A DNA stretch of 43,437 bases, taken from NCBI GenBank assembly GCA_001805645.1, contig MHGQ01000064.1, positions 1-43,437 on the forward strand, given 5' to 3'. Under the pieces are notes generated by a model that was given only the letters and a program-made list of their open reading frames with translations, did no database searches and had not been told where the DNA came from. Positions within the stretch are counted from its first letter, which is position 1; each line of letters opens with the position of its first letter. Of the stretch, positions 1 through 43,437 are shown in pieces. The position numbers and the translations under genes are program-made. The stretch is from Omnitrophica WOR_2 bacterium RIFCSPHIGHO2_02_FULL_50_17. Lineage in GTDB: Bacteria; Omnitrophota; Gorgyraeia; Zapsychrales; Zapsychraceae.

Positions 1-1
1 A

Positions 2-3000
2 GTTCTTTTCCGGGTCTTTGATTCCAACAACACCAACACGTCGCTGGATTCAGGGACGTGGGCGTCGGGACCGTATAACTATATTAAGGGTAAGTTAAGC
101 GTGGTGTCGCCGACGGACTCGGATATCTGGACGGTGGGGACGGCGTACACGCCTTCCATCCGGTGGAACAAGACGGGAAGCATCGGCAACATCAAGATTG
201 AATACTCCACGAGCGGGGCATTTAACGCGTCAGACTACACCAATGGGTATGTGTTTACGGTGGTGAACAACCTGTCGTCGGGTCCGGACGGGAATAATGA
301 TTATTCCTGGTCTGCCGGTATCGTGGGTGCTGACCGGCGGGTCTCCGAAACCGCCCGTATCCGCATTACCAACGTGACAGATATAGTTCCCCCGACGGGC
401 ACGGAATTATCAGCTGTCGCCCCGGAGGATCCGGCTTATTTTAAGATTCGCGGCGCAATCACATCCATTACTGTGCCTAACGCGGGAACGGTCTGGTACG
501 CGACCGAGACTGACACTCAAAACCAGGTGATCCGATGGATCTGCCAAAGCGGATATAAAAGCGACGGTGTCAGCTGGCCCAAAGTGGTAATTGAATCAAG
601 CGTAGATGGAGGAAGCTACTCACCCATTTCCACCCAGCAGATTGCCAACAACGGTAATCTCGATTGTCAAACTGGCACCAACACGGCTGTTTGGTCGCCG
701 ATGGCGGATTTAAGGAGCACCGACGTCAATATAAGAATTTCCTATGTCGATTATCCTATCCAATTACCTTGGTACCTTGAATCTCTTCAATTTACCGTTA
801 AGCCAAAGATCACAGTTACTTCGCCCCCCGCGGGTCAGCGTGTCGTGGTCGGGTCCAACAATGCCGGTCTTGTTAAATGGACCCGGGTGGGAACAAACAC
901 GACGCAAGTCGATGTCAAATATGACCTGTACGACGGAAAAGGCGCGAACGGCAACGCAGGGGATGGGGACGATTATGCCGGAACCATTGCCACACTGGTG
1001 GACGCCTCAACCGGCGCAACAGGCGTGGCTTGGAATAGTGTCCCCGATGTGCTGGGCAGCTGCGGCAATACAACCTGTGCGCTGGTCCGGGTCAAAGTCG
1101 TGGATTCCACTGCTTCCACGGTTTACGGGGTTACTCCCGACGGGTCACAATTCAAAATCGTCGGTTCCATTACCGTGACCGAGCCTCCGCACCCCTCCCG
1201 CGGAGCGGCCGGAAGCAATCTGAAGGTCGGAAATAACTATGTGATTAAATGGACCAAGACCGGCTCGCTTGGCAATGTGAACATCTGGTTCTCGCGGGAC
1301 GGCGGGGTCAATTTTAACGACGAGGTTCCCCCGGGAACCTCAGCCTCTTCTCTCCAATTTTCCTGGAACGGTGTACCCGCTAAACCGTCCCACAACGTGG
1401 TGATCCGCGTCGCGGATGTCAACGATTCCGACACCAATGATTGGTCGAATGTAATTCATATCCACAGAGATTACGAGATTACCGTGCCTGAGAATGGCGA
1501 GGTCTGGGCGGTGGGCGCTAGCCGTGATATCGAATGGACAACCTCTGGAAATACGACAGACCGTGTGCGCCTGCAGTATGCCACCAACGGCGGCGGCACG
1601 GGCGGAAACTGGACAACAATTACCGGAGCCGAGCAGCTCATTAATTCAAATCCCGGCATCTTTCAATGGACCGTTGACGCCCCAACCTCACCAACCGCTA
1701 AGGTAAGAGTTATTGAAGTTTTGGATTTAGACAGTAACGGAACCTATGAAACGGAAACGGACAACTGGAATGAGTCCGGTGAAACCGAAGACGCAAACGA
1801 GAATCCTATGCGCGATCCCGACACCGGAAAATTCGTGATCCGGGCGGGGCTTGAACTCGTTTCTCCAAATGGCGACCCAACCCCGGCTCTGGCCGAGAAG
1901 TGGCTTGTGGGAAGCACCCATCCTGTCCAGTGGTCCCTTATAGGCTCTGTGGCCACGGTGAGACTTGAATATTCAGTGGACGCAGGCGCGTGGCAGTTGA
2001 TGCAGAATCCGGGGCCGGTTTACGCTTCGGGACTTGATCCAGTCAATGGACAGGCCGGTTGCATGCCTTCCCCCTGCTGGGAGTGGCAGATTCCAAGCAA
2101 CATTTCCCAAGATGTCAAAGCAAGAGTTGCCAGTGAAAACACCACGCCCGCCGTGTCGGATCCCTCCGAATATTCCTTCGCGATCCGCGGCGGATTCACC
2201 TGGCTTAATCCAAACACCGCGGGTCAGATATTTAATTCCGGCCAGATTTATCAGCTCGACTGGACAACGGCCGGCGGCATAACCAACATCGACCTTGAAT
2301 ATTCAACCAACGGCGGGTCGAGTTACAGCCCGATTTTGCAGAACATTACAGGCAATCCTCCCGCGACCAACATCTCGAACGCCCCGCCTTTTAACTGGAA
2401 GATTCCGATAGACGTTGTCTCCAAAGACGTCTACGTCAAAATCACAGGCACGAATGATGATCCTAATTCCGAGACGCCTTCCCAAAAGATCAAAATCGCG
2501 GGCATATTATATGTCGATGCGCCCACAAGCAGTGTACGGTGGGGAGTCAATACACCTCAACAGATCAAGTGGCATACGGATGGCCCGATCGCCAATATTA
2601 AAATCGAGTATTCCTTGGACGGAGGCGCCAATCCAATTGTATGGGAAACGCCGGCGATTACCGACTCTGTTCCAGCCGCGGGACAAGGAAGTTGCACTCC
2701 GGCTCCGTGTTACAACTGGACGGTTCCAACGACAACTTCACCGAATGCCGTCATCCGTTTAAGCGATGTGATTACGGACAGCGGGACGACGGCTGTTCCT
2801 TCCTCGTCATTTAAGATTGTGGGAAGCTTCAGCTTTACCTCGCCGGTTTCCAGCAGCGTTTGGTCCGTTACGAACGGCGGGATTTCAAATCCGACTCAAA
2901 ACATTGTTTGGTCAACGCAGGGCGGCATCGCGCAAGTGAATGTTTGGTATTGTCCCGCGGATTGCGCTGTATCGAAAACGAAGATAAACAGCTCTCCGCT

Positions 3001-6000
3001 CCCGGACGGCGGGAACGGCGGAACGCTTCCCTGGACTGTTCAAGATGTCATTTCTACATCCATGAAGATTATGATTGAGGATAACGCGGATCCGTACCCC
3101 AATACATATAATCTGTCACAGCCTTTCACGGTCCGCGGGGATATTAATCTCACATCGCCGGTGGGGGGAGAAAAATGGGGAGTAGGCTCTCAAAAGTGGA
3201 TCACTTGGCAGAGAAACGGTGGTATAAACACTGTTCGCATTGCCTACTCTATTAGTGGAGATGTCGGGCCGTGGGCGCCTATACAAGACCCCACTGATCT
3301 TGATTATGTCTTCAGCAACAGCGGTTCCTTTCTCTGGACGGTGCTCGATGATATGACCCCTGAGGCGAGGGTCCGTGTGGAAAACGCCGATGTCAGCTCT
3401 TCAGACACGCGTTATGTGAAGACGGAATCAGGCGCCGACTTTAAGATTATGGCCAGGTTTGATTTGACGGCCCCTAACGGCGGTGAGACGGCGCTGGTCG
3501 GACAAAACTTTAACAGCCCCAACGGAATCACCTGGAACAAGTGGGGCGCGGATGCCACCAATGTGAAAATAGATCTCGCCACGGGCGTCAATGCACTTCA
3601 ACCTTGCAGTGCGGTTTCTGCCGCCTCGTTCAACAAAGAAATCACCCCGACGACGTCTAACGACGGCTCCCACCCCTGGCTTGTCGATTCCAACTGGGTG
3701 ACACCGGCGGCATGTTTGAGAATCTATGACGTCAATGACGTTGATTCAGAGGATCGGTCGGCCAGTCCATTCATTATCCGTGCAAGCCTTGGATTCGTTG
3801 AGCCTACGACAACAACGCCGGCTCTTGAAGTCGGACAGCCGTTTCTAATCATTTGGTCGAAACAGGGCAATATCGCGAACGTCAAACTTGAGTATTCACC
3901 TGGAAATAATGATTTTACGACGGATATCCGTCCGATTGAACCAACGGCAGACGGGATTGTGCCCAACATAAACGCGGCGGGTTGTGATATCACTGAAGGC
4001 TGCTACTCTTGGACGGTCCCGGACATTGAGGACACTAAAGACGAAAACATCAAACTGCGCATTCGAGACCCGAACGACAGCGGCGCCGAAGCGATCTCAG
4101 AGGTTTTTAAGATTGTGTCCAAATTAACAGTACTTTCTCCCAATGGTAATGCTGACTCGGCCCAGACGGATCAATTTAAAGTGGCCACTTCTTATCCGCT
4201 TACCTGGTCCAGCAGTTCGACCCAGGCAAGGACTCCGAACGTCAATCTTTATTATTCTACCAACGGCGGCGGCTCCTACAACATTATCACCACCACGGTA
4301 AACGACGGCTCCTATCCCTGGATTACCGCCAACGGCGGCGTCCCTGATCTGATCGGCACGGAAGTGAGGATTCGCGTTGAGGATGCCACGGAGGCCGCTC
4401 TTTGCACAAGTTCTTTGGGCACCCGCGCCTGCGATCAATCGAATAATAACTTTAAGATTATCTCCGACTTTACCCTGACCGCTCCCGACGGCGGCGGCGC
4501 TCCGCTTGAGGTCGGCGATCCGCTCACCGTCACGTGGTCCTATAAGGGCACGCTGGCAACGAATGAAGTGGAGCTGGCTTATTCCACGGCGGGGAGTGAT
4601 TTTTCAAACCCTGTCGTCTTCCAGACCACCACAACTTCAAACAACGTTTCTTCGAATCCAAATCAGGGGTCATTGGGCTGGAATGTTCCAAACGCGATTG
4701 ATTCTGATGTCCGCGTGCGGGTCCGGAGCAGGACGGACGATGGCTATGACATTTCCAGCGCCGATTTCCGCATCCGCGGTAAGCTGAGCGTCACCTCGCC
4801 TACAAATGGGCTCAAAGTCCCCATCGGACAGCCTTTCACGATCACATGGACAGCCAACGGCGATATTCCCAGCGTCGATATTTATTACGATATCAATGAC
4901 GGCAAGGGCGATGATAATATCGCGGGCACGGCCGATGACTATCCCTACCCGATAGCCGTTGGAGCCGGCGCCGCTCTCGGATGCGCGGCTTCCTTGACGC
5001 CGCCTTATCAATGCGAGGGTTCATATAATTGGGATCAAGGCGGTAACGGCGTTCCGGACACGGCAACGGCCTCGGCCAAAATCAAGATTTTTGATTCCGA
5101 CGGAGGCAATACGGACGTGATCGGGCTTTCGCCAAAGTTTAATATTATCGGAAATTTCACGCTCCTTGAACCCAACGACGGCGAAGACTGGAGAGTGAAT
5201 ACGCCTCATGATATACGGTTTAACTGGGGCGGCACCATGCACCGCGTGAATTTTTATTATACGAAGAACACCGCCGTGGATCCGTACACCATTCCCGCCG
5301 GCGACTGGGTCTTTATCGGGATGCAGGATTATGGCGCCGGTGACGGCTCGGGGGGGGCCGAGCGCGCGTTCCCCTGGACGGTTCTAGATGACATTTCTCC
5401 CAATGTCCGCGTGAAGGTGGAATTTGCCGGCAATCCGCCTCTTTACACCGGCGACTCGTCAGTGAACGATGTCTCCGATGATTTCTTCTACATCCGGGGG
5501 GCGGTTACCATTACGGCGCCCAACGGCAACATCGATGCCACGCAGACCGAGCGCTGGGTGACGTATGAAGGCGGCGCGTCGTACGAGACACAACTGGATC
5601 AGGATCTCGCTAACCAGACGATCACGGCTCAGGAGCGCGAGCAGAGGCGGCGGCAGATTCAGTGGACCGCTTCCGGCACCGTCGCGCAGGTGGATATCCT
5701 TTATGATACTTACAGCGGCAAGGGTTACGACGGCATTGCCGGAAACGCTGACGATTTTAAAAATCTTGGACTCGACGGCAACCCGGCCACGGGCGATGAA
5801 ACGCTCAACGTGATTGCCGACAATTTCTCCAACTGCACCCCGGTCTTCCCCAGCTTGACCTGCACACAGTTCTTTAACTGGGTGATCCCGGATGATCGTT
5901 CGACGGCCGTCCGCGTGCGGGTCATGGATTCGAATGATTCCGGGGTTTATGATAATTCCAATTATGACTTCAAAATCGATTACTATAACATCACATGGAA

Positions 6001-7903
6001 AGTCTTTGACCTATTGACGAACGCGCCGTTAAGCGGCCTGTCGGTCTTGGAGGTCAAATCCACGGTTCAAACCGAGATTCAATGGCAGCAGGTGGGCATT
6101 ACGACGTCGTCTCCCGAATGGCATGTTCAGCCTACACCGTTCGGCATCTGGTACGCGACGTGGTCCAAGACCGGTTACGGCGACATGGGGCAGCTTGTGA
6201 CGGCCAATCAGGATGTCACTTATCAATTGTACATGGAGACTTCAACCGTGCATATCTGGAAAGCGGCGACGGAATTCTCTTATGAACCGGATCCGGACGG
6301 CGCTGGTCCAGGGACTGACAGACTGGATGCCATATCCTGGTTAGAGAGAGACGGCTCAATCGTCCCGGGGGTTACTAAACTCGATGTTAAAATCTATGAC
6401 GGGTCAACACTCGTAAACAATCCACCCATTCTAAGTTCGACGACCGTTGATCCGGTATCCAACCTTGTCATACAGTCATGGAACGGGACGCCCCTCGCAG
6501 CCGGAAAGGTTTATTCTGTCGTAACGACAGCAGAAATCGGCACGGGAGGAAAGTTCAATTCTCCGAGCGCCTTGAATATCACCGAGGTCAAAAAGCTTGC
6601 CGCTATGGAAGCCACGATTAATGAGAAACTAGACAAGTCGTTATCGCAAGTCGAAACGGCTGTTGTAGGCGCGGTGCAAGCGAAAATGGATATTCAGACG
6701 GGCGTTATTACAGGGAAGCTGGATGCTCAGACCGCAGCTATCCAGACGACATTGACTAATTTTACGAATTCCGTTGCGTCTTCCATCGTGAGCCTGGAGA
6801 CCGCGGCCGCCAACAGCCTGGCCTCAGCTGATAAATTAGAAGATGCTGCTGTGTTAAGCCAAGATGCAGCGCTGGATTTACAAGAAATTGCTAAGAGGCA
6901 AGCGGCACGATTGCTTATCCCGCCGTCACTGACAACCGGCGAGCCCGCCCTGCTGCGTTATCGCGCCTATGCCGCCGGTTTGATACCGCTCATCGATATC
7001 CTTGACTTTAACAGTGATCCCATTTATCAAGCCGTCCCGATGACACCGGTTCCGGACAAGCCGGGATTATATGAGTTCGCTATCGACGAGATTGATTCAA
7101 GGATTTATGAGCCCCAGACCTCCATAACCGTCATCGTTACAGAGTCAACGACAGGGAGCGTGGAATCCGGCGCAATCTTCATCGAAACGGCCGTGGGTAA
7201 ACTGCTCATGCCGGGGACAGTGCTTTTAGGGGATAAGGTCATTATCCGTTTCCGCGGACGGCCCGATTGGAAACCTAAAATCACCATACAGAATTTTGAA
7301 GACAAGAAGATTGTAGACGCTGTTGCCATGAACAAGGCCAAGGACTCCGAAGATGTGTTTGAATATGTCATTACTGAAGTCGACGTTGAAAGTTATGAAC
7401 CGGGGAAACCCGCTACCGTAAGAATCGAGGAGGCGGAAACCGCGACAGTCGAAGAGGGGACATTCCTCGTTGAGTCCACCTCGCTTACAACCCTGGAAGG
7501 GCTTGTCGCCTCCGGTTCGGGGGTTAAGGCCATTGCCAGTGAGGCCTTGGATGCGATTAAAGCCGTCGAAGGGACATTGGCCACCGGCGGAGACGTCAGT
7601 CTGGCCTTGGAAAATTTAAAGATCAAACTGGATCAACTGCCGAAAATCATCGAGGAAGAAGTCGCCACTTCGCCGGTTGCCTCAGCCGTCAACGAAATCA
7701 GCGAGCAGTTCAGTGCATTTGCCGGCGAGGAAGGGTATGATTTCAGCACGCTTCTTGAGAAAGGCTTATCGGAATCGGCAACGGTGAGTGAAATTCGTGA
7801 GAAGACCGATGAGGTGCAAGGGGCCACCGAAGTCATGCAAAAGGTTATCGAGCAGAGTTTTGGAGGGGAGGATGCCCCTGTCGTGCACAGCTTCTTCCAT
7901 TAA
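2..7903 (+). CDS. Giant extracellular repeat protein, 5'-truncated by the window; tandem Kre9/KNH-like (Ser-Thr-rich) beta-sandwich repeats, then a coiled-coil segment and two related C-terminal domains
   Basis: The ORF frame stays open from base 2 upstream of the GTG at 101 (VLFRVFDSNNTNTSLDSGTWASGPYNYIKGKLSVVSP...). At least 17 repeats of the pattern 'l.vtsPngGe.w.vG....I.W...G....v.i.YS.dgg...w.vpd....vrvRv.d......s..FkI.g'. Stop TAA at 7901-7903. Confidence 0.9.
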   Translation, partial: VLFRVFDSNNTNTSLDSGTWASGPYNYIKGKLSVVSPTDSDIWTVGTAYTPSIRWNKTGSIGNIKIEYSTSGAFNASDYTNGYVFTVVNNLSSGPDGNNDYSWSAGIVGADRRVSETARIRITNVTDIVPPTGTELSAVAPEDPAYFKIRGAITSITVPNAGTVWYATETDTQNQVIRWICQSGYKSDGVSWPKVVIESSVDGGSYSPISTQQIANNGNLDCQTGTNTAVWSPMADLRSTDVNIRISYVDYPIQLPWYLESLQFTVKPKITVTSPPAGQRVVVGSNNAGLVKWTRVGTNTTQVDVKYDLYDGKGANGNAGDGDDYAGTIATLVDASTGATGVAWNSVPDVLGSCGNTTCALVRVKVVDSTASTVYGVTPDGSQFKIVGSITVTEPPHPSRGAAGSNLKVGNNYVIKWTKTGSLGNVNIWFSRDGGVNFNDEVPPGTSASSLQFSWNGVPAKPSHNVVIRVADVNDSDTNDWSNVIHIHRDYEITVPENGEVWAVGASRDIEWTTSGNTTDRVRLQYATNGGGTGGNWTTITGAEQLINSNPGIFQWTVDAPTSPTAKVRVIEVLDLDSNGTYETETDNWNESGETEDANENPMRDPDTGKFVIRAGLELVSPNGDPTPALAEKWLVGSTHPVQWSLIGSVATVRLEYSVDAGAWQLMQNPGPVYASGLDPVNGQAGCMPSPCWEWQIPSNISQDVKARVASENTTPAVSDPSEYSFAIRGGFTWLNPNTAGQIFNSGQIYQLDWTTAGGITNIDLEYSTNGGSSYSPILQNITGNPPATNISNAPPFNWKIPIDVVSKDVYVKITGTNDDPNSETPSQKIKIAGILYVDAPTSSVRWGVNTPQQIKWHTDGPIANIKIEYSLDGGANPIVWETPAITDSVPAAGQGSCTPAPCYNWTVPTTTSPNAVIRLSDVITDSGTTAVPSSSFKIVGSFSFTSPVSSSVWSVTNGGISNPTQNIVWSTQGGIAQVNVWYCPADCAVSKTKINSSPLPDGGNGGTLPWTVQDVISTSMKIMIEDNADPYPNTYNLSQPFTVRGDINLTSPVGGEKWGVGSQKWITWQRNGGINTVRIAYSISGDVGPWAPIQDPTDLDYVFSNSGSFLWTVLDDMTPEARVRVENADVSSSDTRYVKTESGADFKIMARFDLTAPNGGETALVGQNFNSPNGITWNKWGADATNVKIDLATGVNALQPCSAVSAASFNKEITPTTSNDGSHPWLVDSNWVTPAACLRIYDVNDVDSEDRSASPFIIRASLGFVEPTTTTPALEVGQPFLIIWSKQGNIANVKLEYSPGNNDFTTDIRPIEPTADGIVPNINAAGCDITEGCYSWTVPDIEDTKDENIKLRIRDPNDSGAEAISEVFKIVSKLTVLSPNGNADSAQTDQFKVATSYPLTWSSSSTQARTPNVNLYYSTNGGGSYNIITTTVNDGSYPWITANGGVPDLIGTEVRIRVEDATEAALCTSSLGTRACDQSNNNFKIISDFTLTAPDGGGAPLEVGDPLTVTWSYKGTLATNEVELAYSTAGSDFSNPVVFQTTTTSNNVSSNPNQGSLGWNVPNAIDSDVRVRVRSRTDDGYDISSADFRIRGKLSVTSPTNGLKVPIGQPFTITWTANGDIPSVDIYYDINDGKGDDNIAGTADDYPYPIAVGAGAALGCAASLTPPYQCEGSYNWDQGGNGVPDTATASAKIKIFDSDGGNTDVIGLSPKFNIIGNFTLLEPNDGEDWRVNTPHDIRFNWGGTMHRVNFYYTKNTAVDPYTIPAGDWVFIGMQDYGAGDGSGGAERAFPWTVLDDISPNVRVKVEFAGNPPLYTGDSSVNDVSDDFFYIRGAVTITAPNGNIDATQTERWVTYEGGASYETQLDQDLANQTITAQEREQRRRQIQWTASGTVAQVDILYDTYSGKGYDGIAGNADDFKNLGLDGNPATGDETLNVIADNFSNCTPVFPSLTCTQFFNWVIPDDRSTAVRVRVMDSNDSGVYDNSNYDFKIDYYNITWKVFDLLTNAPLSGLSVLEVKSTVQTEIQWQQVGITTSSPEWHVQPTPFGIWYATWSKTGYGDMGQLVTANQDVTYQLYMETSTVHIWKAATEFSYEPDPDGAGPGTDRLDAISWLERDGSIVPGVTKLDVKIYDGSTLVNNPPILSSTTVDPVSNLVIQSWNGTPLAAGKVYSVVTTAEIGTGGKFNSPSALNITEVKKLAAMEATINEKLDKSLSQVETAVVGAVQAKMDIQTGVITGKLDAQTAAIQTTLTNFTNSVASSIVSLETAAANSLASADKLEDAAVLSQDAALDLQEIAKRQAARLLIPPSLTTGEPALLRYRAYAAGLIPLIDILDFNSDPIYQAVPMTPVPDKPGLYEFAIDEIDSRIYEPQTSITVIVTESTTGSVESGAIFIETAVGKLLMPGTVLLGDKVIIRFRGRPDWKPKITIQNFEDKKIVDAVAMNKAKDSEDVFEYVITEVDVESYEPGKPATVRIEEAETATVEEGTFLVESTSLTTLEGLVASGSGVKAIASEALDAIKAVEGTLATGGDVSLALENLKIKLDQLPKIIEEEVATSPVASAVNEISEQFSAFAGEEGYDFSTLLEKGLSESATVSEIREKTDEVQGATEVMQKVIEQSFGGEDAPVVHSFFH

Positions 7904-7932
7904 TCTCCTCTCGCATCGTGATATGGTGAGAA

Positions 7933-7967
7933 TAAACCCCGTTAGAAAATTTCTTTAACGGGGTTTA
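7933..7967 (+). terminator. Probable intrinsic terminator after the giant protein gene
   Basis: Perfect 12-bp stem taaaccccgtta (7933-7944) / taacggggttta (7956-7967), 11-nt loop, short T-containing tail (cttttg), 30 bp after the stop codon. Confidence 0.7.
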
Positions 7968-8022
7968 CTTTTGCGGGAACATTTAATAGAATACTATTAA
8001 AATATATATCTAAGGAGGCCCT

Positions 8023-8844
8023 ATGATTCGACAAGTCCTGTATAAAATTTTGGTCGTTTTGCTTTTCTTCTTTTGTGAGCCCGTTGACGCCCAAGAGGCG
8101 GCACGGGAGCCGATGCAGATGAGCATCGTCATCGTCAATCCCTCCAAGACCAAGACACAAGGAGTTCCTATCAAGATGTATCTGCCGCAGGAGGTAACGC
8201 CCAAGGATATCATCGATACCGCCGGACTGGACGTGGAATTTGATACGGAAAAATCTATGTATTATTTATTTAAGGAATCGGTTTTGCTTCGACCGTCTGA
8301 GACCCGCACCTATAATGTGGAGATTAAAGATGTGTGGGTTATCCCTAAGGAGGATGTTGATTCTTTAAGGAAACAAACGGAGTTTGTCGTCAGCCGTTTC
8401 GAGGAAAGCGAATTTTACGAGGCGGCCCAAAAACTTGGCGATACGATATTAAACTCACTGGATACGGTGGAACGAACCCAGAATGACACAACGGTCAGCA
8501 AAAGACGGCATATCGGGATTTACCGCAATAATGCGGAAATTGTTCAAAAGGTCAAAGAAAATATCGCCATGCTGGAAAATAAATTGATGCTTCCTACGGC
8601 GCGGCCCGTGCCGCCTGTCCTTGAGAAGCCCGAGGTCAAAACGGATTCCCCCACTAAAACAACAACGTGGATGATTATTTTCATCATCATGCTCTTTATC
8701 GGGATGCTGGCAGGCGTCTTCTTCTTTACATGGCAGACCCAGGCCCATTTCACTAAAAATCTGATTGCCGGTGCCCGAAATTTGGTGTTTCCGAAACGGG
8801 GAGCTTCTCCTGAGCAGAACAAGGACACGGAGAATCAATCCTGA
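8023..8844 (+). CDS. Exported/membrane-anchored protein of unknown function (N-terminal signal, one C-terminal TM helix)
   Basis: Upstream aaggagg RBS; hydrophobic N-terminus (VLYKILVVLLFFFCEPVDA); C-terminal TM WMIIFIIMLFIGMLAGVFFFTW. Confidence 0.8.
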   Translation: MIRQVLYKILVVLLFFFCEPVDAQEAAREPMQMSIVIVNPSKTKTQGVPIKMYLPQEVTPKDIIDTAGLDVEFDTEKSMYYLFKESVLLRPSETRTYNVEIKDVWVIPKEDVDSLRKQTEFVVSRFEESEFYEAAQKLGDTILNSLDTVERTQNDTTVSKRRHIGIYRNNAEIVQKVKENIAMLENKLMLPTARPVPPVLEKPEVKTDSPTKTTTWMIIFIIMLFIGMLAGVFFFTWQTQAHFTKNLIAGARNLVFPKRGASPEQNKDTENQS

Positions 8845-8878
8845 GGAATAATGTCAAAAATCATCAGACGCCAATCCG

Positions 8879-9106
8879 ATGCAATTAAATGTGCTGATCA
8901 TCAGTCCCACGCAGATGATTTTTAAAGGCCAGGCTAAAAGTGTCACATTGCCGGGGGAAATGGGAGTTTTTGAAGTACTGCCGTTCCACAAACGCATGAT
9001 GACCCGTCTCTTGGGGGGAAAGGTGGATGTCGACGGCCGCCTTTTTGACATCAAGCGCGGGGCGGTAAAAATCGATCAAAACAATATAACGATCATCTTG
9101 GAGTGA
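8879..9106 (+). CDS. atpC: F-type ATPase epsilon subunit, N-terminal beta-sandwich domain only
   Basis: MQLNVLIISPTQMIFKGQAKSVTLPGEMGVFEVLPFHKRM...GKVDVDG resembles the epsilon N-domain; ORF ends at 75 aa with no helical C-domain; next to c, b-delta, alpha, gamma, beta. Confidence 0.75.
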   Translation: MQLNVLIISPTQMIFKGQAKSVTLPGEMGVFEVLPFHKRMMTRLLGGKVDVDGRLFDIKRGAVKIDQNNITIILE

Positions 9107-9119
9107 TAACTTTAGAACA

Positions 9120-9332
9120 ATGACACGCAATATCGCCCTTGCGATTATTTTCCTGGCCTGTATTTTGGGGCCGTGCGCGGTCTTTGCGGCCAGTTCCTTT
9201 GCCAGCATCAATTCCCTGGGACGCAACCCCTCGGCCGCACCTAAGATTTTCATTGCGATGATTATCGCCATGGCCTTTGCGGAAGCCGTGGCCTTCATCG
9301 CCATGCTAGTTGTCTTTCAGTTATTCGATTGA
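9120..9332 (+). CDS. atpE: F-type ATPase subunit c
   Basis: 70 aa, two TM helices joined by a polar RNP loop (SINSLGRNPSAAPKIF); acidic residue in helix 2 (MAFAEAVAFIAML). Confidence 0.85.
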   Translation: MTRNIALAIIFLACILGPCAVFAASSFASINSLGRNPSAAPKIFIAMIIAMAFAEAVAFIAMLVVFQLFD

Positions 9333-9353
9333 TCGACAAAAAGGACTTCTCTC

Positions 9354-10082
9354 ATGGTTGTCATCTTTACAATTATTGCCTTATTAGTGATGTTCGTCGG
9401 GCTTATGCTTTTCATGCGCCATATTCTCACGCGCAACATCAGCCGGGCCACAGGACATATCCAGGAGTTGAGCAAGGATTATGCGGTAAAACAAGAAGAG
9501 GCCAATAAACGCTTGCAGAAGGCCAAAGAAGAATCCGAAAAAATGGTTGCCGAGAGCCGACAGCAAGCTCAGCAATTGCGGGAGGTCATCCTCAAAGAGG
9601 CCGAAGAAACGAAAAAAAAGATCGTTGAAGAGGCGAGGCAAAGGGGCAAGGAAATCACGGATAAAGCCCAGCGGAATTACGAATTCCTGAAAGGGGAAAT
9701 CGAGCAGAGAATCGACATAAAGGCGAAAGAAAAGGCCTGCGAGCTGATTGGGCATGCCCTGCCGGAACACCTTTTGAAAGATATTCACCAGCTTTTGCTT
9801 CAAGAATCCGGCAAGGGGGAATTTCAGCTCAAGCGCCTGACGATTCCCGAAGATATCCATGAGGCCAAAGTGATTTCCGCATTTGCCCTAAAGAGTGAAG
9901 AGCGCCGCGATCTGCAGGAACGGCTTAAAAAACAGCTTTCGGCGCCCATGGATTTTCGGGAAGAAATCGATCCTTCGCTGATGGCGGGATTTATCATACA
10001 GATTGGTCATGTGGTTATTGATGCCAGTTTAAAAAACAGGATTTCCCAAGCCGCCCAAAATGTCCAACAACCCGCAGCTTAA
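9354..10082 (+). CDS. F-type ATPase b-delta fusion (TM helix + b coiled coil + delta C-terminal domain)
   Basis: N-terminal TM, long charged coiled coil, then AKVISAFALKSEERRDLQERLKKQL...EEIDPSLMAGFIIQIGHVVIDASLKNRI, typical of the delta C-terminal domain. Confidence 0.8.
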   Translation: MVVIFTIIALLVMFVGLMLFMRHILTRNISRATGHIQELSKDYAVKQEEANKRLQKAKEESEKMVAESRQQAQQLREVILKEAEETKKKIVEEARQRGKEITDKAQRNYEFLKGEIEQRIDIKAKEKACELIGHALPEHLLKDIHQLLLQESGKGEFQLKRLTIPEDIHEAKVISAFALKSEERRDLQERLKKQLSAPMDFREEIDPSLMAGFIIQIGHVVIDASLKNRISQAAQNVQQPAA

Positions 10083-11562
10083 CGCTGTCCCCAGCACCGA
10101 TATTGATATTCGTGAAGTCGGAAGGATTCAATCCGTCCGCGAGTTCCTCGTAACAGCCGTAGGTCTCCCTTCCTGTTTCAACGGGCAAATCGTTGAATTC
10201 AAAGAGGGGCATCTTGGCCTCGTGATGGGATTTAAGGAAGAGGAGATTCAAGTCTTGGTGATGGATTTGAATCTAAATCTGCGCATCGGGGACGAGGTCT
10301 TTAACCGCGGCCGATCGCTGGAATTGCCTGTCGGTGAGGCCTTCTTGGGGAGAGCGGTGAATAGTCTGTGTGAACCTGCAGACGGGTTAGGGCCTATAGA
10401 GGCTCAAGGGGTTTATCCTGTCTTCACGGATGCCCCCGGTGTTATGGAGCGTATCCCTGTGGATGCGACCTTTGAAACAGGAACTCTCGCCATTGATGCG
10501 GTCATCCCCATTGCCAAGGGGCAGCGTCAGCTTCTGATCGGCGACAGGATGACGGGGAAGACCACTGTCGCCATGGATGCCGTCTTGAGTCAAAAACAAA
10601 ACAATGTTATTTCTATTTATTGCTCGATAGGAAAACCTTATGCCAGTTTCATGAAGATAGGCGATCTTTTAAACGAACGCGGCATGATTCAATCGACCGT
10701 GATTATCAACGCCACCAGCTCCACATCTGTTGCTCAGCAGTATCTCGCCCCCTATACGGCATGCATGCTGGGGGAATACTTTATGCGCAAAGGCCGCGAC
10801 GTCTTTGTTGTCTTTGACGATCTGACCAAACACGCGTGGATTTACCGCCAGATATCTCTTCTTTTGGAGCGCGCGCCCGGACGGGAGGCCTATCCGGGGG
10901 ATATTTTTTATCTTCATTCGCAGTTAATGGAACGGGCCGCCTATCTGAAACCGGAGATAGGAGGCGGGTCCATGACATTTTTCCCGATTGTCGAGACACT
11001 GCAAGGGGACCTGACAGGATACATCCCCACCAATATCATCTCGATGACGGATGGGCAGCTTTATTTTAATTCAGCCCTTTATTATAAGGGTATCAAGCCT
11101 CCGATTGATTTTGGCCTTTCGGTTTCACGTATCGGAAATAAAGCTCAATGGCCGGCGATGCGGGAATTGTGCAAAAACTTAAGGCTCGACTATTTGCAAT
11201 ATCAGGAATTGCTGGAAATGACAAGATTACGCGCCTCAGGGTTATCTGAGCAGGCCCAGAAACGTCTCATACGCGGTGAGGCGATGACGCAGCTTCTTGT
11301 GCAGGATAAAAACAGGCCTATGCCCATCTTGGAGCAAATTGTTATCCTCTGCGCCTTAAATGCAGGCATGCTGGATAATCTCTATGCTAAAGAAATTAAG
11401 GAATTCAAGAAGGAGGCCTTTCCCTATATCCAGAAAGATCTTCCTGAAGTGATTGCCGGGATAAGTCAATCCCGATCTCTATCGGCGGAAAACCGGAAAA
11501 AAATTGAAACCGCCCTGAGCAAATGTGCGCGGCAAATTATGATGCGCAGTAAAAAGAAATGA
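10060..11562 (+). CDS. atpA: F-type ATPase subunit alpha
   Basis: Walker A GDRMTGKT; YIPTNIISMTDGQLYF; GLSVSRIG arginine-finger motif. Confidence 0.93.
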   Translation: MSNNPQLNAVPSTDIDIREVGRIQSVREFLVTAVGLPSCFNGQIVEFKEGHLGLVMGFKEEEIQVLVMDLNLNLRIGDEVFNRGRSLELPVGEAFLGRAVNSLCEPADGLGPIEAQGVYPVFTDAPGVMERIPVDATFETGTLAIDAVIPIAKGQRQLLIGDRMTGKTTVAMDAVLSQKQNNVISIYCSIGKPYASFMKIGDLLNERGMIQSTVIINATSSTSVAQQYLAPYTACMLGEYFMRKGRDVFVVFDDLTKHAWIYRQISLLLERAPGREAYPGDIFYLHSQLMERAAYLKPEIGGGSMTFFPIVETLQGDLTGYIPTNIISMTDGQLYFNSALYYKGIKPPIDFGLSVSRIGNKAQWPAMRELCKNLRLDYLQYQELLEMTRLRASGLSEQAQKRLIRGEAMTQLLVQDKNRPMPILEQIVILCALNAGMLDNLYAKEIKEFKKEAFPYIQKDLPEVIAGISQSRSLSAENRKKIETALSKCARQIMMRSKKK

Positions 11563-12510
11563 GTGAGCCCCGTCCACCTCGGGGGTGGCCAGGCCACCCC
11601 CGAGGTGGACGTCTTAAATACACCGATGCAAGCCATCTCCATCATCAAGAAAGACAGAGAATTTTATAAAAACCTGGGGGTCCTCGTTGAGGCCCTTAAA
11701 GGTATTGCTATCTCGCAATTCCAGGCATTGGAAAAAAAAATCGTCAGCTTTGAAGAATTTATGCGGATATTAGACGGGTTTTTTGACCCGCTCGATTTGA
11801 TCTCCATCCAGCATCCCTTCGTCGATCCTCATGATGCCCCCTCAGGGATCGTGGCGGTGACATCGGATGCCGGCCTTTTGGGAGGACTCAACCACCGCGT
11901 TATGACGGCCGCCGTGGGTAATATGAAAGACCCCCGCAGTAAACTTATCGTCATCGGCCTCCAGGGACAAAAAATCGCTCAGGGGTATAAGATCCCTTGC
12001 AAAACTTTTACAGGAATTACAGACGAAAATCGATATCTGATGGCTATGGAAATCCGGGACTATGTCGTCAACGAAGTTCTTGATCGGCATATCGGAACCG
12101 TTAAAGTCATACACCCTGTTGCCATTTCACTGAAAATCCAACAGGTCGGGGAGCTCAATCTTTTGCCTTTCTTGGAGTGGAAAAAAAGCGCCTCTTCCGC
12201 CGTCTCGAAAGAAATTGCGGATCAGTCCCGCCCGGCTGAGCCATACGGCTCGGATATTTTGTTAGAAACTTTGCCGAGCGATCTCATCGAATATCTGACT
12301 ATCGTTGGGCTCGGACAAAAGTTTTTTGATATCTTGCAGTTAAGCCGTCTGGCCGAGCTGGCTGCCCGAACAATCCATCTCGAGGAAAGTTCGCAAAAAG
12401 TTAAGGAAATTGACAAAAAGCTCCAGTTGCAATACTTTCGTGCCCGTCACGAAATTATTGACCAGCAGATGCGCGAGCTCTTTACGGCGAGGTCGCTGTA
12501 TACTAGTTAA
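11563..12510 (+). CDS. atpG: F-type ATPase subunit gamma (start uncertain: GTG 11563 or ATG 11626)
   Basis: TSDAGLLGGLNHRVM motif; helical C-terminus; position between alpha and beta. A 41-bp palindrome occupies the 5' end of the longer ORF. Confidence 0.85.
   Translation: MSPVHLGGGQATPEVDVLNTPMQAISIIKKDREFYKNLGVLVEALKGIAISQFQALEKKIVSFEEFMRILDGFFDPLDLISIQHPFVDPHDAPSGIVAVTSDAGLLGGLNHRVMTAAVGNMKDPRSKLIVIGLQGQKIAQGYKIPCKTFTGITDENRYLMAMEIRDYVVNEVLDRHIGTVKVIHPVAISLKIQQVGELNLLPFLEWKKSASSAVSKEIADQSRPAEPYGSDILLETLPSDLIEYLTIVGLGQKFFDILQLSRLAELAARTIHLEESSQKVKEIDKKLQLQYFRARHEIIDQQMRELFTARSLYTS
11571..11611. repeat. Perfect 20-bp inverted repeat with 1-nt spacer
   Basis: cgtccacctcgggggtggcc (11571-11590) a ggccacccccgaggtggacg (11592-11611). 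Confidence 0.95.
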
Positions 12511-12545
12511 CAAAGCTGAATGCCAAATACCGAGTTTCAAATGTC

Positions 12546-12600
12546 AAATGACAAATAAAATCCCAATGATTTGGTTTTTGTCATTAGGCATTTGTCATTT
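12546..12600. repeat. AT-rich inverted-repeat array between atpG and atpD
   Basis: aaatgacaaat (12546-12556) / atttgtcattt (12590-12600), 11-bp perfect; overlapping alternative arms aatgacaaa (12547-12555) / tttgtcatt (12577-12585). Confidence 0.85.
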
Positions 12601-12609
12601 TAAGAGGAA

Positions 12610-14004
12610 ATGATCATGCAAAGAATAGATGGACATGTCATTTCCGTCCAAGGGCCTGTCGTGGATGTCCGCTATCCGGACGCCGACGATGTCCCGAATA
12701 TTCGTAATATCGTGAAGACTTCCACGATTGAAGGGAAAGAGGTCATCCTGGAGGTCGCCGAACACCGCACAGGGAATGTGGCCCGCTGCATTGCGCTCAA
12801 TTCGACCCAGAATATCCAGCGCAACGCCCCGGCCCATACCTTAGGTGCCTCCATCGAGATTCCGGACGGCAAACATCTTTTTTCCCGCATTGTTAATGTC
12901 CTCGGAGAGCCTATCGATCAAAAAGGCGCTATCATCGCTGATGAAAAATTTCCGACCAGAAATTTTCGCCCCCCCGTTCCTGTCAAACGGGAGGAGGGCA
13001 GGCGTAAAAGCTATGAGATTCTGGAAACGGGAATTAAGATCATCGATTTGTTATCTCCCATTACCATGGGAAGTAAAACGGGCATTTTGGGAGGGGCGGG
13101 ACTGGGGAAAACCCTGATTATCCTGGAAATCATTTACCAGATGATTAAAAAACATGAAGGGACATGCGTCTTTACCGGAGTGGGGGAGCGCGTCCGTGAG
13201 GGAAACGAACTGTATTATGAACTGCTGCGCGGGGATATTTTATCGCGGATTGCGATTGTCTTCGGTCAGATGAACGAGCCTCCGGGGGCGCGCATGGGCG
13301 CCGCCATGACAGGTATCACCGTTGCCGAAACCCTCCAGCGCAAAAATAACGATGTTCTTCTTTTCGTCGATAATATCTTCCGCTACATTCAGGCGGGGGC
13401 GGAGATCTCAACGCTTTTGGGCCGCGTCTCTTCCGAGACTGGTTATCAGCCGACCCTCATCTCCGAGGCCAGTGAATTTCACGAGCGTATCCGCTCCGAC
13501 CAGTCTATGGGAGGCTCCATTACCGCCATTGAGACGGTTTACGTTCCCGCCGATGACATCACCGATCCGGCGGTCGTGGCGATTTTCAGCTTCCTCGACT
13601 CCATATTGGTCCTTTCCCGGGAACGCATCCAATTGGGGCTTTATCCGGCTATTGACCCCTTGTTGTCTTCCTCAGCCAATCTCGATACGGATATCGTGGG
13701 CCAGCACCATTTCAACGTGGCTCAGGAGGTCACGCGCATCCTGCAGAAATACAACGAACTCAAACGCATCGTCTTGGTCGTCGGGATTGACGAATTATCC
13801 CAGGCCGATCGAAGCACCTATGAGCGAGCGCGTAAATTGCAGAACTTTCTCACGCAGCCGTTTTTTATCGCAGAGACCTATACAGGGAAAAAAGGGCAGT
13901 ATGTCACTATCCCCCAAACCTTGGAGGGGTGTGAGAAAATCATAAACGGCGATGTGGATCAACGGCCTGAACAGGATTTTTACATGATCGGGATACTCGA
14001 ATAA
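12610..14004 (+). CDS. atpD: F-type ATPase subunit beta (start may be ATG 12616)
   Basis: Walker A GGAGLGKT; GVGERVREGNELY; FGQMNEPPGARMG; LLFVDNIFRYIQAG; DELSEED equivalent reads DELSQAD. Confidence 0.93.
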   Translation: MIMQRIDGHVISVQGPVVDVRYPDADDVPNIRNIVKTSTIEGKEVILEVAEHRTGNVARCIALNSTQNIQRNAPAHTLGASIEIPDGKHLFSRIVNVLGEPIDQKGAIIADEKFPTRNFRPPVPVKREEGRRKSYEILETGIKIIDLLSPITMGSKTGILGGAGLGKTLIILEIIYQMIKKHEGTCVFTGVGERVREGNELYYELLRGDILSRIAIVFGQMNEPPGARMGAAMTGITVAETLQRKNNDVLLFVDNIFRYIQAGAEISTLLGRVSSETGYQPTLISEASEFHERIRSDQSMGGSITAIETVYVPADDITDPAVVAIFSFLDSILVLSRERIQLGLYPAIDPLLSSSANLDTDIVGQHHFNVAQEVTRILQKYNELKRIVLVVGIDELSQADRSTYERARKLQNFLTQPFFIAETYTGKKGQYVTIPQTLEGCEKIINGDVDQRPEQDFYMIGILE

Positions 14005-14005
14005 T

Positions 14006-16159
14006 ATGCCCAAAAATATTGATAATATTTTATTGAACACCTTGCGTGAGCGCAATATCCTTACGGATGCCCAAATAAATTCCGTTGGCGGCGAACTGGA
14101 AAATGCCCGTCAACCTTTGCCTGCGCTTTTAATGAAAAAGGGACTCGTCAAGGAAGATCAGATTCTGGACATCCTCTCCCAGAAACTGAACATTCCGCAT
14201 ATTCATCTTAAAAACCTTTCGATTCATAAATCGGTTATTGACCGGATCCCTTCGAAGGTCGCCTCGTATTATAAATTCATGCCGATAAAATTTGAAAACG
14301 GGATCGTGACGATTGCCGCGTCTTACCCTGTCGATACACCGATGCAGGATGAAATCCGCATTCACATAGGTTATCCCGTCGAGATTGTCCTCGCCAGGGA
14401 AAATGACATCATGGAAAGCTTGAAGACCCATTACGGCCTGGCGGCGGATACGATTCATAAGATCATGTCGAAGTCGCCGGCGGGATTTGAAGTAACGGCC
14501 CAGCCCATTTTAGAATCTATTGAAGATATTGAAAAATTGGCTGAAGAGGAATCCGTCGTCAAATTGGTCAATCAAATCATCTCGGAGGCCTACAAGCGCC
14601 GCGCCACCGATATTCATATCGAACCTTACCGGGGGAAGGTGCGGCTGCGTTACCGTATTGACGGCGTTCTGCATAACGCCCCTGTCCCGCCGGAATTCGT
14701 TCATTTTTACAGCGCCATCCTCTCGCGCATGAAAATCATGGCCAATCTGAATATCATCGAGCGCCGGCTCCCCCAGGACGGCCGCGCCATCGTCAAGGTC
14801 CAGGATCAGATCCTGGATTTACGCATCTCATCGGTCCCCACCCCCTATGCCGAGAGTCTGGTGATTCGCCTGCTTCCTACCAAAATGCTGTTCAGCCTTG
14901 AAAAGCTGGGGTTGTCGGCGCGGGATATAAGCATTTTTCAATATTTAATTGAAAAACCCCATGGGATTATCTTCGTTACGGGGCCGACCGGAAGCGGCAA
15001 GACCACCACTCTTTATACCTGCCTGAGCAGTATTAATACCGATAAAAGCAAAATTATCACCATCGAAGACCCCATCGAGTATGAGATGGAAGGGATAACG
15101 CAGATACAGGTCATGCCTGATGTGGGGCTCGATTTCGCAACGGCCTTAAGAAGCATTCTGCGTCACGACCCGGATGTCATCATGGTGGGGGAGGTGCGCG
15201 ATCTGGAGACGGCGGAAATCGCCATTCGCGTGGCCCTCACCGGGCACCTCGTCTTTTCGACCCTTCATACCAATGATGCCGCCAGCGGCATTATCCGGCT
15301 TATCGATATCGGCATTGAGCCATATCTCATTGCCTCAAGCGTTGAGGCCTTCATCGCCCAGCGCCTCCTGCGCCTGAACTGTCCCCATTGCAAGATGGAA
15401 GATACATCTGTCACGGAAGAAATGAGGACCCAGATCGTCAATGACCTGGAGTTGAAATCGTCCGAGGGTTTTAAGTTCTATCGCGGAAAAGGATGCAGGG
15501 AATGCAACGCGACGGGATTCCTCGGCAGACAGGCCATTTATGAAATTTTGCTCATGGATGATGTCATCAAAGAAATGATTTTAAGTCGTGTGGCCTCGGG
15601 GGAGATCAAGAAGGCGGCCGTTCAGCGGGGCATGCGCACCTTACGGCAGGACGGCTGGCAAAAAGTCATTGACGGCCTCACGACCCCCGAAGAGATTTTG
15701 AATCTGACGCAAAAAGACAGTGAAGAGGGTGATGCGCACGCCGATCGGCTGACGGACACTATTTTTTTGCCGGCGGTTCCAACACCGCCCTTTCAAAAAT
15801 CGAATATGGGGCGCAGGGTCTATTCGCGTCTGGGGACAAAAGTCAATATCAGCTACAAGGTCCTTGATTCCAAAGAAAAATCGGCCAAGAGGTTTTCGGC
15901 CGAACGTTTTAGTACGACAGAAGATATCAGCGCCGGAGGGCTGGCCTTTACGGTCAGCGAATCGAAACCTGTAGGGTCGCTTTTGGAGATGAAAATCGAT
16001 TTGCCGGATGCCAATGCGCCCATTGAGTGCCTGGCCAAAATCGTCCGCGTAGAGGAGGTTGAGGCCAATAAATTATATGCATTGGCCGTGTGTTTTTTGG
16101 ATTTGCCCAGCGCCCAGAGGGCGCGGCTTAACAGGTATGTAGAGGAGGAATTAAAGTAA
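14006..16159 (+). CDS. gspE: Type II secretion/type IV pilus assembly ATPase (GspE/PilB) with N-terminal MshEN-like domain and C-terminal PilZ domain
   Basis: GPTGSGKTTTLY Walker A; CPHC...CREC zinc motif; C-terminus carries RVYSR (RxxxR) and DISAGG (DxSxxG) PilZ signatures. Confidence 0.9.
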   Translation: MPKNIDNILLNTLRERNILTDAQINSVGGELENARQPLPALLMKKGLVKEDQILDILSQKLNIPHIHLKNLSIHKSVIDRIPSKVASYYKFMPIKFENGIVTIAASYPVDTPMQDEIRIHIGYPVEIVLARENDIMESLKTHYGLAADTIHKIMSKSPAGFEVTAQPILESIEDIEKLAEEESVVKLVNQIISEAYKRRATDIHIEPYRGKVRLRYRIDGVLHNAPVPPEFVHFYSAILSRMKIMANLNIIERRLPQDGRAIVKVQDQILDLRISSVPTPYAESLVIRLLPTKMLFSLEKLGLSARDISIFQYLIEKPHGIIFVTGPTGSGKTTTLYTCLSSINTDKSKIITIEDPIEYEMEGITQIQVMPDVGLDFATALRSILRHDPDVIMVGEVRDLETAEIAIRVALTGHLVFSTLHTNDAASGIIRLIDIGIEPYLIASSVEAFIAQRLLRLNCPHCKMEDTSVTEEMRTQIVNDLELKSSEGFKFYRGKGCRECNATGFLGRQAIYEILLMDDVIKEMILSRVASGEIKKAAVQRGMRTLRQDGWQKVIDGLTTPEEILNLTQKDSEEGDAHADRLTDTIFLPAVPTPPFQKSNMGRRVYSRLGTKVNISYKVLDSKEKSAKRFSAERFSTTEDISAGGLAFTVSESKPVGSLLEMKIDLPDANAPIECLAKIVRVEEVEANKLYALAVCFLDLPSAQRARLNRYVEEELK

Positions 16160-16162
16160 CCC

Positions 16163-17389
16163 ATGCCGACATTTAAATACCGCGCCAAGGACGGCGCCCA
16201 TAATATTGATGCGACAATCGAGGCCCAAACGCGGGATGAGGCCGTTGAGAAAATTCATCAAAAAGGCTATGTCCCCGTGCGTGTAGAAGAATGCACCTTT
16301 AAGGTTGAGGCCAAAGAGGCCAAAGCTGCAGTGCCGCTGAAGGGGCGTTCAACAAAAATAAAATCCAAAGATGTCACTGTCTTTAGCCGTCAATTGGCGA
16401 GTCTCATCAAATCGGGGGTTCCTATCTTACGCGGTCTTAAAATTATCAACGATCAATCGGATAACCCCGTCTTTCAAAAAGTCCTTAATGACATCCAGGC
16501 GCAGGTGACCGAAGGCAGGGCGCTTTCCGAGGCGCTGACCCAATATCCTAAGGTATTTCCCTCCCTTTATGTAGCCATGGTCCGCAGCGGCGAGACCGGC
16601 GGCACCCTGCAGGAAATCCTTGTGCGCATCGCCGATTACCGTCAGAAACAGGAACAAATGTTCTCCCAGGTGCGCACCGCTTTGGCCTATCCGGCCATCA
16701 TGGCCGTTACCGGAATAGGGACCATCATCTTTATGCTCACCTTTGTCATGCCGCGGCTTATGCGCGTTTTTTCCAAGATGGGGCAGGAACTGCCTCTGCC
16801 CACGCAGCTGTTGATTACAACAAGCGAATATCTCCAAAAAGGGTGGCTGGGGATGGGCGTTGGCATCATCCTCCTTATTTTTTTGTTTAAACAAACCACG
16901 CGCTCAAAAATACAGCGCCTCGCTTTAAGCCGTCTCAAATTACAGATTCCTCTTTTCGGCGTTTTTACCTTAAAAAACGAATTAGCGCGCTTTACGCGCA
17001 CTTTAGAGCTTCTCCTTAAAAGCAGCGTCTCGATCCTGAAAGCCATCCGGGTAGCGATACCAGTTTTAGATAACGAGGTTATCAAGGAAGAGCTGGCCAA
17101 GTGCTCCAAAGACCTGGAAGAAGGGGGTTCATTCGGGAAAAGCCTGGAAAAATCAAAGCTTTTTCCAGGATTTATGACCAGTCTTATTGCCGTCGGCGAG
17201 GAATCCGGGCGCCTGGATGAGGCCTTGTCCGAAATCGCCAGCTCCTATGAGCGCGATACCGATGAGACGCTCAAAGTCCTGACGTCTTTACTGGAGCCTC
17301 TCATCATCCTGCTGATGGGATTAGTCGTCGGCTTCCTCGTTATCGCCATGCTTCTCCCTGTGTTCCAGATGAATACGATGACGGGATGA
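16163..17389 (+). CDS. gspF: Type II secretion inner membrane protein GspF
   Basis: FSRQLASLIKSGVPILRGLKII...MVRSGETGG...ELARFTRTLELLLKSSVSILKAI...VGEESGRLDEAL; three TM regions. Confidence 0.93.
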   Translation: MPTFKYRAKDGAHNIDATIEAQTRDEAVEKIHQKGYVPVRVEECTFKVEAKEAKAAVPLKGRSTKIKSKDVTVFSRQLASLIKSGVPILRGLKIINDQSDNPVFQKVLNDIQAQVTEGRALSEALTQYPKVFPSLYVAMVRSGETGGTLQEILVRIADYRQKQEQMFSQVRTALAYPAIMAVTGIGTIIFMLTFVMPRLMRVFSKMGQELPLPTQLLITTSEYLQKGWLGMGVGIILLIFLFKQTTRSKIQRLALSRLKLQIPLFGVFTLKNELARFTRTLELLLKSSVSILKAIRVAIPVLDNEVIKEELAKCSKDLEEGGSFGKSLEKSKLFPGFMTSLIAVGEESGRLDEALSEIASSYERDTDETLKVLTSLLEPLIILLMGLVVGFLVIAMLLPVFQMNTMTG

Positions 17390-17415
17390 GTTTTTGCGAT
17401 CATGGATGGCCGAAT

Positions 17416-17432
17416 ACCACCTCGGAGGTGGT
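17416..17432. repeat. Inverted repeat between gspF and the peptidase gene
   Basis: accacctc g gaggtggt; its core CCACCTCGGAGGTGG differs at one base from CCACCTCGGGGGTGG in the 11571-11611 palindrome. Confidence 0.85.
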
Positions 17433-17449
17433 GCACGAGGGAAGAAAGA

Positions 17450-18235
17450 TTGAGAATATTCCTTCTATTTTCTATTTTCTATTTTCTATTTTCGTTCACT
17501 GTAACGCGCGCCCAGGAATGGCACGAAATGAAAGGGGAACATTTTTTCGTTTATTATCAACAGGATAAAAAGTTCGCCAATGATGTCCTTCGTCAATCAG
17601 AGAGCTACTACCGCTCCATCGCTTCTGAACTGGGGTATCAGCGGTATTCCGGTTTCTGGACATGGGAGAACAGGGTCAAAATTTATATCTATCCGGACAA
17701 GGAATCGTTCTTGAAGGTCACGGGACAGAATCCGTGGTCGGAGGGGATGGCGGATTACACCAATAAATCCGTTATTAGTTACGCCTGGAATCAAAATTTT
17801 TTGGAGGCCCTGCTTCCCCATGAGATCACACATCTCATCTTTCGCGATTATGTCGGAATGGACGGCGAGATTCCGTTGTGGCTCGATGAGGGGGTTGCCC
17901 AATGGATGGAGCCTCAAAAGCGGGAACTCCTGCAGGCGGCCATGGCCAAGATCATTGTTGACGGGAAAATTCTGTCTCTGGACGGGCTGATGCGGCTGGA
18001 TGTCCGTCAGGTCAGCGATTCCGATTTAGTGCATACTTTTTACGTGGAGGCGGCCTCTTTAGTCGGATTTCTTATCAAAGAATACGGCTCAAGCGATTTT
18101 ATCAACTTCTGCCGCCAATTGCGGGACAAAAAAAATGTCCGTGAGGCGTTGACCTTTGCCTATCCGACGACCGTGCGCACCCTGGAACAGCTGGAGGGGA
18201 AATGGCTGGCTTACTACGGAGGAGTGAAAAAATGA
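17450..18235 (+). CDS. Exported gluzincin-like metallopeptidase (peptidase MA-like); TTG start proposed
   Basis: HEITH (HExxH) followed by LDEGVAQW; TTG 17450 is preceded by gagggaag and gives a clean signal peptide MRIFLLFSIFYFLFSFTVTRA. ATG 17402 would add 16 residues through the palindrome. Confidence 0.75.
   Translation: MRIFLLFSIFYFLFSFTVTRAQEWHEMKGEHFFVYYQQDKKFANDVLRQSESYYRSIASELGYQRYSGFWTWENRVKIYIYPDKESFLKVTGQNPWSEGMADYTNKSVISYAWNQNFLEALLPHEITHLIFRDYVGMDGEIPLWLDEGVAQWMEPQKRELLQAAMAKIIVDGKILSLDGLMRLDVRQVSDSDLVHTFYVEAASLVGFLIKEYGSSDFINFCRQLRDKKNVREALTFAYPTTVRTLEQLEGKWLAYYGGVKK
17463..17493. repeat. Heptanucleotide tandem repeat (ttctatt) x 4.4
   Basis: ttctatt at 17463, 17470, 17477, 17484, then ttc; lies in the signal-peptide coding region. 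Confidence 0.95.
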
Positions 18236-18663
18236 GAAATTTCGTTTTTCGTAAAGGGAGTGGACCGGGAGGAGGATTTACCCTCATCGAACTGATGCTG
18301 GTCGTCATTATTATTGGGGCATTGGCGGCGATGGTATTGCCCCGCCTGACCGGGCGCTCCGAGCAGGCGCGCATCAGCGCCTGCAAAGCGGATATCAAGG
18401 CCAATATCGCAACAGCCCTCAAGTTATATGAATTGGACAATGGGAGTTTCCCAACGACCGAAGAAGGTCTGGAGGCCTTGTCGCAGAAGCCGTCTTCCGC
18501 CTCAAATTGGAACGGCCCTTATATTGAGGACAAGCCTGTTGATCCTTGGGGGCGGGAATACCGGTTTAAATCGCCCGGTGAACGCCGTCCGCAGGGTTAT
18601 GACTTGTATTCCTTGGGGAAAGACGGCAAAGAAGGCGAGGATGATATCGGCAATTGGGACTGA
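18232..18663 (+). CDS. gspG: Major pseudopilin GspG
   Basis: GGGFTLIELMLVVIIIGALAAMVLPRL prepilin signal; C-terminal DPWGREYRF...YDLYSLGKDGKEG. Confidence 0.93.
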   Translation: MRNFVFRKGSGPGGGFTLIELMLVVIIIGALAAMVLPRLTGRSEQARISACKADIKANIATALKLYELDNGSFPTTEEGLEALSQKPSSASNWNGPYIEDKPVDPWGREYRFKSPGERRPQGYDLYSLGKDGKEGEDDIGNWD

Positions 18664-18668
18664 TAGTT

Positions 18669-19253
18669 ATGAACAGGATTTTTTTTATCAATATGGGAGT
18701 CCTGTGCCTGTGTCTGATTGCAGGGATTAAGGAATGCCCCGTGTATGCGCAGGAAGACGCTAAATCTCCTCCCTCTCAGAAGGGGCTGCATTTTGGGGTT
18801 CCCGAAGATTGGCCTATTGAGAAAAGAGGAGGCGTCCTTGCCCCTGTCCCTATGGAAGAATATGTGATGACCCGTTTTAAGAATACGGCATCACAATTCG
18901 AGACGATAAAAAGCGAGTTAACAGGCCTTATCCAAGGAATTCGCGCCGATTTGGAGGATTTTAAAAACAGCTCAAGGCAAAGACTCGAAACCCTTCAGCA
19001 GGAACTGGAATTTATAAAAAACAACAACCGCCGGACGGATTCTGTGCCGGCCCCTTCGACGGATTCGGATCAGATTAAAAGCCTGGAACATCGTATCGAG
19101 GCATTCCATAAGGACTTGACTCAAAAGGTGGAAAGCCTGAGATTATCCTTCGAGGAGATGGATCAGAAAAAGATTAGAAACCTGCAGTTTAATCTTGATG
19201 TGCTCGATGAAAAAATAAAACTGTTATCCGAGGAATTGGAGAATATAAAATAG
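18669..19253 (+). CDS. Exported coiled-coil protein of unknown function
   Basis: Signal-like N-terminus MNRIFFINMGVLCLCLIAG followed by a heptad-rich region (LQQELEFIKNNN..., LDEKIKLLSEELENIK). Confidence 0.65.
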   Translation: MNRIFFINMGVLCLCLIAGIKECPVYAQEDAKSPPSQKGLHFGVPEDWPIEKRGGVLAPVPMEEYVMTRFKNTASQFETIKSELTGLIQGIRADLEDFKNSSRQRLETLQQELEFIKNNNRRTDSVPAPSTDSDQIKSLEHRIEAFHKDLTQKVESLRLSFEEMDQKKIRNLQFNLDVLDEKIKLLSEELENIK

Positions 19254-19263
19254 CCCGTTTCGA

Positions 19264-19695
19264 ATGAAACTGAAGAAGAAAAAAACTTGCCCTTCTCAAA
19301 AAGCAGCCATGTCCGCAGGCTTTACCTTAATTGAGGTCATGGTCAGTGTCGCCATCTTGGCCTTCGGCATTGTCGTCATTTATGAAGCCATGTTAACTTC
19401 ACTCAATATCTTCGGATCGTATGCCAGCTATCTCAATGCACAATCGTGGATCGACGAACAAATTTGGGAGGCGCAGGATCGCGTCAACCACTCCCGCATT
19501 GTCACCACCCGAGAAAACAAGGGAGCGCTTCGTCTGAACAACAAAGACAGCGAATGGACGATGCAGATTGATCCGCTGGATATGGAGGCAGGCCTTTATG
19601 CCTTGAACATCCGTCTCGCGTGGCAGGAGGGCGAAAGAACCATCACCCTTTCGCGGGGGGCCTATGCGGTGCCGGCGCGGGTCCTACGGGAATGA
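19264..19695 (+). CDS. gspI: Pseudopilin GspI-like
   Basis: SAGFTLIEVMVSVAILAFGIVVIYEAM prepilin signal; position in operon. Confidence 0.8.
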   Translation: MKLKKKKTCPSQKAAMSAGFTLIEVMVSVAILAFGIVVIYEAMLTSLNIFGSYASYLNAQSWIDEQIWEAQDRVNHSRIVTTRENKGALRLNNKDSEWTMQIDPLDMEAGLYALNIRLAWQEGERTITLSRGAYAVPARVLRE

Positions 19696-20360
19696 GGCTG
19701 AAATATTTGTTTAAGTCTGCTCAAGGATTTACACTGATCGAATTAATGCTCGTGGCCGCCCTGTTGTCGACGATCGGCGCAACCCTTTATTCAAGCTTTA
19801 GCACAGGCATCAGGATATGGCAGAGGATCAATGCCGAGTTGGCCGTCGAAGACGTTGATATTTTTTTAGAGAAAATCTCTTATGAATTGCGCAATACTTT
19901 TAAAATCCGCAGCATCGCCTTTCGCGGGAAAGATGATGAGATGCGTTTTCCGGTCATGAGGGATACCCAAGACAAGAAGAAGACTAAAAAAGAGATCGGT
20001 GAAGTCCATTATGCGTTCGATAGAAAATCAAGGAGCATTTATCGGACATACCGCAATTACAGCCAGGTTTATGAAGAAAAAAGTGCTATAGGAGAAGGAA
20101 TCGCCGGGTCCATTCAGTCGTTTCAACTGCAATATTATTCCTACGATCCGGATACTGAGGAATACCAATGGACTCAATCTTGGCAGAATGAGGCAGACAC
20201 CTTGGGGCTTGAGGAAGAGAAGACATTGCCTGTGGCTGTAAGAATGATTGTAGGAATCCTGCAGGATGGGGGGGTGAAACAGTTAACCAAAACTGTCTCG
20301 ATACCTTCCGCCGGCCTTTTGAGTAGGAAGAAAAACAGTGAACAATCAACAACACCCTGA
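19692..20360 (+). CDS. gspJ: Pseudopilin GspJ-like
   Basis: AQGFTLIELMLVAALLSTIGATLYSSFSTGIRIW; ATG 19692 overlaps the gspI stop. Confidence 0.8.
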   Translation: MRLKYLFKSAQGFTLIELMLVAALLSTIGATLYSSFSTGIRIWQRINAELAVEDVDIFLEKISYELRNTFKIRSIAFRGKDDEMRFPVMRDTQDKKKTKKEIGEVHYAFDRKSRSIYRTYRNYSQVYEEKSAIGEGIAGSIQSFQLQYYSYDPDTEEYQWTQSWQNEADTLGLEEEKTLPVAVRMIVGILQDGGVKQLTKTVSIPSAGLLSRKKNSEQSTTP

Positions 20361-21423
20361 AACAAAAGAATGTCGTACAGCATCCAGAGGAAGTGTCCTT
20401 ATTATTGCCTTGTGGGCGCTTTTTCTGCTGACGACTTTCGCATTGCAGATGGGCGTTATTATGCGGCAGAAAATAACCTTAGCAACCCGTTTAGATACGC
20501 GGGATAAGCTTTTCTTTATTGCCGAGGCAGGAGTCAAAACGGCTGTGGCCGAGGTGCGTAAGGAGGATGAGCGATCGGACATCGATTGCCTTTATGAATC
20601 CTGGGGCAACAGCCCCGTTCATTTCCGGGAGATTCCCGTCGACAAAGGATACTTCACGGTAGGTTACCGATATCCGGAGGGGGGGGGTCTCAAGGCGCGT
20701 TACGGCATGATGGATGAGGAAACGAAGATTAATATCAATACGGCCGATGCGGATACTCTCATGCGCCTGTTAGAAAAAGTCGCGGGGTTAAACGCCGATG
20801 AGGCCACCCAGACCGCCTACGCTATCGTTGACTGGAGAGACGGCGATTCTTTTTATCAGCATCCGCAGTACGGCGCCGAAGATGCGGATTATGAGGACCT
20901 CCCCGCCCCTTATGAGGCCAAGGACAACGACTTTGAGGTGGTGGATGAGCTTTTGCTGGTTAAGGGAATTAATAGGGATATATTCGAGAAACTACGCGAT
21001 TTCGTAACCGTTTATGGCGCAGGGCAGATTAACATCAATACGGTGCCCGCGGATGTCCTGGGGGTCTTGGGTCTTACGGAAAAAGGGATTGAAGATTTGC
21101 AAAGCTTTCGTCGCGGAGCGGACGGCCTCGAGGGGACACCCGATGACGGCGTCTTCATGGCTCCGGAGGAAATCCTCACAAAACTGGCCGAATTTACCAC
21201 CTTAACCGCAGACGATGAGGTCTTGTTAAGGAACCGGATTGACCGCAATTTTTTCTCGGTAAAATCGGGGTATTTCCGGGTAAAAAGTCTCGCCAGGCTG
21301 AACGGCGTCGATGCCCTGGCCCTAGAAATTGTTGCCGTTGTTGACCGCAGCGGCTATATTCATTACTGGCGCGAATATTTTGATATAAAAGACACGAACT
21401 CCCATGGGAAAAGCAAAACTTAA
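20338..21423 (+). CDS. gspK: Type II secretion minor pseudopilin GspK
   Basis: SRGSVLIIALWALFLLTTFALQMG; KININTADADTLMRLLEK and QININTVPADVL helix-hairpin-like segments. Confidence 0.88.
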   Translation: MNNQQHPETKECRTASRGSVLIIALWALFLLTTFALQMGVIMRQKITLATRLDTRDKLFFIAEAGVKTAVAEVRKEDERSDIDCLYESWGNSPVHFREIPVDKGYFTVGYRYPEGGGLKARYGMMDEETKININTADADTLMRLLEKVAGLNADEATQTAYAIVDWRDGDSFYQHPQYGAEDADYEDLPAPYEAKDNDFEVVDELLLVKGINRDIFEKLRDFVTVYGAGQININTVPADVLGVLGLTEKGIEDLQSFRRGADGLEGTPDDGVFMAPEEILTKLAEFTTLTADDEVLLRNRIDRNFFSVKSGYFRVKSLARLNGVDALALEIVAVVDRSGYIHYWREYFDIKDTNSHGKSKT

Positions 21424-22909
21424 TTTCAAAAAATTAAATGTCTTTTCCCACTTGGGAGGACGGGATGTCGTCTCTCTTAACTTTAGCGGCGATAATTTAA
21501 AAATCGCCTATGGCAAATTTTATCATACCCGCAAAGAGCTGATGGATTTGGCCAGTTACAAAATCCAGGGCCTTTCGGCCGAGGAGGTTTCCCATCTTGT
21601 CAAAACCTCCCTGGAGAACCTCAAGCTGAATACCCCTAAAATTATCCTTGTCATTCCCTCGCATTTGGCCATTGTCAAAAACATCGAAATTCCCTCTCTG
21701 GATCCTAAGGAAATCAGGGAGATCGTGGATCTGCAGGCGGGCCGGCACACCCCTTATTCACGCGATGAGATTATTATCGACTATGTTCCCATCGGCACAT
21801 ACCGCGAAAATTACACGAAAATCCTTTTAATTATCGTAACCCTCAACATTATCCGCCGACAGATTGAGATTTTAGAGAAAGCCGGTTTAACCACAGAAGA
21901 TATCGTCTTTGCCCCGGAATCGATAAGCGATGTATGCCTCAATGTCTTAAAGTTAAAGCAAGAGGGGGCCGTCCAGACGATCATCCATATCGATTTAAAT
22001 TTTTCTGATTTTCTCAATGTTGCCAATGGCAATGTCATATTTATCCGCAGCATCCCCATCGGCACACAGCATTTAACAAGCGAAAAAGAGCGTTATCAAG
22101 CGCGGTTTGTCGAAGAAGTCAAAAAATCCATGGAGGCCTACCAGAACGAGGATGTGGACAAAATCTCAACCGAGATTATCCTTAGCGGCGCAGGGGAGGG
22201 GACGCTCGAGCTGCAAAATTTACTCAATAACACTTTGCATACGCCGGTAAGGCGTTCCTTCCCTTATTTCAAAAAACTCTCTTCCCTTTCAGAGATATTA
22301 AAAAATATCCTGGAATCAAACGCGGAATCTTTCCTGGATGTCGCCTCGGCCTTAATGGCTGCCACTCCTTTCAAGGTCAATCTTATCCCGGATGAGATTA
22401 AATTAAGGATGTCCTTTGAAGAAAAAAGCCGGGAGCTGGTGAAATTTGGTGTCTGCGTTATGACAATCGGTATTTTGACATGCGCTTTATTTATAAACAA
22501 TACTTATTCCAAAAACATGCATCTGAAGAGATTAAAAGAAAAATATCAACCCGTTATCAGCGCAGCCGAGCATCTCGAAGAAGGATATGCGCACCTGCAA
22601 TTGGTCAAGCGCGAGTTAAAGAACCGCGGCATTGCCTTGGATGTGCTTGCCGAAATACATAGTCTTATCCCCCAAAATGTGCAGCTCACCAGCATCAAAT
22701 ACAGCCGGCAGGGGGAGAAATTTTCCATGACGGGCGATTCCCGAAGCATGAGCATCGTCTTCGGATTCATCGACAGCCTGGAGGCATCGCCGTATTTTAA
22801 GAATGCGGAGCCCAAGCGCACAACCAAACGAAAAACCGGGAATGACGAGGTGGTTGATTTTGAAATTACGTGTATCCTGGAACCTTTGTTGAATAATAAG
22901 AAAGAATAA
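21404..22909 (+). CDS. gspL: GspL-like protein (PilM-like actin fold fused to PilN-like TM region)
   Basis: PilM-like N-terminal half (LVIPSHLAIVKNIEIPSLDPKEIREIVDLQA); PilN-like NLIPDEIKLRM...TM...VLAEIHSLIPQNVQLTSIKYS. Confidence 0.8.
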   Translation: MGKAKLNFKKLNVFSHLGGRDVVSLNFSGDNLKIAYGKFYHTRKELMDLASYKIQGLSAEEVSHLVKTSLENLKLNTPKIILVIPSHLAIVKNIEIPSLDPKEIREIVDLQAGRHTPYSRDEIIIDYVPIGTYRENYTKILLIIVTLNIIRRQIEILEKAGLTTEDIVFAPESISDVCLNVLKLKQEGAVQTIIHIDLNFSDFLNVANGNVIFIRSIPIGTQHLTSEKERYQARFVEEVKKSMEAYQNEDVDKISTEIILSGAGEGTLELQNLLNNTLHTPVRRSFPYFKKLSSLSEILKNILESNAESFLDVASALMAATPFKVNLIPDEIKLRMSFEEKSRELVKFGVCVMTIGILTCALFINNTYSKNMHLKRLKEKYQPVISAAEHLEEGYAHLQLVKRELKNRGIALDVLAEIHSLIPQNVQLTSIKYSRQGEKFSMTGDSRSMSIVFGFIDSLEASPYFKNAEPKRTTKRKTGNDEVVDFEITCILEPLLNNKKE

Positions 22910-22914
22910 CCCTT

Positions 22915-23472
22915 ATGGCCCAATTTCCCTTATTGTCTTTTATATCGCGTTTGGAGAAACGGGAACGCATAATCCTCTATGTCACGGCTGTCATCGTTTC
23001 GTTCATGCTTTTAGATCGTTTTGTCGTCAGCCAGATTCTTTTAAAAATGAGTCAACTGGACAAAAGAATCGAAAGTCAAGAAGAGCTGATCCGCAGCAGC
23101 TTCATCATCACCACCCAGGAAAAGAGAATCTTGAAAGAAATCAGGGAATATGAGCCCTATTTCAGCATGCCCGAATCCGAGGAAAAAGAAAACACGGCCT
23201 TCTTGAAGGAAGTGGAGAATTATGCCAAAGATTCCTCGGTCTATCTGATTGACATCAAACCCTCCGGGGAGAAAGAAACGGGGACATCCAGGCAATATTT
23301 CCTTAAATTAGAATTCGAGGCCCTCATGGAGCAGGTCTTAAACTTTTTCTATGTCATTGAAAATTCGCGTAAATTATTAAGGATAGAAGGGTATCAACTC
23401 TCGCCGAAGACGGAAGGTTCAAGCATCGTGACCTGCAGTGTGTCTATCTCCAAGACCATGATCTACAAGTAA
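22915..23472 (+). CDS. GspM/PilO-like protein
   Basis: One N-terminal TM, periplasmic coiled coil and ferredoxin-like fold; position at end of operon. Confidence 0.7.
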   Translation: MAQFPLLSFISRLEKRERIILYVTAVIVSFMLLDRFVVSQILLKMSQLDKRIESQEELIRSSFIITTQEKRILKEIREYEPYFSMPESEEKENTAFLKEVENYAKDSSVYLIDIKPSGEKETGTSRQYFLKLEFEALMEQVLNFFYVIENSRKLLRIEGYQLSPKTEGSSIVTCSVSISKTMIYK

Positions 23473-23492
23473 AAAGGTGCAAACCGCAGGAA

Positions 23493-23879
23493 TCAGTGGG
23501 CAGGCTTCATCTTTTTGTGGATGCGAAGGATAGGCTCCAAGAGGTGTTCCAGCTCTTCCAATGTTCCCTTCTTAGGGAAATAACCGGAAATCCGCATTTC
23601 ATCCAAACGGGGAACCTTTTCCGGTGCCCCTGTGATCATAATGACCGGTAAATCCTGATACGTCTCGCGGATCTTGCGTAAGGCAGTGACGCCGTCCATA
23701 ACAGGCATATTGACATCGAGGAAAACAATATCCGGAACTTCTTTTTGAATGGAGTCAACCGCCTCTTTCCCGTTGGAGGCAATCTTCACCGTGTAACCTT
23801 TGGATTCCAGCCAAAAGGCAATCGGATCCAGAAAATCCGTCTCATCATCCACCAAAAGAATCGTAAATTTGTTTTCCAT
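23493..23879 (-). CDS. Single-domain response regulator (receiver)
   Basis: ILLVDDETDF, IVFLDVNMPVMDG phosphoacceptor, VIMITG, FPKKG. Confidence 0.93.
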   Translation of the reverse strand: MENKFTILLVDDETDFLDPIAFWLESKGYTVKIASNGKEAVDSIQKEVPDIVFLDVNMPVMDGVTALRKIRETYQDLPVIMITGAPEKVPRLDEMRISGYFPKKGTLEELEHLLEPILRIHKKMKPAH

Positions 23880-23957
23880 AAGCTGTCCTTAAACCATTCC
23901 TTTCTAAGATGCGTATAATAATACTATAATCATATAATCAAGGTTGTGCAACAACAG

Positions 23958-25478
23958 TTATGCTTTATTTCCCAGAAGGAGGGTAAACGTAAATTTTGTC
24001 CCCTTGTCGGGTTCACTTTCAACAGATATCTCCCCGCCGTGCAGCCGGACGATCTCCTTGACAATGACCAGTCCCAGGCCCGTCCCGTTTATATCCGCCG
24101 CCTTTTTCTTGCCCTGCAGGCCGACCTGCTGAAATTTATTGAAAATTTTCTTCAAGTCCTCCTGAGTCATGCCAATACCCGTATCGGCGACACTCACCGC
24201 CATGAACCCCGCCTCCTTATCAACTCGGGCCTCGACCGTAATGGATCCGCCAGCGGAGGTGAACTTGATCGCATTACTGATGAGATTCACGAGGACCTGA
24301 ATAATCCGGTTAGGATCAAGAGGCATCTCAGGCAGGGTATCGGGGATGTTCTTGATAAGTTTTATATCCTTATTCTTTGCCCAGGTCTCCAGGGTCTCCA
24401 TGACCTCACTGATGATTTTGGCAATCGAGGATGGCTCACGCCGCAGTTCCACTTTATGCGCCTCAAGCTTGGCCACATTCAGCAAATCGTCGATAAGGGC
24501 GCTCAAACGTTTCAAATTCCGCTGGGCATTGGTTAAGAATCGCTCCTGATGTTCGGTGAGCGGCCCTGCGGTTTTATCCAAGATAACGGAGATGGACTGC
24601 TGGATGGCGCCTATGGGATTACGGAGTTCATGAGAGACGCCCGCTACAAAGTCGGATTTTAATTGATCCAATTCCTTCTGCTTGGTGATATCGCTTAAGA
24701 CGGTGACCATCCCGACGGTCTTGCCGTTTTCATCTTCAATCACGGCGCTGCTGGATCTCAAGATTTTCTTGGTCTCATCTTCACGGCTGGTGAGCTCAAT
24801 GTCGCGTTCCCCGCCTTCCCCTGAATCACTGGCCAGAGAAAAGAGCTGCCCTTCCCGGACATCTTCCAGAAGCGGCTTGCCGATCTTATTTTCTTTCTTG
24901 ATATCGAGAAGCCGTTCCGCCGCCGGGTTCATCAACAAGACCTCGCCTTTGTCGTTGACCACCACAACCCCTTCGGCGACACTGCGGACAACGGCCTCGG
25001 TTTGTTTTTTTTCGCTTAAGGTTTTCTCAAATTTTTGCTGAACGAGGAGAGATTCCTGCGTTTTTTCTTCAACAATTTTGGTGTATTTGTCAGACAGTTC
25101 CCGCTTGACGACATCGACGTGTTGATTGATTTTTTCCCGGACAAGATTCGAGATGACGACCACAGCTTCTTTTTGATGTTTGGAAGAACCACCCAGTCCT
25201 TGAAGCTCACGCATGATCTCAGGATCCACGGTCGGATTTGAAGATCTCCCGATATCGCTGAGTCTGCTTTTGACTTCGCTTGTCTGCCGTGCGATGGCGA
25301 CTAACCCTAAGGCAAGGAAAATACCGATAACGATTGTAACCGTATACACGATGTTGGTGGCAACGTCCGTTTCCTCTTCTTCTTTGTAAGGAAGGGCGAA
25401 GGCGGCCGTGCCCCACAAAAAGACGGTCAACACCAATGCGCCGATAACTTTAAATCCTTTTGGGGAAGACATGCCCAC
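23958..25478 (-). CDS. Membrane-bound PAS sensor histidine kinase
   Basis: PAS (VRSVAEGVVVVNDKGEVLLMNPAAERLL), HisKA (FVAGVSHELRNPIGAI), HATPase (NLISNAIKF, VADTGIGM, GTGLGLVIVKEIV). Confidence 0.93.
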   Translation of the reverse strand: MGMSSPKGFKVIGALVLTVFLWGTAAFALPYKEEEETDVATNIVYTVTIVIGIFLALGLVAIARQTSEVKSRLSDIGRSSNPTVDPEIMRELQGLGGSSKHQKEAVVVISNLVREKINQHVDVVKRELSDKYTKIVEEKTQESLLVQQKFEKTLSEKKQTEAVVRSVAEGVVVVNDKGEVLLMNPAAERLLDIKKENKIGKPLLEDVREGQLFSLASDSGEGGERDIELTSREDETKKILRSSSAVIEDENGKTVGMVTVLSDITKQKELDQLKSDFVAGVSHELRNPIGAIQQSISVILDKTAGPLTEHQERFLTNAQRNLKRLSALIDDLLNVAKLEAHKVELRREPSSIAKIISEVMETLETWAKNKDIKLIKNIPDTLPEMPLDPNRIIQVLVNLISNAIKFTSAGGSITVEARVDKEAGFMAVSVADTGIGMTQEDLKKIFNKFQQVGLQGKKKAADINGTGLGLVIVKEIVRLHGGEISVESEPDKGTKFTFTLLLGNKA

Positions 25479-25880
25479 CTATTTCGAAAATCTATCGATT
25501 AATTGGTTGATGCGGTTAATGAGCTCCTGGGCATAATCACCTTTTCTTAAGTGCAGATGGGAGGGATGCGCTCCGGCGATAATTTTGTCTAACTCCCTCA
25601 AAAGGCGTTGATAGGCCCCGGCCAGCCGGTTTGTAAAACGAAAAACGAGACGCGCCAAAATGGCATAATAGATAAGAATAAGCAGAACCAATAAAAGGAA
25701 CCGGTCCAGAAAGTCTCCTCCCAGGCCGCTTTGAATATAGGTATAAATAAGGTCGCTAAATAACGCAAAGAAGAGAACGATGACCAACGCCACAGGGACC
25801 GCGGCGAAAAGAAATATCGTCTTTAATATCTTGCGTTCATACACCGTTGGCTTGTAAAGACGGCGTCTTTGCTGTGTCAT
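25479..25880 (-). CDS. Two-TM membrane protein with a methyl-accepting/HAMP-like C-terminal segment
   Basis: Hydrophobic segments IFLFAAVPVALVIVLFFALF and LLLVLLILIYYAILARLVFRFTNRLAGAYQRLLREL; upstream of the kinase on the same strand. Confidence 0.6.
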   Translation of the reverse strand: MTQQRRRLYKPTVYERKILKTIFLFAAVPVALVIVLFFALFSDLIYTYIQSGLGGDFLDRFLLLVLLILIYYAILARLVFRFTNRLAGAYQRLLRELDKIIAGAHPSHLHLRKGDYAQELINRINQLIDRFSK

Positions 25881-25913
25881 AACAGATCTCCTTATCATGG
25901 GGTTAATAACGCG

Positions 25914-26282
25914 TTAACGGAACTGCCCTCCTGTTACAATCGTGTAGGTTCGTGTCCCCGAGGATGAGGAAGCCGGCGCCGCGGTCACCGTGTAGGATTC
26001 CTCGGAAATGGCATAATTGAACGTAAAACCGCTGTGGACTCCCTCAAAGTAGGCCTTGAGGAAAAAAGGCTTTTCACTGATGACAAAACTTTCCAAAGAG
26101 GAAGGGTAGGTGCGATGAGCGGCATAATAATTTTCTAACGTATTGGCGATTTTCCTCAGTATCGCTTGTGCCATCACATCATTAGCAGCCGTTTTGGCCT
26201 TTAATATACTCTGGATCGTTAAGGCGCTCAAAAGCAAAAGGGCTATTCCCACGAGGCCGTATTTCAGTATCAACTCCTTCAT
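25914..26282 (-). CDS. Pilin-like membrane-anchored protein without a recognisable prepilin cleavage motif
   Basis: N-terminal hydrophobic helix YGLVGIALLLLSALTIQSILKAKTAANDVMAQAILRKIANTLENYYAAHRTYPSSLESF; no G-[FM]-xxxE. Confidence 0.6.
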   Translation of the reverse strand: MKELILKYGLVGIALLLLSALTIQSILKAKTAANDVMAQAILRKIANTLENYYAAHRTYPSSLESFVISEKPFFLKAYFEGVHSGFTFNYAISEESYTVTAAPASSSSGTRTYTIVTGGQFR

Positions 26283-26401
26283 AAAAGATATTTTATAATA
26301 GGCCTTGGGACAATTCCACTTGTTTTTAAAACATTGTCATCTCCAACTTCATTCTTTACAGCGTTGATAAAGTCTGGTATAAATAACTTCCAATTCCATC
26401 G

Positions 26402-26488
26402 ACCCTTCGACTAACCCCGGCCTGAAACCGTGGTATGCTCAGGGTTAATACTCTGAGCGGCCTATACTTTAGGCCGCCGAAGTATTAA
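26402..26488. repeat. Nested imperfect palindromes upstream of tRNA-Lys
   Basis: ttaatact (26445-26452) / agtattaa (26481-26488) enclosing gcggcct (26457-26463) / aggccgc (26471-26477); also taaccc (26412-26417) / gggtta (26442-26447). Confidence 0.8.
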
Positions 26489-26504
26489 GCATTGTGAGAA
26501 TCGC

Positions 26505-26587
26505 GGGCCATTAGCTCATTCCCGACGCTCAACTATGTTGAGGTCGGGACTCCGACTTCCGCCAAAGGCGGAACGTCGGAGCTGGTA
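26505..26587 (+). pseudogene. Partial tRNA-Lys 5' copy interrupted in the D-loop by a 62-bp double-hairpin insert (26520-26581)
   Basis: gggccattagctcat (26505-26519) + insert + ctggta (26582-26587) = 21 nt contiguous in the intact tRNA at 26620-26640. Confidence 0.8.
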
Positions 26588-26619
26588 TCGGAAGCTAATG
26601 GCATCGTAATTAAAATTTG

Positions 26620-26692
26620 GGGCCATTAGCTCATCTGGTAGAGCATCTGACTCTTAATCAGAGGGTGGCAGGTTCGAGTCCTGCATGGCCCA
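26620..26692 (+). tRNA. tRNA-Lys (anticodon CUU), no encoded CCA
   Basis: Acceptor GGGCCAT/ATGGCCC, D-arm GCTC-ATCTGGTA-GAGC, anticodon arm TCTGA-CTCTTAA-TCAGA, T-arm GCAGG-TTCGAGT-CCTGC. Confidence 0.97.
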
Positions 26693-26721
26693 TGTATTAC
26701 AGATTTTTCGGGAAGATCAAA

Positions 26722-26814
26722 TGGCAGGTTCTCCCGCCTTTTCCAAAAATTTTATTAGTTAGAAGGAAGGCGGGACCCCGCAGAAGTTTTGCGGGGGAGT
26801 CCTGCATGGCCCAT
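26722..26814 (+). pseudogene. Partial tRNA-Lys 3' copy interrupted in the T-loop by a 65-bp palindromic insert (26732-26796)
   Basis: tggcaggttc (26722-26731) + insert + gagtcctgcatggcccat (26797-26814) = 28 nt contiguous at 26666-26693. Confidence 0.82.
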
Positions 26815-26845
26815 CAGAATAAATACAATGATGCGGATTTGATAC

Positions 26846-27679
26846 ATGCCGTCTAAGAATATTGATATTAAGGCGTTGAAAGCCAAAGCCCTCCAAATCC
26901 GGAAAGAAATTCTCGAGGCGTGTCACCGTGCCGGTTCCGGCCATCCAGGCGGTTCGTTGTCTTCCGTCGAAATTCTCTTGAGCCTCTACGAATACAAAAT
27001 GAGGCATAATCCCCAGGACCCTGTATGGGAGGATAGAGACAGGCTGATTATTTCCAAGGGTCATATTACGCCGGCTGTTTACGTCGTCCTGGCCCATTGC
27101 GGTTATTTCCCCAAAGAAGAATTAAAAACCTTCCGCAAATTTGGAAGCCGTCTGCAGGGGCATGTGCACGCAAAAGTTCCCGGGATTGAATTTAATACCG
27201 GTTCACTCGGACACGGTCTTTCGGTTGCCAACGGCATTGCCCTGGGGGCAAAATTACGCCAAAAGGCCTTTAAGGTCTACTGCCTGATGGGGGACGGTGA
27301 AATTCAAGAGGGTTCCGTCTGGGAAGCGGCCATGACCGCGGCCCACTATAAGCTGGACAATGTCTGCGCCATTATTGATTATAATAAAATTCAGGAGAAC
27401 GGCCTGGTAAGCGAAATTAAAGGCCTTGAGCCTTTGGCGGAGAAATGGCGCAGTTTCGGCTGGGAAGTCGCCGAGGCCGGTGACCACGACTTTAAGCAGT
27501 ATTTCAACGCCTTGGATGCCTTCGATAAGGCCAAGGGTAAACCGCACGTTATCATCGCCCATACGATTAAAGGCAAAGGGGTTTCTTTTATGGAATGGGA
27601 CCGCAAATGGCACGGCAAGGCCCCTAATGATGACCAGTTGAAAGAAGCCCTGGCAGAGCTGAAACTGGAGGAGAAATGA
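26846..27679 (+). CDS. Transketolase N-terminal subunit
   Basis: HRAGSGHPGGSLSSVEIL, KGHITPAVYVVLA, GSLGHGLSVANGIALGAK, GDGEIQEGSVWEA. Confidence 0.93.
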   Translation: MPSKNIDIKALKAKALQIRKEILEACHRAGSGHPGGSLSSVEILLSLYEYKMRHNPQDPVWEDRDRLIISKGHITPAVYVVLAHCGYFPKEELKTFRKFGSRLQGHVHAKVPGIEFNTGSLGHGLSVANGIALGAKLRQKAFKVYCLMGDGEIQEGSVWEAAMTAAHYKLDNVCAIIDYNKIQENGLVSEIKGLEPLAEKWRSFGWEVAEAGDHDFKQYFNALDAFDKAKGKPHVIIAHTIKGKGVSFMEWDRKWHGKAPNDDQLKEALAELKLEEK

Positions 27680-28668
27680 AGCCTTCTAAACTCCCCGCCT
27701 CAAGAGGCGGGATATCCGCCGAGGCAATGAGCGCTGCCATTCCTACCCGCGATGGCTTCGGCAAAGAACTGGTCGAATTAGGGAAAATAAACGAAAAAAT
27801 CGTTGTCGTTTCGGCTGATTTGGAGGATGCCACCCGCGCCGAGTATTTCAAAGAGGCATTCCCGAAGCGTTTTTTCTCCGTCGGGATTGCCGAGCAAGAT
27901 ATGGTCGGCACCGCCGCAGGCTTGAGCCTCATGGGATTTATCCCTTTCATCAATTCCTTTGCCGTCTTTTTGACCAACCGCGCCTATGATATGCTGCGCC
28001 TGGATGTCTGTTACAATAACTGCAATGTCAAGATTGTCTGCTCACATGCCGGTATCACCGTAGGTGAAGACGGTGCCTCTGCCCAGTGCCTGGAAGATTT
28101 CGCCCTCATGCGCGTCCTGCCCAACATCAAGGTGATCTGTCCTGTGGATGTCCTCGAGGCCAGAAAGGCCACACGAGCTCTGGCTCAGGAGTGGGGGCCT
28201 ATGTATCTTCGAACCAGCCGCTCGCCGTTTCCTGTCATTACAAAAGAATCTGACCCGTTTATCATCGGCAAGGCTCATGTGATGCGCGAGGGGAAAGATG
28301 TTACCCTGATCGGCTGCGGCCTCATGGTCTTTGAGGCCCTGCAGGCGGCCGAACTCCTCAAAAAATAAAACATCGAGGCAAGAGTCATCAATATGCACAC
28401 GATCAAGCCGATGGATACGGCTGTCATTATCGAATCCGCCCGAAAGACAGGGGCTATCGTCAGCGCCGAAGAGCATCAGATAAACGGCGGCCTGGGCGGC
28501 GCCGTCGCCGAGGTCTTGGTTAAAAATTATCCTGTCCCTATGGAGATGGTAGCGGTCCAGGATAAATTCGGAGAATCAGGCTCTCCTGAGGAACTGCTGA
28601 AGGCCTATCACTTGAAGGATGTGGACATCGCCCAAGCGGCTAAGAAAGCCATCGCCCGCAAACGATAA
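27676..28668 (+). pseudogene. Transketolase C-terminal subunit interrupted by an in-frame TAA at 28366-28368
   Basis: 27676-28365 encodes ...FEALQAAELLKK, then TAA, then the same frame continues NIEARVINMHTIKPMDTAVIIESARKTG...IARKR to 28668. Confidence 0.85.
27694..27720. repeat. Palindromic segment at the 5' end of the transketolase C-terminal subunit gene
   Basis: cccgcctc aa gaggcggg (27694-27711); overlapping alternative ggcgg...ccgcc to 27720. Confidence 0.85.
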
Positions 28669-28677
28669 GAGGAAGAA

Positions 28678-29811
28678 ATGCAACCGACAACCATTCAGCA
28701 GCTGGCTGACTACGGTCAAAGCATCTGGCTGGATTACATCAGCCGTTCGCTTTTAGAAAGCGGCAAACTGAAAAATCTGATCGCCCAGGGATTGCGCGGC
28801 ATGACTTCTAATCCCTCCATCTTTAATCAGGTCATCAGCTCCGGCCGCGATTACGACGAGAGAATCATCCGGCTTAAGGCGCAGGGAAAATCAACATTTG
28901 AGATTTATGATGCCCTGACGATTGCCGATATCCAGGACGCCGCGGATTTTTTTCAAGGCGTTTACGAAAAAACAAAAGGCCTGGACGGTTACGTCAGCCT
29001 TGAAATCAATCCCCAAATCGCCCACAGGGTTGACGAACAGGTTAAAGAGGGCATACGATTATGCACGGCCGTCCAACGTCCCAATCTCATGATCAAGGTG
29101 CCGGCGACAAAGGAAGGATTGACCGTTGCCGAAGAGCTTATCGCTTACGGCATCAATGTCAATGTGACGCTGATATTCTCGCTTCAGCAATATGAGGGGG
29201 CCGTCAAGGCCTATTTCAAAGGGTTAAACCGTCTGACTCAGCATCAGGGGGATTTGACGAAACTCCGCTCGGTGGCCAGCGTCTTCGTCAGCCGCGTTGA
29301 TACAACTGTGGATGAACTCCTGGATGAGCGGCTGGCCGATGTTAGTGATTCTATCCAAAAAGAAAAACTGCAGTCGCTGAAAGGGAAAGCAGCCGTGGCA
29401 AACTGCCGGGCCATCTTCGAGAAGTATAGGGAACTATTCGGGGGCGGCGCCTTCAAAGTCCTGAAAGAAAAAGGGGCTGACATCCAGCGCGTCCTGTGGG
29501 GGTCGACGAGCACCAAGAACCCGCAATACAGCGACATCAAATACGTCACGGAACTGATCGCCCGTCCGACGGTCAATACCATCCCTGAAAAAACGCTCCA
29601 TGCCTTTCTGGATCACGGGTGCATTCAGGAGGCCTTTACCTATCCTGCGAGCCAGTCAAAAGATCTGCTCGCCCAACTGAAAAATCTCGGCATTGATGCG
29701 GACCGCATCTGCCAGGATTTGCTGCACGACGGCGTTGTCGCTTTTGAGGACGCCTTTCAGGCGCTTTTGGCTTCCATCGAGAAGAAGGCCGCCCAACTAT
29801 GCGCCCCTTAA
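28678..29811 (+). CDS. tal: Transaldolase
   Basis: GMTSNPSIFNQVI, LMIKVPATKEGL, NVNVTLIFS, VLWGSTSTKNP. Confidence 0.93.
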   Translation: MQPTTIQQLADYGQSIWLDYISRSLLESGKLKNLIAQGLRGMTSNPSIFNQVISSGRDYDERIIRLKAQGKSTFEIYDALTIADIQDAADFFQGVYEKTKGLDGYVSLEINPQIAHRVDEQVKEGIRLCTAVQRPNLMIKVPATKEGLTVAEELIAYGINVNVTLIFSLQQYEGAVKAYFKGLNRLTQHQGDLTKLRSVASVFVSRVDTTVDELLDERLADVSDSIQKEKLQSLKGKAAVANCRAIFEKYRELFGGGAFKVLKEKGADIQRVLWGSTSTKNPQYSDIKYVTELIARPTVNTIPEKTLHAFLDHGCIQEAFTYPASQSKDLLAQLKNLGIDADRICQDLLHDGVVAFEDAFQALLASIEKKAAQLCAP

Positions 29812-30545
29812 AAAGGGAAGTCCTTGTCTTTGAAGATACGCGTCTTCTGATCCGCGACCTTCTCAAGCGCTGGGTTGCCCTCGCCCGCGCCGCCATTGAC
29901 GAGAACGGACTGTTTAATGCCGCCCTTTGCGGGGGATGCACCCCGGTTGAATTCTACCGTCAACTCTCGCGTCTTCAAAATTCCTCGCTGTGGCAGAAGA
30001 CGCATCTTTTCCTGACCGATGAACGTTTTGTCCCTCCCGACGATGAAGAAAGCAATTTCGGGATGATCCAAGACAGCCTGTTAAGCCGCGTTGATATTCC
30101 TTCGGCCAATATTCATCCTATGGTCAAAGATCCAGGGGATGTCTGCCGGGCTTGCGGGGAATATGCAGAGGTCTTGCAGAAACATTTTGTTTATCCAAAG
30201 AATCGCTTTCCGTGTTTCGATTTAATCCTGTTGGGACTGGGAGAGGATGGGCATACCGCATCGCTTTTCCCACAGATGCCATACCATCAAGACTCCCCTG
30301 ATACCGTTGTGCCGGTCTCTTTACCCCGCTTGAAACACAAACGCATCAGCTTAACTCTTTCGGTTATCAACAATAGCCGTCATGTCCTTTTCCTCATCAT
30401 GGGAGCAAAAAAATCGCGTATTGTCAAAGATATCATCGAGGGAAAAAAGGCCTGCCCTGCCGCCTGCGTCAATCCTATCCATGGCCAATTGACCTATTAT
30501 CTGGACAAAGAGGCTGCCCAAAGATTATCCCCCAGGAAGTCATGA
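29799..30545 (+). CDS. pgl: 6-phosphogluconolactonase
   Basis: ALCGGCTPVEFYRQL, LFLTDERFVPPDDEESNFGM, LGLGEDGHTASLFP. Confidence 0.9.
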   Translation: MRPLKREVLVFEDTRLLIRDLLKRWVALARAAIDENGLFNAALCGGCTPVEFYRQLSRLQNSSLWQKTHLFLTDERFVPPDDEESNFGMIQDSLLSRVDIPSANIHPMVKDPGDVCRACGEYAEVLQKHFVYPKNRFPCFDLILLGLGEDGHTASLFPQMPYHQDSPDTVVPVSLPRLKHKRISLTLSVINNSRHVLFLIMGAKKSRIVKDIIEGKKACPAACVNPIHGQLTYYLDKEAAQRLSPRKS

Positions 30546-30589
30546 TTTTCATTGTTTACGAATGGCTATAAGTTATAATTATCAATGCA

Positions 30590-32074
30590 ATGGATCCCTG
30601 GCGCCCCCTGACACATCTAAACAAAGAAGACCTGCAAAAACTGCAGAATCAAAAGCTCCACTATTTCCTCAACACGTATCTGTATCCGTTCAGCCCCTGC
30701 TACCGCAAGGTCTTTGACCAGAACAAAATCAATCCCAGACTCATTCGAACCGTTGAAGATTTGCCAAGGATCCCGTTTACCTCAAAGCGGGACTTCATCA
30801 GCACCCCGCAGGATGAAGAGCGTTTTAAGGCGTTCATTCTCCAGCCGGATAAGGCCAAAATCCGCGCGCACTGGCCGGCGGCAAAACTTATGGCGCTGGC
30901 GTGCACCTCAATCCTTTCAGGCCGCCAAGCCGTTGAAGAAAAGCTCATCAGGGAATTCAAGCCGATTTTTATGACCTTTACAACCGGCACCACGAACCGT
31001 CCGGTGCCGTTCTTATACAGCCATCACGATATCCAGAATCTCTACACCTCCGGCAGCCGTATGCTGAGCCTATTTAAAATTCAACCGTCGGAAAACATCC
31101 TCAACGTATTTCCTTATGCTCCGCACTTGGCGTTTTGGCAGGTGGTCTTTGGCGCCCTGGCCTCTAACGCTCTGGCCTTAAGCACCGGCGGCGGCAAGGT
31201 GATGGGGACAGAAGGCAATATCGCGGCCATGATGAAAATGAAACCCTCGGTCGTCCTCGGTGTCCCCAGCTATATCTATCATGTCATGCGGGAGGCCGGA
31301 GAGAAAGGATGCCGCCTGCACTTTATAAAAAAGATTGTCCTGGGGGCATCGCGTATCACACCGGGGTTCAAGGCCAAATTAGCGGAAATTGTGGAAGCGG
31401 CAGGCGCCTCCCAAGTTTCTATTTTGGGCACATACGGTTTCACCGAGGCGCGCTCGGCCTGGGCGGAATGCCCGACGTCATTGGATATTTCAAGCGGGTA
31501 TCATCTTTATCCCGATAAGGAAATTTTTGAGGTCGTTGATCCCCACACAGGAGAGGTGAAAAAAGAAGGCGAGGACGGCGAATTGGTTTACACGGCCATA
31601 GAGGCGCGGGCGAGCGCCGTTATCCGTTACCGGACAGGGGACTTTGTCAAAGGGGGAATGACCTCGGAACCCTGCCCGCATTGCGGGGGCACGGTGCCGC
31701 GCATCTCAAGCGATATCACGCGGTTGTCGGATATCAAAGATTTACAGCTTTCTAAAATCAAAGGGACGCTGGTTAACTTGAGCCATTTTGATGCCCTGTT
31801 TTCCGAAATCCTATCCGTTGAAGAATGGCAGGTGGAAATCAAAAAGAAAAATGACGACAAGTTTGAGGTGGATGAACTGGTGGTGTATGCCTGTGCCCGC
31901 CAGGGAGCACCCCCCAGCCAGTTGGAGGACCAAATCCGCAAAAAGATACTGCTGGCCACTGAAATTGCTCCGAACGCGGTCCACGTGCTGACGCGCGAAG
32001 AGATGGTCAAACGTCTGGAACTGGAGACGGCCAACAAAGAAAAACGGATTCTCGATAAGAGGCCCAAGGATTAG
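30590..32074 (+). CDS. Phenylacetate-CoA ligase-like (PaaK family) AMP-forming ligase
   Basis: FMTFTTGTTNRPVPFLYSHHD, LGTYGFTEARSAWAECP, GELVYTAIEARASAVIRYRTGD, CPHCGG. Confidence 0.85.
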   Translation: MDPWRPLTHLNKEDLQKLQNQKLHYFLNTYLYPFSPCYRKVFDQNKINPRLIRTVEDLPRIPFTSKRDFISTPQDEERFKAFILQPDKAKIRAHWPAAKLMALACTSILSGRQAVEEKLIREFKPIFMTFTTGTTNRPVPFLYSHHDIQNLYTSGSRMLSLFKIQPSENILNVFPYAPHLAFWQVVFGALASNALALSTGGGKVMGTEGNIAAMMKMKPSVVLGVPSYIYHVMREAGEKGCRLHFIKKIVLGASRITPGFKAKLAEIVEAAGASQVSILGTYGFTEARSAWAECPTSLDISSGYHLYPDKEIFEVVDPHTGEVKKEGEDGELVYTAIEARASAVIRYRTGDFVKGGMTSEPCPHCGGTVPRISSDITRLSDIKDLQLSKIKGTLVNLSHFDALFSEILSVEEWQVEIKKKNDDKFEVDELVVYACARQGAPPSQLEDQIRKKILLATEIAPNAVHVLTREEMVKRLELETANKEKRILDKRPKD

Positions 32075-32077
32075 AAA

Positions 32078-33352
32078 ATGGAACGTGTCGCTATCATCGA
32101 CGGTATCAGAACACCTTTTTGCAAATTCGCCACAGACCTTAATGACGTGGAGGCTGCAGAACTGGGCCGTATTGTCACACGCGAGCTGATTGAACGCTCC
32201 GGTATCGATCCTGCCCGGATAGATGAAGTGATTTTCGGAAACGTCACCCAGCCTGTTGAGGCGGCCAATATTTCCCGTGTCATTGCCCTTTTAAGCGGTA
32301 TCCCCAAGACAACGCCGGCGTATACCGTCCATCGCAACTGCGCCTCCGGCATTGAGGCGGTCGTTCAGTCCGTGATGAAAATCCAACTGGGGGAGGGGCA
32401 CTGTTATATTGTCGGCGGGACCGAGTCCATGAGCAATATCCCCTTTTATTTCACCAAACATCTGCAGGAAATCCTCACGCAGCTTTCCCGGGCCAAGAAT
32501 GTTATGTCTAAATTGCAGATTCTCACGAAATTACGACCGGCTCATTTAAAGCCGCGCATCGGCCTGGAGCTTGGCCTGACGGACCCGGTCTGCGGCTTAA
32601 TCATGGGGCAGACCGCAGAGGTATTGGCCAAGGAATTTGGAATCACGCGCGAAGAACAAGACGCCTTTGCCCTCACCAGCCATCGACGGGCCGTTCAGGC
32701 CCGGGAGATATTCAAAGAGGAGATTATCCCCGTGATTCCCGGGCCGAAATATGCCAAGGCGGTAGAGGCCGATAACGGCCCCCGTGAGGGACAAACCCTT
32801 GAAGCTCTGCAGAAACTCAAACCGTATTTTGACCGGCGTTCCGGAACCGTGACGGTCGGCAATTCCAGCCAGATAACCGACGGGGCAGCGGCCCTCCTTG
32901 TCATGAGTGAAAGCGGGGCAACGGCCTTGCGCCTGAAACCGCTGGGATACGTCCGCGCGTATACGTTTATTGGCGTTGAACCCTCACGTATGGGCATTGG
33001 CCCTGCGCATGCCATCCCGCGGGTCCTCAGGAAAGCGGGGATGACCTTAAAAAAAATTCAGGCCATCGAGATCAACGAGGCCTTTGCCGCCCAGGTGCTG
33101 GCCTGTCTGAATGCCCTCGAATCTGAACACTTTGCAAAAGAATTCGGCTATAAGGGATACGCGGGCGCTATAGACCGATCACTCCTCAACGTCAACGGCG
33201 GCGCCATTGCCCTTGGACATCCCGTCGGCGCTACAGGGGTACGTCTCATTCTTACTCTACTGAAACACATGAAACGCCGCAACCTTGATACTGGTCTTGC
33301 GGCGTTATGCGTCGGCGGCGGCCAGGGTGCGGCGGTGATTTTAGAAAGGTAA
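32078..33352 (+). CDS. Thiolase (acetyl-CoA acyltransferase)
   Basis: HRNCASGIEAVVQS active Cys; NVNGGAIALGHPVGATGVR; CVGGGQGAAVI. Confidence 0.95.
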   Translation: MERVAIIDGIRTPFCKFATDLNDVEAAELGRIVTRELIERSGIDPARIDEVIFGNVTQPVEAANISRVIALLSGIPKTTPAYTVHRNCASGIEAVVQSVMKIQLGEGHCYIVGGTESMSNIPFYFTKHLQEILTQLSRAKNVMSKLQILTKLRPAHLKPRIGLELGLTDPVCGLIMGQTAEVLAKEFGITREEQDAFALTSHRRAVQAREIFKEEIIPVIPGPKYAKAVEADNGPREGQTLEALQKLKPYFDRRSGTVTVGNSSQITDGAAALLVMSESGATALRLKPLGYVRAYTFIGVEPSRMGIGPAHAIPRVLRKAGMTLKKIQAIEINEAFAAQVLACLNALESEHFAKEFGYKGYAGAIDRSLLNVNGGAIALGHPVGATGVRLILTLLKHMKRRNLDTGLAALCVGGGQGAAVILER

Positions 33353-33356
33353 AATT

Positions 33357-35534
33357 ATGTCGGTACAATATCGAGAACAAAACAACATCGGCTTTATCGA
33401 GTTTGACCAGCCCGGCTCCAAGGTCAATCTTTTAACGGCCGAGACCCTGAGGTCTCTGGAGACGCTCCTCGATGAGGTGCGTTCCAAGGCCTCGCTAGAT
33501 GCCCTGGTTCTTTTCAGCAAGAAAAGGGATGTCTTTATCGCCGGCGCCGACATCAAGGAAATTGAGCATATCACGGATGCGGGCGAGGGAGAGAAAAAAT
33601 CCAAGGCCGGCCAGGATATCCTGAATAAACTCGAAGATTTAACTGTCCCTACCCTTGCCGTTATCGACGGGGTTGCCTTAGGCGGCGGGTGCGAACTCGC
33701 CATGGCCTGTCAGTATCGCTTGGCAACTTTCAATGAAAAAGTCAAAATCGGCCTGCCGGAGGTGAGCTTAGGAATCATCCCCGGCTTCGGCGGCACCTAT
33801 CGTTTACCGCGGCTTGTCGGCCTCGCCGAAGGCCTAAAAATGATTTTAAGCGGGAAACCCGCGGACGGGGCCAAGGCCATGAAAATCGGCCTCGTGGACC
33901 GCCTCGTGCCTTCCCAAAATTTAAATCATTACCTTGACGAATTTATTAACGACGTGCGCCAGGGGAAATTTTCCTCCCATAAATATGCCCGAAGAAAGAA
34001 GAAAGGTCTCGCCGCTATTCTGGGGGAATCCTTCCTCGCGAGGCGGATTGCCTTCCACCAATCCCGCCGATCAGTTCTTAAGCTCACGAAGGGGTTTTAT
34101 CCGGCGCCCTTGAAGGCTATCGATGTGGTTCAGGCAGGTATTCATCTCACCGATCGTCAGAAAGGAATGGATCTCGAATCGAAGGCCTTTGGCGCATTGG
34201 CCGTCACGGAAATCTCCAAAAACCTCATCCATGTTTTTTACATATCGGAAAAATACCGGAAACTCAGTCTGCCTGCCGGACAGGCAGGTCTGTCCGGCGC
34301 CGAGGACATCGTGCCGCGCAAAATCCGCAAATGCGCTGTCCTGGGGGCCGGGGTCATGGGAGGGGGCATTGCGCAGCTTCTTAGCTCGCAGGATATCTGG
34401 GTGCGGTTGAAAGATATCCGGTATGAAGCCCTTGCCTTGGGATTAAAATCCGCCCACAAAATATTCCAGCAGGCGCTTCAAAAACGGCGCCTCAAAAAAC
34501 ATGAGGTCATGGCCAAGATGGCACGCATCACGCCGACTTTGGACTATAATGGATTTAAAAATGCCGATATGGTGATCGAGGCCGTCGTGGAGGATCTGAA
34601 TATCAAAGAAAAAGTCTTCAGCGAATTAGATCAGATTGTCGGGGCACAGACTATCCTGGCCACCAATACATCCGCCTTATCCATTACCGCCATGGCCCAA
34701 AAAACCAAAGACCCTTCCAAAGTGATCGGCCTGCATTTCTTTAATCCTGTGCATCGGATGCCGCTGGTTGAGGTCATCACGACCTCTTTGACTTCCCGTG
34801 AGACCATCGCGACTACTCTAAATCTTGCCAAACAATTAGGCAAAACCCCCATTATCGTCAAAGATTCCTGCGGCTTCCTGGTCAACCGCATCCTCTTGAG
34901 CTACATGAATGAAGCCGGCCGCCTGCTTGAGGAGGGAGGTCGCCAGACTGCGGCGAACTCGACGAGCGGTATCGCCCGTATCGACAAGGTGATGACGGAC
35001 TTCGGTATGCCGATGGGGCCGTTTAGCCTCTCGGATGAGGTCGGATTGGACGTTGGCATTAAAGTCCTGCATATCTTAGAAGACGGCTTAGGGGAGCGTT
35101 TTAAACCTAATGGTATTTTTGAAAAAATTTATGCTCAAGGGCTTCTGGGCAAAAAATCCGGCAGGGGATTTTATATCTATGCGAAAAAACGCGGGCCCAA
35201 CCCGCAGATTCAAAAACTGTTCTCGACGAAGAGCAGGGAGACTTTCGATGCCGATGAGGCGCTCAAACGCATGGTTTATATCATGGTGAATGAAGCCGCC
35301 CGCTGCCTGGAAGAAAAAATCGTCGAAGAGCCAGACACCATCGATGCCGGGATGATCTTCGGGACAGGGTTTCCGCCTTTTCGCGGGGGGCTGCTCAAGT
35401 ATGCTGATAGTCTCGGTGCTGCCGCCATCGTGCATGAATTAGAACGCCTTTGGGAAAAATGGGAGGCAGAACGTTTCCGGCCCGCGGCCTATCTTCTAAA
35501 ATTAAAGGAACAAAATAGAAAGTTTTATAATTAG
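33357..35534 (+). CDS. Enoyl-CoA hydratase / 3-hydroxyacyl-CoA dehydrogenase fusion (FadB/FadJ-like)
   Basis: IAGADIKEIEHI, GVALGGGCELAMAC, LPEVSLGIIPGFGGTYRLPRL; VLGAGVMGGGIAQL; HFFNPVHRMPLVEVI; DFGMPMGPF. Confidence 0.95.
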   Translation: MSVQYREQNNIGFIEFDQPGSKVNLLTAETLRSLETLLDEVRSKASLDALVLFSKKRDVFIAGADIKEIEHITDAGEGEKKSKAGQDILNKLEDLTVPTLAVIDGVALGGGCELAMACQYRLATFNEKVKIGLPEVSLGIIPGFGGTYRLPRLVGLAEGLKMILSGKPADGAKAMKIGLVDRLVPSQNLNHYLDEFINDVRQGKFSSHKYARRKKKGLAAILGESFLARRIAFHQSRRSVLKLTKGFYPAPLKAIDVVQAGIHLTDRQKGMDLESKAFGALAVTEISKNLIHVFYISEKYRKLSLPAGQAGLSGAEDIVPRKIRKCAVLGAGVMGGGIAQLLSSQDIWVRLKDIRYEALALGLKSAHKIFQQALQKRRLKKHEVMAKMARITPTLDYNGFKNADMVIEAVVEDLNIKEKVFSELDQIVGAQTILATNTSALSITAMAQKTKDPSKVIGLHFFNPVHRMPLVEVITTSLTSRETIATTLNLAKQLGKTPIIVKDSCGFLVNRILLSYMNEAGRLLEEGGRQTAANSTSGIARIDKVMTDFGMPMGPFSLSDEVGLDVGIKVLHILEDGLGERFKPNGIFEKIYAQGLLGKKSGRGFYIYAKKRGPNPQIQKLFSTKSRETFDADEALKRMVYIMVNEAARCLEEKIVEEPDTIDAGMIFGTGFPPFRGGLLKYADSLGAAAIVHELERLWEKWEAERFRPAAYLLKLKEQNRKFYN
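34269..34298. repeat. GC-rich palindrome inside the FadB/J-like coding sequence
   Basis: ctgcctg ccgga caggcag (34269-34287), overlapping gccggacag gcaggt ctgtccggc (34275-34298). Confidence 0.93.
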
Positions 35535-36095
35535 ATGCGGAGCAGACAACAACAAACCCTTGTATTCAGCATCATTGGAGGGATCGGGTTTTTCCTGATC
35601 CTCACGACCGTTTGGTTATATCTTCGGCAGCATAAATTCTTGAAATATGAAAATAAGTTGTACGGTTTCTCCCTGAAATACCCTGCGGCGTGGGCCTATG
35701 CGGAAAATCAGGGAGGGGCGGCGGCTATCTTCTACGCCCCTGCGGAAAATGAATTGGATATCTTCAAAGAAAACGTCAACATCGTAATTCAGGATATCTC
35801 TAAAAACCCCATGGGTCTGGAAGAGTATACGAAAACAGCCATCCGGCAGATGCAGCTGGTCTTCGAGCAGAACCTTGTGATTCTTGAGTCCGAACCGACC
35901 CTGATCGACGGCCGGGCGGCGCACCGATTCGTCTTTTTAGGCAAAGGCCCCGAGGCGGAGCTTCGATTCATGTGCCTGTGGACCCTGGTGGATATGACGG
36001 CCTATCAAATCACGTATACGGCTATTGATGCGAAATATGACAAGTACATTGATCAGGTTAAAAGTCTTGTAAGGTCATTTAAAATCAAACAATGA
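35535..36095 (+). CDS. Membrane-anchored PsbP/DUF1795-like protein
   Basis: N-terminal TM VFSIIGGIGFFLILTTVWLYL; YGFSLKYPAAWAYAE...TYTAIDAKYDKYIDQVKSLVRSFKI. Confidence 0.65.
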   Translation: MRSRQQQTLVFSIIGGIGFFLILTTVWLYLRQHKFLKYENKLYGFSLKYPAAWAYAENQGGAAAIFYAPAENELDIFKENVNIVIQDISKNPMGLEEYTKTAIRQMQLVFEQNLVILESEPTLIDGRAAHRFVFLGKGPEAELRFMCLWTLVDMTAYQITYTAIDAKYDKYIDQVKSLVRSFKIKQ

Positions 36096-37168
36096 TGCTG
36101 ACGACTATGGACAATGACATTCAGACGGCAGACAAGGGAGAACCTCTCTGTCCTGTCTTCGGCACCTGCGGGGGGTGTCTGTATCAAGATATTCCCTATA
36201 GCCTGGAATTAAAAGCAAAAGAAGAGGGAGTAAAGAATCTCCTGCGTAAACATTTGGACATCGACGATAATCTTTTTGAGCCCATCGTGGCGTCACCCAA
36301 ACCTTACCATTACCGCAACCGGCTGGATTTAAAACTCGCCCGGACCCGCGACAGGGGCGTCCTGCTGGGATTTACGCCAAAATCCGGCCGCGGCACCGTG
36401 CCTCTTGAGACGTGTCCCATCGCCGAGGAAGGCATCTCGGATTTTATCGGGCAGCTTAAAAAAGAGACCCTATCCCAGTTGCCGCCGAAATACCGCCAGG
36501 CCAACCTTGTTGTACGCACAGGGGACGACGGCCGCGTCCTTTGGGGCGGCATCGGCAGGCGCTCCTGCCGCCTGGCGCCTGCGGATTATCTCTGGACGGA
36601 AATTCAGGGGAAAAAGATATTCTATTCCCTGGACACGTTTTTTCAGGCTAATCTTTCGATTTTGCCGCGGCTTTTTGAGAGAATGGAGGCGTTGGATTGG
36701 TGGAACCGCCAAACGACTCTTTACGATCTCTACGCGGGTGTGGGGCTCTTCGGCATCACCTGGGCGGAGAAGGTCAGAAACGTTCTATTGGTCGAAGAAT
36801 GTCCGTCATCCATTCAACTGGCGCGGTATAATGCCGTCTATCATCAATTGCAAAATTTGAAAATCCTTGAAGGCAAGGTGGAGGATGTCTTGCCCGCCTT
36901 ATTGCACTGGGACACTCCCACAGAGAAAATCGCCGTCATTGATCCGCCGCGCGCCGGCTTAAGCCCAACGGCGCTTAAGACCCTAACCACTGCCAAGGAA
37001 TTCCGCCGTATCCTTTATCTGTCCTGCAATCCGGAAACTTTAGGACGCGATTTAACCGGCTTTGCGCGGGAAAAATGGCGGATTGAAAAAATTATCCCCT
37101 TTGATTTTTTCCCGAAGACAAGGCACGTGGAGACATTAGTATTATTAGTGAATGGAGACCCCTCATGA
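36092..37168 (+). CDS. RlmD/TrmA-family RNA (uracil-5-)-methyltransferase
   Basis: CPVFGTCGGCLYQ cluster motif; DLYAGVGLFGI; IDPPRAGLSPTAL; LYLSCNPETLGRDL. Confidence 0.9.
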   Translation: MMLTTMDNDIQTADKGEPLCPVFGTCGGCLYQDIPYSLELKAKEEGVKNLLRKHLDIDDNLFEPIVASPKPYHYRNRLDLKLARTRDRGVLLGFTPKSGRGTVPLETCPIAEEGISDFIGQLKKETLSQLPPKYRQANLVVRTGDDGRVLWGGIGRRSCRLAPADYLWTEIQGKKIFYSLDTFFQANLSILPRLFERMEALDWWNRQTTLYDLYAGVGLFGITWAEKVRNVLLVEECPSSIQLARYNAVYHQLQNLKILEGKVEDVLPALLHWDTPTEKIAVIDPPRAGLSPTALKTLTTAKEFRRILYLSCNPETLGRDLTGFAREKWRIEKIIPFDFFPKTRHVETLVLLVNGDPS

Positions 37169-39018
37169 GCTTGTATGATAAAAATATAAGCGAAGAAAAA
37201 AAAGCCTCCCTGGAATTTGCAGAAGCCTCGCGCGAGGAGAAATGGACATATCCCAGTTTTGCCCTGCAGATATTTCATGGCCGTGTGGACTGGCCGTTGA
37301 TCCATCCTTTCCCTGTCCAATCCCCCGCCGACAAGGAAAAAGGCGATGCCTTCCTGCGGAAACTGGAGACTTTTTTAAGACAAAATTTGGACCCCAATGA
37401 AGTGGACAGGACAGGGGAAATTCCCGAAGGAGTCATGAAAGGGCTGGCCGATTTAGGCGCCTTTGCCATTAAGATCCCGGAGGAATACGGCGGTTTGGGA
37501 TTAAGCCAGGTGAATTATAACCGGGCGATTCATCTGGTCGCGAGTTACTGCGGCTCGACGGCGGTGCTGTTATCCGCGCATCAGAGTATCGGCGTGCCCC
37601 AGCCTTTAAAACTCTTCGGCACACAAGAGCAAAAGAGAAAGTATCTCCCCCAGTTTGCCCAAGGGACAGTCTCGGCCTTTGCCTTAACCGAGCCCGAGGC
37701 AGGCTCGGACCCCAGGAATATGAGCACCACAGCCACACCCATTGAGGATGGTCGTTTTTATCTGTTGAACGGCGAAAAACTCTGGTGCACCAACGGGCTT
37801 ATCGCCGGGGTGATTATTGTCATGGCGGTCACGCCTCCTAAGATCGTTGACGGGAAAGAGCGCAAACAAATCACCGCCTTTATCGTCGAGACTCATCAGC
37901 CCGGCTTTGAAATCGCGCATCAGTGCCGGTTTATGGGTCTGCATGGCATTAAGATCGGTGTTATTCGTTTTCATAATCTTAAAGTCCCCAAGGAGAATAT
38001 TATCCTAAGCGAAGGCGAGGGCCTCAAGCTGGCCCTGACCACCTTAAACACCGGACGGCTGACGCTTCCCGCGGCTTCGGCAGGTGTTGCCAAATGGTGT
38101 TTAAACGTGGCGCGGCAATGGTCGGTCAAACGCAGACAATGGGGGGCGCCTATCGGCGAACATGAAAGCATTGCCTTAAAACTTGGTTATATCGCCAGCC
38201 ACACCTTCGCGATGGACGCGATGACGTGGCTCACCTCCGCCATGGCCGATGATAAACGCCGAGACATTCGCCTTGAAGCCGCCATTGCCAAAGATTTCTG
38301 CACCTATCACACCTGGCGGATTGCTGATGAAACGCTTCAAATCCGCGGGGGGCAGGGATATGAACAGGCCGAATCCCTGGCGAAGCGCGGCATGGACAGC
38401 TGGGCGGTAGAACGTGTCTTGAGGGATATCCGCGTGAACTTAATCATCGAAGGGACAACGGAAATTATGCATCTTTTTGTCGCCCGCGAGGCGCTGGACC
38501 CCCACCTCAATCGATTAAAACCTTTATTGAACGCAAAAACAAGCCTCACAGAGAAAGGGAAGACCTTTCTTGAATTATCCCAACACTATCTCGTCTGGTA
38601 TCCCGGCCTTTGGCTTCCGGCGCGAAAGAGAGGCAATGCCCTGGACCCGCGGCTGCAGCCGCAGGCAGACTATATTCAAAACGCGAGCTGCCGGCTGGCC
38701 CGGGAGACCTTTCATCAAATCCTCCGCCACCAGAAAAAGCTGGAGGCCCGTCAGGCGGTCTTAAACCGAATCGTTGATATCGGCACCGAGTTGTTCGCCA
38801 TGGCCGCTGCCTGCGCGTATGCCGATCACCTGCTAAAGAAACAAGAAAAAGAGGCCAATGCCCTTGACCTGGCGGATCTCTTCTGCCGGACGGCCAGCGG
38901 GCGCGTGGACGGCCTTTTCCGGGAGCGCCGAGCCAACTGCGATGCCCAGGGCATGTCTGTCGCGCGCAAACTCCTGGATCGGCAGTACGAATGGCTTGAA
39001 AATGATATCATAAAATAG
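37165..39018 (+). CDS. Acyl-CoA dehydrogenase
   Basis: IKIPEEYGGLGLSQVNY, FALTEPEAGSDPRNMSTTA, QIRGGQGYEQAESLAKRGMDSWAVERVLRDIRVNLIIEGTTEI. Confidence 0.93.
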   Translation: MSLYDKNISEEKKASLEFAEASREEKWTYPSFALQIFHGRVDWPLIHPFPVQSPADKEKGDAFLRKLETFLRQNLDPNEVDRTGEIPEGVMKGLADLGAFAIKIPEEYGGLGLSQVNYNRAIHLVASYCGSTAVLLSAHQSIGVPQPLKLFGTQEQKRKYLPQFAQGTVSAFALTEPEAGSDPRNMSTTATPIEDGRFYLLNGEKLWCTNGLIAGVIIVMAVTPPKIVDGKERKQITAFIVETHQPGFEIAHQCRFMGLHGIKIGVIRFHNLKVPKENIILSEGEGLKLALTTLNTGRLTLPAASAGVAKWCLNVARQWSVKRRQWGAPIGEHESIALKLGYIASHTFAMDAMTWLTSAMADDKRRDIRLEAAIAKDFCTYHTWRIADETLQIRGGQGYEQAESLAKRGMDSWAVERVLRDIRVNLIIEGTTEIMHLFVAREALDPHLNRLKPLLNAKTSLTEKGKTFLELSQHYLVWYPGLWLPARKRGNALDPRLQPQADYIQNASCRLARETFHQILRHQKKLEARQAVLNRIVDIGTELFAMAAACAYADHLLKKQEKEANALDLADLFCRTASGRVDGLFRERRANCDAQGMSVARKLLDRQYEWLENDIIK

Positions 39019-39053
39019 ACTCAATAAACTCAAGGAACCCACCAACCCAACAC

Positions 39054-41138
39054 ATGGTTAACTTATCTTCCCTTATCAGCCGGTTTAATCTCGTTAAACA
39101 AATCCCTGTCTTTGAGGGGTTGAACTGGATTGAATTACAGCGGATCGCGCGTAAGACAGCGGTTTCCGAATACAAAAAAGGCGATATCATTTGTCATGAG
39201 GGGGCGCCGTCGGATTACTTTTATTGCCTTGTTTCGGGGCGCCTCCAAGCCTATACCACTACTCCCGACGGCGGCAAGGAAAATGTGGAATTTATCCACC
39301 GGGGGATGCATTTTGGCATCATCTCGATCTTAACCGGCGAAAATCATTCCACGAGCTTCGAGGCCCTCAACGATTCGGTCATCCTAAAGATCCCTAAGGA
39401 TGATTTTCAGGCCATCCTTCATGCGATGCCGCATTTGGGGATCCGCATCAGCCGGACCCTTTCCAAACATATCCGGGGAAAAGTGCAGGGAGTGAAATCC
39501 TCCTTCGGGAGCACCATCATTGCCGTCTACAGCCCCGTCCAAGGAACGGGCAGTTCGACCTATGCCATCAACCTCGCCCTCAGTCTGAGGGAGGAAACAG
39601 GCAAAAGGGTCATCTTTGTCAATATCCACTCCAAACAAAAAAAAGAAGAGGCGCAGAAAGAGAAGCCTTCACTCCATTGGAAGACCCCGGCCATCGATTT
39701 AAACGAAATCGTCGGCGATCACGAAGAGATTCTCAAATGTGTTATCAAGGATGATCTGCCAGTCGATTTATTAAATGTGGCCTTTGATGCGGCGGATGCC
39801 GCCCTCAAAAAACAGATCGGCCTTTTTGTGAGCGTCTTTGTCGGGGATTACCCTTATGTCATTGTGGATCTGCCCAATGAGATGGATGAGATTGTTCTGG
39901 AGACCCTGACGCAGTCCGACTTCGTTCATCTGATAACCTTTGACCGGCCCAAGGACTTGGAGCTTGTCAGAAAAGATGTGGACCGCCTGGAAGAGACGTT
40001 GAGAGGCAAGTTCAGGGAAGAGAAGATCCGCGTCATCCTGCGGCCGGTGCATGAAAAAGTTTTTCTCTCTTTTGAAGATATCAACAAAAAAATTGACTAC
40101 AGCGTCCATGCGATCCTGCCGGCTATTCCAGAATCCGATCTTACACAAGAGGCCGTTTCCCGGCATCTATTTTTCTTGCGCTCCCAGCCTAAAAGCGAAT
40201 ATGCCCAAGCCGTTGTCCGTATCGCCCGGGAGATCGGAGGGGTTTCCGTCGGCCTTGTTTTAGGGGGAGGCGCGGCCTTAGGGATAGCCCACATCGGCGT
40301 CCTGCGTGTCCTGGAAAGAGAAAATATCCCCATCGATATTGTTGTTGGAAGCAGTATGGGGGCTCTCATTGCCAGCCTGTGGGCCATTGGCAAAAACGCC
40401 GATGAGATAGAAGGAATTGCCCGCGAATTCGACAAAAAAGAGGCCCTGTTAAAATTGTTTGATCCAGTTTTCCCTATCTCAGGACTCATCGGGGGGCGGG
40501 CTATCAAACTCTGGCTCAAAAGGCATTTCGGAAACCGGACATTTTATAATACGCGTCTGCCTTTAAAAATCGTCGCCTATGACCTTATCCGCCGGGAAGA
40601 GATGGTGATTGACAGCGGATCGCTGGTCGAGGCCATCCGCCAAAGCATCGCCATCCCCGGCGTCATCGAACCCATCCGGCAGAAAGACCGGCTGATTATT
40701 GACGGCGGCGTTCTGAACCCCTTGCCCACCAACGTCCTGGTGAAGAGGGGAATAAAGAAAATCATCGCCGTTAACGTTCTTCAGTCGCCGGAGGATGTCT
40801 GCGCGGGTTTTGAGATGGCCAAACAGGCCGAGGCCGAAGAGGAGCAATTGCCGTTTCAGACAGCGCCGTTTCCATTCATTAAATTCCGTCTCTACCGCTT
40901 TCTCCTGAGGCCGTTCCGTCATAATATATCCGACATTATCGTCCGCACCCTTCAGGCCTCGGAATATCTTTTGGCCGAGAAAAGCGCTCAAAAAGCGGAT
41001 GTCTTCATCCATCCCGATTTGGTCGGCATCAATTGGTATGAACTTTACAAGGTGGATGAACTCATCAAGCGCGGCGAGACAGCCGCCCGCCAGGCCCTGG
41101 TGGACATCAAAAAATTGGCCGCCGCGGGAGAACAATAA
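39054..41138 (+). CDS. cNMP-binding domain - P-loop-like (MinD/CpaE-like) domain - patatin-like phospholipase (NTE family)
   Basis: N-terminal CNB (YKKGDIICHEGAPSDYFYCLVSGRLQAY); middle FGSTIIAVYSPVQGTGSSTYAINLALSL; patatin GGGAALGIAHIGV, GSSMG, DGG. Confidence 0.88.
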   Translation: MVNLSSLISRFNLVKQIPVFEGLNWIELQRIARKTAVSEYKKGDIICHEGAPSDYFYCLVSGRLQAYTTTPDGGKENVEFIHRGMHFGIISILTGENHSTSFEALNDSVILKIPKDDFQAILHAMPHLGIRISRTLSKHIRGKVQGVKSSFGSTIIAVYSPVQGTGSSTYAINLALSLREETGKRVIFVNIHSKQKKEEAQKEKPSLHWKTPAIDLNEIVGDHEEILKCVIKDDLPVDLLNVAFDAADAALKKQIGLFVSVFVGDYPYVIVDLPNEMDEIVLETLTQSDFVHLITFDRPKDLELVRKDVDRLEETLRGKFREEKIRVILRPVHEKVFLSFEDINKKIDYSVHAILPAIPESDLTQEAVSRHLFFLRSQPKSEYAQAVVRIAREIGGVSVGLVLGGGAALGIAHIGVLRVLERENIPIDIVVGSSMGALIASLWAIGKNADEIEGIAREFDKKEALLKLFDPVFPISGLIGGRAIKLWLKRHFGNRTFYNTRLPLKIVAYDLIRREEMVIDSGSLVEAIRQSIAIPGVIEPIRQKDRLIIDGGVLNPLPTNVLVKRGIKKIIAVNVLQSPEDVCAGFEMAKQAEAEEEQLPFQTAPFPFIKFRLYRFLLRPFRHNISDIIVRTLQASEYLLAEKSAQKADVFIHPDLVGINWYELYKVDELIKRGETAARQALVDIKKLAAAGEQ

Positions 41139-41164
41139 TTTGTTTATAGGGCTATTTCATGGCA

Positions 41165-41300
41165 TACTTCAAATAAGCACGGGGGCAGAATATCTGCATA
41201 TCAGCTTATCAGAAAAAAATTATAAAATCCTGCTGTCCTGATTTTCTAATATTCCACCTTCTGGTATCCTGATGCTCTGATATACTGGCTTTACTTGGGA
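41165..41300. repeat. Degenerate ~8-nt tandem repeats (TATCAGnn / TCCTGATn) in an intergenic region
   Basis: tatctgca-tatcagct-tatcagaa and tcctgctg-tcctgatt-ttctaata...cctgatgc-tctgatat. Confidence 0.5.
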
Positions 41301-41343
41301 CTAAAAAGGAACCATTCATAAAAATGGTTCGCAGGATAGGCGC

Positions 41344-41988
41344 ATGGAAAAAAGATTAAAATACATCCTTCTTGAGCTGGCCCGGCACCTGCCGTATTCA
41401 ATCTTCGGCATCAGTCTGGGGATCATTGCCTTGGGAATTCTTACCTTTTTTGCTATCCTTATAGGCTCGCAGGAGAGGATGCCCCAGGCCTCGGAAACTC
41501 TCTTTCACGTCTTTCATCCTATCCACATCCTTTTTAGCGCGGTCGCCACGACCGCCATGTTCTGGAAACATGAGAAGCGCCTTCTGAAGGCAATCGTCGT
41601 CGGCTTCGCCGGTTCTGTGGGGATTTGCAGCCTGAGCGACATTTTTTTCCCCTTCGTCGGTGGGACGCTTCTGGGGGCGCCGATACGCCTGCATATCTGC
41701 CTGATTGAGACGCCGGGGTTGATTCTCCCGTTTGCCATGACAGGCATCCTCGCGGGACTCGTGGCCAATCAAAGCTTCGAACATTCGTTTGAATACTCAC
41801 ACGCCGCCCACGTCTTCATCAGCAGCATGGCCTCGATTCTCTACCTGACCGGCTTCAGCGCCATCGACTGGATTCATTCTCTGGGGCAGGTTTCTATCAT
41901 TACGATTGTGGCGGTGATGATCCCCTGCTGCACGAGCGATATCGTCTTTCCGCTGGCCTGTGTGCACCGCAGGTGTGATCATGATTGA
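41344..41988 (+). CDS. Multi-pass membrane protein of unknown function
   Basis: Several hydrophobic helices with embedded His residues (LFHVFHPIHILFSAVATTAMFWKHEK); no family recognised. Confidence 0.75.
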   Translation: MEKRLKYILLELARHLPYSIFGISLGIIALGILTFFAILIGSQERMPQASETLFHVFHPIHILFSAVATTAMFWKHEKRLLKAIVVGFAGSVGICSLSDIFFPFVGGTLLGAPIRLHICLIETPGLILPFAMTGILAGLVANQSFEHSFEYSHAAHVFISSMASILYLTGFSAIDWIHSLGQVSIITIVAVMIPCCTSDIVFPLACVHRRCDHD

Positions 41989-42015
41989 GCGCGAGGGGCG
42001 GGAAACGACGATCTA

Positions 42016-43437
42016 ATGGATCCGGAATCGAATAAAAATACGGTCAAAGTGGGTTCCCGGGACAGCCGCCTGGCGCTTCTTCAGGTGGATGAAATCGAAA
42101 CACTCCTTAAAAAGAAGGGCGCTGCTTTAAAATTCGCACGCAAAGTCTACCGCACCACAGGCGACAAAGACAAGACGACCTCTCTCATTGCCAATACGGC
42201 CGATGACTTTTTTACCGATACTCTCGATGAGGCCGTGCTGGACCGTGAGATTGATATTGCCATCCACAGCGCCAAAGACCTGCCGCAGAAAATACGCGAC
42301 GGAGTTGAAATTTTTGCCCTGACCCAAAGCCCGGATGAAACAGACGCCTTCGTCGGGAAAACAACATTTGATCATTTGCCCAAGGGCGCCAGGGTTGCAA
42401 CAAGCAGCCTCCTGCGCCAACAAGAAGTGAGACGCTTAAGGCCGGATATAAAAACCGTGGATATCCGCGGCACCATTGAAGAGCGCATCCGCAGGATGGA
42501 AGAAGGCCGTTGTGACGGCCTGATCGTGGCCGCCGTCGCCCTCAAGCGGCTCGGCCTCCAGAAATATATCCAAAACATTATGCCCTGGGAGGCGACACCC
42601 TTGCAGGGACAGCTGGCGGTCGCGGGCCGTAAAGACGATACCCCCTTAAAAGAATTGTTCGCCTGCATTGACGTGCGCCGCACTTACGGCCGCGTGATGC
42701 TGGTCGGGGCCGGCCCCGGCGATCCGGAATTGATCACCCTCAAAGGCATCCGCGCCCTGAAAGATGCCAATTGCGTCTTCTACGACTATCTTATCCCCAA
42801 AGAAATTCTCGATTACGCGAAAAAGGCTGAAAAGATTTATGTCGGCAAGCGTAAAGGCGCCCACACCATGCCGCAGGAGGAGTTAAATAGACGCCTGCGT
42901 CAAAAGGCCGTGAAAGGCAGGCGCGTGGTGCGATTGAAGGGAGGAGATCCTCTGGTCTTCGGCCGCGGGGCCGATGAAATCAGCTATTTACGCAGTTATC
43001 ACATTGAAGTGGAGGTCATCCCCGGCGTAAGCTCTGCCACAGGGGTGCCTTCGCATCTGGGAATCCCCTTGACGGCCCGGCAGACCGCCTCCTCGGTTGC
43101 CTTCGTCAGCGGCTACGCTCACGGAGAAAAAGGAACCGAGCGCCGGCAGCTCCACATCCCCCGCGCCGATACCCTTGTTTTTCTCATGGGATTGACCAAG
43201 CTCGACAAAATCGTGCAGTCGCTCTCTGCGGCAAAATGGCCTTCCGATACTCCGGTCATTGTCATCTCCAAAGGCACATGCCCGGACGAAAAAATTATCA
43301 GCGCCACCCTGAAAGATATCCGGCGCAAAGTCCACAAGGAATGCCTGCCGCCGCCGGCCTTGATCGTCGCCGGAGAAACCGTGCGGTTTTGGCAGGAGGG
43401 CCGCCCTTGGCGAGCCTCGCTGCAGGCGGGCCGCCCC
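42016..43437 (+). CDS. HemC (domains 1-2) fused to uroporphyrinogen-III C-methyltransferase (CobA/SUMT); 3' end outside window
   Basis: VKVGSRDSRLALLQVDEIE, DIAIHSAKDLPQKI, VATSSLLRQQEVRRLRPDIKTVDIRGTIEERIRRMEEG; then GRVMLVGAGPGDPELITLKGIRAL...VVRLKGGDPLVFGRGADE...VIPGVSSATGVPSHLGIPLTAR. No stop in window, hence absent from ORF track. Confidence 0.93.
   Translation, partial: MDPESNKNTVKVGSRDSRLALLQVDEIETLLKKKGAALKFARKVYRTTGDKDKTTSLIANTADDFFTDTLDEAVLDREIDIAIHSAKDLPQKIRDGVEIFALTQSPDETDAFVGKTTFDHLPKGARVATSSLLRQQEVRRLRPDIKTVDIRGTIEERIRRMEEGRCDGLIVAAVALKRLGLQKYIQNIMPWEATPLQGQLAVAGRKDDTPLKELFACIDVRRTYGRVMLVGAGPGDPELITLKGIRALKDANCVFYDYLIPKEILDYAKKAEKIYVGKRKGAHTMPQEELNRRLRQKAVKGRRVVRLKGGDPLVFGRGADEISYLRSYHIEVEVIPGVSSATGVPSHLGIPLTARQTASSVAFVSGYAHGEKGTERRQLHIPRADTLVFLMGLTKLDKIVQSLSAAKWPSDTPVIVISKGTCPDEKIISATLKDIRRKVHKECLPPPALIVAGETVRFWQEGRPWRASLQAGRP

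Follow-up and report, generated by a model that had tools for sequence, protein, structure and literature searches.

Gene-free double-hairpin elements in the loops of partial tRNA copies beside intact tRNA genes in Omnitrophota

The observations presented here suggest that hairpin elements repeatedly damage tRNA genes, and that the cell then rebuilds the gene beside the wreck (i.e. beside the damaged tRNA end with an element in its loop). Few genes are as conserved or as hard to dispense with as those for tRNAs, yet gene-free hairpins recur in the loops of tRNA copies; such loci offer a natural system for asking how cells survive when an essential RNA gene present in a single copy is damaged, how isoacceptors swap tRNA arms and whether single-stranded transposition takes hairpin loops as targets, and they carry a warning that automated tRNA annotation misses many interrupted copies. 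The central locus, a tRNA-Lys(CUU), lies in the window (the whole stretch of 43,437 nucleotides that was analysed), which derives from a draft MAG (G000: 1.92 Mb, 77 contigs, 92.8% complete). Anticodons are spelled with either T or U (CTT = CUU, CGT = CGU, TGT = UGU, TAC = UAC).

The tRNA-Lys locus of the window

Both ARAGORN and Rfam (RF00005, 70 bits) place an intact tRNA-Lys(CTT) at positions 26620-26692 (forward strand, as for all stranded features of this locus; the palindromes are given without strand), and this gene is single-copy in the 92.8% complete genome. The original prediction, according to which the tRNA is flanked by partial copies of itself that are split within a loop (15+6 nt around a 62-bp insert in the D-loop, 10+18 nt around a 65-bp insert in the T-loop), proved exact to the base. 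The 5' wreck starts 115 nt upstream of the intact gene with GGGCCATTAGCTCAT (26505-26519), which is identical at 15/15 positions to the start of tRNA-Lys (26620-26634); there follow, in its D-loop, a type-1 double hairpin of 62 bp (26520-26581; layout TCCCGAC[g]CTCAAC-TAT-GTTGAG-GTCGGGA / CTCCGAC-TTCCGCC-AAA-GGCGGAA[c]GTCGGAG) and, by direct reading, the CTGGTA of the D-loop (26582-26587). Slightly downstream, AGCTAATGGC (26593-26602) forms the perfect complement of GCCATTAGCT (26507-26516) and closes a stem around the type-1 element. The 3' wreck is composed of TGGCAGGTTC (26722-26731; the 5' strand of the T-stem plus TTC, an exact repeat of 26666-26675), a type-2 double hairpin of 65 bp in the T-loop (26732-26796; TCCCGCCTT..AAGGCGGGA / CCCCGCAGAAGTTTTGCGGGG) and GAGTCCTGCATGGCCCA (26797-26813; the rest of the T-arm and the acceptor 3' strand, an exact repeat of 26676-26692), after which stands the same T that follows the intact gene, so that the exact repeats between wrecks and tRNA-Lys measure 15, 10 and 18 nt. 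Neither the 62-bp nor the 65-bp insert contains a gene or an integrase. The 5' piece (26505-26604) adopts a closed multi-branch fold of -60.8 kcal/mol (z = -8.8) and the 3' piece a fold of -41.2 kcal/mol (z = -4.0), with 0/200 shuffles equally stable in each case. The middle of the outer tRNA is missing, which argues against reading the locus as a tRNA with an intron.

Further upstream, at 26354-26385, we found CTTTACAG-N14-TCTGGTATAAATA, the probable ancestral promoter of tRNA-Lys, whose counterparts upstream of the tRNA-Lys of relatives (z about 5-12 against shuffles) make it appear conserved across the order. The distance between promoter and tRNA-Lys amounts to 15-31 nt in G008 and G016, to 110-254 nt in other relatives and to 234 nt in the window, where the gap is made up of the 5' wreck and a third repeated palindrome (actctgagcggcctatactttaggccgccgaagtatt, 26438-26492) situated between promoter and wreck. 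Further copies of this palindrome are present at G000:C71:3353-3405 (91%) and, within the tRNA-Ser(GCT) leader, at C43:4755-4791 (95%). As the T-arms of wreck and intact gene are identical here, the window alone cannot separate rebuilding from partial duplication. At the start of the window, apart from this locus, an open reading frame of 2600 codons (101-7903) contains many similar repeats.

Recurrence and placement of the elements

The inserts recur, both elsewhere in the source genome and in its relatives. Type 1 is an inverted dimer with TCCGAC stems and a one-base bulge in each hairpin, on mirrored sides. It occupies about 14 places in G000; a nearly full second copy lies on G000:C5 (96% over 69 nt), and partial relatives occur at about a dozen places in that genome as well as in genus g4. 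Four of the places are beside tRNAs (tRNAs together with 150 nt on each side cover <1% of the genome): the D-loop of the 5' piece at the window's tRNA-Lys, the D-loop of a degenerate tRNA piece at tRNA-Arg(TCG) on contig 5 (with a TCCCGCC hairpin then in its anticodon loop), the D-loop of a 5' piece at tRNA-Arg(CCT) on contig 22, and a 5' piece at tRNA-Thr(CGT) on contig 23. Moreover, type 1 lies within or overlaps likely c-di-GMP-I riboswitches in G000 (G000:C57:8063-8124, L150), G003 and G019 (also L141 and L145), where one of the three riboswitch matches scores above the Rfam gathering score and overlaps the element, and the other two score below it and span 140-151 nt; structured RNA genes in general may therefore be targets. 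A by-eye impression that a type-2 element of G008 (L398) had likewise entered a c-di-GMP riboswitch was dropped, given that Rfam offered no support at E 0.1. Separately, a c-di-GMP-I-GGC riboswitch on contig 52 of G000 (L394 2283-2425) is extended by an unusually long insert in its final hairpin (143 nt, where the model has 80 positions).

Type 2 follows the plan TCCCGC..GCGGGA then YCCCGC..GCGGGR, its two hairpins being inverted versions of each other in many copies, and its favoured site is TTC^. A search of 32 whole genomes of the family, in which neither TTC nor any other target was specified, recovered 14 distinct type-2 elements (the reversed pattern gave 1 match). Twelve of these are situated ≤200 nt from an intact tRNA, as compared to about 0.13 expected (our own estimate, in which tRNAs with 200 nt on each side constitute about 0.9% of such genomes), and, as read from the sequence, 9 or 10 occupy T-loops and 2 anticodon loops. 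A scan of GTDB for TTC followed by a type-2 element, which by design selects for partial copies with a palindrome, yielded at least 112 stretches; the matches listed belong mostly to Omnitrophota, and further to Saganbacteria, Patescibacteria, Kerfeldbacteria, Doudnabacteria, Uhrbacteria and others (loci L319 and L325 correspond to G003 and G025 sequences of the family set). Matches in other bacteria that have no tRNA anywhere near look fortuitous. Among the matches listed, an intact same-strand tRNA lies ≤300 nt upstream of 40 elements (9-40 nt in 28), and most elements near a tRNA follow the intact gene at a distance of 9-40 nt and occupy a T- or anticodon loop. Also among the matches listed, the flank pairs of 19/44 elements reach or exceed, in their match to the adjacent tRNA, the 99th percentile of random pairings, and the T-stem of the fragment is paired 5/5 in 15 matches (1.9 expected), though it is often unlike the T-stem of the intact gene. 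The placement is polar: 28 of the listed elements are ≤40 nt downstream of an intact tRNA, and 1 is within the same distance upstream.

Within the tRNA neighbourhoods of G000, G003, G019 and G025 the same plan of tRNA piece and element was seen many times. D-loop wrecks are situated mostly upstream of the intact gene and T-loop wrecks downstream. This polarity implies that the undamaged part of the gene stays in use and that the damaged end is set aside. At tRNA-Thr(CGT) all four species have a 5' piece whose D-arm contains a type-1 element, the flanks being recognisable and the palindromes different; the tRNA-Thr(CGU) 5' piece and its leader can still be recognised between genera g1 and g4, where the palindromes differ as well. 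G003 has two tandem 5' pieces of this kind at tRNA-Thr(TGT) and two tandem 3' pieces at tRNA-Leu(GAG), each of the latter with its own type-2 element, and such tandem wrecks suggest serial hits. In a nested arrangement, observed for G019 Cys, G025 Pro(TGG) and G003 Gly(TCC), the anticodon loop of an interrupted tRNA holds an intact tRNA of the same kind; the nested tRNAs are complete and divergent in sequence, and for Pro and Gly the inner tRNA stands between the arms of a hairpin. The presence of wrecks is patchy between sister species, and hairpin sequences turn over completely. At the tRNA-Lys loci of relatives, 15 same-strand tRNA matches of ≥9 bases were counted in the flanks (including the window's own three) versus 2.8 in shuffled flanks, most of the 38 loci having no such piece; in G008, tRNA-Lys is followed downstream by a T-loop piece very like that of the window (GGCAGGTTC^[hairpins]GACTCCTGCATGGCCCAT).

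A proposed order of damage and repair

We consider that the above is best explained by damage to tRNA genes followed by their rebuilding, an account to which we give about an even chance of being correct. Mobile double hairpins without genes, of two families (type 1 and type 2), would insert into tRNA gene loops; the 3' half of a gene would be broken by hits in its T- or anticodon loop, and the 5' half by hits in its D-loop. Function would be kept or regained by installing a working half beside the broken one (through recombination or template switching), with the replacement half sometimes taken from a sister isoacceptor; the undamaged part would stay in use, and the damaged end with its element would persist as a wreck on the side to which it belongs. 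The two wrecks around the rebuilt or retained tRNA-Lys of the window would go back to a D-loop hit (5' wreck) and a T-loop hit (3' wreck). The data demonstrate the targeting of loops and the polarity of wreck and intact gene; we infer that the hit came before the rebuilding, that a template switch took place and that single-strand transposition was the entry route.

The tRNA-Leu(CAG) of G003 is an empty site (GAGAGTTC-AAATCTC; gene end ..CATGAGAGTTCAAATCTCTCCTCCGGCACCA), with respect to which the insert at the sister species' locus is separable from its flanks, in keeping with the integration reading of the original prediction. The downstream piece at tRNA-Leu(CAG) of G019 reads GATCCTCTGAGAGTTC, element, AAATCTCTCCTCCGGCACCA, with the junctions GAGAGTTC^[element]^AAATCTCTCCTCCGGCACCA, and the sequence beyond this piece can be aligned with that which follows the G003 gene (74% over 464 nt); no target-site duplication was found at this flank-verified site. 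Judged by comparison with relatives, the older T-arm is in the wreck and the newer one in the intact gene at three loci. In G019 Leu(CAG), the wreck holds the ancestral T-arm, and the intact tRNA has its first 47 nt in common with sister G003 and a new variable arm and T-arm, for which the closest donor in the genome sets searched is the tRNA-Leu(UAA) of another species. In G025 Thr(CGT), the downstream wreck has a T-arm like those of G000 Thr(CGT) and G019 Thr(TGT), and the intact gene agrees in all of its last 32 nt with the tRNA-Thr(UGU) of the same genome; the spacer that follows the intact gene does not match the flank of that presumed template, so that its copying from tRNA-Thr(UGU) was rejected and any copied tract would have ended at the tRNA end. 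In G003 Val(TAC), the T-arm of the wreck is that of G000, and that of the intact gene is new (the genome sets searched contained no donor for it), and in G025 a tRNA-Val piece of the type intact in G003 has itself been hit in the D-arm, with a different tRNA-Val adjoining.

The original prediction had left two readings side by side. Integration aimed at tRNA loops, with a functional copy left in place, agrees well with inserts that are found in D-, anticodon and T-loops, in many tRNAs and in several phyla. Remnants of a tandem tRNA array colonised by palindromes agree less well: complete copies decaying in place should show no polarity, and the wrecks hold the ancestral T-arm in several cases. 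On account of the polarity and of the older arm in the wreck, we disfavour such decay as the main reading and prefer damage followed by rebuilding.

The main rival, which is possible though we think it rather doubtful, reverses the order of events: slippage would produce non-functional partial tandem duplications of tRNA ends, into which loop-preferring palindromes would insert later, hits in functional tRNAs being lethal and never seen. Provided that what is duplicated is a tRNA end, it would account for the polarity; it would also account for the identical T-arms of the window, and partial copies with an uninterrupted T-arm do exist (G007 tRNA-Lys, L120; G019 tRNA-Glu, L226); however, most of the partial copies seen carry a palindrome (a proportion that in the GTDB scan reflects selection for it), and an ancestral T-arm in the wreck beside a new one in the intact gene is, at three loci, opposite to the outcome expected if a useless copy drifts. 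An explanation that we regard as unlikely holds that the element carries the replacement, i.e. that a non-autonomous integrating unit restores the gene upon insertion by means of a tRNA end, or an entire tRNA, that it brings along (like the attP of tRNA-integrating elements). Complete, divergent tRNAs inside interrupted tRNAs of the same kind (G019 Cys, G025 Pro and G003 Gly) would fit such a unit, but inverted repeats of ≥8 bp that enclose tRNAs show no enrichment (12 versus 9.2 expected from re-paired flanks), for which reason the hairpin-flanked tRNA was rejected as a general cargo; furthermore, G019 Leu(CAG) begins with the same 47 nt as its sister species and not with foreign sequence, and the insert is without an integrase. 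Quite improbable, in our estimation, is a selected RNA function, with the 5' and 3' pieces as leader and trailer structures of the tRNA transcript (e.g. in processing or as decoys): the strong folds of both window pieces, the persistence of the Thr(CGU) 5' piece and leader from g1 to g4 in spite of differing palindromes, and the position of type 1 within a likely riboswitch speak for it, and the patchiness between sister species, the many tRNA-Lys loci devoid of a piece and the complete turnover of the hairpins speak against it. Assembly artefact or chance can practically be dismissed, for even though G000 is a draft of 77 contigs, the same architecture recurs in many independent MAGs and at orthologous loci (including the tRNA-Thr(CGU) loci of four species), with exact 15- and 17-nt repeats.

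Damage followed by rebuilding has difficulties of its own: no enzyme is linked to the elements, and the three nested two-tRNA cases need extra steps. Since an essential tRNA must survive between hit and repair, a sister chromosome or another copy of the gene is implied. It is our guess that a preference for single-stranded hairpin loops, if there is one, would suit a Y1 enzyme. G000 encodes two REP-type Y1 transposases (Y1_Tnp; G000:C64:47603-47932 and C66:12527-12760); neither TCCGAC nor TCCCGC palindromes were found at the flanks of these two genes, the second of which is flanked by a different palindrome (GCACCACCTACGAGGTGGTGC), and with no common palindrome at their flanks the RAYT genes of G000 were rejected as the source of the elements. 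More tentatively than the account itself, we put forward that, in Omnitrophota and further uncultured phyla, tiny palindromes specialised in tRNA loops keep essential single-copy tRNA genes turning over, and that each hit would force a rebuild (often with the arm of a sister isoacceptor) and leave a wreck; if this is true, tRNA loci hold a fossil record of serial replacement.

Relation to known systems

Double-hairpin elements of Allomyces mitochondria consist of two adjacent hairpins, and it is such organellar elements, together with the REP/BIME repeats, that are the nearest relatives in form. The presence of two adjacent hairpins at many sites, structured RNA genes among them, is shared with the elements described here, which are bacterial, whereas the organellar ones reside in mitochondrial or plastid genomes. 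The repetitive hairpin-forming elements of sponge mitochondria are apparently mobile and sometimes lie in rRNA genes without removal at the RNA level, and the parts of that account available to us do not describe an intact tRNA beside a wreck (PMC2800124). REP/BIME sequences, as far as the available parts of a survey describe them, are palindromes of 20-40 nt without genes, frequently arranged as inverted dimers; their stems are imperfect, they bear GTAG or CGTC tags and are considered mobile, and those of the CGTC families have no dedicated transposase adjoining (PMC3733652). Short imperfect palindromes, inverted dimers and several copies per genome are likewise found here; however, both elements lack an unpaired GTAG or CGTC tag at the stem foot (CGTC is found only inside the type-1 stem), and neither of the two Y1_Tnp genes is a RAYT gene flanked by the same palindrome, for which reasons we do not class the elements as REPs, in spite of their REP-like look. 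They are also lower in copy number and have a striking preference for tRNA loops, of which the portion of the survey available to us makes no mention (PMC3733652).

Our literature search (incomplete in coverage, with few subscription papers) returned no report of palindromes occupying bacterial tRNA loops beside rebuilt genes. Cyanobacterial small dispersed repeats, reportedly described by Elhai in 2008, are said to be very small and to lie within structured RNA genes; to our knowledge they have not been described as splitting tRNA loops beside an intact copy. Elements that integrate into tRNA genes (tycheposons included) are kilobases long and encode an integrase, and the tRNA that they interrupt is restored, with a partial tRNA at the far junction. 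An intact tRNA and a partial copy at the other junction are found at our loci as well, but the elements here are 60-110 bp long and gene-free, with no integrase inside, and hits in the D-loop leave a 5' piece. At tyrT of E. coli, 178-bp downstream repeats contain the tRNA 3' end and, unlike the loci described here, no palindromic element in the T-loop. Reminiscent of them are two tandem repeats of ~119 bp downstream of a tRNA-Lys in G009 (contig 14, L083), each of which ends in the tRNA 3' end GCATGGCCCA.
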